Assembly (NCBI RefSeq): GCF_001656295.1
Contig: NZ_LXHE01000006.1
Span: 1 to 64,000 of the forward strand
Direction: 5' to 3'
Length of the DNA: 64,000 bases
Origin: Moraxella catarrhalis
Lineage (GTDB): Bacteria; Pseudomonadota; Gammaproteobacteria; Pseudomonadales; Moraxellaceae
A program made the translations under genes and the position numbers. Below the pieces are notes generated by a model, which saw only the letters and a list, made by a program, of their open reading frames with translations, searched no databases and was not told the DNA's origin. Position 1 is the stretch's first letter, and the number at the start of each line of letters is the position of its first letter. Below are positions 1 to 64,000 of the stretch, in pieces.

Positions 1-763
1 ATCAGACATACCCGTTATTAATATAAAAGAACACTAAATCAAAGGCTTTAAAGTGATTCTCGAGTTTTTTGGAAAAGTTACAACTTCGCCTAACTGCTCG
101 TTTTATCCTATGCCGAATACGGCAATTATTTCCTTCGATGCCCACGGTGAAAAATTTACCAATTCTTTGAGTAAAGCCTTTAAAGCCAGTGACGAAGCTA
201 TCCCAATTATCACTGGCAATAACAGCACAAGTTACACCCAAGGCTTGAGGTTTTGCGCTTAATCGTTTAACCGTTTTAAGGTCTCGCTTTCCCCATACAT
301 AGGCAACAATTTCGCCTGTTTGACGGTGGTAAGCATAGATGAGCCATTGTTTGTTGCTCTTTTTACCTACGAACATCCATAGCTCGTCTACTTCTAGTTG
401 GTCATAGTGACTTTGCTTTGGTATCAGTCGGTAGTTGCATTTTTCCAAAGTAGCTAATACTTTACCTTGGCTAATCCTTTCAACGCAAGCGATGTCTTTT
501 ATGCCACTACCTCGTACCATGAGTTGGCGTATTTTGCTTTCTTTTTGAGAGTGACATCCAAGATAACTTAACGCATGGTCGCCAATAAATTGCCGCCTGC
601 AGTCTTTGCATTGGTAGTTCTGCTTACCATAGCTTTTTTTACCGTTTTTCTTTATACTGTCCCCTAAACAGGCTGGGCAGTTGATGTATAGTGTGATTTG
701 CATTTCACTATTTTATCAATTTCTCAGCCTGTTTTTTTACAGCATACTTTTTAAAGCACTACC
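1..763 (-). mobile_element. IS1-family insertion sequence, cut by left window edge
   Basis: The transposase ORF fills almost the whole interval. The right end is placed at 763, where the minus strand reads GGTAGTGCTTTAAAAAG outward-in. This resembles the GGTNNTG start of IS1-family terminal repeats. The left terminal repeat lies outside the window, so the target duplication cannot be checked; the bases just beyond the right end are TAATTTAGG. The element lies directly downstream of the gltS terminator, so it does not appear to break gltS. What lies on its other side is unknown. The family is clear from the transposase; the exact right boundary is an inference. Confidence 0.8.
2..703 (-). CDS. 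IS1-family transposase, single uninterrupted ORF
   Basis: This 233-residue protein catalyses transposition of its IS1-family element. The N-terminus has a zinc finger (C9, C12, C32, C35) like InsA. A linker and a DDE catalytic core like InsB follow: D106 in VDELW, D165 in ASDNWDSF, and E190 in VGIEGNN. The W-x-Y-A-Y and FSK-x-x-E-x-H stretches near the core are also IS1-like. In classical IS1 the InsA and InsB parts are joined by programmed frameshifting. Here one continuous frame encodes both, as in several later-described IS1 relatives. The ORF starts at an ATG and stops 2 bases from the window edge, so it looks intact and possibly active. Confidence 0.9.
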   Translation of the reverse strand: MQITLYINCPACLGDSIKKNGKKSYGKQNYQCKDCRRQFIGDHALSYLGCHSQKESKIRQLMVRGSGIKDIACVERISQGKVLATLEKCNYRLIPKQSHYDQLEVDELWMFVGKKSNKQWLIYAYHRQTGEIVAYVWGKRDLKTVKRLSAKPQALGVTCAVIASDNWDSFVTGFKGFTQRIGKFFTVGIEGNNCRIRHRIKRAVRRSCNFSKKLENHFKAFDLVFFYINNGYV

Positions 764-776
764 TAATTTAGGTATC

Positions 777-810
777 AAAAAATCCCAAGCAATGTGCTTG
801 GGATTTTTAT
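777..810 (-). terminator. Rho-independent terminator of gltS
   Basis: A near-perfect stem AATCCCAAGC / GCTTGGGATT with a 5-base loop is followed on the minus strand by a T run. It lies about 25 bases downstream of the gltS stop codon. Confidence 0.85.
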
Positions 811-832
811 TGATGGGTGATCAGCGATCAAC

Positions 833-2104
833 TCAGCCAAGCACACCGATGAAGGTTTGTAGAATTGCCACGTTCATGATATCAACAAAGAACGCACCGA
901 CCATCGGAACGATCAAGAATGCTTTATGAGAAGGCATATAGCGGTCTGTGATCGCCTGCATATTGGCGATGGCAGTTGGTGTCGCGCCCAAGCCAAAGCC
1001 GCAATGACCAGCAGCAAGTACCGCTGCGTCGTAATCTTTACCCATCACACGGAATGTCAAGAAGTACGCATAAGCAATCATCGCCACCGTCTGTGCAGCT
1101 AAAATGATCAAGATCGGACCTGCCAAGTCGGTCAGCTCCCACAGTTTGAGCGACAATAAAGCCATCGCCAAAAACAATGACAGCGCCGCGTTACCAAAGA
1201 CATCGATGGCGCGATCAAACATATCAAAATTAAAAATCGTGGTCAAAGTATTACGAATCACCACACCACCAAACAGCGCCCAAACAAAGGTCGGTAGCTC
1301 AAACCAAGTATCCCTTGCCACTCCAGTCATGATATCAGCAAATGCCAAACACGCCGCAAATAGTGCCAGTGTCTCAATCGCTGATGATGCCGTGATCAGA
1401 CGGATATTATCAGGTCTTTCAAACATCTCTTTGTGTGCGGTATCGTCATCAAGATCATGCTTGGTGCTGTAAAGTGAGTGCTTAGCGGCAAGCTTTTCAA
1501 CTTCTGATTGATCGGCTTTTTTGGCAGTTGGTTCAATCCCTAACTGATTGGTCAATCGCTTAGCAACAGGACCGCCGATGATACCGCCTGCCACCAAACC
1601 ATAGGTAGCACAAGCAATGCCCAAAGTCGTCGCACCCACTAAGCCATATTTATCTTCAAAGGTCGATCCCCAAGCGCCTGCCGTACCATGACCCCCTGTC
1701 AGCGATACCGAGCCTGCCACCAATCCCATCAAAGGATCTAAGCCCAGCACTGTCGCCAAACCGACGCCGACGGCATCTTGAAGCAAGATAAAGCCTGATA
1801 CGACAAATAGGAAAATGAATAAAGGTTTACCGCCTGCTTTTAGTCGTCCAAAATCTGCCGACAAGCCAATAGAAGCAAAAAACATCAGCATACACGCTGT
1901 TTGTAACTCTTTTTGAAAAGCAAAGCTGTAGCCAAAAAAGAAATTCAAACAATACACGATGATGGCAGCAATCAGACCGCCTGCCACTGGCTCAGGGATG
2001 TTAAAATCCCCCAAAAATTTAATTTTCTTGACCAAAAAACGCCCCAGCAACAATACCAGTGTCGCCAAGATCAGCGTATAATAGCCGTTTAAAGTAATTT
2101 CCAT
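833..2104 (-). CDS. gltS: Sodium/glutamate symporter GltS
   Basis: This inner-membrane carrier couples sodium entry to glutamate uptake (GltS/ESS family). The protein is highly hydrophobic, with about 10-12 membrane segments. It has the family stretch IPEPVAGGL near the N-terminus and repeated glycine-rich segments such as GHGTAGAWG and GHCGFGLGATPTA in the two half-repeats. I place the start at the ATG at 2104, because an AGGAGC ribosome site sits 5 bases upstream of it and the N-terminus then aligns with E. coli GltS. An ATG 27 bases upstream (2131) has no such site. The product is 423 residues. It is followed by its own terminator and appears monocistronic. Confidence 0.93.
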   Translation of the reverse strand: MEITLNGYYTLILATLVLLLGRFLVKKIKFLGDFNIPEPVAGGLIAAIIVYCLNFFFGYSFAFQKELQTACMLMFFASIGLSADFGRLKAGGKPLFIFLFVVSGFILLQDAVGVGLATVLGLDPLMGLVAGSVSLTGGHGTAGAWGSTFEDKYGLVGATTLGIACATYGLVAGGIIGGPVAKRLTNQLGIEPTAKKADQSEVEKLAAKHSLYSTKHDLDDDTAHKEMFERPDNIRLITASSAIETLALFAACLAFADIMTGVARDTWFELPTFVWALFGGVVIRNTLTTIFNFDMFDRAIDVFGNAALSLFLAMALLSLKLWELTDLAGPILIILAAQTVAMIAYAYFLTFRVMGKDYDAAVLAAGHCGFGLGATPTAIANMQAITDRYMPSHKAFLIVPMVGAFFVDIMNVAILQTFIGVLG

Positions 2105-2383
2105 AAGTGCTCCTATCAGGGCAAATTTCACACCTTATCATGCACATTCATACTGCTGCACCAGCCAGTCATGATAATCCCAAGTTGTTTAGTCAATTCA
2201 ATAGACGCGGGCAATTATAAGGCATATTCTTTGCAGTCATCAGTGTATTTAAAAAATTACAGCATTCATTTGTTACAATATATTTCAAAAACGGCAATTT
2301 GTCACTGTTAAAAGCCTATAAAAGTCCATCAAAAAGATTCAGCCAAGCCACCAACTGCCAAATACCAAGCTAAAAACATCTAA
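2105..2383. other. Intergenic region upstream of gltS
   Basis: There is no credible gene here. On the minus strand a TATAAT hexamer (2214-2219) lies about 110 bases upstream of gltS, but the -35 match is poor. I see no clear operator. Confidence 0.4.
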
Positions 2384-2416
2384 AAAACCCCAAATCGCAC
2401 AGATTTGGGGTTTGGG
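2384..2416 (-). terminator. Rho-independent terminator of purL
   Basis: The stem AACCCCAAATC / GATTTGGGGTT with a 5-base loop is followed by a T run on the minus strand. It lies 40 bases after the purL stop. Confidence 0.88.
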
Positions 2417-2455
2417 TCTCGTCATCATAAGCCAAATTTAGCTTATCATACTCAA

Positions 2456-5400
2456 TCAGCGCAAAAACGCACGCGCATTGCGGAACAGTCGCATCCAAGC
2501 ACCATCTTGAGTCCACTCATCAGGTTTCCACGAGTGATTGACCGCGCGCAGGGTGCGCTCAGGGTGCGGCATCATCAAAGTGACACGACCATCGTTACTA
2601 CAAATGCCCGTTACACCTTCTGGTGAGCCATTTGGGTTTAAAGGATAATGTTCGGTAGGGTTGCCTTGGCTATCAACATAACGCAGCACAATCTGACCAT
2701 GGCGAGCCAGCTCTGACAGGGATTTATCATCCAAATTGGCATAGCCCTCACCGTGAGCAATGGCAATCGGCAAAATGCTGTCTTGCATGCCTTTTAACAG
2801 TACCGACTTGGTGCGCTCAACTCGCACATTGACAGTACGCGCCTCAAAACGGGCTGATTTATTGGCAATAAAGCGTGGGAAATGTTCAGCGCCAATCATC
2901 AGGTCTTTTAGCTGACTCATCATCTGACAGCCGTTACACACACCGAGCGCAAAAGTCTCAGGGCGATGGAAGAATCTGGCAAATTGCATCCGCAGCTCAT
3001 CGTGGAACAGCACTGAGTTTGCCCAACCAGAGCCCGCCCCCAAAACGTCACCGTAACTAAAGCCGCCACACGCCACCAATCCTTCAAAATCACGCAAATT
3101 AATGCGTCCGCTCATCAAGTCGCTCATATGCACATCAATGGCATCAAAGCCTGCACGCACAAAGCCTGCGCCCATCTCTAGATGTCCGTTCACCCCTTGC
3201 TCACGCAAAATGGCAACTTTTGGTAAGCTGGTGCGACTGTTCACATACGGCGCTTCTACCGCCAAATCCAAGTCATAATTGGCATCAGCAATCAAGCCAT
3301 GATGAGTGGTATCATCGATGAGCGCAAATTCTTGATCGGCGCATGCAGGATTGTCACGCAGACTTTGGATGGCATGGCTGACTTTTGACCACTGCTTTTG
3401 AAGCTCACTGCGGCTAAATGACCATGATTGGCTTGGCGTTTCGATGCTTAATACATCGATGCCAGCGCCGCCTGCAGGCGTTGTTTTGGCTTGACCGATC
3501 AAGCTGACAAACTCGCTCACCTGATGTGTTTGGGCTAATTCAACAAACGCTGCCACATCTTCGGGCAGAACTTGAACCACCGCGCCCAATTCTTCGGCGA
3601 ACAGCTGACCTAGTAGATTATCATCGCTCAGCGCAAGGCCAATCGCCATGCGACTGGCGAACTGCATCTCTGCAACCGACGCAATCAAACCGCCATCACC
3701 GATATCATGATAAGCTTGGATGATGCCTGCTTTTGCCGCCGCTTGAATGAAAGCAAAGAAATTGGCCAAATCCTCGGGGCGCTCTAAATCTGGACACTGA
3801 TCACCAAGCTGACTTAAAGTCTGCGCTAAGATTGAGCCGCCCAAACGAAGCTTGCCTGCCGACAGATCAATGCGATATAGTGCCGAATCGGTATTTTTTA
3901 GAGCTGGGGTGAGTGTGCCTGCCACATCTTGGACAGGCGCAAATGCGGTGATGATCAAGCTCATCGGTGACGTGACCGACTTGTCTGTGCCATCCTCATT
4001 CCAAACCGCTTTCATAGATAAGCTGTCTTTACCCACAGGGATGGTGATGCCAAGCGCAGGACATAGCTCCTCGCCTACAGCATGAACGGCGTCAAATAAG
4101 GCTGCATCTTCTTTTTCGTCGCCACATGCCGCCATCCAGTTGGCTGACAAGGTGACATCACTGATTTTGGCAATCCGAGCTGAAGCGATGTTGGTCACCG
4201 CCTCACCAACTGCCAGACGTGCCGACGCCTTAGGATCGATGAGTGCAACTGGCGCACGCTCGCCCATTGCCATGGCTTCGCCTGTGATGGCGTTAAGTGC
4301 GGTGCTCGTCACAGCACAGTCTGCCACAGGCACTTGATAACGCCCAACATATTGATCTTGGGTTACCATACCAGTAATCGAGCGATCGCCAATAGAAATT
4401 AGGAATGACTTACTGGCAACTGTCGGATGGCGTAGAACATCTTTGATACTGGTGGCGATATCTACCGAGGCGGTATCAAGCGGCTTGAGATTTGGTGCTG
4501 TACGGCTAAAGCTTCGCTTCATCTTTGGCGTACCGCCTAACAATACCTGCATCGGCATATCCACAGGCTGCTCTGGTAATAAACTGTCATCCACCGTCAG
4601 CTGGCGCACTGTAGTCGCTGTACCCAAAATGGCATAGGGGCAGCGCTCACGAGCACAGATACTATCAAATAACGCCTCACTTTCTAGACGGATGGCAAGC
4701 ACGTAGCGCTCTTGAGCTTCGTTTGACCAAATCGCCATCGGTGACATGCCTGCCTCAAGCGAAGGCACCTTACGCAGATTCAGATGCGCGCCAAGCTCAT
4801 GATCATCGACCAGCTCTGGCATGGCATTTGATAAGCCGCCAGCGCCGACATCATGGATTGAGACGATTGGGTTATTATCCACTCCGTCTTTGGTCATCGC
4901 CCAGCAGGTATCAATCACCTCTTGGCAGCGGCGCTCCATCTCAGCATTGTCACGCTGCACCGACGCAAAATCAAGCCCTTCATCTAGCTCACCGCTATCA
5001 ACTGAACTGGCTGCACCGCCGCCCAAACCAATCTGCATGGCAGGACCGCCCAACACGATCAGCAGATCGCCTTCTTGGATGGTGTTTTTTTGGACCAAAT
5101 CACGCTTGATATTCCCATAGCCGCCTGCGATCATGATGGGCTTATGATAGCCACGCATTTGGCTGCCATCTTGGGCATCGGAGGTGTCTAGCTGAAAAGT
5201 ACGAAAATAGCCATTTAAATTAGGACGACCAAACTCATTGGCGAACGCAGCGCCGCCCAGTGGTCCTTCAATCATGATATCAAGTGCCGATGCCATGCGT
5301 GCAGGCTTGCCATAGTCGGCAGCAGAGACTTGACCTGAAGTTTCCCATTTTTCAGGCATATCAGGCAGATGCAAATGTGAGACGCTAAAGCCTGTCAAGC

Positions 5401-6400
5401 CTGCTTTGGGCTTGCCGCCGCGACCTGTGGCGCCTTCATCACGGATCTCGCCGCCTGCACCTGTCGCTGCGCCTGCAAATGGTGCGATGGCGGTTGGGTG
5501 GTTGTGGGTCTCAACCTTCATTAGGATGTCAATTTGCTCATTATGAAAGTCATACTGAGCCTCGCCATCGGCGTTTTTGGTTGGATAAAAGCGCTCCGCC
5601 ACGAAGCCTTCCATGACCGCAGCGTTATCCTTATAAGCCGATAAAATGCCGTCAGAATTTTTTTCGTGCGTATTACGAATCATCTTAAACAAAGACTTAG
5701 GCTGCACATCGCCGCCGACCGTCCACTCAGCATTAAAGATCTTATGTCGACAATGCTCGGAGTTGGCTTGGGCAAACATCATCAGCTCAACATCGGTTGG
5801 GTTGCGACCAAGCTTGGTGAAATTATCCACCAAATAATCTATGTCTTCAGCCGACAGCGCAAAGCCGTATTCGGTATTTGCCGCCACCAAGACATCTTTA
5901 CCAAAACCCATGATATCCACCGCGCCCAAATGCGCAGGCTCGCCATCAATAAACAGCGCCGACACATCCGCCAAATCATACACCAAGCTTTGGGTCATGC
6001 GATCATGCAAAATGGCTTCGGCAGCTGCAGGCAAGCGCTTGGGCAAGTTTTCACCTGTCAGCGTGTACACGATCACACGCTCGACACGCCCAATCGCTAC
6101 GCCGCAGTTATTAAAAATATCGGTCGCCTTAGATGCCCAGGGGCTGATCGTCCCAAAACGCGGTGCAACCACCACCTGCACTTGTCCGTCGTCAGCACTG
6201 TTTAGGCTTGGTGCTTGACCTTGATTTAATAAATCAATCGCTTTTTTGTGATCAGACTCTGACAGCGGTTCATCAAACACATAAACCTGCTGACTGCTCA
6301 AGGCATGAATAGCTAGCCCAGCTTTTTGTTTGAGTTGGTCGGCTAATTTTTGTGCTTGGAAATCGGTCAAAAACCCTAAGCCTGCGATGGTGCTCATCAT
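2456..6400 (-). CDS. purL: Phosphoribosylformylglycinamidine synthase PurL
   Basis: PurL converts FGAR, glutamine and ATP to FGAM in de novo purine synthesis. At 1314 residues it is the large single-chain form of gammaproteobacteria (E. coli about 1295). The order is an N-terminal PurS-like domain, a linker, two AIRS-type ATP-binding halves (the first with VETHNHPTAI and GAATGAGGEIRDEG) and a C-terminal class I glutaminase. The glutaminase triad is visible: nucleophile C1155 in GVCNGCQMM, then H1279 and E1281 in PHPER. The start at 6400 has AAGGG 8 bases upstream; the adjacent second ATG is equally possible. The gene stands alone between terminators. Confidence 0.97.
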   Translation of the reverse strand: MMSTIAGLGFLTDFQAQKLADQLKQKAGLAIHALSSQQVYVFDEPLSESDHKKAIDLLNQGQAPSLNSADDGQVQVVVAPRFGTISPWASKATDIFNNCGVAIGRVERVIVYTLTGENLPKRLPAAAEAILHDRMTQSLVYDLADVSALFIDGEPAHLGAVDIMGFGKDVLVAANTEYGFALSAEDIDYLVDNFTKLGRNPTDVELMMFAQANSEHCRHKIFNAEWTVGGDVQPKSLFKMIRNTHEKNSDGILSAYKDNAAVMEGFVAERFYPTKNADGEAQYDFHNEQIDILMKVETHNHPTAIAPFAGAATGAGGEIRDEGATGRGGKPKAGLTGFSVSHLHLPDMPEKWETSGQVSAADYGKPARMASALDIMIEGPLGGAAFANEFGRPNLNGYFRTFQLDTSDAQDGSQMRGYHKPIMIAGGYGNIKRDLVQKNTIQEGDLLIVLGGPAMQIGLGGGAASSVDSGELDEGLDFASVQRDNAEMERRCQEVIDTCWAMTKDGVDNNPIVSIHDVGAGGLSNAMPELVDDHELGAHLNLRKVPSLEAGMSPMAIWSNEAQERYVLAIRLESEALFDSICARERCPYAILGTATTVRQLTVDDSLLPEQPVDMPMQVLLGGTPKMKRSFSRTAPNLKPLDTASVDIATSIKDVLRHPTVASKSFLISIGDRSITGMVTQDQYVGRYQVPVADCAVTSTALNAITGEAMAMGERAPVALIDPKASARLAVGEAVTNIASARIAKISDVTLSANWMAACGDEKEDAALFDAVHAVGEELCPALGITIPVGKDSLSMKAVWNEDGTDKSVTSPMSLIITAFAPVQDVAGTLTPALKNTDSALYRIDLSAGKLRLGGSILAQTLSQLGDQCPDLERPEDLANFFAFIQAAAKAGIIQAYHDIGDGGLIASVAEMQFASRMAIGLALSDDNLLGQLFAEELGAVVQVLPEDVAAFVELAQTHQVSEFVSLIGQAKTTPAGGAGIDVLSIETPSQSWSFSRSELQKQWSKVSHAIQSLRDNPACADQEFALIDDTTHHGLIADANYDLDLAVEAPYVNSRTSLPKVAILREQGVNGHLEMGAGFVRAGFDAIDVHMSDLMSGRINLRDFEGLVACGGFSYGDVLGAGSGWANSVLFHDELRMQFARFFHRPETFALGVCNGCQMMSQLKDLMIGAEHFPRFIANKSARFEARTVNVRVERTKSVLLKGMQDSILPIAIAHGEGYANLDDKSLSELARHGQIVLRYVDSQGNPTEHYPLNPNGSPEGVTGICSNDGRVTLMMPHPERTLRAVNHSWKPDEWTQDGAWMRLFRNARAFLR

Positions 6401-6502
6401 GGTGGTTACCCTTTGCTAAAGACGCCAAAAAGGTGGCAATATCATCAAAAATAAATGTTTTTTATTATAACAGATTTTAAGGCGATGTTTTCATGAAATC
6501 AA

Positions 6503-6530
6503 AAAAGGGATGAAAATTTCATCCCCCTTT
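6503..6530 (-). terminator. Terminator downstream of the Bcr/CflA gene
   Basis: A palindrome built on GGGATGAAA / TTTCATCCC is followed on the minus strand by six T residues. It is about 85 bases past the transporter stop. Confidence 0.7.
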
Positions 6531-6614
6531 CATGGCACAATCGGCTTGATCATTGATCACAAAATCGGTCTTTATCAAGATCATTTTGGGCTTGGTGGCG
6601 CCCAAAAGAAGTGC

Positions 6615-7838
6615 TTAGTCCATGCTAGATAAATCAAGCTTTGGATCAATCAAAAACACCATAAAAGTACCAATCGCCACCAAAATACTGGTCGTGATGC
6701 CAAGCTTAGTGACAGGATCCAAATCAAACAAGCCAATGAGCAGACCGCCAAAAATACCTACTGAAAACTGCAGCGCGCCTTGTAGTGCACTTGCCAAGCC
6801 TGCACGCTTTTTTTGAAATGCTAACGCGATGGCGGTCGCGTTCGGCTGCGTAAAACCTAGCCCTGCAATACAAATAAAGATACTGGCAAATACCCAATAA
6901 AAATTCGCCGCACCGCCAAAGCTTAGACCCAGTATCAGCAGCACCGCAGCAGCGATCAACTGAATCAGCGCCCCAGTGCGCAGCAAGCTCACCAAATGAA
7001 AACGCTTGGTCAAGAACTGATTTACTTGGGTTAGCGCAATGAATCCAAAAGCATTCATCCCAAAAGCGATGGCAAATTGATGCTCTGTCAGCCGATAATT
7101 CACCATAAACAGCTCACTTGAGATGGACAAATAAATAAAAAATGCACCTTGAAGCAGCCCTGATGCGACTGCAGGCAGCATAAAGGTACGGTCTTTCATC
7201 AAGCTAAGATACTGTCCAAAGCTTTCGGACATTGGGCGGGTATTGCGATTTTCAGGCTTTAGGGTTTCTTTTAAGAAAAATTTGGTCAAAAGCAGGTTTA
7301 GCACCCCAAAGCCTGCCAAAAACCAAAATACGCCATGCCAATCTGCCACTCTTAAAATCAGCGCACCCAAACTGGGTGCCAAGATCGGCGCAATGCCCAT
7401 CACCAGCACCATCAAGCTAAAAGCACGCGCCGATTGCACGGGGTTGAGCGTATCACGAATGGCAGCTCGTGTGACAACGGTCGTCACACAGGCACCAAGT
7501 GCTTGTAAGGTTCTTGCAATAAATAGCACATATGCGTTATTGGTTGTTGCACAGATGATTGATGCGATGATAAAAATGCTCATGCCCAAGTATAACGGGC
7601 GTACTCGTCCAACACGATCGCTAAATGGTCCATAAAACAGCTGCCCGAACACCAATCCCAAAAAATACGCCGGCACAGATTTGGCAATTGTACTGATATT
7701 GACGCTAAAATCTTCTGCCATACTCGGAAACGCAGGCAAATACATATCAATCGATAAAGGTCCGATGGCAATCATCACGCCCAGCATCATCACCCAAAGC
7801 ACGGGAAACTTTGTATCGTGATTATTTGTTGTTGTCAT
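6615..7838 (-). CDS. Bcr/CflA-family drug:proton antiporter (MFS)
   Basis: This 407-residue, 12-helix major facilitator protein is predicted to export drugs in exchange for protons. TM1 carries the Bcr/CflA signature GPLSIDMYLPAFP, with the conserved acidic D31. Loop 2-3 has MFS motif A, GPFSDRVGRVRP (residues 70-81). TM5 carries a proline/glycine-rich antiporter motif C-like segment (VMGIAPILAPSLG). The exact substrate cannot be read from sequence; bicyclomycin, chloramphenicol and sulfonamide are typical of the family. The annotated ATG lacks a good ribosome site, and internal methionines at 17/18 are an alternative. It diverges from pilB. Confidence 0.9.
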   Translation of the reverse strand: MTTTNNHDTKFPVLWVMMLGVMIAIGPLSIDMYLPAFPSMAEDFSVNISTIAKSVPAYFLGLVFGQLFYGPFSDRVGRVRPLYLGMSIFIIASIICATTNNAYVLFIARTLQALGACVTTVVTRAAIRDTLNPVQSARAFSLMVLVMGIAPILAPSLGALILRVADWHGVFWFLAGFGVLNLLLTKFFLKETLKPENRNTRPMSESFGQYLSLMKDRTFMLPAVASGLLQGAFFIYLSISSELFMVNYRLTEHQFAIAFGMNAFGFIALTQVNQFLTKRFHLVSLLRTGALIQLIAAAVLLILGLSFGGAANFYWVFASIFICIAGLGFTQPNATAIALAFQKKRAGLASALQGALQFSVGIFGGLLIGLFDLDPVTKLGITTSILVAIGTFMVFLIDPKLDLSSMD

Positions 7839-7879
7839 TTTAATCTATAATTATGTATGGGTTTATCGTAAAAATCGTT

Positions 7880-7888
7880 ATTGTATCA
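7880..7888 (-). promoter_or_regulatory. Possible extended -10 promoter for the Bcr/CflA gene
   Basis: The minus strand reads TGA-TACAAT, an extended -10 element, about 40 bases upstream of the start. No good -35 was seen. Confidence 0.3.
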
Positions 7889-7994
7889 CAACTGTGTTAA
7901 TTTTAATTTTTAGAAACTGTCAAAAGACCTTGCGCACAGTTTGCGTTTTCGATGATAATAAGCCCTTTATGATCCGATCAATCTAAGCCATCTC

Positions 7995-9692
7995 ATGACC
8001 ATCGCCCTACCGCCTCTCGCCCGCCTTATCTTACAGCATCATCTGATGAAAGAAGACGACTTATCAAAAGCCGCCGCCGATGCCAAACATTTGCAGCGCT
8101 CATTTGCTCAGCATCTGGTCATAAGCCAGCTCATGGACGCATCTCAGCTATCGCACATCCAAAGCTTAAGCCAAAATCTACCCATTTATGAACTACCCAA
8201 TCAGCTTAGTCAAGCCATCGAAACTGGTCTGGATCCTGCGCTGTTTATCAAATATCGGATGCTGCCTTTAAGCTGCGATGAGCACACGCTGACCCTAGCC
8301 ATGAGTGATGTGACCGATAAAGACGCCATCGCCGCCATTCGCTTTCATGCGCGCCGTCAGATCCGACCTGTGCTTGTCGAAGAAGATAAGCTCTCCGCCT
8401 TATTAGATAGGCTGTATTTGGGTGCAGGCACGTTTGATGACGCCCAAAAAACAGTATCAAGCCCCCAAGCTCAAGCGGATGACGCCCCCACCGTACGCTT
8501 TGTCAATCAGCTGTTCGCCGATGCCATCCGCCTAAAAGCGTCCGATATTCATTTTGAGCCTTATGATGCCAGTTATCGCATCCGCTTTCGCATTGATGGC
8601 GTGATGCAAGTGATACATAGTCCGCCCAAATCTTTGGCTGCCAAGATCGCCTCTTATATCAAAGTGATGGCAAATCTTGATATCGCTGAGCGTCGCCGTG
8701 CTCAAGACGGGCGCTTGAAATTCGATACTCAAGACGGGCGCTCAGTGGACTTTCGTGTCAGTACGCTGCCCACTTTATATGGTGAAAAGGTGGTACTAAG
8801 ACTGCTTGACTCTGCTCAGGCACTCATTGGGCTAGATGCGCTTGGGATGGATGACGCCCAAAAACAGCTATTCATTCATGCGCTATCGCGCCCTCAAGGC
8901 ATGATTTTGGTGACAGGTCCCACAGGCTCAGGCAAGACAGTTTCGCTGTACACCGCTTTGATGCGTCTCAATCAGCCTGAAATTAATATTTTAAGCTGCG
9001 AAGATCCTGTTGAGATTAATTTGCCTGGTGTCAATCAGGTTAATATCAATCCCAAAGTACAGCTAGATTTTGCCGATGCGCTCAGAGCATTTTTGCGTCA
9101 AGATCCCGATGTGATTATGGTCGGAGAAATTCGCGATACTGACACTGCCCAAATCGCCACCACCGCTGCCCAAACAGGGCATTTGGTCTTATCAACGTTG
9201 CACACCAACTCAGCCAGCGATACCATCACGCGTATGCATAGCATGGGCGTGCCATCTTTTCATTTGGCAAGCAGCTTAAGCCTGATCATCGCCCAAAGGC
9301 TGGCTCGCCGACTGTGCGACGCCTGCAAGCAGCCTACCACCTTACCAGATGATGTACTCAGATCGGCAGGATTTAGCGATCAAGACATCGCTATGCACCC
9401 AACGCTTTATACGCCTGTCGGCTGCCATAAATGCAAGGATGGTCATCAGGGGCGAGTGGGTATCTTTGAAGTGCTGCCCATCACGCCGCCCATGGCTGAA
9501 CTGATTTTGGCGCAGGCATCCGCTGCCAAAATCGATGCTTGGGCGCGTGCTCAAGGTCATGACAGTCTTAGACAAGCAGGCATCAAAAAAGTACTTGCCG
9601 GTCAGATCAGTCTCACCGAGATGCATCGCGTCACTTCTGAATCGTGGCAAAGTCGTTCTAGCTCTGTGGATAATCCTGTGGATAAAGTATAA
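7995..9692 (+). CDS. pilB: Type IV pilus extension ATPase PilB
   Basis: PilB is the cytoplasmic hexameric ATPase that powers pilus polymerisation. The protein has 565 residues, matching P. aeruginosa PilB. An N-terminal GspE/MshEN-type domain covers about residues 1-150. The ATPase core has Walker A GPTGSGKT (308-315), an Asp box, Walker B VIMVGEIRD (373-381) and a His box around GHLVLSTLHT. A tetracysteine zinc site is present (C441, C444, C477, C480). It is the first gene of a pilB-pilC-pilD-coaE unit. The ribosome site before the ATG is weak. The last codons overlap two perfect DnaA-box sequences (see findings). Confidence 0.96.
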   Translation: MTIALPPLARLILQHHLMKEDDLSKAAADAKHLQRSFAQHLVISQLMDASQLSHIQSLSQNLPIYELPNQLSQAIETGLDPALFIKYRMLPLSCDEHTLTLAMSDVTDKDAIAAIRFHARRQIRPVLVEEDKLSALLDRLYLGAGTFDDAQKTVSSPQAQADDAPTVRFVNQLFADAIRLKASDIHFEPYDASYRIRFRIDGVMQVIHSPPKSLAAKIASYIKVMANLDIAERRRAQDGRLKFDTQDGRSVDFRVSTLPTLYGEKVVLRLLDSAQALIGLDALGMDDAQKQLFIHALSRPQGMILVTGPTGSGKTVSLYTALMRLNQPEINILSCEDPVEINLPGVNQVNINPKVQLDFADALRAFLRQDPDVIMVGEIRDTDTAQIATTAAQTGHLVLSTLHTNSASDTITRMHSMGVPSFHLASSLSLIIAQRLARRLCDACKQPTTLPDDVLRSAGFSDQDIAMHPTLYTPVGCHKCKDGHQGRVGIFEVLPITPPMAELILAQASAAKIDAWARAQGHDSLRQAGIKKVLAGQISLTEMHRVTSESWQSRSSSVDNPVDKV

Positions 9693-9785
9693 TTTTTAAT
9701 GAAAAAATTAAATAAACATTTGATTAATCAAGGCATTAGGAATAAGATCATCTCAGATCGCCCTTCTGTGGATAACTTATCCAAA
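9665..9785 (+). promoter_or_regulatory. Cluster of DnaA-box sequences around an AT-rich stretch
   Basis: Three perfect TGTGGATAA (reverse complement TTATCCACA) 9-mers lie at 9665-9673, 9677-9685 and 9767-9775. A one-mismatch copy TTATCCAAA follows at 9777-9785. Between the second and third, bases 9685-9730 are almost entirely A and T. The 9-mer is the standard strong DnaA box. Whether DnaA acts here is inference. Confidence 0.45.
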
Positions 9786-10985
9786 TCGCCAAAAATGCTC
9801 ACATTTGATTACCGTGCCAAGTCTCATGATGGCAAAACAGTCAGCGGTCAAATCAGCGCCCATAACACAAGCCTAGCTAAGGCGCATCTGCGCAAACAAG
9901 GCTTTTATCACATCCATCTGACTGCCAAGCGGACGCGGTGGCACTTTGAGCGCCCCATTGCCAATAAGCAGATTTTGCTTAGTCTTCGCACTTTGGCGAC
10001 GCTGTTAAAATCAGGGGTCGTTTTGACCGATGCACTAGATATCGCTGCCAACACCACGACGAACCGCCGCCTACCAAACAAACTGATCCAAATTAAGCAG
10101 CGTATCGAGCAAGGAGAAAGCTTCGCCCAAGCGATCAGCGCTCATACAGAATTTGGCAGCCTCACACTGGCGCTCATCGATGCTGGCGAAAAATCTGGTG
10201 CGCTTGATATCATGCTTGAGCGAGCCGCCGAACACGCCGAACACCAAGCACTTCGCCAATCTCAGCTCAATCAAGCTCTACGCTATCCTGCCGCCATCGC
10301 ATTGACCGCGATCATCGTCAGCACCGTGATGCTTTTAAAGGTTGTGCCAAGCTTTGCGGTAAGCTTTGGCAGCATGGGCGACGAGCTGCCAACCCTGACG
10401 CTGTGGGTGCTGTCGCTGTCGCAGTGGCTGTCAGCGCATTTTTGGCAACTGCTTTTGGTGCTGGCATCGAGCATTGGGCTATTTGTTTATGTTTATAAGA
10501 CCAGCGCACGCCTAAGACTTTGGTGTGCCAAAACTGCTTTTGGCTTGCCGATTTTTGGTAAGCTGATCCAAGCGGTTGGTAGCGCGCGTTTTGCACAGAC
10601 GTTGTCCACCACTTTTGGCTCGGGCGTACCTTTGGCAGAGAGTATTTTATTGGCGGGGCGAGCCTGTGATCATGTGCTGTTTTTAGATGCGAGCGAAAAG
10701 ATCGCAAAAGCTGTCAAAACCGGCACGCCTTTGGGGCAAGCCATGGCAGATGCCAAACTATTTTCGCCCATGAGCGTGCAGATGGTGACGGTGGGTGAAG
10801 CCTCAGGTCGGCTGTCTGAGATGCTTGACCAAGTTGCCAGGCACCATGACAAGGAAGTCAAGGATAAAACCGATGCCTTAATTGGCATGATTGAGCCTGC
10901 CATCATCCTTATCATGGGCGTGCTAATCGGCGGGCTTGTGCTGGCAATGTATTTACCAATATTTAATATGAGCATGGGCGCATGA
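9699..10985 (+). CDS. pilC: Type IV pilus inner-membrane platform protein PilC
   Basis: PilC is the inner-membrane core on which pilins are polymerised, working with PilB. The protein (428 residues) has two GspF domains, around residues 95-215 and 300-420, each followed by hydrophobic segments. The conserved TLLKSGVVLTDALD and TFGSGVPLAESI motifs mark the two repeats. The N-terminus is about 30 residues longer than usual. A second ATG at 9795 starts directly before MLTFDYRAKSHDGKTV, where most homologues begin, and neither start has a clear ribosome site. The extra stretch is encoded by the AT-rich, DnaA-box-bearing DNA, so the real start may be 9795. The stop overlaps the pilD start. Confidence 0.94.
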   Translation: MKKLNKHLINQGIRNKIISDRPSVDNLSKSPKMLTFDYRAKSHDGKTVSGQISAHNTSLAKAHLRKQGFYHIHLTAKRTRWHFERPIANKQILLSLRTLATLLKSGVVLTDALDIAANTTTNRRLPNKLIQIKQRIEQGESFAQAISAHTEFGSLTLALIDAGEKSGALDIMLERAAEHAEHQALRQSQLNQALRYPAAIALTAIIVSTVMLLKVVPSFAVSFGSMGDELPTLTLWVLSLSQWLSAHFWQLLLVLASSIGLFVYVYKTSARLRLWCAKTAFGLPIFGKLIQAVGSARFAQTLSTTFGSGVPLAESILLAGRACDHVLFLDASEKIAKAVKTGTPLGQAMADAKLFSPMSVQMVTVGEASGRLSEMLDQVARHHDKEVKDKTDALIGMIEPAIILIMGVLIGGLVLAMYLPIFNMSMGA

Positions 10986-11755
10986 TGGCTTTTATATTGG
11001 CATCTTTGCCTGACTGGGCGTGGTATGCCCTAGCCGCACTGCTCGGCGCAGGCATGGGCGGCTATATTACACATTTGATGTATACCCTGCCCCATCAAAT
11101 GATGCTTGAGTGGCAGGCAGAGACGATGCAGATGATCGATCCTATCATTTCAACAGACGCTCAAGATAAGCTTTTGACAGGCTTTGGGTCGCCTTATCAT
11201 CAAAAAGTCGCACCTGCTTATTTATATACCATCATGATCCCGCTCAGCGCCTTACTCAGCGTAGGCACACTGGCTATTCAAGGCATATCCATTACTGGTG
11301 CTTTGTCGGTGATTTTTGTGTGGTTTGGTCTTGGGCTATCAAGCATCGACTATCGCGTGCAGCTATTGCCCGACCGCCTTGTACTGCCGCTTGGCATGAT
11401 TGGCTTGATGGCGAATGGCTTTGGAGTGTTGACCACGCCTTCGGATGCCATCTTTGGGGCGGTGGGTGGGTTTTTGGTGCTTTGGCTCATCAACGCCTTA
11501 TATCGCCTGGTGCGCCGCCAAGATGGCATGGGGCTTGGCGATGCCAAACTCTTGGCTGCTTGCGGGGCATGGCTTGGCGCATGGCAGCTGCCTATGATTG
11601 TGTTTATTGCCGCAGCGCTGGGCGTGGTGGCAGGCATCATCATTCAACGACATCAAGGCAAGGCATCTGCTTTTGCTTTTGGACCCTATTTGATAATGGC
11701 AGCGTGGGTGGTTTTGCTCTTTGGTGAATACTTAAAGTCTGCTGGGATCGGATAA
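10982..11755 (+). CDS. pilD: Prepilin peptidase PilD with degenerate N-methyltransferase region
   Basis: PilD cleaves the leader of type IV prepilins at the inner membrane. Two aspartates of the aspartyl protease are present: D123 in SIDYRVQLLPD and D187 in GMGLGD. Their spacing of 64 residues equals that reported for TcpJ. At 257 residues the protein is shorter than usual (about 290). The cytoplasmic loop after TM1, which normally carries two CxxC pairs and the residues needed for N-methylation, has no cysteine here (residues 30-80). The only cysteine is C194. The gene overlaps pilC by four bases (ATGA), indicating translational coupling. Peptidase function is well supported; methylation is uncertain. 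Confidence 0.9.
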   Translation: MMAFILASLPDWAWYALAALLGAGMGGYITHLMYTLPHQMMLEWQAETMQMIDPIISTDAQDKLLTGFGSPYHQKVAPAYLYTIMIPLSALLSVGTLAIQGISITGALSVIFVWFGLGLSSIDYRVQLLPDRLVLPLGMIGLMANGFGVLTTPSDAIFGAVGGFLVLWLINALYRLVRRQDGMGLGDAKLLAACGAWLGAWQLPMIVFIAAALGVVAGIIIQRHQGKASAFAFGPYLIMAAWVVLLFGEYLKSAGIG

Positions 11756-11889
11756 GGGCTTTGATCAAATCTTTTTCACTGCTTTGGTCAGATATGCTAA
11801 ACTTTTGGTCGCAGGGCTTTTGTTCATTCATTTCAAATGATAACGACAGTGAATTTAGCATAAATTTAAACATATCATAAGGAGAAAGG

Positions 11890-12525
11890 ATGTTCATATT
11901 AGGTTTGACTGGTGGCATTGGCAGTGGCAAAAGCGCTGTCAGCGACTATCTTGGCAAGCAAGGCATCACAGTGGTCGATGCCGATATCATCGCTCATCGC
12001 TTGACGGCGGACGGTAGCCCGCTTTTGATGAGCCTAAAAGAGGCGCTCGGGGACTGGGTGCTTGATGATCAAGGACGATATGATCGTGCGGCGGTACGGG
12101 CGCGGGTATTTAACGACCCACAGACTTTGGATCGGCTAAATGCCATCATACACCCTGCCATTCATCAAGCCATCTTAGATGAGCTTGACGGTTCGCAGTC
12201 TGCTTATACGATACTTTCGGTGCCACTGTTGTTTGAGGGGCGACATAAATCGCCTAATCTTTTGTCGCTTTGTGATCATGTGCTAGTCGTGGATACGAGC
12301 GCTGAGACTCAAAGGCAGCGTGCCGCCAAGCGCGATGGTCATGATCCTGCTCAGATCCAAGCCATCATCGATAAGCAAATCAGCCGAGCACAGCGACTGG
12401 TGCTGGCACAAGACATCGGTGCAGACATCTTAGTCAATGATAAAACACTTGATGAGATTCACCAAGCTCTTGATACGCTTCACCAAAAATATCTGGCGAT
12501 GGCAGCACAGCATGACTCAAAATGA
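11890..12525 (+). CDS. coaE: Dephospho-CoA kinase CoaE
   Basis: CoaE phosphorylates dephospho-CoA, the last step of coenzyme A synthesis. The protein has 211 residues, a normal length. It opens with the P-loop GLTGGIGSGKS (residues 5-15), then VVDADIIAHRLT, the family DAD region, and the LID-like segment around RQRAAKRDG. A strong AAGGAG ribosome site precedes the ATG. It follows pilD by 134 bases, an order (pilBCD-coaE) also seen in Pseudomonas and Acinetobacter. Its last 9 bases overlap the 3' end of the convergent DUF924 gene. Confidence 0.95.
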   Translation: MFILGLTGGIGSGKSAVSDYLGKQGITVVDADIIAHRLTADGSPLLMSLKEALGDWVLDDQGRYDRAAVRARVFNDPQTLDRLNAIIHPAIHQAILDELDGSQSAYTILSVPLLFEGRHKSPNLLSLCDHVLVVDTSAETQRQRAAKRDGHDPAQIQAIIDKQISRAQRLVLAQDIGADILVNDKTLDEIHQALDTLHQKYLAMAAQHDSK

Positions 12526-13062
12526 CGTATTCGGCTTTTTTAAGAACGCCTGCTCTTGTGCGGTAGAGGGTCGCCCAAGTATCGCATTTCGATGCGGATA
12601 GCGCCCAAATTCATCAATGATCACCTTATGCTGACGCTCATAGTCTACCGTCGTCGCATCGGTGAATTGCTCAAACAGCGTCATGGCTTTTTTATGAATC
12701 TGCTTAGACTCTGAATGCATATACGGCATGAGCATAAACTTGCGCTGATCTGGGTTTAAAGACTCAAACTCAGGTAATGCGATCGCTTCTTGTGCCAACA
12801 CCAGCGCCATACCATCAGTCTCAAAGGCTTTGGGCGTGTCTCGATGAATATTGCGTGAAAACTGATCAAGCACAATGATCTCAGCCAGCCGACCCAGCAT
12901 CTCGCTGCGCCAATCTGCGCATTCGCCCGCTGCCGCCGACTCTAGCACTTCGCCAAACTGATCACGAATCTTTTGATCAAACTCAGCAGATTTGGCGAAC
13001 CACAGCGGCTGAGCCTCTTTTGAGAACCAAAATTCCAATACCGATTGTGCCAAAGGATGCAT
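12517..13062 (-). CDS. DUF924 family protein
   Basis: This conserved helical protein of 181 residues is probably cytoplasmic and of unknown biochemical role. It matches DUF924 by the N-terminal VLEFWF, the LDQFSRNIHRDTPKAF segment, LMPYMHSES and the C-terminal EFGRYPHRN. Such proteins have a TPR-like fold. An AAGGAGGAG ribosome site lies 4 bases before the ATG. The stop codon lies inside the end of convergent coaE, with a 9-base overlap. No function is proposed. Confidence 0.85.
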   Translation of the reverse strand: MHPLAQSVLEFWFSKEAQPLWFAKSAEFDQKIRDQFGEVLESAAAGECADWRSEMLGRLAEIIVLDQFSRNIHRDTPKAFETDGMALVLAQEAIALPEFESLNPDQRKFMLMPYMHSESKQIHKKAMTLFEQFTDATTVDYERQHKVIIDEFGRYPHRNAILGRPSTAQEQAFLKKPNTSF

Positions 13063-13129
13063 TATCTCCTCCTTAATAGTAAAGTATGGCTGATATAATA
13101 GATATTACACCAAAAGCCTATATAAAATA

Positions 13130-13158
13130 AAAAAGATGATCATAACGACCATCTTTTT
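13130..13158 (-). terminator. Terminator downstream of the DUF2789 gene
   Basis: The hairpin AAAAAGATG / CATCTTTTT, extended inward with one mismatch, ends in T on the minus strand. It sits 35 bases past the DUF2789 stop and could also act on the opposite strand. Confidence 0.65.
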
Positions 13159-13192
13159 ATGGTGAAGAGTCTTAGCAATGACGGTGAAGTCA

Positions 13193-13435
13193 TTAATTCC
13201 CATGAATGCGTGCGTTCAGCTCTTCTACAGCCATCACAAATACCGCATCCATTTTCCACGCTTCAGAAATAAAATTGCGCTGTGACTCACTAAAAAATGG
13301 CGCTTCATTCAAGGGCACATCTTCTGGCAGCTGATTGTCTGCGATAAACTGCTCAATGGCTTCATCGCTACTATCCAAGCCTAGCTGCTCAAACAGCTCA
13401 TTGATGGTGTGGTGATCGCCGTTATTTAATAACAT
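13193..13435 (-). CDS. DUF2789 family small protein
   Basis: This 80-residue acidic protein matches the DUF2789 family. An N-terminal NELFEQLGL segment is followed by EAIEQFIADNQLPEDVPL, then FFSESQRNFISEAW and a C-terminal VEELNARI. It has no signal peptide or membrane segment. The function is unknown. The AAGGAG ribosome site supports the start. It lies 30 bases downstream of the glutathione transferase gene on the same strand, so the two may be cotranscribed. Confidence 0.8.
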   Translation of the reverse strand: MLLNNGDHHTINELFEQLGLDSSDEAIEQFIADNQLPEDVPLNEAPFFSESQRNFISEAWKMDAVFVMAVEELNARIHGN

Positions 13436-13465
13436 ATTTTCTCCTTGGGTTGATTTTAAGCCGTC

Positions 13466-14068
13466 TTAGGCGTTTTTAAGCACATATTGCGTCGCTTCGT
13501 CGTCATTCATGGCGTGCATAAAGCGAGCGATGTTTGGATATGCTTCCCAAGATTTTTCTAACTTTCTTGACCAGCGCACCATCACAAATGCCAAAGCATC
13601 GGCGACCGTTTTTTTATCCTGAAATACATGCGTGCCATCACCGATGAGCTTATCTAAATGAGTCATCGCACGGTCAATGCGCGCATACGACGCTTCTTTT
13701 GCCTTAGCAATGTCAGCGTCGCTTTCGCCTGTGGTATAACGCTGTGGAACAAAATATGGCCAAAATGCAGGGTGCAAATCGGAGCTTAAAAAGCTCATCA
13801 CTTCATCAAATTCAAATTTATCCAAAGGATCAGCGCCTGCGCCCAAGTCTGCCTGCGGATAAGTATCCACGATATATTGCAAAATCGCGCCTGCTTGCCC
13901 AAAAATGCGTCCATCAATATCCACCGTTGGCACTTGCGCCAAAGGATTGATTTTGGTGTATTCCTCAGAATGCGGATCGACCTTTTGGACAGTGTAGTCA
14001 GCGCCCGCCCACTCAAGCGCAATCCAGCAAGCCATCGCACAGCTACCTCGAGCATAATACAGTTTCAT
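13466..14068 (-). CDS. Glutathione S-transferase family protein (beta-class-like)
   Basis: This is a predicted cytosolic detoxification or thiol-transfer enzyme of 200 residues. The N-terminal thioredoxin-like half begins MKLYYARGSCAMA. It has C10 at the position of the beta-class GST active cysteine and the cis-proline motif NPLAQVPTVD. The C-terminal half is all-helical, with TVADALAFVMVRW as the conserved helix that normally carries an Asp. An AAGGAAG ribosome site precedes the ATG. The real substrate is not deducible. Confidence 0.88.
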   Translation of the reverse strand: MKLYYARGSCAMACWIALEWAGADYTVQKVDPHSEEYTKINPLAQVPTVDIDGRIFGQAGAILQYIVDTYPQADLGAGADPLDKFEFDEVMSFLSSDLHPAFWPYFVPQRYTTGESDADIAKAKEASYARIDRAMTHLDKLIGDGTHVFQDKKTVADALAFVMVRWSRKLEKSWEAYPNIARFMHAMNDDEATQYVLKNA

Positions 14069-14360
14069 GTTTCTTCCTTTGTGTTGTTGAAATCAGTTTG
14101 TCAGTTAGGTGATTTCATTGTAACAAGATTTAACGTTCGGTGACAGGAATTATTGTGTATTTTTATCAATAAATGTTGGCAAATGTTACCAAAAAATTAA
14201 GCAGTGTTTGGATAAATTTTTAACCATTTTTTAATTATTTCCACAAAAATCTCAACAATCTTAATCAGATAGGGTATCGTTTGAATAAAAAGTTTTTATT
14301 GTTTGGTTCAATGTATGCTAAACTCAAAATAACTCGGTCGGTACGGACAAGGATGATAAG
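14069..14360. other. Divergent intergenic region between the GST gene and the Anbu operon
   Basis: This AT-rich region of about 290 bases must hold promoters for both directions. I could not settle on a confident -35/-10 pair. No gene or repeat was seen. Confidence 0.4.
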
Positions 14361-16499
14361 ATGACACTCAGTTTTGATGAATTGCTCAACCCAGATGGCA
14401 GCTACAGAGCAGGCGCCCAAGGACTTGGTGAATGGCTGTCTGCCACCAATAATGACACACTAAACGGGCTCAATGAGCAAGCGGCAAATATTTTTTATCG
14501 CAAGGGCGTGACTTTCACGGTCTATAGCGATGCCAATAACATCGAGCGGATGATTCCTTTTGATATCATTCCGCGCATCATCGAGCTGTCTGAATGGCAG
14601 ACCATTGAGGCAGGCTGTCAGCAGCGTATTCGTGCGCTCAATCATTTTTTGGATGACATTTATCATCATCAACAAATCATCAAAGATGGCATCGTGCCCG
14701 CCCAATATGTCTATGCCAGTGGCTGCTATGAGCCTTGGATGATGAATATTTCGCTTGCCAAGCCCATCTACTCTCATGTCAGCGGCATTGATTTGATCCG
14801 TGATGAGCAGGGTCAATATCGCGTTTTGGAGGATAATTTGCGCACGCCTTCGGGAGTGTCTTATATGCTTGAAAGCCGCGGCATCTCTGAAAGCCTGATG
14901 GGGGAGATTTATCATAGTATGGCGATCAAGCCAATCTCTGACTATCCGCAGCGCCTAAAAGCGTGCCTGACCAGCGCCACCGACAAATATGATCCGCAAA
15001 TCGTTGTGCTGACGCCCGGTCGATTTAATTCCGCCTACTATGAGCATGCTTTTTTGGCGCGTGAGATGAATGTGCCATTGGTGCATGGCTATGATTTGAT
15101 CGTTGAAGACAATAAAGTCTATATCCAAGGCGTGCGCGGTAAGGTGCAGGTCGATGTGATTTATCGGCGTATTGACGATCCTTTTTTGGATCCTTTGGCG
15201 TTTCGCTCCGATTCCATCTTGGGCGTGTCAGGGCTGATGAGCGCGTATCGCTCCGGCAATGTCGTCATCACCAATGCCCCTGGTACAGGCGTGGCAGATG
15301 ATAAAAGCATGTATCCGTACGTGCCTGCGATGATTGAGTATTATTTAAACGAAAAACCCATTTTGCCCAATGTTGAGACTTATCAATGTCGCAATCCTGA
15401 TGAGCTGGGTTTTGTGTTGGACAATTTGGCTGATCTGGTAGTCAAAGAAACCCAAGGATCGGGCGGCTATGGCATGCTGATCGGACCTGCCGCCACCAAA
15501 AAAGAAATCGATGCCTACCGAAAGCGTCTACTTGACAATCCAGAAGGTTTCATCGCTCAGCCGACGTTGGCGCTGTCCACCTGTCCTACCGTCACAGAAG
15601 ACGGCATCGAGCTGCGGCATATTGATTTGCGTCCATTTATTTTATCGCATGGCGATGGCAGCGTCGATATCACACCAGGCGGCTTGACTCGTGTGGCGAT
15701 GATCAAAGGATCGCTGGTGGTCAACTCCTCCCAAGGCGGCGGCATCAAAGACACTTGGGTGGTGGATACCAAGGCATTGCCAAGCGGACAAAATAGTGCA
15801 GATGCGTACCTGACTTTAACGCGCGTCAGCCAAGCCATCTTGGATGAAACCTATCACAAAAAATCACTGATCTTGCTGCTATCAACTGCCAGCTGCTTGG
15901 TGTGGCTTGGTCGCTATACTGAGCGGCTACGGCATTATGACAATTTGATCAATCGCCTCAAAAATAACGAGCTGACCTTGGCTGAGATTGAGCATATTAA
16001 CACCCATCTTGGATTTGGGCTGGAGCACACTGGTCATCTACAAGACAGTGCCGAGCAGCTGTATCGCTGCCTACTTGCACATAAAATACCCGAAACCATC
16101 CAAGCCATCGACCAAAATGTCCAAGAAGTCACAGGCGTTATCGGCAAAGACAGCGCCGAGCTATACCAATTCATCAAGCGACTGGCAAACGCCACCAAGT
16201 ACCGCGCTGCCACCTTGCAGCTGTATGCGTGTAATCAGTCCATGAGACAAGAAGACGCGACCGTTGTGCTGTTTTGGCGGTTGGGTCGCTGTTATGAGAT
16301 TTTGGAGCGTCATATTTTACTTCAAGAAGATTGGCAAGACGCCTCCAATAACTTCCGCGAGCTGGTGAGTGCGCTGCCTGAAAACACGCGCTGGCGTGAG
16401 CTTGAGCGCTTGGCAAATCAGCTTGCCAAATCCCAAAAAGTGGTGAACTTTTGGCAAATGCGGGATGAATTTGCCGCCATTTTAGCACAAGGGGTTTAA
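14361..16499 (+). CDS. Circularly permuted ATP-grasp protein fused to a shortened alpha-E domain (Anbu operon)
   Basis: This 712-residue protein joins two families that are usually separate genes. Residues 1 to about 490 are a circularly permuted type 2 ATP-grasp (COG2308/DUF404-407), with VLEDNLRTPSGVSYMLE, VVKETQGSGGYGML and HIDLRPFILSHGDG. From about 500, LLLSTASCLVWLGRYTERL opens an alpha-E/DUF403 domain. That part is only about 210 residues, against roughly 310 when free-standing. ATP-grasp members of such operons have been proposed to ligate peptides or amino acids; the substrate is unknown. AAGGATG lies 7 bases upstream of the ATG. The transglutaminase gene begins 3 bases after the stop. 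Confidence 0.88.
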   Translation: MTLSFDELLNPDGSYRAGAQGLGEWLSATNNDTLNGLNEQAANIFYRKGVTFTVYSDANNIERMIPFDIIPRIIELSEWQTIEAGCQQRIRALNHFLDDIYHHQQIIKDGIVPAQYVYASGCYEPWMMNISLAKPIYSHVSGIDLIRDEQGQYRVLEDNLRTPSGVSYMLESRGISESLMGEIYHSMAIKPISDYPQRLKACLTSATDKYDPQIVVLTPGRFNSAYYEHAFLAREMNVPLVHGYDLIVEDNKVYIQGVRGKVQVDVIYRRIDDPFLDPLAFRSDSILGVSGLMSAYRSGNVVITNAPGTGVADDKSMYPYVPAMIEYYLNEKPILPNVETYQCRNPDELGFVLDNLADLVVKETQGSGGYGMLIGPAATKKEIDAYRKRLLDNPEGFIAQPTLALSTCPTVTEDGIELRHIDLRPFILSHGDGSVDITPGGLTRVAMIKGSLVVNSSQGGGIKDTWVVDTKALPSGQNSADAYLTLTRVSQAILDETYHKKSLILLLSTASCLVWLGRYTERLRHYDNLINRLKNNELTLAEIEHINTHLGFGLEHTGHLQDSAEQLYRCLLAHKIPETIQAIDQNVQEVTGVIGKDSAELYQFIKRLANATKYRAATLQLYACNQSMRQEDATVVLFWRLGRCYEILERHILLQEDWQDASNNFRELVSALPENTRWRELERLANQLAKSQKVVNFWQMRDEFAAILAQGV

Positions 16500-16502
16500 G
16501 CC

Positions 16503-17333
16503 ATGAGATTACAAATTACCCATCAGACCAATTATTTTTATCATGATTTGGCACAGCGCAGTGTGCAATATATCCGCATGACGCCGCTATCATTGGCGCA
16601 CCAAACCATCGAATATTGGCAAGTGATGCTGCCCAAGGTCGCCAAATCGCAAGTAGACGGCTTTGGCAATCAGTGGCTGGTGCTAAGCCACAGTGAGCCG
16701 CACGATAACCTACAAATGCAAGCCTCAGGCGTGGTGAACATCAATCCTGACACCCCTTATTTGGCTGATGACCCGAAAGTGCCATATCTACTATATACAG
16801 TACCGACACCTTTGACGGCGTGCAGCGCTGCCATGCGTCAGTTTTATGAAAATCATCTGGCAGACTATCATCATTCAGATAGCAGCACAAAACGCGCCTT
16901 GCTTGAGCAGTTTGCTGCGGCGCTGCTGCATCATGTGCCCTATTGCCAAAATGTCACACACGTGGGCACCACCGCCCCCGAAGCCTTTGAGCTTGCCCAA
17001 GGTGTGTGCCAAGATCATAGCCATATTTTCATCGCCTGCTTGCGTGATTTACAGATTCCTGCACGCTATATTTCAGGCTATCTGTATGAGCCAATGGGAC
17101 AGCATATGGCAAGCCATGCTTGGGCTGAGGCTTGGATTGATGGGTATTGGTACACTTTTGATGTGTCAAATCAGCATTTCACACCGCAGGCGCATGTCTA
17201 TGTCGCCATCGGGCGTGATTATTTAGATGCCGCGCCCGTACGCGGTGTGCGCTTGGGCGGCGGCTATGAAAATTTGCACAGCCAAGTGTGGATTCATCAA
17301 TTAAACGATGAACCTGCTCAAAGCCAATCTTAG
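16503..17333 (+). CDS. Transglutaminase-like cysteine protein (Anbu operon)
   Basis: This 276-residue protein has an N-terminal bacterial transglutaminase-like domain (about 1-85, beginning MRLQITHQTNYFY) and a transglutaminase core. The papain-like triad is complete: C169 in GVCQDHSH, H205 in SHAWAEAW and D220 in TFDVSN. No signal peptide is seen, so it is probably cytoplasmic. Proteins of this type (COG1305) are regular partners of circularly permuted ATP-grasp and alpha-E proteins. They are suspected to hydrolyse or transfer amide bonds, but the substrate is unknown. It starts 3 bases after the ATP-grasp stop, so coupling is likely. Confidence 0.9.
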   Translation: MRLQITHQTNYFYHDLAQRSVQYIRMTPLSLAHQTIEYWQVMLPKVAKSQVDGFGNQWLVLSHSEPHDNLQMQASGVVNINPDTPYLADDPKVPYLLYTVPTPLTACSAAMRQFYENHLADYHHSDSSTKRALLEQFAAALLHHVPYCQNVTHVGTTAPEAFELAQGVCQDHSHIFIACLRDLQIPARYISGYLYEPMGQHMASHAWAEAWIDGYWYTFDVSNQHFTPQAHVYVAIGRDYLDAAPVRGVRLGGGYENLHSQVWIHQLNDEPAQSQS

Positions 17334-17357
17334 CTACCAGGCGATCTATAAAAATGA

Positions 17358-17387
17358 TTCACAAATACCCTTTGACAGGCGTATAAT
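17358..17387 (+). promoter_or_regulatory. Possible internal promoter for the Anbu gene
   Basis: TTCACA (17358-17363) and a perfect TATAAT (17382-17387) are separated by 18 bases, about 60 bases upstream of the Anbu start. The spacing and -10 are good; activity is inferred. Confidence 0.45.
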
Positions 17388-17388
17388 A

Positions 17389-17412
17389 GCACCGCCATCA
17401 GCACGGCGGTGC
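17389..17412 (+). promoter_or_regulatory. Hairpin in the Anbu leader
   Basis: A perfect 8-bp inverted repeat GCACCGCC / GGCGGTGC with an 8-base loop follows directly after the TATAAT. No T run follows, so it looks like a leader or processing hairpin rather than a terminator. Confidence 0.5.
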
Positions 17413-17448
17413 TTGGTTGGCTTGGATTTTTGTATTTGGAAAATTTGT

Positions 17449-18183
17449 ATGACTTATTGTGTTGCTCTGCGCCTAAAGGATGGGATGATTTTCGCCAGTG
17501 ATACCCGCACGAATGCTGGCATGGATAACATTGCCACTTTTCGTAAAATGTATCAATACAGCATCGAAGGCGAGCGTTTTTTGACCTTACAAACGGCGGG
17601 GAATCTGGCGACTTCTCAAGCGGTGTTCTCCAAGCTTCAGCAAAATATCAATCTTGGCATCACCCAAAACCTGCACAACGCTGCCACTTTGTTTGATGCA
17701 GCGCAGATGGTCGGTGAATGCGTCCGCCAAATCACCACTTATTCACAGACGCTCGCCCAAGATACAGGCGGTTTTACCAGCAGCTTTATTTTGGGCGGTC
17801 AAATCAAAGATCAGCCGCCAGAGATTTTTATGATTTATCCTGAGGGCAATTTTATCAAAGCGACGACGGATACGCCGTTTTTTCAGTTAGGCGAAAGCAA
17901 ATACGGCAAGCCCATTTTGGATCGCTCCATCGATTATCATTCCAGCCTGCAAGATGCGCTGCATGCGATTTTGATTTCTTTTGATTCGACCATGCGCTCA
18001 AATTTATCGGTGGGTTTGCCGATTGATTTGGTCGTCTATCATAACGACAGCCTAGCCATACCAGTAGGCAAGCGCATCGATGAAAACGATGCGTATTTTG
18101 GCTCACTGCGGGATCATTGGGCAGACGGGCTTAGACACCTCTTATCACAGATGCCGCGCTCACCCGATGACTATTGGCAGTGA
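17449..18183 (+). CDS. Anbu, ancestral proteasome-type N-terminal nucleophile protease
   Basis: This 244-residue protein belongs to the proteasome/HslV superfamily as the Anbu type (COG3484). The start is the ATG at 17449. With it, removal of Met exposes Thr1 of TYCVALRLKDG, with no propeptide, as in other Anbu proteins. D17 (in FASDTRTNAG) and a lysine near 32 (FRKM) fit the expected catalytic set. An ORF reading from 17308 in the same frame only adds a non-homologous leader that overlaps the transglutaminase gene. Known Anbu proteins assemble into ring- or helix-like oligomers; physiological substrates are unclear. It is the third gene of the ATP-grasp/transglutaminase/Anbu group. Confidence 0.9.
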   Translation: MTYCVALRLKDGMIFASDTRTNAGMDNIATFRKMYQYSIEGERFLTLQTAGNLATSQAVFSKLQQNINLGITQNLHNAATLFDAAQMVGECVRQITTYSQTLAQDTGGFTSSFILGGQIKDQPPEIFMIYPEGNFIKATTDTPFFQLGESKYGKPILDRSIDYHSSLQDALHAILISFDSTMRSNLSVGLPIDLVVYHNDSLAIPVGKRIDENDAYFGSLRDHWADGLRHLLSQMPRSPDDYWQ

Positions 18184-18188
18184 GCCTT

Positions 18189-18216
18189 AAGCCGCCAGTT
18201 AGGCGGCTTTTGTTTT
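18189..18216 (+). terminator. Terminator of the Anbu operon
   Basis: The stem AAGCCGCC / GGCGGCTT with a 5-base loop is followed by TTGTTTTG. It starts 6 bases after the Anbu stop and overlaps the final codons of the convergent RND gene. Confidence 0.75.
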
Positions 18217-21200
18217 GAACCATTTTCCCAAATCGTCCATCAACGCATAAAACACAGGAATCACCACCAAGCTTAATAATGTTGAGGTGATTAAACCACC
18301 AATGACCGCTGATGCCATTGGGCGGCTAAATGTTGAATCAACCCCACCCAATCCGATCACCAAAGGCAACATGCCTGCACCCATGGCTATGGTTGTCATG
18401 ATGATGGGCTGGGCGCGCTTGCGACACGCATCAATGAGCGCATCAAAGCGACTTAAGCCTTGTTCATCTTGAGCAATGATGGCATAATCCACCAATAAAA
18501 TGGAGTTTTTGGTGGCAATACCCATGAGTAAAATCAGCCCAATCATCGCAGGCATCGACATACTGCTGCCTGTCACGATCAGACCCACAAATGCCCCACC
18601 AATGGACAAAGGCAGCGCCATCAAAATGGTCAATGGCTGAAGCACGCGATGAAACAGCAGCATCAGCACCGCAAAAATACAAAACACCCCAACCGCCATC
18701 GCAAGCACAAAGCCTGAAAACAGCTCCGCCATGTCTTCTGCTTGCCCTTCATCGATAATACGAACGCCATTAGGCAGGTTCTGCATAATTTGGGTGGATT
18801 TGACACTATCAATCAGATCGCCCAAAGAGGCATCTTTGGTAGGCAATACTGTAATTTTTATGGCACGCTCACGGTCTAGACGGCTAATACTTGCCTCACC
18901 TGTGGTGAATTTTAAAGATGCGACATCTTTTATCTGAACAGGCACCGCCTTTGAGCTTGGTACATAAAGATTGGATAAAGTAGTTAAACTTTGCTTATCT
19001 TCATGGCTTAAGCGAGTCACAATAGGCACTTGGCGAGTATCTAGACTAAGCTTTGGTAAGGCATTATCATAATCACCTTGGGTAGCAACACGCAATGTAT
19101 TTGCCAAATCTGCTGTTGTGACGCCTTTATCCGCCATGCTCAGCTCATTAGGAATAACTGACAGCTCAGGTCTGGGCAAAGAGCGATTATTGATGACGCT
19201 TGCCACTGTCGGCAGCGCACGGATTTGGCTGATGATGGCTTGGGTGGTGGCGTCAAGCTGCGCTTTATCCGCGCCCGTCACCGAAAACACATAACCTGCC
19301 TCGCCGCCGCCTGTCGAGATACCAACATTAAAGCGCGCGGACGGCACTGTCAATAATGCTTGATTGATTTGGGATTCGATGTCCACTTTGCTTGCGCGTA
19401 AAGTGCGGTCAGAAAGCTTAACATCAAGCTTTGCGGTATTGACCGATCCACTACGCATACTACTTGGGTCGCCCGAGCCGTGTGATGAACCCACTGTTAA
19501 TAAGACACTTTCAACCCCCTTGACCGCTTTGACTTTATTGACCGCCATTTGGGCGATACGCAGCGTATCATCAAAGGTTGCATCAGGTGTCAGCTCAATG
19601 CTAACTTGGGTTTGATTCATCTCATCAGGTGGAATGAACGCCGATGGCAAAAGCCCTGCCAACATGAGCGAACCCACAAAAAACCCCACCGCCATCAGCA
19701 CCGTCATGGCACGGTGTTTGAGCGTCCATGCCACGACTTTCAGATAATTTTTCATCAATTTACCAGCAGGTTTTTGGGTATGAATGGATGGGCGTAAAAT
19801 ATACGCTGCCATCATCGGTGTCAGCAGGCGAGCAACCAACAGTGAAATAAAAATTGCAATAACCGCCGTCCAACCAAATTGGCTAAAAAACTGCCCCACA
19901 ACTCCGCTCATAAATGCCGTTGGCAAAAATACCGCAATCAGCGTAAAAGTTGTTGCAACGACCGCAAGCCCAATCTCATCAGCCGCCTCAATGGCAGCTT
20001 GCATGGGGGATTTACCCATATTAAGATGGCGAACAATATTTTCAATCTCTACAATCGCATCATCCACCAAAACACCAATCACCAAAGTCAATGCCAGCAG
20101 CGAAATCATGTTTAAGCTAAAACCAAACAAATACATGATAAAAAAAGTTGGAATAATAGACAATGGCAATGCCGTGGCTGCCACAAAAGTGGCTCGCCAA
20201 TCTCTTAAAAAGATAAATACCACAATCACCGCTAAAATACAGCCTTCAATCAACATACGCATTGTTGCTTGATAGCTTTCTTCGATGGGTGCAGCATAAT
20301 CAACGATTTTTTCGATTTTCAGGTCAGTCATTTGAGCCTGTAAGTCAGCCAAGGCATCATCAACTGCGGTCACCACGGAGGTCTCGCTTGCACCTTTTGA
20401 GCGTGTGATACTAAATGCCACCACCTCTTCACCATCAAGCTTTGCTAAAGATGTCATATCAGCATGGGTATCTTCAATAACCACTAAACTACCCAATCGC
20501 ACCGCTGTTCCTGTTGGTGTGGTGATTTGTAGGTCATTTAATTCCTGAACCCGTTGACCTGAACCTAGTATGCGTATTATCTGAATCTGATTGCCAATCT
20601 TTGCTTCACCGCCTGAAGCATCTTGCCATTTGGCATAAATCTGCCGAGCCAGCTGGCTGATGGGCATGGATAAGCTTGTCATCATATCCATCTTAGGCTG
20701 TATCAAAATCTGCCGCTCAACGCCACCAATACGGCTGACACTTCCCACCCCAGCGATATTTGATAATTGCTTGGTAATCGTATCGTCGACAAACCATGAT
20801 AATTTGGTATCGCTCATGCCCTGTACAGCAACCGAATATGTCGCCACAGGAAACCCTGCTGTAGAGACTTTTGAGATGATGGGTGGATTGGCAGCAGCAG
20901 GTAATTGCCCTTGAACTTCGCTGACAGCTGAACGCACATCGTCAAGTGCTTCATCATTCGGTTTTTCAAGCTCAAAGACCGTAAAAATGGTTACCGCACC
21001 TGTTTGTAGTGTGGTACGAATGCTTTTAACGCCCTCAATATTGGCAAGTTTATTTTCAACTTTTTTGGCAACATCATTTTCAAGCTGGTCAGGCGATGCT
21101 CCCGCCAAAGTAATGGTTGTTACCACCCCCGGTAGGTCAATATCAGGAAATTGCTGAATTTTCATTTGTAAAAATCCATAAATTCCCAAAATCATCATCA

Positions 21201-21258
21201 AGGTAAAAAATAAAATGGCAACCAAAGGATTTTTGATAGAATAAGCCGAAATATTCAT
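18199..21258 (-). CDS. RND multidrug efflux pump, inner-membrane subunit (HAE1/AcrB type)
   Basis: This 1019-residue proton-driven exporter should form a trimer spanning inner membrane and periplasm. It has the duplicated RND layout: one N-terminal helix, a large periplasmic loop, six helices, then a second loop and helices. The conserved double aspartate of the proton relay is in GVLVDDAIVEIENI (TM4). The N-terminus MNISAYSIKNPLVAILF and the TM segment GVVGQFFSQFG fit the hydrophobe/amphiphile group rather than heavy-metal exporters. It starts 9 bases after the adaptor stop, with AAGGTG upstream. No outer-membrane channel gene is adjacent, so it probably borrows a TolC-like protein encoded elsewhere. 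Substrates are unknown. Confidence 0.93.
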   Translation of the reverse strand: MNISAYSIKNPLVAILFFTLMMILGIYGFLQMKIQQFPDIDLPGVVTTITLAGASPDQLENDVAKKVENKLANIEGVKSIRTTLQTGAVTIFTVFELEKPNDEALDDVRSAVSEVQGQLPAAANPPIISKVSTAGFPVATYSVAVQGMSDTKLSWFVDDTITKQLSNIAGVGSVSRIGGVERQILIQPKMDMMTSLSMPISQLARQIYAKWQDASGGEAKIGNQIQIIRILGSGQRVQELNDLQITTPTGTAVRLGSLVVIEDTHADMTSLAKLDGEEVVAFSITRSKGASETSVVTAVDDALADLQAQMTDLKIEKIVDYAAPIEESYQATMRMLIEGCILAVIVVFIFLRDWRATFVAATALPLSIIPTFFIMYLFGFSLNMISLLALTLVIGVLVDDAIVEIENIVRHLNMGKSPMQAAIEAADEIGLAVVATTFTLIAVFLPTAFMSGVVGQFFSQFGWTAVIAIFISLLVARLLTPMMAAYILRPSIHTQKPAGKLMKNYLKVVAWTLKHRAMTVLMAVGFFVGSLMLAGLLPSAFIPPDEMNQTQVSIELTPDATFDDTLRIAQMAVNKVKAVKGVESVLLTVGSSHGSGDPSSMRSGSVNTAKLDVKLSDRTLRASKVDIESQINQALLTVPSARFNVGISTGGGEAGYVFSVTGADKAQLDATTQAIISQIRALPTVASVINNRSLPRPELSVIPNELSMADKGVTTADLANTLRVATQGDYDNALPKLSLDTRQVPIVTRLSHEDKQSLTTLSNLYVPSSKAVPVQIKDVASLKFTTGEASISRLDRERAIKITVLPTKDASLGDLIDSVKSTQIMQNLPNGVRIIDEGQAEDMAELFSGFVLAMAVGVFCIFAVLMLLFHRVLQPLTILMALPLSIGGAFVGLIVTGSSMSMPAMIGLILLMGIATKNSILLVDYAIIAQDEQGLSRFDALIDACRKRAQPIIMTTIAMGAGMLPLVIGLGGVDSTFSRPMASAVIGGLITSTLLSLVVIPVFYALMDDLGKWFKTKAA

Positions 21259-21267
21259 GATATCACC

Positions 21268-22518
21268 TTAGCGTGTGTTGCCATGACTGGGGTTTAAAGC
21301 AGGTTTTGGCGCTTTACTGGTTTGATTATGATCCACATCTTGCCCGTTGATGGTTGCGACAATGACCAAATCATCATCATCTAAAAAACTGGCACTGGTT
21401 GCAACAATCAAGTCACTTTGCGGTAAATCATCTATTGCAACTTGATTGTCTTGTTGGGTGATGATGGTAATCTGCCGACGCTTGACTTGGTGATATGTCC
21501 GACCATCGTCACCGATATTTGGTATTAATTGCCAAACATAATCATAGCCATCTAAACTCATCAACGCACTAAGCGGAATGGCATTATATCTTTGAGCATC
21601 AAATAAAAACTCGCCAGATTGATACATGCCAACACTGGCACCGCTGCCTCTTGGCAGACGCACATGGACGGTGATATCTCGGCTATCATTGGTAACAGGA
21701 CTTAGGCGAGTAACCTCTCCTGTCACCTGCCGACCTGCAATCTCAACAGACGCCGTTTGGCCCACATGGATATTGGTGGCATCGGCAGGTGGCACGGCGG
21801 CTTGCCACTCAAGCGTGCCATCTATGATGATGCTAAATAGTGGAGCACCTGATACCACTGCACCAACTTGTGCATTTTTGGCACTGATTATGCCACTAAC
21901 AGGGGCAGTAATCAGACCTCGCTGCTGATTGGTGCGAGCACTGTCAACATTAGCTTGGGCGGCAGCAACATTCGCCTCAGCTTGTCGAAGCGCAGTACGA
22001 TAAGCATCGACCTCTTGGCGGCTCACCGCATCAATGGCTAACAATGGCTCAGTGCGCGCCAAATCGGCAGCCGCTTTTTCTTGTGCAGCGACCGCTGTGG
22101 CAAGCTCAGCTTCAGCAGAAGATAGCTGCTGCTCAAAGGTTCGTGTATCAAGTGTTGCAAGCACTTGCCCTGCTTTGACAAATTCACCAACTTCAACAAG
22201 CACCCGCTCGATGGCGACACCGCTGATCTGACTACCAACCTCCGCCGTCTCAACCGCAGCCACGACGCCATTAGCTGGCAGGTGATTTTTGATTGTGATC
22301 GGTGTGGGATGTACCGCTTCCACCGCCATCACTGCTGCGTTTTGGTTTTGGGCAGCTTGCTTGGACGGCGTCTCTTGGTTTGGTGATAACATAAATCGCC
22401 CAATGAGTACGCCAATAATCATACTCACCCCAAAAAATACAATCCATTGCCAAAGGGGTCGAGCAGGTGGTGACTTGTAATTTTGATTAGCAGTCATAAA
22501 AATACCATTTTCATCCAT
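21268..22518 (-). CDS. RND efflux periplasmic adaptor subunit (membrane fusion protein)
   Basis: This 416-residue AcrA-like adaptor links the pump to an outer-membrane channel. A single N-terminal membrane anchor (about residues 22-42) is followed by half of a lipoyl domain (NGVVAAVETAEVGSQISG). Next come an alanine/glutamine-rich coiled-coil hairpin (about 125-200), the second lipoyl half and beta-barrel domains. No lipobox cysteine is visible, so it is anchored by the helix. The start at 22518 has no clear ribosome site; an in-frame ATG at 22497 is an alternative. It is cotranscribed with the pump and lies 45 bases downstream of a Crp/Fnr-type regulator gene. Confidence 0.92.
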   Translation of the reverse strand: MDENGIFMTANQNYKSPPARPLWQWIVFFGVSMIIGVLIGRFMLSPNQETPSKQAAQNQNAAVMAVEAVHPTPITIKNHLPANGVVAAVETAEVGSQISGVAIERVLVEVGEFVKAGQVLATLDTRTFEQQLSSAEAELATAVAAQEKAAADLARTEPLLAIDAVSRQEVDAYRTALRQAEANVAAAQANVDSARTNQQRGLITAPVSGIISAKNAQVGAVVSGAPLFSIIIDGTLEWQAAVPPADATNIHVGQTASVEIAGRQVTGEVTRLSPVTNDSRDITVHVRLPRGSGASVGMYQSGEFLFDAQRYNAIPLSALMSLDGYDYVWQLIPNIGDDGRTYHQVKRRQITIITQQDNQVAIDDLPQSDLIVATSASFLDDDDLVIVATINGQDVDHNQTSKAPKPALNPSHGNTR

Positions 22519-22563
22519 TTAGTTAATGCTTATTTGTTCAGCATCAAAACGACCAAGCTTTAG

Positions 22564-23217
22564 TCATGCGCGCCGATGACCCAGTTTTTTGCGGATACGG
22601 GTGAGCATTTGGCGCGACATCCCCAAATAAGAGCTCAAATCAGAAACCGAAAGCCTGGCTGCCAATTTGGGATTTGTTTCAATAAATTTAACATAACGAG
22701 CCTGCCCATCGGTGATAAGCAGGCTGTCGATACGAGCGATGTTTTGTGCCAAGACTTGGGTCAGATTTTGGCTAATATAACGATAAAAAATCGGATAACG
22801 CTGACAGCAGTATTCATAATGTGCCAAATTAATGGCGATGATAATAGTCGGCTCAATGGTCTGCAGGCTATATCGGCAAGCCTCATCACCAAGAAACGCT
22901 TGATATTCACCAATACCATCACCTTCTTGCATAAAATGCACATTGACCACACTGCCTTGGTCGGACTGATATTCAAGCTTACACAATCCTGCCAAGATAA
23001 CGCCAATATGATCTTGTACCTGCCCTGCCACTTGCCAATAGCTTCTTGCAGGCAGCCGCTGTATCTGAAATCCTCTCACCACATCTTTGACTTGCTCTTC
23101 GCTCAGCTCAGGCATGGTATATGCCCAATGCTGTATCCATTTGTGGATGATTTGGCTGTCAGTCAAGCGTGTACAATCAGCAAATAATGCCAAGCTATAG
23201 TCATCAAACATTGACAT
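22564..23217 (-). CDS. Crp/Fnr-family transcriptional regulator
   Basis: This 217-residue regulator has an N-terminal cyclic-nucleotide-binding-type beta barrel (about 45-140) and a C-terminal helix-turn-helix, RLSVSDLSSYLGMSRQMLTRIRKKL. It lacks an FNR-type N-terminal cysteine cluster. The barrel contains cysteines at scattered positions only, so the signal it senses is not evident. The start overlaps the last 14 bases of recG (stop at 23204), so the two are probably translationally coupled. Because the RND adaptor and pump follow at once, it is a plausible local regulator of efflux, but the sequence does not prove this. Confidence 0.85.
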   Translation of the reverse strand: MSMFDDYSLALFADCTRLTDSQIIHKWIQHWAYTMPELSEEQVKDVVRGFQIQRLPARSYWQVAGQVQDHIGVILAGLCKLEYQSDQGSVVNVHFMQEGDGIGEYQAFLGDEACRYSLQTIEPTIIIAINLAHYEYCCQRYPIFYRYISQNLTQVLAQNIARIDSLLITDGQARYVKFIETNPKLAARLSVSDLSSYLGMSRQMLTRIRKKLGHRRA

Positions 23218-25300
23218 AATCTTTAGATTCCGGTAGCCAAGTATTCATAATTGCCAATGCTGTTGGCAGTTTATCAGAAGTTTTGATTAATTGGCGTGCA
23301 ATGTCACCTGCTGCCTCAAGCAGTGCCTCATCACGCACAATATCCGCCAAATAATAGCCCATATCTCCAGTTTGGCGTTTACCCAAAAGCTCGCCTGCAC
23401 CTCTTAGTTCTAGATCCTTTTGGGCAATGACAAAGCCATCGGTGCTGTCTTTGAGTACATTGAGTCGCTCAATGCCTGTTGGTGATAATGGCAGCTGATA
23501 TAGCAGCACACAAAAGCTTTTGGCAGATCCACGCCCAACACGCCCTCTTAGCTGATGCAACTGAGACAATCCTAAGCGTTCAGCATTTTCGATCACCATC
23601 AATGACGCATTGGGTACATCCACACCCACCTCGATCACGGTTGTGGCGATGAGTAAATCTATATCGCCTGCCTTAAACGCTTGCATCACCGCCTGTTTGT
23701 CGACAGCTTTCATCTTGCCATGCACAAGCCCTGTCCGAATATCAAGCCGATCGCTTAAATCCTCATAAGTCAGCTGAGCTGACTGCACATCCAAAGCCGA
23801 CGACTCCTCAACCAGTGGACACACCCAATACGCTTGCTTACCAGCCTGACAGTTGTCTTGTATACGCTCAATCACCTCATCTCGGCGATCTCGGTTAATC
23901 GTCACTGTGGTGATCGGCGTGCGGTTGGGTGGCAGCTCATCAATGATACTAACATCCATATCACCGTACATACTCATTGCAAGCGTCCTTGGAATGGGTG
24001 TGGCGGTCATCGTCAGCTGATGCGGTACTCCACCTGACACACCTTTATTGGTTAAGCGCAGACGCTGCTCTACCCCAAATCGGTGCTGCTCATCGATGAT
24101 GACAAGACCCAATTTGGCAAAAACAACCGTATCTGAAAACAGTGCATGAGTACCAACCACAATTTGCACCTGATTTTTTCTGATGGCATCTAGTGCTGCT
24201 GTACGCTCTTTGGCGGTTTGCTTACCTGCCAGCCACCCAACTCCAATCCCCAAAGGCTCAAACCACTTTTGAAAATTTATTAAATGCTGCTCTGCTAAGA
24301 TTTCCGTTGGTGCCATGACCGCCACCTGCCAACCACTATCTAGTGCATAGCATGCTGTCATCGCAGCCACCAGTGTCTTACCAGCACCAACATCGCCTTG
24401 GATGAGCCTGAGCATGGGGCGTGATGTTGCCATATCAGACACTGCCTCATCAATGACTCGCTTTTGGGCAGCGGTCAGCTCAAAGGGTAGGCTTGCCGCC
24501 AATTGCTTGGCAAGCGGGCTGATTGGGTCGCATTTGGGTGCTTTGTGCTGATAGACATTATTGCGCCGAAATAAAAAACTGACCTGATGTGCCACCAGCT
24601 CTTCGATGATAATACGGCGACAGGCGGGGTGAGTACGATCTTTAAGTCCTGCCAACAAAGCAGTTTGGCTAAAAATATCCGCATGCATCTCTGGCAGATG
24701 GATCGCCTCTAGCGCCGGCAGCAGATCGCCTGTCAACCCGACGCCCGCCGCCTTCAGCTCCGCGTCCGATAGGCAGTGGATGCCATCTTGCTGCACCGCT
24801 GTCAGTGCCAGACGCACCAGCTGCCTAAGTTTATTTTGATTGATGCCTTTGATGGTAGGGTAAATGGGCAACAGCCCAGACTCAAGCTTTTTTGTGCCTG
24901 TCAGATGATAGTCAGGATGAGACATCTGTGTGCCGTAGCGACTGACCTTGATCTCACCAAATACGGTGATTTTTGCCCCCACCGTCATTGTGGTTAATAA
25001 ACTTGGATAAGTATGAAAAAACCGAAGTGTAATCTCCCCTGTGGCATCCTCTAAGGTCACCGATAATCCTGTACGACTCTTTTCAACCCAAGTTACAACA
25101 CCCGCCACCAACGCACTCATACCATGACTAACATCCTTGATAGCAATGACACGACTACGGTCTTCATAATCTCGTGGCAGGTGCAAAAGCATATCAAAAA
25201 TACGATGAATGCCAAGCTCGACCAATCGCCCAGCCAGTGCCTGACCCACACCAGACAGTGCAGTCACAGGCAAATGAATGGTCATGACGGGCTTGGTCAT
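23204..25300 (-). CDS. recG: ATP-dependent DNA helicase RecG
   Basis: RecG reverses stalled replication forks and processes branched DNA. The order is a wedge/OB domain (about residues 1-190) and two superfamily 2 helicase lobes. Walker A is GDVGAGKT, and the DEXH box reads IIDEQHRFG. QLRGRVGRG is motif VI, and the tail has the conserved RecG GELLGKRQTG segment. The start is set at the ATG at 25300 (698 residues, E. coli 693). A GTG 12 bases upstream (25312) and an ATG at 25285 are alternatives. A perfect DnaA box TTATCCACA lies at 25305-25313, just upstream. The 3' end overlaps the Crp/Fnr-type gene. Confidence 0.95.
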   Translation of the reverse strand: MTKPVMTIHLPVTALSGVGQALAGRLVELGIHRIFDMLLHLPRDYEDRSRVIAIKDVSHGMSALVAGVVTWVEKSRTGLSVTLEDATGEITLRFFHTYPSLLTTMTVGAKITVFGEIKVSRYGTQMSHPDYHLTGTKKLESGLLPIYPTIKGINQNKLRQLVRLALTAVQQDGIHCLSDAELKAAGVGLTGDLLPALEAIHLPEMHADIFSQTALLAGLKDRTHPACRRIIIEELVAHQVSFLFRRNNVYQHKAPKCDPISPLAKQLAASLPFELTAAQKRVIDEAVSDMATSRPMLRLIQGDVGAGKTLVAAMTACYALDSGWQVAVMAPTEILAEQHLINFQKWFEPLGIGVGWLAGKQTAKERTAALDAIRKNQVQIVVGTHALFSDTVVFAKLGLVIIDEQHRFGVEQRLRLTNKGVSGGVPHQLTMTATPIPRTLAMSMYGDMDVSIIDELPPNRTPITTVTINRDRRDEVIERIQDNCQAGKQAYWVCPLVEESSALDVQSAQLTYEDLSDRLDIRTGLVHGKMKAVDKQAVMQAFKAGDIDLLIATTVIEVGVDVPNASLMVIENAERLGLSQLHQLRGRVGRGSAKSFCVLLYQLPLSPTGIERLNVLKDSTDGFVIAQKDLELRGAGELLGKRQTGDMGYYLADIVRDEALLEAAGDIARQLIKTSDKLPTALAIMNTWLPESKDYVNV

Positions 25301-25360
25301 AAATTTATCCACAAATGATGAAATGCAATCATGATTGTAAAATAATTCCGTTAAAAAAGC

Positions 25361-25392
25361 AAAAATCCGACCATTTTAGTCAGATTTTTTCT
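25361..25392 (-). terminator. Terminator of the cysHDN operon
   Basis: The stem AAAAATC-GAC / GTC-GATTTTT, with one mismatch, runs into T-rich DNA on the minus strand. It is about 20 bases after the cysN stop. Confidence 0.7.
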
Positions 25393-25409
25393 TTTTATCC
25401 CAAATCTAC

Positions 25410-26714
25410 TTAAAAATCTTGGGTCTCTTCTGCCAAAATCATCCCACCTGCCACGGTATGATAAGTCGCCTCATCAATCAAAATAAATGAGCCTGTGGCG
25501 GTATTTTGGGCGTAAGGGGTTGCCAAAATTGGCTTTTGTAAATGCATACTCACCTCACCAATGTCATTGATATTCAGCGTTGATTGATCAGCAAAATTTG
25601 ACAAAGTATGCACATCCCACACATGATGAATCTCATCAACCTTGGCAAAAACGGTTTGGGTGGTGTGTTTTAATAAATATTTACGGGCAGGATTTAAGGC
25701 ACGCTCATCAAACCAACACAATGTGGCACGCAGACGCTTGGTCGGCAGGGTCTGAGATGCCACCGAGACGATGCTGTCACCACGAGAGATGTCGATGTCA
25801 TCGGTGAGTGTGATGGTGATTTGTTCACCCACAGATGCTTGGCTGACGACACCATTGGGGCTGATAATCTCTTGGATATGGCTGATGCGACCCGATGGCT
25901 CAACACGCACTTTATCACCGACTAAAACGCTGCCTGATTCGATACGCCCTTGATAGCCACGAAAATCATCTTTTTTGTCGCCATCAGCACGCAACACATA
26001 CTGCACTGGCAAGTGAAACGCTGCCGTATCCGTCAAAACCGCTTCACCCACAGGCAAACTCTCCAATATCTCAAGTAACGCACCACCTTGATACCATGGT
26101 GTATTTTGGCTCTTATGGACGATATTATCACCATTTAGGGCAGAAACAGGCACAAATTTGACATCTTGTAAATCCAGCTGTGCCGCCAATTTTTTATACG
26201 CACACACAACGGTGCTAAATTTATTTTCATCAAAATTCAATAAATCCATCTTATTAATTGCCACGATAATATGAGGGCAGCGTAAATGCTTTAAGATGGC
26301 TGAATGCCGCTTAGTTTGTGGTAAAAGCTGAACTTCAGCTTGCCCAAAATCAATCTGTGATGCATCAATGAGTACCACCGCTGCATGAGCGGTCGAAGCA
26401 CCAGTAACCATATTGCGTGTGTACTGCTCATGCCCTGGTGTGTCGGCAATGATGAATTTACGCTTGGCTGTCGAAAAGTAGCGATACGCCACATCGATGG
26501 TAATGCCTTGCTCACGCTCTGCCAAAAGCCCATCGGTCAGTGCCGAAAAATCAATGGCATCACCTGCGGTTTTGGTGTTATTTAGATTGTAAAGTTGATC
26601 GGTCAGTAGTGCCTTACTGTCATAAAGCAGACGACCGATCAGGGTACTTTTGCCGTCATCAACGCTGCCTGCGGTGATAAATCTTAGCGGTGCATGGGTA
26701 TTTAGATGACTCAT
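25410..26714 (-). CDS. cysN: Sulfate adenylyltransferase subunit 1, CysN
   Basis: CysN is the GTPase subunit of ATP sulfurylase and drives CysD-catalysed activation of sulfate to APS. It is an EF-Tu-like protein with P-loop GSVDDGKST (16-24), DTPGHEQY and NKMDL, followed by two beta-barrel domains. At 434 residues it is somewhat shorter than E. coli CysN (475) and has no fused APS kinase. This fits the APS-type reductase encoded next to it, which needs no PAPS. It follows cysD by 140 bases on the same strand. Confidence 0.95.
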   Translation of the reverse strand: MSHLNTHAPLRFITAGSVDDGKSTLIGRLLYDSKALLTDQLYNLNNTKTAGDAIDFSALTDGLLAEREQGITIDVAYRYFSTAKRKFIIADTPGHEQYTRNMVTGASTAHAAVVLIDASQIDFGQAEVQLLPQTKRHSAILKHLRCPHIIVAINKMDLLNFDENKFSTVVCAYKKLAAQLDLQDVKFVPVSALNGDNIVHKSQNTPWYQGGALLEILESLPVGEAVLTDTAAFHLPVQYVLRADGDKKDDFRGYQGRIESGSVLVGDKVRVEPSGRISHIQEIISPNGVVSQASVGEQITITLTDDIDISRGDSIVSVASQTLPTKRLRATLCWFDERALNPARKYLLKHTTQTVFAKVDEIHHVWDVHTLSNFADQSTLNINDIGEVSMHLQKPILATPYAQNTATGSFILIDEATYHTVAGGMILAEETQDF

Positions 26715-26854
26715 CTGGCTGTCCTTTTGGCTGATAATCTGTTTGTGAATTTGCTTGTTTTAATACATTGATTGGCGATCAGCTTGTGGGGACGATGGCT
26801 CAATCAAGATTATTCAATTAAGATGATAAATTGTCTTACTATGTATTTGGTGTA

Positions 26855-27778
26855 TTAAAAATAGCCTTGTTTTTTGCGTACTTCCATCGCCGCTTCACTG
26901 ACTTGATCATCAAGGCGAGTGGCACTGCGTTCTGAAATCTCAACCACAGCAGTCTCTTGGATAATCTCTTTGGGCGTGACAGCAAGGCTTGCCACAGGGC
27001 AGGTGCATGAGATATCGCCCACAGTACGAAAACGCACTGAGCGGATTTCACTGACATCGCCATCGGCTTTTGGCGTCAATGGCGTAACAGGTACCAAAAG
27101 CCCGCCTTTTTCGACCACTTCTCGCTCATGAGCATAATAAATCGAAGGCAGATCAAGGTTTTCGCGCGCGATATACTGCCAAATGTCAAGTTCCGTCCAG
27201 TTTGAAATCGGAAATACACGCATATTCTCGCCTTGATGGTGCTTGGCGTTATACAAAGACCATAGCTCAGGACGCTGAGCTTTGGGGTCCCATTGACCAA
27301 ACTCATCACGAAATGAAAAAATCCGCTCTTTGGCACGCGCCTTTTCTTCGTCTCGGCGTGCACCGCCCATCAGGGCATCAAATTGGTGCGCCTCGATGGT
27401 TTCAAGCAAAGTTACCGCTTGAGCGCCGTTTCTTGAGTCGGTTTCTTTGCGCAGTACGACTGTGCCTTTGGCGATCGAGTCTTCGACATGACCGACCACC
27501 AAGCGGGCATTGAGCTTTTTGACCTGCTCATCACGAAACTCAATCACCTCAGGATAATTATGCCCTGTATCAATATGCACCAAAGGAAATGGCAGTGCCA
27601 CATCACGACCTTCGATGGCAAATGCCTTGCGCGCCAGTGCAAGCAGCACTACAGAGTCTTTGCCGCCTGAAAACAGCAAAGCAGGGTTACGGCACTCAGC
27701 GATCACTTCGCGGATGATGTAGATGGATTCTGCTTCAAGCCAATCCAAATGCTCATTTTGTAGGGTAGTTTTTGTCAT
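26855..27778 (-). CDS. cysD: Sulfate adenylyltransferase subunit 2, CysD
   Basis: CysD is the catalytic subunit of ATP sulfurylase, forming APS from ATP and sulfate in complex with CysN. The 307-residue protein carries the PP-loop SGGKDS (37-42), the conserved HIDTGHNYPEV, GGARRDEEKARAKER and the C-terminal KKQGYF ending typical of CysD. AGGT lies ahead of the ATG. It is the middle gene of cysH-cysD-cysN. Confidence 0.96.
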   Translation of the reverse strand: MTKTTLQNEHLDWLEAESIYIIREVIAECRNPALLFSGGKDSVVLLALARKAFAIEGRDVALPFPLVHIDTGHNYPEVIEFRDEQVKKLNARLVVGHVEDSIAKGTVVLRKETDSRNGAQAVTLLETIEAHQFDALMGGARRDEEKARAKERIFSFRDEFGQWDPKAQRPELWSLYNAKHHQGENMRVFPISNWTELDIWQYIARENLDLPSIYYAHEREVVEKGGLLVPVTPLTPKADGDVSEIRSVRFRTVGDISCTCPVASLAVTPKEIIQETAVVEISERSATRLDDQVSEAAMEVRKKQGYF

Positions 27779-27866
27779 GATAATTACCTGTCAATCTCAA
27801 TAAAATTTGTCTAAATCCTAGGCTTGTCTTTATAAAACGCTTAAAACCAAACACACTCGCCCAAAG

Positions 27867-28598
27867 TCATTTGTGCAGACCACACTCTTTGCTGTCTTTA
27901 TGCTCCCACCACCAGCGTCCTGCACGAATGTCCTCGCCTTGTTTGACGGGCATGGTGCAAGGCTCACAGCCAATGGAAGGATAGCCTTGGTGATACAGCT
28001 CATTAAAAGGTATATTTTTGGTCAAAATATATGCCCACACATCCGCCGCCTGCCAATCAAAAATCGGATTGTATTTGGCGATACCGCGTTCTAGATCCGC
28101 TTCTGCCAAATTCAGCTCAGTGCGAGTGACCGACTGCTCGCGGCGCTGCCCTGTCAGCCAAGCATCAGCATCGACCAAAGCACGATTTAAAGGCTCAACT
28201 TTACGAATAAAGCAGCACGATTTGCGCAGATCGACACTCTCATAAAAAGCGTTTAAGCCATGATTTGCCACATAGTCCGCCACCGCTTGTGGATCTGGTT
28301 CATAAGTTTTGAAATTCAGTGCAGGATAGCGCGCCTTGACGGTGTCAATGAGGCTGAGCGTTTCGGCATTGAGTCTGCCCGTCTGCAAAGTAAATACTTC
28401 AGTGCTGGGATGGTGATTAGCCAATGCATCGGTGATGACCATATCTTCTACCTGCAAGCTGCTGGCAAACTTGACGGCATGATGCTTGGCGTGGATGTCT
28501 GCTAAGCGCGCGTGCAGGGTGTTGATTTTGTCATCAAGACCTTGAATGGTCTCATCACTTGGCGCTGGGATCTGCCAAAGTACAGGTTTGATCATCAT
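27867..28598 (-). CDS. cysH: Assimilatory adenylylsulfate (APS) reductase CysH
   Basis: CysH reduces activated sulfate to sulfite with thioredoxin-type electrons. The cysteine pairs C128-C129 (KSCCFIRK) and C211/C214 (GCEPC) mark the [4Fe-4S]-containing, APS-using type rather than the E. coli PAPS type. The catalytic C239 sits in the C-terminal ECGLH motif. The start is placed at the ATG at 28598 (243 residues), preceded by GAGAG. The frame is open further upstream to 28718 but encodes an unlikely tryptophan-rich leader. It is the first gene of cysH-cysD-cysN. Confidence 0.93.
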   Translation of the reverse strand: MMIKPVLWQIPAPSDETIQGLDDKINTLHARLADIHAKHHAVKFASSLQVEDMVITDALANHHPSTEVFTLQTGRLNAETLSLIDTVKARYPALNFKTYEPDPQAVADYVANHGLNAFYESVDLRKSCCFIRKVEPLNRALVDADAWLTGQRREQSVTRTELNLAEADLERGIAKYNPIFDWQAADVWAYILTKNIPFNELYHQGYPSIGCEPCTMPVKQGEDIRAGRWWWEHKDSKECGLHK

Positions 28599-28935
28599 GA
28601 TTTTGGCTCTCAAATTGGCTAAATAGACGGCTAGATGATTTGATCTGCGGATCGGTTCATTTGGATACTGCACAAAGTACCACCACCACCAAAAAATCGA
28701 AAATAACTTTTTGTACAAAGTAAATCACTTTTTGGCATTAGTAATCCCATTTGAGCCAATCTTAACCTATCAGCGCCCAAAATAAGGCATGCCAACCCCT
28801 TTAACTTCGGTCATAACCACCGAATGTCTGTACAATTTCTACATAATCCTTACATAAAATAGCACTTGCCAAATACCCTTGCACCAAAGATATGATATAG
28901 TTCACAGTTATTTTTTGTGAGTTTTAGGAGTTGTC
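28599..28935. other. Divergent intergenic region between cysH and the patatin-like gene
   Basis: About 340 bases without a credible gene. It contains a 10-bp palindrome TTTGTACAAA at 28710-28719 and an inverted repeat TTCGGT-N7-ACCGAA at 28806-28824. A CGCCCAAA octamer lies at 28774-28781. Any CysB-type site is too loose a motif to call by eye. Confidence 0.45.
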
Positions 28936-30087
28936 ATGAGATTGGCTGTCGCAGCTGTACCTGTCTTTGCACTGATACTGACGGCTTGTGGTAGCACCAC
29001 GCCGCCATCCACCGCCCAAGTGTCAGCCACGCCAAAAGCCGATGAGGCGCGCCCTGTCGTGGCTTTGGTGCTTGGTGGGGGTGGCACGCGTGGCTTTGCG
29101 CATATTGGGGCGATCGAGTCGCTTGAGGCGCATGGCATCCGCCCTGATATGGTGGTCGGCACCAGCGCTGGGGCTTTGGTGGGCGCGGTTTATGCCAGTG
29201 GTAAGACGCCATCTGAGATGATCGCTCTTGCCGATACTGTCAAAGAAACGGATTTGATTGAAATTACGCCCTCACAGCAGGGCTTGATTGACGGAACACG
29301 CCTGCGTCGCTATGTCAATGAACAAGTCAACCATCGCCCCATCGAAGCTTTTCCCATACGCTATGCGGCGGTAGCAACACAGATGCACACCAATACGGCA
29401 GTAACTTTTAGAACTGGCGAAGCAGGACTGGCTGTCCAAGCCTCATCTAGCGTCCCAAAATTATTCATCCCACCACGCATTCCCAAAACAGGTGGCAAAA
29501 AATATGTAGATGGCTCACAAGTGGCGTTATTACCCACACGCATCGCCAAAAGTCTGGGCGCTGATGTCATCATCGCTGTCGATGTCATGGGCGAAAGACA
29601 AGCACCTGATTCAAACACTCCGCACACGCAAGGCAGTAGTATCAATATCCAACGAAATGAGACGGGCATCAGCGCCAAATGGGGCGATAAGACCATGACT
29701 GTGCCAATCGATATCGATAAGCTCAATGACGCTGCCAAAGGCTTGCCTGTCGATATGCCACTGGGCGATCTGCTTGGCGCGGTCATGCAGTCTATTCCTA
29801 CTAACACCAATATTTCTCTACCAAAACAGCTACCTACCAAGACCTCCGAGTTTTCTCGATGGTTTGGTAATTTGGGTGCTAATATGACCGCCGAGCCTGA
29901 AGATATCCATGCTGCCGATGTCCTAATCCGTCCCAAGATGACAGGTGCTGCTGTCTTTGACAGCACCGACCGAACGCGGCTTATCAATGAAGGCAGGCTT
30001 GCTACAGACGCGCAAATCACCGCCATCAAAAAAGCCATCGAAGATGCTCGTGCGCTTAAACACGCCCAAATACAAACAATTCAATAA
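28936..30087 (+). CDS. Patatin-like phospholipase lipoprotein (RssA-type)
   Basis: This 383-residue predicted lipoprotein has a lipobox LTAC (C18) after a hydrophobic N-terminus. A patatin domain begins around residue 40. It shows the oxyanion motif GGGGTRG (47-53), the nucleophile elbow GTSAG with S77, and the DGS dyad aspartate D192. Lipid acyl hydrolase activity in the cell envelope is therefore likely. The C-terminal portion from about 210 is less conserved. AGGAG lies 5 bases before the ATG. The gene is monocistronic and ends in a bidirectional terminator. Confidence 0.9.
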   Translation: MRLAVAAVPVFALILTACGSTTPPSTAQVSATPKADEARPVVALVLGGGGTRGFAHIGAIESLEAHGIRPDMVVGTSAGALVGAVYASGKTPSEMIALADTVKETDLIEITPSQQGLIDGTRLRRYVNEQVNHRPIEAFPIRYAAVATQMHTNTAVTFRTGEAGLAVQASSSVPKLFIPPRIPKTGGKKYVDGSQVALLPTRIAKSLGADVIIAVDVMGERQAPDSNTPHTQGSSINIQRNETGISAKWGDKTMTVPIDIDKLNDAAKGLPVDMPLGDLLGAVMQSIPTNTNISLPKQLPTKTSEFSRWFGNLGANMTAEPEDIHAADVLIRPKMTGAAVFDSTDRTRLINEGRLATDAQITAIKKAIEDARALKHAQIQTIQ

Positions 30088-30126
30088 AAAATACCGCCAA
30101 GCATAAGCATCTTGACGGTATTTTTA
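30087..30126 (+). terminator. Bidirectional terminator
   Basis: The stem AAAATACCG-CAAG / CTTG-CGGTATTTT with one mismatch and flanking A and T runs lies between the convergent patatin-like gene and the small secreted protein gene. Confidence 0.8.
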
Positions 30127-30591
30127 TTAGAATTGGCAAGATGGTGAGGCGGTCGGGGTATGAGCGTAATTAAACAGCATACCATGAGGAAAAGCGACAG
30201 ACAAAATCTCATCATCAAAACTTTGTCTTAAAGTCAGACTTTGCTTAGGTATAAGACTCACAACTTGCAGATAAGAAAATTTTTCTTTGGTTTTAAGGTC
30301 TGTCATTGCCATCTTATCGCCTTCGGGCATCAAAGTGTTGATGCTTGAGTCGAGCTGCTGATATCTGCCATGTGGCAAGCAGCGAAAATCAACTTTTTGG
30401 GTGATGATCATGCCGTTATCAGACTGGCGAAAGCTCACTATCGATACCATAGGCTGATCTTTGGGCGGCGTCATCAGCCAATAGCCATCATAAATTTCAT
30501 TAGGCAGCTGATAAGGTTTGGACTCTAAAGCAAAACTGCTTTGGATACCGATTACAGTCAAGATGACAGCAAAATAAAAAGGCGTTTTCAT
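30127..30591 (-). CDS. Secreted protein of unknown function
   Basis: This 154-residue protein has a clear signal peptide (MKTPFYFAVILTVIGIQSSFA, cleavage likely after residue 21). The mature part is about 130 residues, with two cysteines near the middle and the C-terminus (FRCLPHG and the terminal SCQF) that could form a disulfide. I do not recognise the family. TAGGAC lies just before the ATG. It is flanked by terminators on both sides, so it is expressed alone, and no partner is suggested by context. Confidence 0.75.
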   Translation of the reverse strand: MKTPFYFAVILTVIGIQSSFALESKPYQLPNEIYDGYWLMTPPKDQPMVSIVSFRQSDNGMIITQKVDFRCLPHGRYQQLDSSINTLMPEGDKMAMTDLKTKEKFSYLQVVSLIPKQSLTLRQSFDDEILSVAFPHGMLFNYAHTPTASPSCQF

Positions 30592-30611
30592 CGTCCTATC
30601 CTAATATATTT

Positions 30612-30647
30612 AAAAAACCCCAAGCACAAAGTCATGCTTGGGTTTTT
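30612..30647 (-). terminator. Terminator of fadBA
   Basis: The stem AAACCCCAAGCA / TGCTTGGGTTT, with one bulged C, is followed by T residues on the near side and flanked by A residues beyond. It is about 50 bases after the fadA stop on the minus strand. Confidence 0.75.
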
Positions 30648-30694
30648 GTTGTGGCTGTGTGTTAATTCACACACATCGTCATCTTAAATACGTT

Positions 30695-34050
<3,356 letters not shown>

Positions 34051-34142
34051 GAATACCCCTTATGGTGTTAGTCAATCGCGCTGCCTTGCTTTTGGCAACC
34101 GTGCACCTAATATAGCACACCGATCATGCTATTTCATCTGTC

Positions 34143-34158
34143 ATTTGACTGATCAAAT
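34143..34158 (-). promoter_or_regulatory. Palindrome upstream of fadB
   Basis: ATTTGA-CTGA-TCAAAT is a perfect 6-bp inverted repeat. It lies about 30 bases upstream of a minus-strand TATATT (34109-34114), a possible -10. It could bind a fatty-acid-responsive repressor, but the identity is unknown. Confidence 0.4.
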
Positions 34159-34257
34159 ATGACCGATGGGTCACCAATTTTTGGGTGATACGCCTTGCAG
34201 CGTCAAGCGGTCTTGGCTCTCTAAGTTGGCTCAAATTTAGCGACTGGATAATAATTA

Positions 34258-34286
34258 TTTACAAAAATTCGCTATTTTAATAAGAT
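34258..34286 (+). promoter_or_regulatory. Promoter of the J-like/LprI protein gene
   Basis: TTTACA (34258-34263) and TAAGAT (34281-34286) are spaced by exactly 17 bases, about 40 bases before the ATG at 34327. Confidence 0.5.
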
Positions 34287-34326
34287 ATGCGTAATAATCC
34301 ACTTCTTTAATTGATTAAGCATTCTT

Positions 34327-35448
34327 ATGGCACAGCAAACTTATTATGATATTTTGGGCATCTCCCAAAATGCAGGCATCGAAATCATTCATGCCGCTTA
34401 TCAAGCACTCAATCAAAAATACCAAACCGCGCCCAATGCCACTGAGCAGCTGATACAGATTCGCCAAGCTTATGCGGTGCTGTCTGATCCGATCAAGCGT
34501 GCAGAGTATGACTCATGGCTGCGGATGAGTAGCCAATTTGGGCAGAGCGCACCGCCGCCTTTTGGCACGCACCCTGCCACTACGCCGCCCATCGGCACTG
34601 CTGGCTATCGCACACAGTCGCCCAAAGCCAAAGGCTCATCAGCTGCTGCATGGGTGATCGGGATACTGGCGGCGCTGATTGCGGTGGCGGTTTTGGCGTA
34701 TGTTTTGGTGTCGTCGTCTGGGTTTTTTGGGGATCAAGATGAGCCAGTGACGCCCCTTGAGCAGGCGCCCTCTCAGGCGACCCAAGCACCTGAGCTACAC
34801 CCCATCGAACCGATCGCCCCGCCGACACCTACTGCCACGCCACAGCAGCAAGCCGCGCGCGATCAAGCGCACGCTGCGTATCTGGCGGCAGTCGGTCGCA
34901 TCAATGCCGTCTGGAACAGCCTGCCCAAGACCACCCAAGACTCGCTGCGTGACGAGCAGCGCAGCATCAATAACGCACGCGAACAAACCTGTAAAGCACA
35001 AGCCGCAAGCCAATACAGCCATCCGCTAGATATCGAAGCGGCGCGCTATCACTGCGAAGTGCCCATGCTTGATGAGCGCACCCAAACCCTACGCGTCTAT
35101 GCTGCCAGCATCTCCAGTCAGCCGACCATCGTCCGCGAGCCGATCTATGTCCCAACGCCTGTCTATGTCGATAGCGATGATCCTGTCAGCCACACCACAC
35201 CAAGTGAAGCGCGCGCCTTATATGATGACGCCGTGGCGAATATCAACGCCGTCTGGAATAGCCTGCCTGACGAGATGCGCCAAATACTGCGCGATGAGCA
35301 GCGCGCGGTGAATGCCGATCGCGAACGCCGCTGCAAGACTTACGCCCAAAGCGTCTATCAAAGCCGTAGCGACCAGACTGTCGCGCGCTATCTGTGCGAA
35401 GTGCCTGAGCTTGACGAGCGCGCTGCTGAGCTTAGCCAGTATTATTGA
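34327..35448 (+). CDS. J-like domain membrane protein with two LprI-like repeats
   Basis: This 373-residue protein has three parts. Residues 1 to about 66 resemble a J domain (TYYDILGISQNA and AYAVLSDPIKRAEYD). The HPD motif that activates Hsp70 is replaced by Q33-T34-A35, so chaperone stimulation is unlikely. One membrane helix follows at about 106-130, then a proline/threonine-rich linker. Two copies of an approximately 75-residue domain occupy about 181-258 and 298-372. Each has INAVWNSLP, LRDEQR and a cysteine pair (C222/C243 and C336/C357), resembling LprI/DUF1311 lysozyme-inhibitor-type domains. If the first part is cytoplasmic, the repeats lie in the periplasm. The function is unknown. 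Confidence 0.75.
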   Translation: MAQQTYYDILGISQNAGIEIIHAAYQALNQKYQTAPNATEQLIQIRQAYAVLSDPIKRAEYDSWLRMSSQFGQSAPPPFGTHPATTPPIGTAGYRTQSPKAKGSSAAAWVIGILAALIAVAVLAYVLVSSSGFFGDQDEPVTPLEQAPSQATQAPELHPIEPIAPPTPTATPQQQAARDQAHAAYLAAVGRINAVWNSLPKTTQDSLRDEQRSINNAREQTCKAQAASQYSHPLDIEAARYHCEVPMLDERTQTLRVYAASISSQPTIVREPIYVPTPVYVDSDDPVSHTTPSEARALYDDAVANINAVWNSLPDEMRQILRDEQRAVNADRERRCKTYAQSVYQSRSDQTVARYLCEVPELDERAAELSQYY

Positions 35449-35473
35449 TTTTCAACCATTAAAAGGAGTTATT

Positions 35474-35926
35474 ATGACCCGTCTCTATCCCATCGCCCTG
35501 ATGCTGATGACAGCACTCACCGTCCTGCCTGCTCAAGCAGCCGACTGGCGCTTTATTCCTTCAACTTCATCTAACAACGAGACCCACTATGTCGATTATG
35601 ACAGTCTAAAGCGGCACAGCTTTAAAGGGGGTGGGCGGTACTACACCGCTTGGACAAAGACTACTTATCCAAGCGCCCAAAAATCACCTAATGGCAATCT
35701 GTATCAAGAACTGACAGCCTTTCAATACTTTGACTGCTCAAACCAAAAGTCGAATGGTGATGCCGTACACTTCTACACCAGCACAGGGCAGCTAGTGGAT
35801 AGTGGGACTTGGACAATTTCAACCACTTCATCAGCCACTTGGGATCGTGCAATACCTGATAGCATAGGTGCGGCCACGCTTGATAGCGTCTGTAGTCTGG
35901 CAAGACAGAAGTTTGGCAGTATCTAG
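35474..35926 (+). CDS. Secreted protein with surface-adhesin protein E-like domain
   Basis: This 150-residue exported protein starts at the ATG at 35474, preceded by AAAGGAG. The frame is open further upstream, but that would run back into the previous gene. A signal peptide ends near PAQAADW (cleavage about residue 22). The mature part fits the pattern of the surface-adhesin protein E family: WRFIP at the start, THYVDYDSLKR, a lysine/tyrosine-rich strand, YFDCSNQ and a C-terminal DSVCSLA. The two cysteines are likely disulfide-bonded. In Haemophilus, protein E is an adhesin; here the role is not established. It lies 25 bases after the J-like gene. Confidence 0.7.
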   Translation: MTRLYPIALMLMTALTVLPAQAADWRFIPSTSSNNETHYVDYDSLKRHSFKGGGRYYTAWTKTTYPSAQKSPNGNLYQELTAFQYFDCSNQKSNGDAVHFYTSTGQLVDSGTWTISTTSSATWDRAIPDSIGAATLDSVCSLARQKFGSI

Positions 35927-35991
35927 CATCTAGCATCATCTATCCGCCCAAGGCAGGGCGGGGAGATGAGCGATCTTATTAAGGATTAATT

Positions 35992-36549
35992 ATGTACCCT
36001 TTTATCCGTTTGGGCGTATCCATCACCAAAAGCGCGCTCAGCGCGCTGCGCGGCGAGCACCTGCCCATCACAGGGACGAGCGTCATCCACTATACGTGTA
36101 ATATCAATGATATTGATAATTTTCTTGAATTAAATAATGGTCGCGTGCTGACCTTATTTGACTTGGGTCGTACGGATTTTGCGATCCGCACAGGGCTTGG
36201 CAAAGAGCTACTTCGCCAAAAATGGGGCTTAGTCGTGGCGGGCAGCAGCGTGCAGTACCGTAAGCGTGTGCGCCTGTTTCAAAAACTGAGCATCCAAACC
36301 CACTTGATCGGTGTCGATGAGCGCTGGTTTTATATTGAGCAAGTCATGACAGTCAATGGTCAAGCCACCTCCCAAGCCCTGCTACGTACTGGCGTCACCA
36401 ACATCAAAACTGGCAAGACCATCCCCACCGAGCAGGTGCTGGCTGCGGTAGGTTATGCCGATTTTCAGCTGCCGCCGCCTGAGTGGGTGCAAGCGTGGAT
36501 CGATGCCGACAAAATACGTCAATTCTCCCAAAAACAATCCGCTGAGTGA
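35992..36549 (+). CDS. Thioesterase-like superfamily protein (THEM6-type hotdog fold)
   Basis: This 185-residue protein is probably an acyl-CoA thioesterase of the 4HBT_2 kind. Hotdog-fold landmarks are visible: NNGRVLTLFDLGRTDFAIRTGL, in which the aspartate probably aligns with the catalytic position, then YRKRVRLFQKLSIQTHLIG and ALLRTGVTNIKTGKTIP. It has no signal peptide. AAGGA lies upstream of the ATG. It shares its direction with the two preceding envelope-related genes but is separated from them by 65 bases. The substrate is unknown. Confidence 0.8.
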   Translation: MYPFIRLGVSITKSALSALRGEHLPITGTSVIHYTCNINDIDNFLELNNGRVLTLFDLGRTDFAIRTGLGKELLRQKWGLVVAGSSVQYRKRVRLFQKLSIQTHLIGVDERWFYIEQVMTVNGQATSQALLRTGVTNIKTGKTIPTEQVLAAVGYADFQLPPPEWVQAWIDADKIRQFSQKQSAE

Positions 36550-36559
36550 TATCAGCGGA
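36538..36559. terminator. Bidirectional hairpin between the thioesterase gene and clpX
   Basis: A perfect stem TCCGCTGA / TCAGCGGA has a 6-base loop. On the minus strand it is followed by TTGTTTTT, so it probably ends clpX transcription. On the plus strand only scattered T residues follow. Confidence 0.6.
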
Positions 36560-36570
36560 TTGGTTGGGTT

Positions 36571-37872
36571 TTAGGGTTTGGTGATCGGTGCTTCGCCACC
36601 TTCGATGACGCCTTTGGTGACGATGACTTCTTTGACATCTGTCATGCTAGGCAGCTCATACATGGTATCCATCAGCACATTTTCGATGATGGAGCGCAGA
36701 CCACGCGCGCCTGTCTTACGCTCTTGGGCGCGCTTGGCGATGGCGGTGAGTGCTTCAGGCTCAAAAGTCAGCTGAACGCCTTCCATCTCAAATAAATACT
36801 GATACTGCTTAACCAGCGCATTTTTAGGTTCGGTGAGAATTTGCACCAGCGCCGCTTCATCCAGCTCTTCTAGACTTGCAATCACTGGCAGACGACCGAT
36901 CAGCTCAGGAATCAGACCAAACTTAATCAAATCTTCGGCTTCAACTTCACGAAACAGCTCGGTGATGCTCGATTCATCTTGGGCTTTGACATCAGCATTA
37001 AAGCCGATGCCTGTCTTTTCGGTGCGCTGACGGATTACTTTATCTAGCCCAGCGAATGCACCGCCCACGATCATTAGGATATTACTGGTATCCACCTGAA
37101 TCATCTCTTGGCGTGGATGCTTGCGACCGCCTTGAGGTGGAATATTTGCCACAGTGCCTTCGATGAGCTTGAGCAGGGCTTGCTGTACGCCTTCGCCCGA
37201 GACATCGCGCGTGATTGATGGGTTTTCGCTTTTGCGAGAAATTTTATCAATCTCATCAATATAAATGATGCCTTTTTCGGCTTTTTGGACATCATAATCC
37301 GAGGCTTGTAATAGCTTTTGTACGATATTTTCAACATCTTCGCCCACATAGCCTGCTTCGGTCAGCGTGGTGGCATCCGCCATCGCAAATGGCACATCCA
37401 GCATCTTGGCAAGTGTCTGTGCCAGTAGCGTCTTACCTGAGCCTGTCGGTCCGATGAGCAGGATATTTGACTTAGACAGCTCAACGCCATCAGCATCAGG
37501 CTTATCTGCCGCAACTTTTAGGCGCTTATAGTGGTTATAAACTGCCACAGACAGCGCCTTTTTGGCGGCATCTTGACCGATCACATAGTCATCTAAGTGA
37601 GCGCGCAGCTCTTTTGGCTTGGGCAGCGCTTTGTTTTGCCACTCGTCTGCTTGATCATCGCTCATGCTTGGCTGAGCACTTTCGGCGGTTTTGTCGGTAG
37701 TGACAGTCGTGGCTCTGCGTGATTTGGGTTTTTGGGTCAAATCACCCAACAAATCACCGCACACCTCGATGCATTCATTGCAAATATTGGCGTCATTGCC
37801 AGCGATGAGTTTTTGGACTTCGGTTTTTTTCTTACCACAAAATGAGCAGCTTGGTATCTCTTTGGTTGTCAT
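36571..37872 (-). CDS. clpX: ATP-dependent Clp protease ATP-binding subunit ClpX
   Basis: ClpX unfolds tagged proteins and feeds them to ClpP. The 433-residue protein has the N-terminal zinc-binding domain (C9, C12, C31, C34). A AAA+ module follows with Walker [12 protein letters not shown], Walker B IIYIDEID, and the pore loop GYVGEDV; the C-terminal [13 protein letters not shown] carries sensor 2. The IGF-type ClpP-binding loop reads [15 protein letters not shown] precedes the ATG. It is 9 bases downstream of clpP in the order tig-clpP-clpX. Confidence 0.97.
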
Positions 37873-37881
37873 AACAGCCCC

Positions 37882-38538
37882 TTATAGAGTTTTTGGACGC
37901 TTATCAAGCACCACATCCACCAAGCCGTATTCGCGCGCTTGTTCGGCGCTCATGAAATTATCACGATCGGTATCACGCTCAAGTTTTTCGATCGGCTGAC
38001 CGGTGTGTTCTGCCAGCAGGCGGTTTAGTTTGGCTTTTAGCTCAATGATTTCGCGAGCGTGGATCTCGATATCAGACGCCTGACCACGGAACCCACCCAA
38101 AGGCTGGTGGATCATCACGCGCGAGTTTGCCAGCGCATAGCGTTTGCCTTTTTCGCCCGCTGATAATAAAAATGAGCCCATCGATGCCGCCTGACCCATG
38201 CAGATTGTGGAGACATCAGGTTTAATAAAGTTCATCGTATCATAGATCGCCATGCCCGCCGTCACGACGCCGCCTGGTGAGTTGATGTACAGATGAATGT
38301 CTTTTTCAGGGTTATCCGCCTCCAAAAACAACAGCTGAGCGACAATCAAATTCGCCATATTGTCTTCGACTTGTCCTGTCAAGAAAATCACGCGCTCACG
38401 CAAAAGACGAGAGAAAATATCAAACGAGCGCTCACCGCGACCCGACTGCTCAATCACCATCGGCACTAGTGCATTTTGCGGCGCATAAAAAGTATCAGCA
38501 AGCTGATCGTAATAAGGATTTTGTTTCATGTTCATCAT
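37882..38538 (-). CDS. clpP: ATP-dependent Clp protease proteolytic subunit ClpP
   Basis: ClpP is the serine protease chamber of ClpXP/ClpAP. The catalytic triad is S119 (GQAASMGS), H144 (MIHQPLGG) and D193 (DTDRDNFMS). Start choice: three ATGs lie close together (38538, 38535, 38529). The first is used because TTGGAATT precedes it, giving 218 residues including the usual short propeptide. The longer open frame to 38577 reaches into the tig-clpP hairpin and is unlikely. It lies between tig and clpX on the same strand. Confidence 0.96.
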
Positions 38539-38562
38539 AATTCCAAGGTTTATTTTTAGAAC

Positions 38563-38587
38563 AAAAACCCCACGCATAAGCCTGGGG
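38563..38587 (-). terminator. Weak terminator or attenuator between tig and clpP
   Basis: The stem CCCCA / TGGGG, extendable by a few inner pairs, is followed on the minus strand by TTTTTGTT. It may reduce but not abolish readthrough into clpP. Confidence 0.5.
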
Positions 38588-38623
38588 CATTTGTAAAATC
38601 ATCAATCAATCCAACTGGCAAGA

Positions 38624-39958
38624 TTAGATGGCTTGCTGCTGGGCTGCTGCTAATAGCTCTTGATATTTGACTTCTTTGTCGCTTACCTTAGCTTGGCTTA
38701 GCAGATAATCAACCACTTGATCTTCTAACACCACAGATTCCACTTGGGCACGCTGTGCTTGATCGTTGGTGTAGTATTCGATCACTTCTGCTGGATCTTC
38801 ATAGTTTTCGGCAGCTTCTGCGATAAAGGCGGTCACACGCTCTTGATCGACTTCAAGTTTTTGGGCATCGATGATTTGGCTTACCAAAACGCCCAAACGC
38901 ACCGCGCGCAATGCTTGGTCTTCAAACAGCTCATTTGGCAGCATATTTGAATCAAAAGTCGCAGGATTTGCGCCGAATTGTTGGGCAAAGCGATTGAGCA
39001 TCAGCTGACGCTGACGGTCAATTTCTTGATCCAGCATGGCTTTTGGCACATCAAATTCATTTTTTTCAAGCAGTGCATCAAACGCAGCTTGCTTGACTTG
39101 ATTTCGACCAGCGTGCTTGACTTCACGCTCCATATTTTTGCGAACATCGGCTTTTAACTTATCTAGACCGCCTTCGGTCACACCAAATAGCTCAAAAAAT
39201 TCTTCATTCAATTCAGGCAAGGTCGCTGCTTTGACTTCTTTGACAGTGATCACAAACTGCGCTTCTTTACCCGCCAAATGCTCTGCTTGATAATCTTCTG
39301 GGAAAGTGACGGTGATGGTTTTTTCTTCGCCAGCTTTCATGCCTTTCATGCCATCTTCAAAGCCTGGGATCATGCGACCTGAACCGATCACCAAAGTGTG
39401 GTTTTCGGCACTGCCGCCTTCGAATTTTTCACCATCAATCGAACCTTCAAAATCAAAAGTCGCTTGATCGCCTTCTTCTAGCTCGCCTTCTTTGGTTTCA
39501 AAAGTTTGGCGCTGCTTTTGTAGATTTTCAATCATGGTATCAACATCTTCGTCAGAGACGCTGGCAACTTGACGCTCAACTTCAATATCGCCCAAGCCTT
39601 GAACTTCTACTTCTGGGAAAGTCTCAACAGTGGCTTGATACACCAAAAAATCATCTTCAAGCTTCACATCGTCAATGTTTGGCACGCCAACGACGCGGAT
39701 TTTTTCGTTGCCAATGGCTTCAAAGACAGTATCACGAATGACATCGTTAATCACTTCTTGCTGAATACCAGCACCATACTGTGAGCGGATGTGTGATACT
39801 GGCACTTTACCTTTACGGAAACCATCAATTTTAGCTGTCTTAGCCACGCTGCGGATGCGGCTTTCAACTTTACTTTGAATGTTGCCCACTGGTACTTTGA
39901 CAGTCAGCTGCGTTTCTTTATCAGAAACCACATTCACAGATACTTGTAAATCACTCAT
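38624..39958 (-). CDS. tig: Trigger factor Tig
   Basis: Trigger factor is a ribosome-bound chaperone and prolyl isomerase acting on nascent chains. The N-terminal ribosome-docking signature GFRKGKVP is at residues 46-53. An FKBP-like PPIase domain spans about 155-245 ([15 protein letters not shown] to FVITVKEVK). The C-terminal helical arms follow. The protein has 444 residues (E. coli 432). AAGGTGAG precedes the ATG. It heads the tig-clpP-clpX cluster, a classic arrangement. Confidence 0.97.
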
Positions 39959-40150
39959 AACTCACCTTAATTCGTTTAAAAATAAAAACAGTCGGTCAAA
40001 AGACCAAAATCTAGTTGTGAAAATATACTAATATTCCAATTAAAGAATATTTAACTATAACCACATAAATATATTAAAAGCAATACAGTATAGCCAATCA
40101 TTGTGAAAAATACAACTATTAGCCTTAGTAAAGCCCCAAAATCAAGCCAG

Positions 40151-40753
40151 CTATTCTGCTCTTAGCTGAGTCAACAAATCTTTGAGAGCCTGCGCTCGGT
40201 GACTGATGGCATTTTTTTCGGCTTTTTGAAGCTCGGCAGATGATTTTTGAAGATTAGGAATATAAAACAAAGGATCATAGCCAAAACCATGCTCGCCCAC
40301 AGGTTCATTAAGTATCTCGCCATGCCATTTGCCAATCGCAATGAGTGGCATCGGATCATCGCCATGTCGCACATATGCAAGCACGCACACAAAAAACGCT
40401 TGGATTGGCGCATCACCGCGATGCGGCTTTAGGGCTTCAAGCAGCTTAGCGTTATTGGCGGCATCATCGCCATGTCGCCCAGCGTAGCGTGCCGAGAGAA
40501 TTCCAGGGTCATTACCAAGCACAGGTACACAAAGCCCCGAATCATCCGCCACAGCTGGCAGCCCACTGGCTTTGGCGGCATGGCGTGCTTTGATAATGGC
40601 ATTTTCAATAAAACTCTTCCCATCTTCGCTGACATCGCCAATCCCCAAGCTGCCTTGGGTGATGATCTCAACGCCCAAGTTAGCGTCATCAAATAACGCC
40701 TGAAATTCTGCCAACTTACCCTGATTATTACTGGCTAATACCCACTGTTTCAT
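40151..40753 (-). CDS. rdgB: RdgB/HAM1 family non-canonical purine NTP pyrophosphatase
   Basis: This enzyme hydrolyses dITP, ITP and XTP and so keeps deaminated purines out of DNA. The 200-residue protein has the family landmarks ASNNQGKLAEF near the N-terminus, SFIENAIIKARHAA, ADDSGLCV and the C-terminal GFGYDPLFYIP and ISHRAQAL. It has normal length and no signal. It lies about 40 bases downstream of the EEP-family gene on the same strand, suggesting a two-gene unit. Confidence 0.95.
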   Translation of the reverse strand: MKQWVLASNNQGKLAEFQALFDDANLGVEIITQGSLGIGDVSEDGKSFIENAIIKARHAAKASGLPAVADDSGLCVPVLGNDPGILSARYAGRHGDDAANNAKLLEALKPHRGDAPIQAFFVCVLAYVRHGDDPMPLIAIGKWHGEILNEPVGEHGFGYDPLFYIPNLQKSSAELQKAEKNAISHRAQALKDLLTQLRAE

Positions 40754-40793
40754 CTGATATTCCTAGATTAAGTGATTAAGATGTCATCCAAAC

Positions 40794-41546
40794 TTATGAT
40801 TCATTGCTCAATGAGACCACAGCACTGATCGGCAAATGGTCGGATAAATTTGACCAAGGCACGCCGCCATGCACCATCGCATTATGCACCTTAAGCCCAC
40901 GCACATAAATGCGATCTAGACTCAGCACAGGCATTTTGGCAGGAAAAGTAGCAGGATACTCTCCATGCGACTGCAAAAACACCTCGCTCAGCCCCAGTGA
41001 TGATAACGCTTGGCAAGATTTTTTTGACCAGTCATTAAAATCCCCTGCCAAAATCAGCGGCACTTGATCAGCCAAGGTGGTAATATAGTCACGAATGGCT
41101 TGATATTGCTTTAGGCGATCTCGGTGCAACAGATTCAGATGGCAGCACAGCACCACCAAAGGACGTTCCCACCCTTCAGGATGCACCTCACAATGTAGCA
41201 CGCCACGCTTTTCTAGGCGATTGACGGTGATATTCAAATTATGCTTAGGATCAAGCGGATGGCGCGACAAAACCGCATTGCCATGATGTCCATGCTCGTA
41301 TTCGGCATTTTTGCCATAGCTTGCCGATACGCCCAAAAACTCGCCAAACCACTCGTGCTGACCGCCATCAGGAAATTCAGCAAAATTAAGCGCGCGTTTG
41401 AGATTTTGCCCTTGGACTTCTTGTAGGCATAAGATGTCAGGATCGATTTTTGATAAGGCATCTTTCATGCCCAACAATCGCACCAAGCGGTTGGTCGGCG
41501 ACATACCTTTATGAATGTTATAACTGGTGATGGTGATGGTTTTCAT
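40794..41546 (-). CDS. Endonuclease/exonuclease/phosphatase (EEP) family protein
   Basis: This 250-residue metal-dependent phosphodiesterase has an EEP fold. Metal and catalytic residues are visible in the strand motifs: SYNIHKG with the first Asn, LCLQEVQ with the metal-binding Glu, HLNLLHRDR, LILAGDFNDW with Asp/Asn, and the C-terminal LSDHLPISA with the Asp-His pair. It resembles bacterial YbhP-type proteins. It has no signal peptide. The substrate could be DNA, RNA, lipid or phosphoinositide-like, and is not assigned. It lies just upstream of rdgB. Confidence 0.85.
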   Translation of the reverse strand: MKTITITSYNIHKGMSPTNRLVRLLGMKDALSKIDPDILCLQEVQGQNLKRALNFAEFPDGGQHEWFGEFLGVSASYGKNAEYEHGHHGNAVLSRHPLDPKHNLNITVNRLEKRGVLHCEVHPEGWERPLVVLCCHLNLLHRDRLKQYQAIRDYITTLADQVPLILAGDFNDWSKKSCQALSSLGLSEVFLQSHGEYPATFPAKMPVLSLDRIYVRGLKVHNAMVHGGVPWSNLSDHLPISAVVSLSNES

Positions 41547-41698
41547 GCAATTTCATTGACTGACTTTGAGCGATATTGTAGCACGATCACGGCTCATTGG
41601 TGAGGATTGATTGATGAAATACGCTTGCAAAACCCAAAACCATACACATTTATATCTTATATTTTTATCAATAAATTCACACTTTAAGGGAAACTATC

Positions 41699-43825
41699 AT
41701 GCCAACCGATCTTCTTTTACGCAACACTGTGCTTGATCCGCGCCTGCATTTGGTGGATTTTGATCAAGCCACGCCTGATAAGCTTGAGCAGCTGACCGAG
41801 CAAGCTTTGGAGGCTGCCACCAAGCGCCTTGATGAGATTGAGGCGATGCAGGCGGTGAGCGATGCGACCAAGGCATTTGACATTATCCAAGAATTTCATG
41901 ACTCAGGCGAACAAGTTGAACGGTATTTTGGCGTATTATCACATCTAAACAGCGTGGCAAGCAGTGATGAGATCCGTCAAGCGCATCATCACGTTTTGCC
42001 AAAGCTGTCTGCTTTTGGGACGCGCCTTGGGCAATCGGTTCAGTTATTTTCACTGTATCAGCTCGTTGAGCAGAATTTTGATCAGCTGCCCAAAGCGTAT
42101 CAAAGCACCGCCCAAAAGCGCGCCATCGAAAAAGCCTTACGCAGTTTTCGTCTGTCAGGCGTGGCACTAGAGGCGGACAAAAAAGCCGAGTTTGCCGATA
42201 TCCAAAGTAATCTGTCTTTGGCTTCGGCAAAGTTTGCTGACAATATCATGGATGCGACGCGTCATTTTGTCAGACCGCTACGCGCAGATGAGCTGTCAGG
42301 CATCAGCGACAATGGCTTGGCGCTACTAAAATCGGCAGCGCAGACTTACCGCGCCGCCCATCCAGATGCTAAGCTTGAGACGGACTATGTGGCGACACTA
42401 GACATTCCGATGTATCTGGCGGTGATGCAGTTTGCTGATGACCGCGCGCTGCGTGAGGCGCTGTATCATGCTTATAATACGCGCGCCTCCGACCAAAGCC
42501 CAGATACCACCGAATTTGACAACGCACAAATCATGGTGGATATCATCAATCTGCGCACCCAAAAAGCCAAGCTGCTTAGCATGCAAGATTATAGCGAGCT
42601 GTCACTTGCTACCAAGATGGCTCATGATAGCGATGAGGTTGAGCAGTTTTTGTTGGCATTAAGCCAAGCTGCCAAGCCGCAAGCTCATGCCGAGTACCAA
42701 GAGCTCAAAGAATACGCCCAAAGCTTGGGTCTAGATGAGCTTAAGCCTTGGGATGTGGCTTATGTCAGCGAAAAAATCCGTCAAGCCAAATTCAGCCTGA
42801 CCACCGATGAGCTTCGCCCTTATTTTCCGCTGCCGATTGTGCTAGAAGGCTTGTTTGAGATTTGCCACAGATTATTTGGCATCAACCTATCAATCGCCGA
42901 GCCAAGCAGCTATTCAGCTTGGCATCCAGATGTGCTGTTTTGTCTGATCCACGATGTAGACAGCGGTGAGCTGCTGGGCGGTCTGTATCTTGATTTGTTT
43001 GCCAGAGCTGGCAAGCAAGGCGGTGCTTGGCTGGACGATTTTCAAAAGCGCCAAGTCAAAGGCGATGAGGTGCGCCTGCCTGTTGGATTTATTGTGGGCA
43101 ATTTTGCGCCGCCGATGAATGATAAACCAAGCCTGTTATCTTTTGATGAAGCCAATACTTTATTTCATGAGTTTGGTCATGCCCTGCATCACCTGCTGAC
43201 GACGGTGGATGTCGCCGATGTTGCTGGCATCAGCGGTGTGGAGTGGGACGCGGTGGAGCTGCCCAGTCAGTTTATGGAAAACTTTGCCATCACCGATGAA
43301 GGTCTGCGCTTAATCAGCCGTCATGTGGATACGGGCGAGCCCTTGCCAAGCGATAAAAAAGAAGCACTCATCGCCGCCAAAAATTTTCAAACAGGTCTGC
43401 AAACGCTGCGCCAAATGGAGTTTGGTCTATTTGATCTTAGACTACACACCGCTAAGATGTTAAATTTTGGGCAAGTGACTTATCCTGACATCTTATCGGT
43501 AGCAGACACAGTGCGTGATGAGGTCGCGTTAGTCATACCGCCTAAATATCAGCGCTTTGCCAATAGCTTTAGCCATATCTTTGCTGGGGGTTATGCGTCG
43601 GGGTATTATTCTTATATTTGGGCGGAAGTGCTCTCGGCAGATGCTTTTGGCAAATTTGAAGAAGACGGGGTGTTTAATCCCACCACAGGTCGGGCGTTTC
43701 GCGATGAGATTTTGGCACGAGGCAGCGCTCGCGACGCTCAAGATAATTATGTGGCATTCCGCGGGCGTAAGGCTACTCAAGATGCGCTGCTGCGCCATCG
43801 CGGTCTGATAAGCCAAGGAAGCTGA
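41699..43825 (+). CDS. prlC: Oligopeptidase A (M3 family metallopeptidase)
   Basis: This 708-residue cytoplasmic zinc peptidase degrades oligopeptides, including cleaved signal peptides. The zinc motif HEFGH is at residues 490-494, with the third ligand Glu expected in the GISGVEWDAVELPSQ region that follows. The C-terminal FSHIFAGGYASGYYSYIWAEVLSADAF is typical of M3A enzymes. AGGG lies upstream of the ATG. A short YheV-like gene starts 3 bases after the stop. Confidence 0.95.
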   Translation: MPTDLLLRNTVLDPRLHLVDFDQATPDKLEQLTEQALEAATKRLDEIEAMQAVSDATKAFDIIQEFHDSGEQVERYFGVLSHLNSVASSDEIRQAHHHVLPKLSAFGTRLGQSVQLFSLYQLVEQNFDQLPKAYQSTAQKRAIEKALRSFRLSGVALEADKKAEFADIQSNLSLASAKFADNIMDATRHFVRPLRADELSGISDNGLALLKSAAQTYRAAHPDAKLETDYVATLDIPMYLAVMQFADDRALREALYHAYNTRASDQSPDTTEFDNAQIMVDIINLRTQKAKLLSMQDYSELSLATKMAHDSDEVEQFLLALSQAAKPQAHAEYQELKEYAQSLGLDELKPWDVAYVSEKIRQAKFSLTTDELRPYFPLPIVLEGLFEICHRLFGINLSIAEPSSYSAWHPDVLFCLIHDVDSGELLGGLYLDLFARAGKQGGAWLDDFQKRQVKGDEVRLPVGFIVGNFAPPMNDKPSLLSFDEANTLFHEFGHALHHLLTTVDVADVAGISGVEWDAVELPSQFMENFAITDEGLRLISRHVDTGEPLPSDKKEALIAAKNFQTGLQTLRQMEFGLFDLRLHTAKMLNFGQVTYPDILSVADTVRDEVALVIPPKYQRFANSFSHIFAGGYASGYYSYIWAEVLSADAFGKFEEDGVFNPTTGRAFRDEILARGSARDAQDNYVAFRGRKATQDALLRHRGLISQGS

Positions 43826-43827
43826 TC

Positions 43828-44061
43828 ATGCGTTATCAATCCAATCGCCCAAAGCGGCAATTCTTGGCAGGGGTAGCCTGCCCAGCTTGTAAAAAAATGG
43901 ATGTCATCGTCCAAATCCAAGTATTTGAGCCTGACTATGATGAATATATTGAATGCATTGAGTGTGGGCACAATGAGCGCCGCCCCACGCCTGATGAGAC
44001 CGCCATCATCCAAGCTCAAAATGCCAAAGCCGATGGTGTGGGCGTGGTGAAGTTTAAATAG
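43828..44061 (+). CDS. YheV family putative zinc ribbon protein
   Basis: This 77-residue protein begins with a basic stretch and then RQFLAGVACPACKKMD. C18 and C21 pair with a later CIECGH to make a zinc ribbon of the YheV/TIGR02443 type. The function is unknown. It is probably translated from the prlC message, since only 2 bases separate the prlC stop from its ATG. Confidence 0.85.
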   Translation: MRYQSNRPKRQFLAGVACPACKKMDVIVQIQVFEPDYDEYIECIECGHNERRPTPDETAIIQAQNAKADGVGVVKFK

Positions 44062-44074
44062 TTTTCAACCCTAA

Positions 44075-44105
44075 AAACATCCTAGTCTTAAAGACTGGGA
44101 TGTTT
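44075..44105 (+). terminator. Terminator of prlC and the YheV-like gene
   Basis: A long hairpin AAACATCC-AGTCTT / AAGACT-GGATGTTT with one internal mismatch lies 14 bases after the stop. The T run is short. Confidence 0.6.
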
Positions 44106-44160
44106 GATCAACTTTGGATGTTTAATAAGTTAATAGTTATAGCATAGAAAGGAGGCTGTT

Positions 44161-44830
44161 ATGCTAAGCAAAGTATCAATCATTGGTTTTTTATCACTGT
44201 TAACCATCGCTTGCACTGATACAAGCGCCGCCAAAACTAATAGTGATCCTAACGCAATTTCTGGATCATCAAATATTTCTTATAACAAACAAACAAAATT
44301 TTAATTCGCTAGACCCGGAAGATGATCCAAAAATGGTTGGCACAAATGTGCTTGGCTTTAAAATGCAAGATTCAACTTTTGAATCTGTTAAAAAACGTCT
44401 TCTAAATTACCAATTTAATGAGCATCATCAATCTTATGCTGGTGGGTATCTCTTAGAAAATGACGGATCTGGTTTTGAATTAGAAGGTTTAAACCATACA
44501 CAATTTGGCTTTGATACCGATCAAAAATTGGTCTATGTATTTATGCAAATTCATGAATCTGATCATTTAAATCACACAACTTACAATAAAATTGTTTCTT
44601 ATATTAAGAATAATAACTATAAGATTATTCGCACAATCGATCCTTTTGTTGGTGATCGAAAAACCGAATTTCAGACACCTAATAATGAAATTATTGTTGT
44701 GGAATCGCCGCACATGGGTAATTTTAATGTTTATGTTGAATATTATACAAAGGAATTTGGTAGAATGCGTCAAGAGGCGCAACAACTCGAAAACACTCAA
44801 CAAAGCCAGATAGAAGCCAAAAATTTCTAA
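44161..44830 (+). pseudogene. Frameshifted lipoprotein gene, possibly phase-variable
   Basis: A perfect AAGGAGG precedes the ATG at 44161. That frame encodes a lipoprotein signal (LTIAC, cysteine at residue 18) and a polar linker, then stops at 44304 after 47 codons. The following 530 bases are open in the +1 frame to 44830. They encode a soluble domain that would need the missing signal: TNVLGFKMQDSTFESVKKRL, HQSYAGGYLLEND, and VVESPHMGNFNVYVEYYTKEFG. The switch falls at three CAAA repeats (44286-44297). Removing one repeat unit, or one base, fuses the two parts into a protein of about 220 residues. The +1 frame alone would start from a GTG at 44243 without a signal. I do not recognise the domain. 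Confidence 0.75.
44286..44298 (+). repeat. CAAA tetranucleotide repeat (three units)
   Basis: Three tandem CAAA units plus an extra A lie exactly where the lipoprotein reading frame breaks. Tetranucleotide slippage is a known phase-variation mechanism in Moraxella and Haemophilus, but three units is short. Confidence 0.5.
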
Positions 44831-44836
44831 ATCAAT

Positions 44837-44868
44837 AAAAAACCGAGCCACATAGCTCGGTTTTTTTT
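44837..44868. terminator. Bidirectional terminator between the lipoprotein gene and lpd
   Basis: The stem AAAACCGAGC / GCTCGGTTTT with a 6-base loop has A and T runs on both sides, so it serves both convergent genes. Confidence 0.88.
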
Positions 44869-44880
44869 ATTAATCATTAA

Positions 44881-46344
<1,464 letters not shown>

Positions 46345-46417
46345 CTAAATTTTAAAAACGCACAAAGAATTGTCAGAGCTCATCCAACAATCCTTTGCAA
46401 AAACCATCTGTTAAACC

Positions 46418-47650
46418 TTATAGGTCAAGTAATAGCATTGATGGATCTTCGATCAATTCCTTAATTGTCACTAGGAATTGAACCGCTTCTTTACCATCGA
46501 TCAAGCGGTGGTCATAAGACAGCGCCACATACATCATCGGTAGGATAACCACTTCGCCATCAACTGCCATTGGACGCTCATTGATTGCGTGCATACCTAA
46601 GATAGCAGTTTGTGGTGGGTTAATGATCGGCGTTGAAAGTAATGAGCCGAATACGCCACCGTTAGTGATGGTGAATGTACCGCCTGTCATCTCTTCGATG
46701 CTCAGCTTGCCTTCGCGAGCTTTTGTCGCATAATCACGGATCCCAGCTTCAACATCTGCCATGCTCATACGATCTGTATCACGTAGTACTGGAACAACTA
46801 AGCCACGATCTGATGATACTGCCACACCCACATCATAATAACCATGATAGATGATGTCGCTGCCATCAATCGATGCATTCACTGCTGGGAAGCGTTTCAA
46901 GGCTTCGGTAGCTGCTTTAACAAATAGTGACATGAAACCAAGTTTTACGCCATGACGTTTTTCAAAACGATCTTTGTACTTAGCACGCAAGTCCATCAAA
47001 GGCTTCATATTAACTTCGTTAAACGTTGTTAACATGGCAGTTTCTTGAGTGGCTGACAGTAGACGCTCAGCGATACGCTTACGCAGACGAGTCATTGGTT
47101 CGCGTTTTTCGATGCGCTGACCAACAGCTGTGGCAATCACTTGACCGTTATCAGATTTTAAGGTTGGATTGACCATGTCAGACTTGGTCACACGGCCGCC
47201 ACGACCTGAACCTTGAACGTCAGCAGGGTTGACACCTGTTTCTTTAGCGGCTTTTCTGACTGCTGGGCTTTGATCTTTATATTCAGCTTCTGATGTTGCT
47301 GATTCATCTTTTGGTTGTACTGGTGCTGCAACCGATGCTGGATCAATGGTCGTACCTTTATCAGCTTCGTCTTTTGACAGCTCACCATCTTTTGATGGTG
47401 CTTCGCCTGCTGATGCACCTGCCTCAAAAATCGCAACCACTTCTGCTGATAATACGGTATCATCGACATTCTTAACGATACTGGTAATCACGCCATCATC
47501 TGGTGCTACGATTTCAAGAACCACTTTGTCAGTTTCAACTTCAGCCAAAAGTTGATCACGGCTAACGGCTTCACCTTCAGCAACATGCCATTCAACGATC
47601 GTACCATCTTGTACTGATTCTGGAAATACGGGGGCTTTAATTTCAGCCAT
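46418..47650 (-). CDS. sucB: 2-oxoglutarate dehydrogenase E2, dihydrolipoyl succinyltransferase
   Basis: E2 transfers the succinyl group to CoA and forms the core of the complex. One lipoyl domain is present (lysine in VETDKVVLE), then an acidic alanine-rich linker. Next come the E1/E3-binding domain ([22 protein letters not shown]) and the catalytic domain ending [15 protein letters not shown]. The start is the ATG at 47650 (410 residues), because AAGGAG precedes it. An in-frame ATG 15 bases further upstream has no ribosome site. It lies between sucA and lpd. Confidence 0.96.
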
Positions 47651-47745
47651 AATAAACTCCTTCAAGTTTATAAATCAAAAATGTGTTATTTTAAAATACT
47701 AAATAGTATTAGCCAAAACGCGCGCAGCACTTTGGCTAATGAATA

Positions 47746-50592
47746 TTACTTCAAGGCTTCGACTGTCACGCCCAATGCTTCAGCAATCAAAGCTTTTTGT
47801 TGTTCGGCGTGCAGTTTTGGTGAGCCTGTCGCAGGTGCAGCAGCGGCAGGACGCGCCGAAGGCGTAATGATTTTTGCCTTCGTCGGTGCAGGTACCACCA
47901 TGCGGAACAGCTCAGGTGCCAAGTAATACCAAGCGCCTTGATTCAGCGGCTCTTCTTGCGCCCACATGATTTCTTCTAGGTTTGGATACTTGTCAATCTC
48001 AGCCAAGATGCGTTCTTCAGGCAACGGATACAGCTGCTCAATACGAACAATGGCGATATGCTCTTGACCAAGTTTGCGGCGCTGATCGAGCAAATCATAA
48101 TACACTTTACCACCACAAAGCACTAAGCGTGTAACCTGCTCATGATTGATTGAGTCAATTTCAGGCAAGACAGTTTCAAATTTGCCTGATGCCAATTCTT
48201 CTAAATTAGAAGTCGCAAGCGGATGTCTGAGCAAGCTCTTAGGCGACATCACGATCAATGGCTTACGGATTGGGCGTACGACCTGACGGCGTAAGGCATG
48301 GAAAATCTGTGCTGGCGTTGTTGGCGTAATGACCTGCATATTATCCTCAGCACACAGCTGCAAGAAACGCTCCAAACGCGCTGATGAGTGCTCAGGACCT
48401 TGACCCTCAAACCCATGTGGCAATAACATCGTCAAACCACAGACACGCTGCCATTTGGTTTCGCCAGATGAAATAAACTGATCGATCACCACCTGTGCAC
48501 CGTTCACAAAGTCACCAAACTGCGCTTCCCAAATAATCAATGCGTTCGGCACTGTGGTGGCATAGCCATATTCAAAAGCAAGTACTGCTTCCTCTGATAG
48601 TAGTGAGTTATAAGTAGCAAAGCGAGCTTGATCTTCGGTGATGTGCTGCAAGGGGATATACATGCTGCCATCATTCATATTATACAGCTCTGAATGACGA
48701 TGCGAGAATGTACCACGCCCGACGTCCTCACCAGTGATACGCACCAATGAGCCTTCAGCAGCAAGACTGGCATAAGCCAAAGTCTCAGCAGCGCCCCAGT
48801 TCAGCGGCTCTTCGCCAGTTTGCATCGCCAAACGCTGCTCAACAACTTTCGCCACTTGACGCTGTAGAGTAAATCCTTCAGGGATTTTTGCCATCGTGCG
48901 ACCATAGGATTTGAGCTTTTCGATATCGACACCCGTTTCCCAGTCGTCTTCTAGATCGTGACCCAAATAAGGCTTCCAATCAACGAACAGCTCAGTGTTC
49001 GGCTCACTGACCAAACCGCCTGCAACAAACTCGCCACGATCAAGTGATTCACGATAGTCATCTTCAAGCTTGGCACCATGCTCATGGGTGATGATGCCCT
49101 CTTGAACCAATTGCTCAACATACTGGGCGCGTGTGGTCGGTAGTTTTTTGATGACTGCATACATCAGTGGCTGCGTGGCAGATGGTTCATCAGATTCGTT
49201 ATGACCATTACGGCGATAGCAGAAAATATCAAGCATGACATCTTTGCCAAATTCACGGCGATAATCGACAGCCAATTGAGAAGCGAATACCACTGCTTCA
49301 GGATCGTCGCCATTGACGTGCAAAATTGGCGCATGAACCATTTTGGCGACATCGGTACAATATTCTGTCGAGCGCGCATCTTCAATACGAGAAGTGGTAA
49401 AGCCGACTTGGTTATTGATGACAATATGAACCGTGCCGCCAGTCTTATAGGCGCGTGTTTGAGACATCTGGAAAGTCTCTTGGTTCACACCTTGACCTGC
49501 CAGTGCAGCATCTCCATGCACCACCAAAGGTAGCACAGTGCTATTATCAATTTCTAAGCCGTATTTTTCAGAACGGCGTGCTTGACGTGCGCGCACCGAA
49601 CCTTGAAGTACTGGAGAGACGATCTCAAGATGCGACGGGTTAAATGCCAATGCCAAGTGCATCTCACCGCCTGGTGTCATCACGTTTGAAGAAAAGCCGT
49701 TGTGATATTTGACGTCCCCTGAGCCATTGACAGGCTGAACCTTGCCATCAAATTCATCAAACAAATCACCTGGGTTTTTACCCAAAATGTTCACCAATAG
49801 GTTTAAGCGTCCGCGGTGCGCCATGCCGATAACGACTTCTTTTGAGCCTTGACCGCCCGCGCGCTGTACGATTTCATGAACTGCAGGAATGAAGCTTTCG
49901 CCGCCTTCTAGACCGAAGCGCTTAACGCCTGTGTACTTACGTGCTAAGTATTTTTCTAAACCTTCAGCAGCTGTCAGACGCTCTAAGATTTCTAATTTTT
50001 TGTCTTTACTAAACTTGATGTGACCGTGATTTGATTCGATATAATTTTCGATCCAACGCTTTTCAGCCGCTTGAAAAACATGCATATATTCATAACCAAT
50101 GCTTTGGCAATACACACGCTCTAAGATCTCAATGATTTCACGAAGCTTAGCTTCAGATTTACCGATTGCCAAATCATTGGTTGGAAATACGGTGTCCAAA
50201 TCCAACTCCGAAAGTCCGTGGAATTCCAAAGTCAAATCTTCAACTTCTGGACGTGGATGCAGTCCTAAGGGATCAAGATTCGCCTTACGGTGACCGCGGC
50301 GGCGATAGGCAGAAATCAAGGCTTGAACTGCCATTTGTTTAGGGTTGCAATCGCTTGATGGACCTGCTTGGCCCGCAGCTGCCTGATTGCGCGCCAACAA
50401 TAAAAACTGCTCTTTGATCGCATTGTGCGGCGCATCAGTGTCTTGGCGATAAGTTTCAAAGTACTTTTGCCACTCCTCGCTCACGCTTTGGCTGTCTGCC
50501 ATATATTGTTCATACAGCGCTTCGACATAGGCTGCACTGTCTGCTGCCAACTCGGTGTTTGAAAAAGCCACCGTATCTTTACTGTTTGTCAT
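47746..50592 (-). CDS. sucA: 2-oxoglutarate dehydrogenase E1 component
   Basis: E1 decarboxylates 2-oxoglutarate with thiamine diphosphate and succinylates the E2 lipoyl group. The 948-residue protein begins with the E1-specific N-terminal segment (YVEALYEQYMADSQSVSEEWQKYF). It has GMAHRGRLNLLVN, the thiamine-diphosphate motif GDAALAGQGVNQE to NNQVGFTTS, and the late PHGFEGQGPEHSSARLERFLQ and MSPKSLLRHP segments. The ribosome site is weak. It is followed by sucB and lpd. A 572-base gap separates it from sdhB, so it probably has its own promoter. Confidence 0.97.
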   Translation of the reverse strand: MTNSKDTVAFSNTELAADSAAYVEALYEQYMADSQSVSEEWQKYFETYRQDTDAPHNAIKEQFLLLARNQAAAGQAGPSSDCNPKQMAVQALISAYRRRGHRKANLDPLGLHPRPEVEDLTLEFHGLSELDLDTVFPTNDLAIGKSEAKLREIIEILERVYCQSIGYEYMHVFQAAEKRWIENYIESNHGHIKFSKDKKLEILERLTAAEGLEKYLARKYTGVKRFGLEGGESFIPAVHEIVQRAGGQGSKEVVIGMAHRGRLNLLVNILGKNPGDLFDEFDGKVQPVNGSGDVKYHNGFSSNVMTPGGEMHLALAFNPSHLEIVSPVLQGSVRARQARRSEKYGLEIDNSTVLPLVVHGDAALAGQGVNQETFQMSQTRAYKTGGTVHIVINNQVGFTTSRIEDARSTEYCTDVAKMVHAPILHVNGDDPEAVVFASQLAVDYRREFGKDVMLDIFCYRRNGHNESDEPSATQPLMYAVIKKLPTTRAQYVEQLVQEGIITHEHGAKLEDDYRESLDRGEFVAGGLVSEPNTELFVDWKPYLGHDLEDDWETGVDIEKLKSYGRTMAKIPEGFTLQRQVAKVVEQRLAMQTGEEPLNWGAAETLAYASLAAEGSLVRITGEDVGRGTFSHRHSELYNMNDGSMYIPLQHITEDQARFATYNSLLSEEAVLAFEYGYATTVPNALIIWEAQFGDFVNGAQVVIDQFISSGETKWQRVCGLTMLLPHGFEGQGPEHSSARLERFLQLCAEDNMQVITPTTPAQIFHALRRQVVRPIRKPLIVMSPKSLLRHPLATSNLEELASGKFETVLPEIDSINHEQVTRLVLCGGKVYYDLLDQRRKLGQEHIAIVRIEQLYPLPEERILAEIDKYPNLEEIMWAQEEPLNQGAWYYLAPELFRMVVPAPTKAKIITPSARPAAAAPATGSPKLHAEQQKALIAEALGVTVEALK

Positions 50593-51111
50593 TCGTCTTT
50601 CGCCATTTTATTAGTAAAAGTTGGGTCTGCCATGTCGTCGATCTTTACCGACGGCGACGGCTGTCAATTCGCATCAAAAATTGACGCATACTCCCGTATA
50701 GTGTACGCCATTTGGTTAAAGATAACAAGGGCGAGATGCCGCGTTGGGGCACAATTATCTTAGTAAAGATACAAATGAATCTTACACTTTTGTGTCAGAA
50801 ATCAAAACCCTTATTTTTTGTGGTACAAATGTGCTCTATTATAGTTTTTTGGCATAATTTATTATAAAATTTGATATAGTTACCAATCCTTTCTTTACCT
50901 CAATTTACGCAACGCATCTTGCCAATCATTCACCTGATTTTTTTATATCTGTGCTTTGACAGACCAAATATCACTCAGCTGTATCATCTACCGCGCTTAC
51001 CGCATCGATGAATACACTTATTTATCAAACAACGGCTCAAGGCGTGCGCCTAAAAGTGGCAATGACATTGATTTGACCACCGTTTATATAATTACTATTT
51101 TGGCACATAAA
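50593..51111. other. Intergenic region between sucA and sdhB
   Basis: About 520 bases with no credible gene. It holds a possible sucA promoter (50700-50728) and, between that and sucA, an inverted repeat GTCAATT-N9-AATTGAC at 50663-50685 that could form a leader hairpin. The rest is AT-rich and unassigned. Confidence 0.5.
50700..50728 (-). promoter_or_regulatory. Possible sucA promoter
   Basis: On the minus strand TTGTTA (50723-50728) and TACACT (50700-50705) are separated by 17 bases, about 110 bases upstream of the sucA ATG. Each hexamer matches consensus at four of six positions. Confidence 0.35.
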
Positions 51112-51146
51112 AAAAAGCCGCACCCAATCAGTGATCAGATGCGGCA
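51112..51146 (-). terminator. Terminator of sdhCDAB
   Basis: The stem GCCGCA / TGCGGC, with further partial pairing in the loop, is followed by a run of seven T residues on the minus strand. It begins 19 bases after the sdhB stop. This implies that sucA is not simply read through from sdh. Confidence 0.8.
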
Positions 51147-51164
51147 GTCAGATCAAATGCTCAA

Positions 51165-51875
51165 TTAGCCTGCTTGATCCAATAGCATATTACGGATATG
51201 ACCGATTGCCTTAGTTGGGTTTAGACCTTTAGGGCAGACGCTCACACAGTTCATGATACCACGGCAGCGGAATAAGCTAAATGGGTCGTCTAAGCGTGCT
51301 AGGCGTGCTTGAGTATCGGTATCACGGCTATCAATGATAAAGCGGTAGCCGTTCAATAGCGCTGAAGGACCCAAGAATTTATCTGGATTCCACCAAAATG
51401 ATGGGCAAGCCGTTGAACAGCACGCACAAAGAATGCACTCATAAAGACCGTTCATTTTTTCGCGCTCTTCAGGAGACTGAAGACGCTCTTTTGGTGGCGC
51501 AGGCTGATTGTTGATCAAGTATGGGTGTACTTTTTCGTATTGCTCATAAAATTGGTTCATGTCCACAACCAAGTCCTTGATCACAGGCAAGCCTGGCAAT
51601 GGGCGAATGGTAATTTTATTTGGCAAAGTGTTCATGTTGATCAAGCACGCCAAGCCATTTTTACCATTAATGTTCATACCATCAGAACCACAGATACCCT
51701 CACGGCATGAGCGACGGAAAGTCAGTGTTTCATCTTGGCGCTTAAGGCGAAGTAGCACATCTAGCAACATACGATCAGAATCAAGCAGCTCAACTTCGTA
51801 TGACTGCATATAAGGGGCTTTATCTTTGTCTGGGTCGTAGCGATAGATCTCTACGATACGGGTGCCTCGACTCAT
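51165..51875 (-). CDS. sdhB: Succinate dehydrogenase iron-sulfur subunit SdhB
   Basis: SdhB passes electrons from the flavoprotein to quinone. The 236-residue protein has the [2Fe-2S] ligands in [21 protein letters not shown], the [4Fe-4S] ligands in [12 protein letters not shown], and the [3Fe-4S] ligands around [18 protein letters not shown] precedes the ATG. It is the last gene of the sdhC-D-A-B order. Confidence 0.97.
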
Positions 51876-51940
51876 TATTTTTCTCCAGTAATTGTTGGTT
51901 GGGTTAGCAACACGCCAACCCGCCTAATTAGGCTAATCTA

Positions 51941-53791
51941 TTAGAAAGTACGAACGCGTGGTACGCAATATTCAACCGTCAGTGGCTGCTTGCGAACTGG
52001 CTTATACACCACTTTATTGCCTTCTGAATACCAAAGCGTGTGCTTCATCCATTCGCTGTCGTTACGACCAAGTGGCGCGGGCTCATAATCTGCTGGATGT
52101 TCATAATCAACAACCATGTGCGCACCGCGGCACTCGTGACGAAGTGAAGCAGAGATCATTGTCGCTTTTGCCACTTCGTATAAATTGGCGACTTCTAGCG
52201 CTTCGATACGCGCGGTATTAAACACTTGTGATTTATCCGCCAAGTGGATTTGGTTGATTTTTGGCTCAAGTGCCAAAATACGCTCAACACCTTTATCCAT
52301 CAGCTCTTGGGTACGGAATACACCAGCGTGATCTTGCATGATTTGACGAATTTCATCGCCAATTTCTTGCGCATTGTAGCCTTCGGTTGAGTCTTGTAGT
52401 TTATTTAGGCGAGACATGGTAAAGTCTAGCACGCGTGGGTTCAACGGCTTGTAGCTGTGGTCTGCTTGCGCAAAATCATCAATGATGTGCTGACCTGCTG
52501 CACGACCAAACACAACCAAGTCAAGCAGCGAGTTTGTGCCCAAACGGTTGGCGCCATGCACAGAGACGCACGCACATTCACCGATGGCATAAAGACCTTT
52601 GACGATACGACCTTCGGTATATAAACCTTGCTCATCAACTGGACCTTCTAGATTTGGTACAGTGACTTGACCGTGGATGTTGGTTGGGATACCGCCCATC
52701 ATATAGTGAATGGTAGGCACAACCGGTACTGGCTCTTTGGTGATGTCTACGTTACCAAAGTTTTTGCTAATCTCAAACACTGACGGCAAGCGCTTCATCA
52801 AAGTTGCAGCGCCTAAGTGCGTCATGTCCATGACGATATAATCGCCATTTGGACCGCAGCCGCGACCTTCTTTGATTTCTTGGTCCATAGAGCGAGACAC
52901 GAAGTCACGCGGTGCCAAGTCTTTAAGTGTCGGGGCGTAGCGCTCCATGAAGGCTTCGCCATGCTTATTACGCAAAATCGCACCTTCACCACGGCAGCCT
53001 TCGGTCAATAGAACGCCAGCTCCTGCTACGCCAGTTGGGTGGAATTGCCAAAACTCCATGTCCTGCAAAGGAATGCCAGCGCGTACCGCCATGCCCAAGC
53101 CGTCACCTGTATTGATATAGGCGTTGGTAGATGCTTTGAAGATACGACCTGCACCACCAGTTGCCAAGACGGTTGTGCGCGCTTGGAATACTGAGATATT
53201 GCCTGTTTCTTGTTCTAAAGCAATGACACCGTTGATGTTGCCTTCGTCATCTTTGATCAAGTCAAGCGCAATCCACTCCACAAAAAACTGTGTGCCTTTT
53301 TCAAGATTTTTTTGGTACAGCGTGTGTAGTAGCGCATGACCTGTACGGTCAGCAGCGGCACACGCACGAGGCACAGGTTTTTCACCATAATTTGAGCTGT
53401 GACCACCAAATGGACGCTGATAAATTGTGCCATCTGCGTTACGGTCAAAGGGCATACCCATGTGCTCAAGCTCATAGACGACTTTTGGTGCTTCACGGCA
53501 CATATATTCAATGGCATCTTGGTCGCCAAGCCAGTCAGAGCCTTTTACGGTATCATAAAAGTGAAAATGCCAGTTATCGTTGCTCATATTACCCAATGAC
53601 GCACCGATACCGCCTTGAGCAGCAACGGTATGCGAGCGCGTTGGGAATACTTTGGTGATGACAGCGACTTTCATACCGCCATTGACCAATTGCAAAGATG
53701 CGCGCATGCCTGAGCCGCCACCGCCAACGATGACTGCGTCAAAGTTTAGCGTTGGGATATTATTAATTGTGTTATCTTGGTTTGTTGCCAT
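51941..53791 (-). CDS. sdhA: Succinate dehydrogenase flavoprotein subunit SdhA
   Basis: SdhA oxidises succinate to fumarate with covalent FAD. The 616-residue protein has the FAD motif VIVGGGGSGMRAS and H54 in TRSHTVAAQGG as the flavin-linking histidine. GGHSSNYG, the substrate-site HPTGVAGAGVLLTEGCRGEG and the C-terminal SLRHECRGAHMVVDYEHP are also present. AGGA lies upstream. It is preceded by sdhD with a 66-base gap. Confidence 0.97.
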   Translation of the reverse strand: MATNQDNTINNIPTLNFDAVIVGGGGSGMRASLQLVNGGMKVAVITKVFPTRSHTVAAQGGIGASLGNMSNDNWHFHFYDTVKGSDWLGDQDAIEYMCREAPKVVYELEHMGMPFDRNADGTIYQRPFGGHSSNYGEKPVPRACAAADRTGHALLHTLYQKNLEKGTQFFVEWIALDLIKDDEGNINGVIALEQETGNISVFQARTTVLATGGAGRIFKASTNAYINTGDGLGMAVRAGIPLQDMEFWQFHPTGVAGAGVLLTEGCRGEGAILRNKHGEAFMERYAPTLKDLAPRDFVSRSMDQEIKEGRGCGPNGDYIVMDMTHLGAATLMKRLPSVFEISKNFGNVDITKEPVPVVPTIHYMMGGIPTNIHGQVTVPNLEGPVDEQGLYTEGRIVKGLYAIGECACVSVHGANRLGTNSLLDLVVFGRAAGQHIIDDFAQADHSYKPLNPRVLDFTMSRLNKLQDSTEGYNAQEIGDEIRQIMQDHAGVFRTQELMDKGVERILALEPKINQIHLADKSQVFNTARIEALEVANLYEVAKATMISASLRHECRGAHMVVDYEHPADYEPAPLGRNDSEWMKHTLWYSEGNKVVYKPVRKQPLTVEYCVPRVRTF

Positions 53792-53857
53792 GTTAGTTCC
53801 TAATTATTTCACTTGGTGTTCATGCTGTGGGTGGCTAATGCCACAAATTTTGGTCAA

Positions 53858-54211
53858 TTACCAAAAAATCATCACACCCCAGAATAGATATACCAAAATA
53901 GCGATAATCACCAAAGATTGGATGACCAAACGCAGACCTGATGATTTGACATAATCCGTCAAAACCGTCCACATGCCCACCCATGCGTGAAATACCAATG
54001 ATAAAATCGCCACCAAGCTAAATAGCTTCATTGGTAAACTTAGCATAAAGCCTTGCCATGTTTCAAAATTGACATCATTGAATAGGAAAAAACCCACCAT
54101 AACAACGCTATAAACTGCTAAGACAACCGCACTGATACGCTGTAAAATCCAATCTCGTGAACCTGAACCAGTCAAGCCAGTCGCACTTTTAATACCAGAA
54201 TTATTTCTCAT
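53858..54211 (-). CDS. sdhD: Succinate dehydrogenase membrane anchor subunit SdhD
   Basis: This 117-residue protein with three membrane helices anchors SdhAB and helps bind haem b and quinone. SGSRDWILQRISAV at the N-terminus and FHAWVGMWTVLTDYVK carry the conserved arginine/serine and haem histidine positions. I use the ATG at 54211, whose first base is shared with the sdhC stop (TAATG). An ATG 15 bases upstream, inside sdhC, is an alternative. Confidence 0.93.
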   Translation of the reverse strand: MRNNSGIKSATGLTGSGSRDWILQRISAVVLAVYSVVMVGFFLFNDVNFETWQGFMLSLPMKLFSLVAILSLVFHAWVGMWTVLTDYVKSSGLRLVIQSLVIIAILVYLFWGVMIFW

Positions 54212-54600
54212 TAGAACATCACCCATACAAACGATGCGACAATCAGCACAGCCGCGATTACAAAGCTAATCACCGCAGCGGTACGCCCAGAGTTGAGCTC
54301 TTCATTCATACCAGCGTCAGCAAGTAAATGCTTCACACCCATCACAAAGTGGTATCCGGTCGCTGCGACAAAGATCCACGCCACAAAGCGTAGCGCCATA
54401 TTATCAAATACAGCCGCAAAACCTTCAGCTGACGACAAAGAAGTCTGAAGAATATACAGCATCACCGGCACGAGCACAAAAAGGACGATACCAGAGATAC
54501 GATGCAAAATAGAAGCCATAGCGATCGGTGACTTTGAGTTCACAGCGATGACTTGGCTTAACGGTAGGTTAATCGGTCGGTTGCTTTTCACAGCGGGCAT
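54211..54600 (-). CDS. sdhC: Succinate dehydrogenase cytochrome b556 subunit SdhC
   Basis: SdhC is the larger membrane anchor with three helices and 129 residues. The family signatures are RPINLPLSQV near the start, SPIAMASILHRISGIVLF and the haem-ligand helix ATGYHFVMGVKHLLAD. The AAGG sequence sits directly against the ATG, leaving almost no spacer, which is an unusual ribosome site. Even so, this start gives the correct N-terminus. It is the first gene of sdhCDAB. Confidence 0.95.
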   Translation of the reverse strand: MPAVKSNRPINLPLSQVIAVNSKSPIAMASILHRISGIVLFVLVPVMLYILQTSLSSAEGFAAVFDNMALRFVAWIFVAATGYHFVMGVKHLLADAGMNEELNSGRTAAVISFVIAAVLIVASFVWVMF

Positions 54601-54658
54601 CCTTATCTAATTTAAGCCGAAAAATGGCAAGGAGTAGCTGGCCGGCTTGTCAGTACCC

Positions 54659-54695
54659 TTGGGCGGTCAATATCTATCAATCAAGCGCCGCCCAA
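54659..54695. repeat. Inverted repeat TTGGGCGG / CCGCCCAA in the sdhC leader
   Basis: A perfect 8-bp inverted repeat has a 21-base spacer and lies 59-95 bases upstream of the sdhC ATG. It contains two inward-facing copies of the CGCCCAA core that is frequent across the window. Confidence 0.5.
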
Positions 54696-54872
54696 TGAAT
54701 ACTCACGACTCATACAGTGATGAGATCAGCGAGCACCACAAAAAAAATTGCAAAATTTCATTATGATAGGCACTTATCAAATCTTTTGCAGGCTGCCAAA
54801 CTGAACAACCGCTAAATTTTTGATAACTGTCATTGATTATCGTTTAGAAAAATGCACACATAAATAATATAA

Positions 54873-54901
54873 ATTATAAAACGCTTGTTCAATAATTACA
54901 A
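54873..54901 (-). promoter_or_regulatory. Promoter of sdhCDAB
   Basis: On the minus strand TTGTAA (54896-54901) and a perfect TATAAT (54873-54878) are spaced by 17 bases in AT-rich DNA. The palindrome TTTGTACAAA (54916-54925) is centred about 20 bases upstream of the -35. Confidence 0.5.
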
Positions 54902-55090
54902 ACAAAATCCCAAACTTTGTACAAAATTTCCGAAATTTCTCCAAAAAATACCCCACAAATGCGTGAATTAATTGTTACAAACAGTGTCAGGCTTTGAAAA
55001 CTGCTTGCCAAGCAAGCTGATTGCCCCTAAAATCAAAGTTGAGCCAGTGGGTGGATGTTCACTAAATTTTGCTATTGATGTGAAAAAGGC

Positions 55091-55119
55091 TTGTAACTTT
55101 GTCAAAGTTTTTGTATTAT
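55091..55119 (+). promoter_or_regulatory. Promoter of gltA with overlapping palindrome
   Basis: TTGTAA (55091-55096) and TATTAT (55114-55119) are spaced by 17 bases. The spacer is filled by the perfect 15-base palindrome AACTTTGTCAAAGTT (55095-55109), a position suited to a repressor or a MerR-like activator. It is about 215 bases upstream of the gltA ATG. Confidence 0.45.
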
Positions 55120-55333
55120 CCAAAAGGCTCACTGTTGAGCGTGTCTGTGCGCAGATGCGAATGTATAACAAAACAAGGATGCCGCACGATTTAGGCTGAA
55201 GGCTTAGCCAATTTGTGTGAAATTATTCGTCTGATTGTATGGTGCATCGCTGGCACCCACAAGGAAGTATGGTGACTGTTGTCATGTACAATGCAAGGTT
55301 TTCAGATGATTTTAACCATAGATGAGGTCAATT

Positions 55334-56611
55334 ATGTCAAAGAAAGTTACTCTTACCGTTGACGGTACCGAATACGAAATGCCAGTGCTGGAGAGCACTT
55401 TGGGTCGTCCAGTATTGGACATCAGTGCTGTTGCTAAAGCAGGTTTATGGACTTATGATCCTGGCTTTATGGCGACTGCGCCAGTAGAATCTGCCATTAC
55501 TTATATTGATGGTGAAAAAGGCGAGCTTTTGCATCGCGGCTATGCCATTGACGACTTGGCTTCAAATGCTGAATACTTAGAAGTCTGCTATGCTCTACTT
55601 TATGGCGAGCTACCAACCGCTGAGCAAAAAGAAGCTTTCTATGAGCGTGTTTCTGACCACATGTCAGTACATGACCAATTGCGCAAATTCTTTGAAGGCT
55701 TCCGCCGTGACGCTCACCCAATGGCAATCATGGTTGGCGTGGTGGGTGCGCTGTCAGCATTCTATCACAACCACCTAGATATCTCTGATCCTCAGCATCG
55801 TGATAATACTGCCGTTGATTTGATCGCAAAAGTACCTACTCTAGCTGCTATGAGCTACAAATACTCAATCGGCGAACCATTCATGTATCCACGTAAAGAT
55901 TTCAGCTACGCTGAAAACTTCCTATACATGATGTTTGCAACACCAGGCGAGCCAGATTATAAAGTCGATCCTGTGCTAGTCAAAGCGATGGATAAGATCT
56001 TCACACTTCACGCTGATCACGAACAAAACGCCTCAACCTCTACTGTACGTCTGGCTGGCTCAACAGGTGCCAACCCATACGCATGTATCGCAGCAGGTAT
56101 CGTCGCTCTTTGGGGTCCATCACACGGCGGCGCTAACGAAGCTGTTCTTGAGATGCTTGACGAAATCGGCTCTGTTGAGCATGTCGAAGAGTTCATGGAA
56201 AAGGTTAAGCGTAAAGAAGTTAAATTGATGGGCTTTGGTCACCGCGTCTATCGCAACTTCGATCCACGTGCCAAGGTCATGAAAGAAACTTGTGATGAAG
56301 TTCTAGGCGCTTTGGGTATCAATGATCCTAAGCTAGAGCTTGCGATGAAGCTTGAAAAGATCGCTCTAGAAGATCCGTATTTTGTTGAGCGTAAACTCTA
56401 TCCAAACGTTGACTTCTACTCAGGCATCATCCTAAAAGCAATCGGTATCCCAACATCAATGTTTACCGTAATCTTTGCTTTGGCGCGTACTGCTGGCTGG
56501 ATCAGCCACTGGACCGAGATGCACTCAGAGCCATTCAAAATCGGTCGTCCACGTCAGCGTTATACTGGCGAGACGCATCGTGAGTTCGTACCTGTGGACA
56601 AACGTAAATAA
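55334..56611 (+). CDS. gltA: Citrate synthase (type II) GltA
   Basis: GltA condenses oxaloacetate and acetyl-CoA to citrate at the entry of the TCA cycle. The ATG at 55334 is used, since GAGGTC precedes it. An ATG 12 bases upstream in the same frame is less likely. The 425-residue protein has an N-terminal beta-rich segment of the NADH-sensitive hexameric kind. It also has [35 protein letters not shown] and [16 protein letters not shown], which carry the substrate-binding and catalytic histidines. It diverges from sdhCDAB and ends in a strong terminator. Confidence 0.96.
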
Positions 56612-56635
56612 TCCGCTTCATACGGATTTACTATA

Positions 56636-56671
56636 AAAATTTCCCCAAGTGATCGCTTGGGGAAATTTTTT
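56636..56671 (+). terminator. Rho-independent terminator of gltA
   Basis: The stem AAATTTCCCCAAG / CTTGGGGAAATTT with a 6-base loop is followed by a T run. It begins 24 bases after the stop. Confidence 0.9.
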
Positions 56672-56764
56672 GTGTTATAGATATCATCATCCCTAGCACC
56701 ATACTGACCAAATCGCCAGAGTGTAAATCCTAGCAAGAAAGTATTACACACAAACACTGGTCCT

Positions 56765-56787
56765 ACCCAAAAGCATGGGTTTATAAT
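56765..56787 (+). promoter_or_regulatory. Possible promoter and operator of the DUF305 gene
   Basis: A perfect TATAAT (56782-56787) lies directly after the inverted repeat ACCCA-N6-TGGGT (56765-56780). This is where MerR-type metal regulators such as CueR bind. The sequence does not match the known CueR box, and no clear -35 was found. Confidence 0.35.
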
Positions 56788-56818
56788 AATACGATCAATC
56801 ACCACCAAGGAGCCTGAC

Positions 56819-57517
56819 ATGATCATCAACAAATCTCTGCTTGCCATCGCTTTTGCTACTGCCTTGAGTGCTTGTAGTCAGCCCACCGCTGGCACCGAGC
56901 AAACAGCTGCACTAAGCACACAAAATGCACAAGAGACGCAGCACGCAGCACACGCCCATCACGATACCAGCATGCCGATGGCTGCACACACCAGCGAGTA
57001 CATGCAGTCGATGAACACCATGCACGATGCGATGATGGCAGCTGCCACCAAAGCTCATGCCGATGTCGCTTTCGTTGAAGGGATGATCCCGCATCACCAA
57101 GGGGCGATACAGATGGCACAGATCGAGCTAAAATACGGCAAAGATGCCGCCATGCGTAAGCTTGCCCAAGACATCATCGATACACAACAAACCGAGATTG
57201 AATTTATGCAAAATTGGCTGACCACCGCCCAAGATAAAGATGCCATCGATGCCAATAGCGAGCACGCCAAAGCCTATCTTAGCGACATGAGTATACATGA
57301 TGCGATGATGACAGGGGTACATCACGAAGATGCTGACATCGCCTTTGCCCAAGGGATGATTCCGCATCATCAAGGGGCAGTCGAGATGGCAAAAATCCAG
57401 CTCAAATACGGTCAAGATGACCAAATCAAAAACCTTGCCCAAGACATCATCGACGCCCAAAACCCAGAGATTGCACTGATGAAACAGTGGCTCGGCAGTC
57501 GTGGTATCAGCCAATAA
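56819..57517 (+). CDS. DUF305 lipoprotein with two His/Met-rich repeats (copper-type)
   Basis: This 232-residue predicted lipoprotein has a lipobox LSAC (C19), a linker rich in His and Met, and two tandem DUF305 domains (about 65-140 and 155-230). Each carries GMIPHHQGA followed by MA, a ferritin-like four-helix layout. Known DUF305 proteins such as CopM bind copper. The histidines and methionines here (AHAHHDTSMPMAAH) support metal binding in the periplasm, but the metal is an inference. AAGGAG precedes the ATG. It stands alone between terminators. Confidence 0.88.
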   Translation: MIINKSLLAIAFATALSACSQPTAGTEQTAALSTQNAQETQHAAHAHHDTSMPMAAHTSEYMQSMNTMHDAMMAAATKAHADVAFVEGMIPHHQGAIQMAQIELKYGKDAAMRKLAQDIIDTQQTEIEFMQNWLTTAQDKDAIDANSEHAKAYLSDMSIHDAMMTGVHHEDADIAFAQGMIPHHQGAVEMAKIQLKYGQDDQIKNLAQDIIDAQNPEIALMKQWLGSRGISQ

Positions 57518-57529
57518 TCAAACAAAAAA

Positions 57530-57555
57530 CCCATCAAGCAATCACGCTTGATGGG
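57530..57555 (-). terminator. Terminator of tex
   Basis: A perfect 10-bp stem CCCATCAAGC / GCTTGATGGG with a 6-base loop is followed by GTTTTTTG on the minus strand. It is 22 bases after the tex stop. Confidence 0.85.
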
Positions 57556-57577
57556 CTTGGCAAGTCAGATGAGCGAA

Positions 57578-59944
57578 TTATTTACCCAATCCTGCCTGCT
57601 GTAACAGCGCACCAAAGCTGCCCATCGTTTTGGCAGGTTTGGCGGTAGATTTTGGCTTGTCTTGGCGAGCAGGTTTGCGATCTGCTTTGGGCTTATGATT
57701 TGCCGATTTGTCTGCTTTATCCGCCTTGGCTGACTGATTAGCTTTGGCAGATTTTTCAGATTTCATACTAAAGCCAATACGCCCACGCACTTCATCTACC
57801 GAAATAACCCGAACTGTAACAATATCTTGAGGCTTAACAACATCAGCAGGGTTGGTCACAAAACCATCGGACAGCTCAGAGATATGCACTAAGCCATCTT
57901 GATGCACGCCCACATCCACAAAACAGCCAAAGGCGGTCACATTGGTCACGACACCCTCAAGGGTCATGCCTACTTTTAAGTCTTTGATTTCATTAACATC
58001 ATCACGGAACTTAGCCGTACGAAACTCTCCGCGAGGATCGTGTGCAGGCTTGGCAAGCTCGTTCAAAACTGTTGCCAATTGGCTAAAATTATCCGAGCTG
58101 TCATTAAGTGCTTTGGTCAAGCTCTCATTGCCCAATACCTCATCTAGTGATTTACCATGCTTAGTTAAAATTTCATACACCAATCCATAACTCTCTGGGT
58201 GGACGCCAGTGGCATCCAGTGGCTCGTCGCCGTCCTTGATGCGCAAAAACCCTGCTGCTTGCTCAAAAGTTTTGACGCCCAAGCGTGGTACATTTTTTAG
58301 CTCTTCACGGTTAGTGAAAGCGCCATGTGCGCGGCGATACTCAACAATTTGTTGGGCAACATTTTTATTAAGCCCTGAGATGTGCGCCAAGATCGCTGGG
58401 CTTGCTGTATTGACATCCACCCCTACCGCATTGACGCAGTCTTCGGTGACTTTATCTAGGCTGCTTTCAAGCTCGGTTTGATTGACATCATGTTGATACT
58501 GACCGACACCGATCGCTTTTGGCTCAACTTTGACCAATTCTGATAATGGATCTTGTAAACGACGTGCAATCGACACAGCGCCGCGCACCGACACATCCAA
58601 ATCAGGCAGCTCTTGGGAGGCGATCTCACTGGCTGAATAAACCGACGCGCCTGCTTCTGACACCACCAGCGCCTTAGCAGGAAGCGAAGCTTCGCGAATG
58701 ATTGACTTGACCAGCTCCTCGCTTTCGCGGCTGGCGGTGCCGTTGCCGATGGCTACCAACTCAACCTGATGCGCCTGAATCAGCGCCTCAATGCTGGCTT
58801 TGGCTTCGTCCAGTTTATTATGCGGCTTGAAAGGATAGACCGTGTCGGCTGCCAACACTTCGCCCATGCCATCAATCACTGCCATCTTGACGCCATGACT
58901 ATAGCCTGGATCCACCCCCAAAATCACCTTTCGACCCGTTGGAGCGACCATCAGCAGATGCTTAAGATTCTCTGCAAAAACGGCGATGGCATCCGCCTCC
59001 GCTGCCAAGCGACGCTCGGTCAGCAGTCGATGCTCAATCTGTGAACGCCATTTGACGAGCCAAAGTTTTTTGGCGGTATCAGCCAAAAATTCGCCATTGG
59101 CAGCTTTTGGGTCGATCTCAAAATGACGCATGATCATCTCAACAAATGGCTCATCTTCGCCATCAACATGCAGCACAAGCACATTTTGCTGGCGCCCACG
59201 CAGCATGGCAAGCAGGCGATGGTTTGACAGCTTGGCAAATGGTTCGGTGTGCTCAAAATAATCTTTAAATTTCTCGCCTGCTTCGCGCTTTTCTTCGCCG
59301 ATTAGCTCAGAGCGAATGCTTGCAGTGGCATTAAATCCAGTGCGCACCTTATCTAATAAGTCTAGCGCTGTCGCCCATTCATCCAAAATAATCGCCTGAA
59401 TGCCATTGATTTGTTTATCAAGATCGCCAAAATCAGCCTCAAACGTTTCGCCTTTATCATCAGTGAGCGTCTCAGGTGGCACATAGCCCTCGAGCGCTGC
59501 TGCTGGGTTTTGACCTGCCAAAACCGCATGCGCGATCGGCTCAAGCCCTGCCAATTTTGCGCGCGCAGCGACAGAGCGGCGACGCGGGCGATAGGGCTGA
59601 TAAATCTCTTCAAGTTCAAGCTTGGTTGAGGCAGCATTCACACGCTCGCCAAGCTCATCAGTCAGGACATTTTGAGCAGCCAACAGCCCTAGGATTTTTT
59701 GGCGACGCGCTGCCAAATCTCGCTCGGCGATGAGCGATTTTTCAAGTCCGCGCAAAATCTCATCATCCAAGCCGCCCGTGTGCTCTTTGCGATAGCGAGC
59801 AATAAAAGGCACGCTTGCTCCTTCATCATAAAGTCTAGCAAACGCTTCAACCTGCGCACTTTTGATGGCATGCGTTGCAGCCAATTTGGCATAGATGGCT
59901 TGATGGTCGATTTGAATATCGGTATCAGTCGTTGAGTTGGTCAT
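57578..59944 (-). CDS. tex: Tex-family RNA-binding transcription accessory protein
   Basis: This 788-residue protein relates to Spt6-type transcription factors. The order is an N-terminal helical region with FIARYRKEHTGGLDDE, a YqgF-like RNase H-fold domain (ILGVDPGYSHGVKMAV) and HhH segments (VGVDVNTASPAILAHISGLN). A C-terminal S1 domain follows (LEGVVTNVTAFGCFVDVGVHQDGLVH), then a lysine-rich tail. It has normal length. It stands alone on the minus strand. It probably binds nucleic acid broadly; its exact role in this organism is unknown. Confidence 0.95.
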   Translation of the reverse strand: MTNSTTDTDIQIDHQAIYAKLAATHAIKSAQVEAFARLYDEGASVPFIARYRKEHTGGLDDEILRGLEKSLIAERDLAARRQKILGLLAAQNVLTDELGERVNAASTKLELEEIYQPYRPRRRSVAARAKLAGLEPIAHAVLAGQNPAAALEGYVPPETLTDDKGETFEADFGDLDKQINGIQAIILDEWATALDLLDKVRTGFNATASIRSELIGEEKREAGEKFKDYFEHTEPFAKLSNHRLLAMLRGRQQNVLVLHVDGEDEPFVEMIMRHFEIDPKAANGEFLADTAKKLWLVKWRSQIEHRLLTERRLAAEADAIAVFAENLKHLLMVAPTGRKVILGVDPGYSHGVKMAVIDGMGEVLAADTVYPFKPHNKLDEAKASIEALIQAHQVELVAIGNGTASRESEELVKSIIREASLPAKALVVSEAGASVYSASEIASQELPDLDVSVRGAVSIARRLQDPLSELVKVEPKAIGVGQYQHDVNQTELESSLDKVTEDCVNAVGVDVNTASPAILAHISGLNKNVAQQIVEYRRAHGAFTNREELKNVPRLGVKTFEQAAGFLRIKDGDEPLDATGVHPESYGLVYEILTKHGKSLDEVLGNESLTKALNDSSDNFSQLATVLNELAKPAHDPRGEFRTAKFRDDVNEIKDLKVGMTLEGVVTNVTAFGCFVDVGVHQDGLVHISELSDGFVTNPADVVKPQDIVTVRVISVDEVRGRIGFSMKSEKSAKANQSAKADKADKSANHKPKADRKPARQDKPKSTAKPAKTMGSFGALLQQAGLGK

Positions 59945-60209
59945 AAAGATTCTTTCAATGGCGCCGATTGGCAGGAAATGTTTCGCCTATTATACCAACT
60001 TTCGCTCAAAATACCAAAGCCTAGCGCTCAAAGTCTGCCAATAATCTTTGAAATATCCTTTAAAAATACTACCAAAACTTTAAGGCAGTTTTGACTTGCT
60101 CTCAAAGAAAATTAACATAAAACTAGTGACATTTTGCTGTGCAATATTGTACACTAAGAGTATCAAGCCGACTTGACAAAGTGGGTATATAACGATAAGG
60201 AAAGATGAT

Positions 60210-60944
60210 ATGACAGAAACTTTAGACACGATGACGCACCGTATTTTGGTGGTGGATGACGATGCTCGGCTGCGCACGCTGTTGCAGCGCTTTTTGGAAG
60301 ATGACGGCTATGTGGTGCGTGTCGCGCACGATGGCAAGCAGATGGATAAGCTGATCGCGCGCGAGATGTTTTCATTGATCGTTTTGGATTTGATGCTTCC
60401 TGATGAAGATGGCATCGCGATTTGTCAGCGCCTGCGTGCAGAAAATTCAGGCATTCCCATCATCATGCTCACCGCCAAAGGCTCCGATGCCGATCGTATC
60501 GCGGGGCTTGAAGCAGGCGCAGATGATTATTTGCCAAAGCCTTTTAACCCAAAAGAGCTGCTTGCGCGCATCAAAGCGGTACTGCGTCGCCAAAACAGAG
60601 AGCTACCAGGCGCCCCAAGCCAACAATTGGAAGTGGTTGAGTTTGGACCTTGGACGCTAGATTTATCCACACGCACGCTTAAGCGTGATGGCAATGTCGT
60701 TACCTTGACCACTGGTGAGTTCAGCGTTCTAAAAGCATTGGTTCAGCATCCAAGAGAGCCGTTGACGCGTGATAAGCTGATGAATCTTGCGCGTGGTCGT
60801 GAGTGGGGGGCGATGGAGCGCTCTATTGATGTTCAGGTATCACGCCTGCGCAGATTGATCGAAGACAACCCGTCTCAGGCTCGCTATATCCAGACCGTTT
60901 GGGGTGTGGGCTATGTATTTGTGCCAGATGGTGCTGAAGGCTGA
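60210..60944 (+). CDS. ompR: OmpR-type response regulator
   Basis: This 244-residue regulator has a receiver domain with acidic residues D16-D17, phosphoacceptor D60 (VLDLMLPDEDG) and K110. A winged-helix DNA-binding domain follows (GEFSVLKALVQHPREPLTRDKL and VQVSRLRRLIEDNP). It closely resembles OmpR. AAGGAAAG lies before the ATG. No EnvZ-like histidine kinase follows; the next gene is a CobW-type GTPase, so the cognate kinase is either elsewhere or missing. A perfect DnaA box at 60663-60671 lies inside the coding region and may be coincidental. Confidence 0.92.
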   Translation: MTETLDTMTHRILVVDDDARLRTLLQRFLEDDGYVVRVAHDGKQMDKLIAREMFSLIVLDLMLPDEDGIAICQRLRAENSGIPIIMLTAKGSDADRIAGLEAGADDYLPKPFNPKELLARIKAVLRRQNRELPGAPSQQLEVVEFGPWTLDLSTRTLKRDGNVVTLTTGEFSVLKALVQHPREPLTRDKLMNLARGREWGAMERSIDVQVSRLRRLIEDNPSQARYIQTVWGVGYVFVPDGAEG

Positions 60945-60956
60945 TCGTAAACCTAT

Positions 60957-60987
60957 GCTATAATGGGGCAGTTTTGTCCCATTTTTA
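60957..60987 (+). promoter_or_regulatory. Extended -10 and overlapping hairpin between ompR and the CobW gene
   Basis: TGC-TATAAT (60956-60964) is a good extended -10 for the CobW-type gene, but its -35 is poor. The overlapping stem ATGGG / CCCAT (60963-60967 with 60978-60982, plus two inner pairs) is followed by TTTTATTTT and could instead end ompR transcription. The two uses compete and cannot be separated by eye. Confidence 0.4.
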
Positions 60988-61007
60988 TTTTGATAAGTCA
61001 AGTCATC

Positions 61008-62033
61008 ATGATACCGATTCGCCAAATCCCAACCACGCTTGTCACAGGCTTTCTTGGTGCTGGCAAAACCACGCTCATCAATGCCCTAATTGCTCACAAA
61101 TCTCATCAAAAATGGGCATTGCTGATTAATGAATTTGGAAAAATAGGCATAGATGGCGCTCTGGTGACTGGTGATGACATCGCCATCAAGGAAGTCAATG
61201 GCGGCTGCATCTGCTGCACAGGTCAGCTACCCTTGCAGGTGGCACTTGTCAGGCTCATTCATGAGCATCATCCTGATCGCCTGATTATTGAGCCGACGGG
61301 ACTTGCACATCCTGATGAGCTGCTAGATCAGCTGTCAGAACCGCACTGGCAAACGACACTTAGGCTCAATGCGGTCATCTGTGTGCTGAGCGCGCCTCAA
61401 TGGCAACAAGAAAAATATCGCACTCATGATGGCTACATTGCCCATGTGCGCCACGCTGATATTGTATTTATCAATCGCCATGATGCTCTTTCAGATCATG
61501 AGCAGCAAGCTTTGAGAGCATGGATCACAAGCATCAATGAACGGGCTGTCATCATCGATGAAGCGCCTTTAAGCCAAGATACTGCTGGCATGTTATTATC
61601 CACACCACACGACGCTCAAAAAGCGACTCAGCGCATCTCTTTAAGGGCACCAAATTCGGCGATGACTCAAACTGCTGACGAAATGATCAAAGGGCCAAAT
61701 GAGTTACCCTATCGGTATCATGAGCAGATGGCAGGGCATCAAGTGGGCGGCTGGCGACTGCCTAGCACGTGGCAATTTGACAGCTATCATCTACAAAAAT
61801 GGCTGCTATCTCGCCCAAATTATTTACGCATCAAAGGGGTGGTGCATACTTTAGAAGGCTGGCTTTTGATCAATATCACACCCGAAAGCATCAGCATCAC
61901 AGATACCACCGCCCGAGATGATAGTAAGATTGAGCTGATATTTGATGCAAAAGACGCCAAAGACGATGACTGGCAGGCTTGGGATGATGAGCTAATGAAT
62001 CTGGTGCAAACTATGGATTACACAGCTCAATAA
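61008..62033 (+). CDS. CobW/COG0523 family GTPase (metal chaperone type)
   Basis: This 341-residue G3E GTPase has P-loop GFLGAGKTT (14-22), the metal motif CICC (67-70), and IEPTGLAHPDEL; the NKxD-type motif is altered to INRHD. The C-terminal domain is shorter and lacks a long histidine tract. Such proteins insert or deliver zinc, cobalt or nickel; which metal applies here is not evident. The start is the ATG at 61008, because the open frame upstream to 60963 overlaps the likely promoter and hairpin. There is no clear ribosome site. Confidence 0.88.
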   Translation: MIPIRQIPTTLVTGFLGAGKTTLINALIAHKSHQKWALLINEFGKIGIDGALVTGDDIAIKEVNGGCICCTGQLPLQVALVRLIHEHHPDRLIIEPTGLAHPDELLDQLSEPHWQTTLRLNAVICVLSAPQWQQEKYRTHDGYIAHVRHADIVFINRHDALSDHEQQALRAWITSINERAVIIDEAPLSQDTAGMLLSTPHDAQKATQRISLRAPNSAMTQTADEMIKGPNELPYRYHEQMAGHQVGGWRLPSTWQFDSYHLQKWLLSRPNYLRIKGVVHTLEGWLLINITPESISITDTTARDDSKIELIFDAKDAKDDDWQAWDDELMNLVQTMDYTAQ

Positions 62034-62038
62034 TGAAA

Positions 62039-62068
62039 AAAAATGCCTTGCACCAGCAAGGCATTTTG
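62039..62068. terminator. Bidirectional terminator between the CobW gene and sstT
   Basis: A perfect 11-bp stem AAATGCCTTGC / GCAAGGCATTT with a 4-base loop has A residues before and T after. It serves both convergent genes. Confidence 0.85.
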
Positions 62069-62084
62069 AGCATTGGCAAGAGTA

Positions 62085-63296
62085 TTAGCCGTAGTGGGCG
62101 TATTTTGGATCTGCCGCTGCTGTGAATAGTACATCAGTGGATGAATTAAGCGCCGTTTCGGCAGAGTCTTGGACAACGCCGATGATGAAGCCGATGGCAA
62201 CCACCTGCATGGCGACATCATTTGGAATGTTAAATAAATTACACGCCAAAGGAATCAATAAAAGCGAGCCGCCCGCCACACCAGAAGCGCCACATGCCGA
62301 CAAGCTGCCGACAATCGCCAACAGCACCGCCGCACCAAAGCTAACCTCAATCCCTAAAGTGTGCGCCGCCGCCAAAGTCAAGACATTGATGGTGATCGCA
62401 GCGCCCGCCATATTGATCGTCGCACCCAGTGGAATACTCACAGAATATGTATCTTCGCTCAGACCCAATTTGCGCGCAAGGTTCATATTCACAGGGATAT
62501 TCGCTGCCGATGACCGCGTGAAAAATGCCGTCACACCAGACTCACGCAAGCAGGTAAAGACCAAAGGATAAGGGTTTTTGCGAGTCATCGCTGCAACGAT
62601 GATCGGGTTCATCACCAAAGCAATGAACAGCATCGAGCCGACCAGTACCGCCAATAGTCGCGCATAGCCCACCAGTGCTTGCACGCCAGTTTCTGCGATA
62701 GTCGACGCCACCAAGCCTAAAATACCAAAAGGCGCCAAAGCGATGATCCATTTGACCACACTGGTCACTGCTGTGCCCAGATCTGACACCACACGCAAAG
62801 TGGTCTCCGTCACATGGCGAAGGGCAAGACCAATCAGCACCGCCCAAGTTAAGATCCCCATATAATTGGCATTGGCAAGTGATGCCACAGGGTTGGCAAC
62901 CAAATTCATGAGCAAATTGGTCAAAACTTCACGCAGGCTTTGGGGTGCTGCTTGCTCAACGCTTTCGATATTGTTTAAGACCAATTCTGTTGGGAACATA
63001 AAACTTGCGCCCACAGCCACTAAAGCTGCCGAAAAGGTGCCGACCAAATAAAGAAAAATGATCGGCTTGATACGGCTGTCTGCACCGATACGCTGATTTG
63101 AGACAGCTGCCAGCACCAGCACAAATACCAGCACTGGTGCAACCGCCTTAAGCGCACCCACAAAAATTGAGCCCAAAATACCCAAACTTAAGCCAAAAGA
63201 TGGGGCAACTACCCCAATAATCGTCCCGATCACCAGCGCCAGCACAATCAGCGGCACCAAACCCAGACGCAAATAAGCATCTACAATCGAACGCAT
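62085..63296 (-). CDS. sstT: Serine/threonine:sodium symporter SstT
   Basis: This 403-residue inner-membrane carrier of the dicarboxylate/amino-acid:cation symporter family has about eight helices and two re-entrant loops. The serine-rich motif [20 protein letters not shown] and the following [16 protein letters not shown] match SstT closely. The C-terminal [20 protein letters not shown] also fits. The start is the ATG at 63296, with AGGAG upstream; a GTG at 63302 is less likely. It stands alone. Confidence 0.93.
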
Positions 63297-63302
63297 AATC
63301 AC

Positions 63303-63628
63303 TCCTAAAATGATAAGAATCCGTTCACGGTGATCTGTCTAAGAGCCCAAGGAATGATGGTATAATCCAGATGGCTTAGTTTTGGTTGAGTATCAAGAGG
63401 ATCAAATCTGTCACACAAAAAATGCATTGATCAACTGTTTGACAGTCAGCAAATCTCATTTAGAAGCATATCATGAACGGTTCAAGCGCAAGTCAAGACT
63501 TACAAAACTGATCTACTATACCACTTTTTTATCATAAAGTCAGAATTTGTTGCGGTACTATTACAAATTGATGTGCATTGAGTATATTCCTACCAAAGCC
63601 AAGCAGTCAACCGCTTACTTGACCAATA
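63303..63628. other. Intergenic region upstream of sstT
   Basis: This AT-rich region of about 330 bases lies between sstT and the rraA terminator. I see no gene, repeat or confident promoter pair. Parts must hold the sstT promoter on the minus strand. Confidence 0.35.
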
Positions 63629-63652
63629 AAAAAGCGCAGGTGATGTCTGCGC
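63629..63652 (-). terminator. Terminator of rraA
   Basis: The stem GCGCAG / CTGCGC with a 7-base loop is followed by six T residues on the minus strand. It is 23 bases past the stop. Confidence 0.8.
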
Positions 63653-63675
63653 CTTACTGAGCTGATGATATAAGG

Positions 63676-64000
63676 TTAGATTAATGGCTCGCCACTGACG
63701 ATGATGCCGTTATTATCAGCATAAATATAATCACCTTCATGAATGACCACACCGCCAAAGCTGATCGTAAGCCCTGTCTCACCGACGCCTTTTCTGGTTG
63801 ATTTTTGGGGAATACTGGCAAGCGCTTGGACACCCAGCGGCATCTTTGACATCTGATCGACATCACGCACACAGCCATAAACGATCACACCCGCCCAGCC
63901 ATGCTTAACTGCCGATTCAGCAATCATATCGCCGAGTAAAGCGCAGCGCATCGATGCACCGCCATCTACAACAAGCACGCGCCCCTTGCCTTCGGTGGCG
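63676..64000 (-). CDS. rraA: RraA family protein, 3' part (5' end beyond the window)
   Basis: The C-terminal 108 codons of an RraA-type protein are visible. Landmarks are GRVLVVDGGASMRCALLGD, GWAGVIVYGCVRDVDQM, QALASIPQKS and the closing FGGVVIHEGDYIYADNNGIIVS. E. coli RraA inhibits RNase E. Related proteins are 4-hydroxy-4-methyl-2-oxoglutarate aldolases, but the wording of these motifs is closest to RraA. The upstream part is cut by the right edge, so the start cannot be placed. Confidence 0.88.
   Translation of the reverse strand, partial: ATEGKGRVLVVDGGASMRCALLGDMIAESAVKHGWAGVIVYGCVRDVDQMSKMPLGVQALASIPQKSTRKGVGETGLTISFGGVVIHEGDYIYADNNGIIVSGEPLI

Follow-up and report, generated by a model that had tools for sequence, protein, structure and literature searches.

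The window analysed here, a 64-kb stretch of DNA taken as a whole, contains a lipoprotein gene that is divided between two reading frames (Table 1). Its 5' frame encodes 47 residues before a TAA at 44302-44304 and carries the signal peptide and lipobox MLSKVSIIGFLSLLTIAC, behind which it continues as a hydrophilic linker; the +1 frame is open downstream up to its stop at 44830 and carries the domain. The original prediction had placed the ribosome-binding site, start codon and lipobox in one frame that stops at codon 48, with the rest of a good coding sequence in the +1 frame and three CAAA units followed by A and T runs in between, and in these respects it was accurate: the units lie at 44286-44297, ahead of four A and four T, and the +1 frame has homologues in 13 other genomes. 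Lipoboxes were judged by eye on a rule of the PROSITE type, according to which the 5' frame has a type II signal peptide and equivalent cysteines are found in 11 homologue frames (L003-L013). The gene upstream is one that we take to be yheV-like, with what is presumably prlC as the further neighbour, and lpd lies beyond the hairpin, convergent with the broken gene. A promoter scan of 43800-44950 returned a single site, inside the gene, which is fewer than in shuffled sequence (mean 4.0).

Table 1. Features of the divided lipoprotein gene and its surroundings, in window coordinates
Feature	Positions	Strand	Remarks
yheV-like gene	43828..44061	+	conserved upstream neighbour
Ribosome-binding site AGGAGG	44150..44155	+	read from sequence; 5 bases 5' of the start
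5' frame	44161..44304	+	ATG at 44161; signal peptide of a lipoprotein with its lipobox cysteine, followed by a linker; closes at codon 48
Interval with both frames open	44204..44304	+	frame change lies within
Period-4 tract AACAAACAAACAAA	44284..44297	+	14 bases
3' frame	44306..44830	+	conserved 174-residue domain, stop included; homologue matches; predicted fold, pLDDT 92.2
Intrinsic-terminator-like hairpin	44837..44866		readable on both strands

Where does the change of frame lie? Because the 3' frame is open from 44204 on and the 5' frame closes only at 44304, it could have occurred anywhere within about 100 bases. We computed a codon-usage likelihood for 28 candidate points (44221-44302), trained on 30 long open reading frames of the window (15,678 codons). 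This analysis assigns a weight of 0.57 to eight points at 44242-44263, with 44242 as the top single point, and 0.32 to the seven that cover the repeat together with the A and T runs (44284-44302). Inspection by eye favours the repeat: up to that point the 5' frame looks like an ordinary hydrophilic linker, and the other frame gives hydrophobic nonsense; among the homologues the linker is too variable for confident alignment. A break precisely at the CAAA repeat is therefore plausible, but the earlier claim that the shift falls ‘exactly’ there has to be widened to the whole interval, the upstream part of which is weighted more by codon usage.

The domain belongs to a family that is sparsely distributed: matches were found in 14 of 348 family genomes and 3 of 57 relatives, both counts including the window's own genome, in which the domain has a single match and hence one copy. 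Identity in the 13 other genomes ranges from 26 to 70%, and nine of them show at least 53%. Eleven of these genomes supplied the loci L003-L013, all of which encode the signal peptide, the cysteine and the domain in one continuous frame; another, G229, supplied L014 and L016, and G079, with a weak match only (E 4.6e-5), was left out. An intact copy of 70% identity is present in G008 (locus L020), a metagenome-assembled genome of an uncultured Moraxella sp., and Acinetobacter and Alkanindiges have intact relatives as well. A scan of genome contigs gave 12 loci. Acinetobacter gerneri, A. higginsii and Alkanindiges illinoisensis are among them, as are more distant loci that bear the labels Halomonas, Thermodesulfobacterium and Aquificota and reach 27-28% identity; the family takes in L029-L031 and has distant relatives outside Moraxellaceae. 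A mobile origin was considered and set aside: plasmids contributed one distant match (Hydrogenophilus, 27%), and no relative was confirmed in viral contigs. The genomes covered number one per species, and the genome-contig, viral and plasmid collections may omit records very near the window's genome, so the absence of a conspecific copy says little. Used as a DNA query, the 5' piece had no match in 27 other genomes, G008 among them.

The words PFVG, PH and F are conserved in all 13 aligned members. Neither piece of the window gene scores above a curated cut-off in Pfam or NCBIfam, and the 13 aligned members searched against Pfam have Tup_N as their best, weak match (E 0.026), whose 15.3 bits stay below the cut-off of 28.7. 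The family is a small find in its own right, a conserved lipoprotein domain of Moraxella, Acinetobacter and Alkanindiges without a Pfam or NCBIfam match. One homologue, that of G229 (L014; L016:1501-1700; genus g15, which holds Acinetobacter), is frameshifted inside the domain at an A8 run, either through a homopolymer error or through a second independent loss. This parallel may be an error, since the record is a single contig with a homopolymer at the break.

AlphaFold confidently predicts an alpha/beta fold (pLDDT 92.2, pTM 0.87) that includes a long helix at the C-terminus. Foldseek found no match in the PDB at E <= 0.001, the best being Flpp3 at 0.013, and a PDB sequence search gave two rows, both weak and without relation to the domain (E 0.05 and 0.59). 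Among 999 Foldseek-ranked chains aligned with VIA-align, the best Z was 7.8, for YjgB/DUF4309 (rmsd 5.0, 119 aligned) and PA1624 (rmsd 3.5, 94 aligned); 76 of the 999 reached a Z of at least 5 and none reached 8, a middling grade of similarity. These middling matches include periplasmic, secreted and lumenal alpha/beta proteins such as YjgB (DUF4309), PA1624, PsbP and BamC. We refrained from assigning a function by fold, since the fold matches are middling and none lies at a Foldseek E <= 0.001; the PHROGs search pointed to a single family, itself of unknown function (E 0.0043). Our guess would be a role in binding or as a scaffold, in the periplasm and on a lipid anchor. The residue after the lipobox cysteine is threonine, which by the E. 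coli sorting rule is compatible with the outer membrane. The designation as a ‘surface’ lipoprotein goes further than the lipobox allows, which supports a lipid anchor only.

Within the genus, a whole-genome search located the domain in 2 of 22 genomes, the window's own and G008. The yheV-like gene is present in 21 of the 22. In the roughly 1.5 kb examined to each side of it, the domain occurs in two of these 21, broken in the window and intact in G008, where it lies at the same place beside the presumed yheV and prlC. This distribution next to the yheV-like gene marks the lipoprotein gene as accessory. A near relative, G006 (87% by the yheV-like protein), has different DNA at that place, and the site behind yheV looks variable within the genus. 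In G006 (L035), what appears by eye to be the last part of a trimeric autotransporter of the YadA type, with long repeats, stands behind yheV on the opposite strand. No neighbour gene is common to all nine loci L020-L028, some of which lie on short contigs; neighbours are shared only by the pairs L022/L023 and L024/L025, while L022 and L025 have one gene further away in common.

We observe that the domain was under strong purifying selection until recently. Compared with L020 it gives a dN/dS of 0.134 over 172 codons, with a dS of 1.5 that is near saturation, and the differences fall 36, 23 and 86 times on codon positions 1, 2 and 3; the corresponding dN/dS values of the neighbours are 0.11 for prlC and 0.056 for the yheV-like gene. 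With the Acinetobacter locus L021 as outgroup, nonsynonymous proportions of 0.261 (window copy) and 0.273 (L020) are obtained, so that the window copy shows no acceleration relative to L020. The second half of the domain appears looser than the first (0.231 against 0.064), a contrast that comes from the single window/L020 pair and is not assignable to the window lineage. No further stop or shift occurs in the 174 codons of the domain. The dN/dS of 0.134 and the lack of acceleration indicate that the break is young; either it is recent or the gene is still in use. The frame is disrupted relative to intact homologues, as in a pseudogene, whereas relaxed selection and further lesions are absent, as expected for a recent break, and for this reason we speak of a recent null allele and not of an established pseudogene.

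The same absence of decay would be seen if the gene were intact and the record wrong at one place through an assembly or sequencing error. The domain's unrelaxed selection and lack of a second lesion suit such an error, and the break interval does hold A and T runs in addition to the repeat. Yet runs of four bases and a tract of 14 are short for any read type. The assembly comprises 26 contigs, with a completeness of 100 and a contamination of 0.08, and the listing of the window's open reading frames, inspected by eye without homologue comparison, shows no other gene that is apparently split. We consider an error in the record quite improbable.

Another possibility for a gene still in use is suggested by the junction itself. 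The last sense codon and the stop of the 5' frame read TTT TAA (within AAAATTTTAA), a ‘shifty stop’ arrangement in which a tRNA could re-pair one base on, again on UUU, during slow termination, and the domain is carried by precisely the +1 frame; leaky or programmed +1 frameshifting would then yield some full-length lipoprotein. Against this, all 11 homologue loci examined (L003-L013) encode the protein in one frame, no Shine-Dalgarno-like stimulator is seen by eye before TTT TAA, and the downstream RNA folds with a z of only -1.73, equalled by 13 of 200 shuffles. Frameshifting of this kind strikes us as highly improbable.

The CAAA tract is the sole tetranucleotide tract of at least 12 bases in the window, and it lies inside the break interval. 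Under a simple model of local composition, the chance of finding a tract of this kind in 98 bases is P = 0.0036, and the window rate, which is based on the tract itself, gives about 0.0015 per 98 bases; of 100 shuffled versions of the window, 2 attain three CAAA units. These values apply to a tract chosen post hoc, when other repeat types would have been equally noticeable, and Tandem Repeats Finder at its lowest score setting (23 rows) does not list the region. Across the window and 12 further stretches of the same genome (290,604 bases) there are eight tetranucleotide tracts of at least 12 bases; these 290.6 kb, a sample of 13% of the genome, contain no homopolymer longer than 8 and no tetranucleotide repeated four full times, period 3 being outside the count. 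The whole genome has three CAAAx3 tracts, the window's included. The other two fall within open frames (166 and 448 codons) whose motifs suggest a low-molecular-weight tyrosine phosphatase (ILFVCLGNICRSP) and an FAD disulphide reductase. A control search with the reversed pattern (2 against 3 matches; in G008, 2 against 1) was discarded, as AAAC repeats are the same periodic sequence and not independent.

Could the tract be a switch? A phase-variable lipoprotein, in which CAAA slippage reversibly alters the tract length and the assembly has caught the OFF state, would account for the tract's position inside both the break interval and the 5' frame, where its length sets the reading frame, and for the past constraint on the domain. 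Simple-sequence switches are known in M. catarrhalis, as PMC7302503 documents, and the genus relative G008 possesses one five-unit CAAA tract elsewhere. The coincidence of tract and break nevertheless suits a single mutational event no less than a switch, because slippage or duplication of four bases leaves such a tract behind. Switching would need high reversibility from three units. In this genome that number is not in itself enough for a switch, given that the other two CAAAx3 tracts lie in long open frames. No four-unit tetranucleotide tract occurs in the sequence sampled. By eye, the tract is also absent from the closest intact orthologue, L003, and codon usage points more to positions upstream of it. 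Beyond the place of the tract there is little support for switching, and we regard it as unlikely. The five CAAA units of G008 (L032:1501-1520) stand about 40 bases 5' of the start of a small membrane-protein-like open reading frame; they form the only CAAAx5 tract among the 22 genus genomes and are a better candidate for slippage than the window tract.

Published limits place three units differently. The cut-off is five units or more in both PMC6321876 and PMC5953494, the H. influenzae tetranucleotide threshold is 3, with a maximum expected length of 3 as the columns of PMC2651432 read, and the inclusion limit for M. catarrhalis is ‘greater than 2’ units in PMC7302503. The window tract thus falls below the five-unit cut-offs, equals the threshold of PMC2651432 and exceeds the limit of PMC7302503.

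We come back to inactivation. The locus is probably an allele, inactivated by a frameshift not long ago, of an accessory gene whose product in Moraxellaceae is a periplasmic protein held by a lipid anchor. The domain would have been thrown out of frame by a small insertion or deletion in the linker, which joins the anchor to the folded domain and is under no constraint; slippage during replication, or a short duplication in tandem, at the CAAA tract is quite possibly how this came about. Translation would then stop after 47 residues, the processed remnant would be a lipopeptide of at most 30 residues, and the domain would not be exported. Of the two alternatives named in the original prediction, an OFF state or a recent pseudogene, the second is retained in the form of a recent null allele, and the first is less well supported. 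The null allele is favoured over an OFF state by the conservation of the domain, the intact orthologues, the sporadic occurrence of the gene and the frameshift in an Acinetobacter copy as well, and it is economical, since one common mutation in an accessory gene suffices and G229 offers a possible parallel. On this reading the change is likely to be fixed, not reversible at a high rate, with loss of function as its probable outcome.

Two observations weigh against the null allele. The domain has neither decayed nor acquired a second lesion, so that a gene still used through switching, leaky decoding or a misrecorded base would look alike; and the position of the window's only long tetranucleotide tract within the break interval is what a switch would predict too. 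An internal re-start was rejected as the main route to the domain: a frame-2 ATG at 44333 has a weak GGAAG upstream, but its methionine is not conserved and the product would be unexported. A bolder proposal would be that the disordered linker tolerates frame noise that sets expression of the lipid-anchored domain, either because the short three-unit tract switches reversibly at a low rate or because the UUU-UAA junction lets a small share of ribosomes through; we hold this to be rather unlikely. If switching were true, it would add a lipoprotein to the phase-variable genes of Moraxella and lower the tract length thought necessary.

How does the locus compare with known systems? The prfB gene has a +1 frameshift site with a shifty stop, CUU UGA, and shares with the window a shift-prone sense codon directly 5' of the stop and the +1 direction. 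The window differs in reading UUU UAA, in having no Shine-Dalgarno-like element that we could see, and in that its arrangement is not found in the family. Like the CAAC tract of modM, as described in PMC7302503, the window tract is a tetranucleotide tract within coding sequence whose length bears on the frame. The M. catarrhalis rows for CAAC (modM) and AGAT (uspA2) in that paper comprise 13-35 units, in contrast to three in a tract that is not known to vary in length and is absent in the orthologue, and the uspA2 tract lies upstream of its gene whereas that of the window is within the coding sequence. With frameshift pseudogenes of accessory genes the locus has in common a disrupted frame, intact orthologues and a sporadic distribution, and it departs from them in being very young and still free of a second lesion. 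As such it would be an ordinary case of a gene inactivated not long ago, and it cautions against taking a repeat for a switch because a break lies close by.
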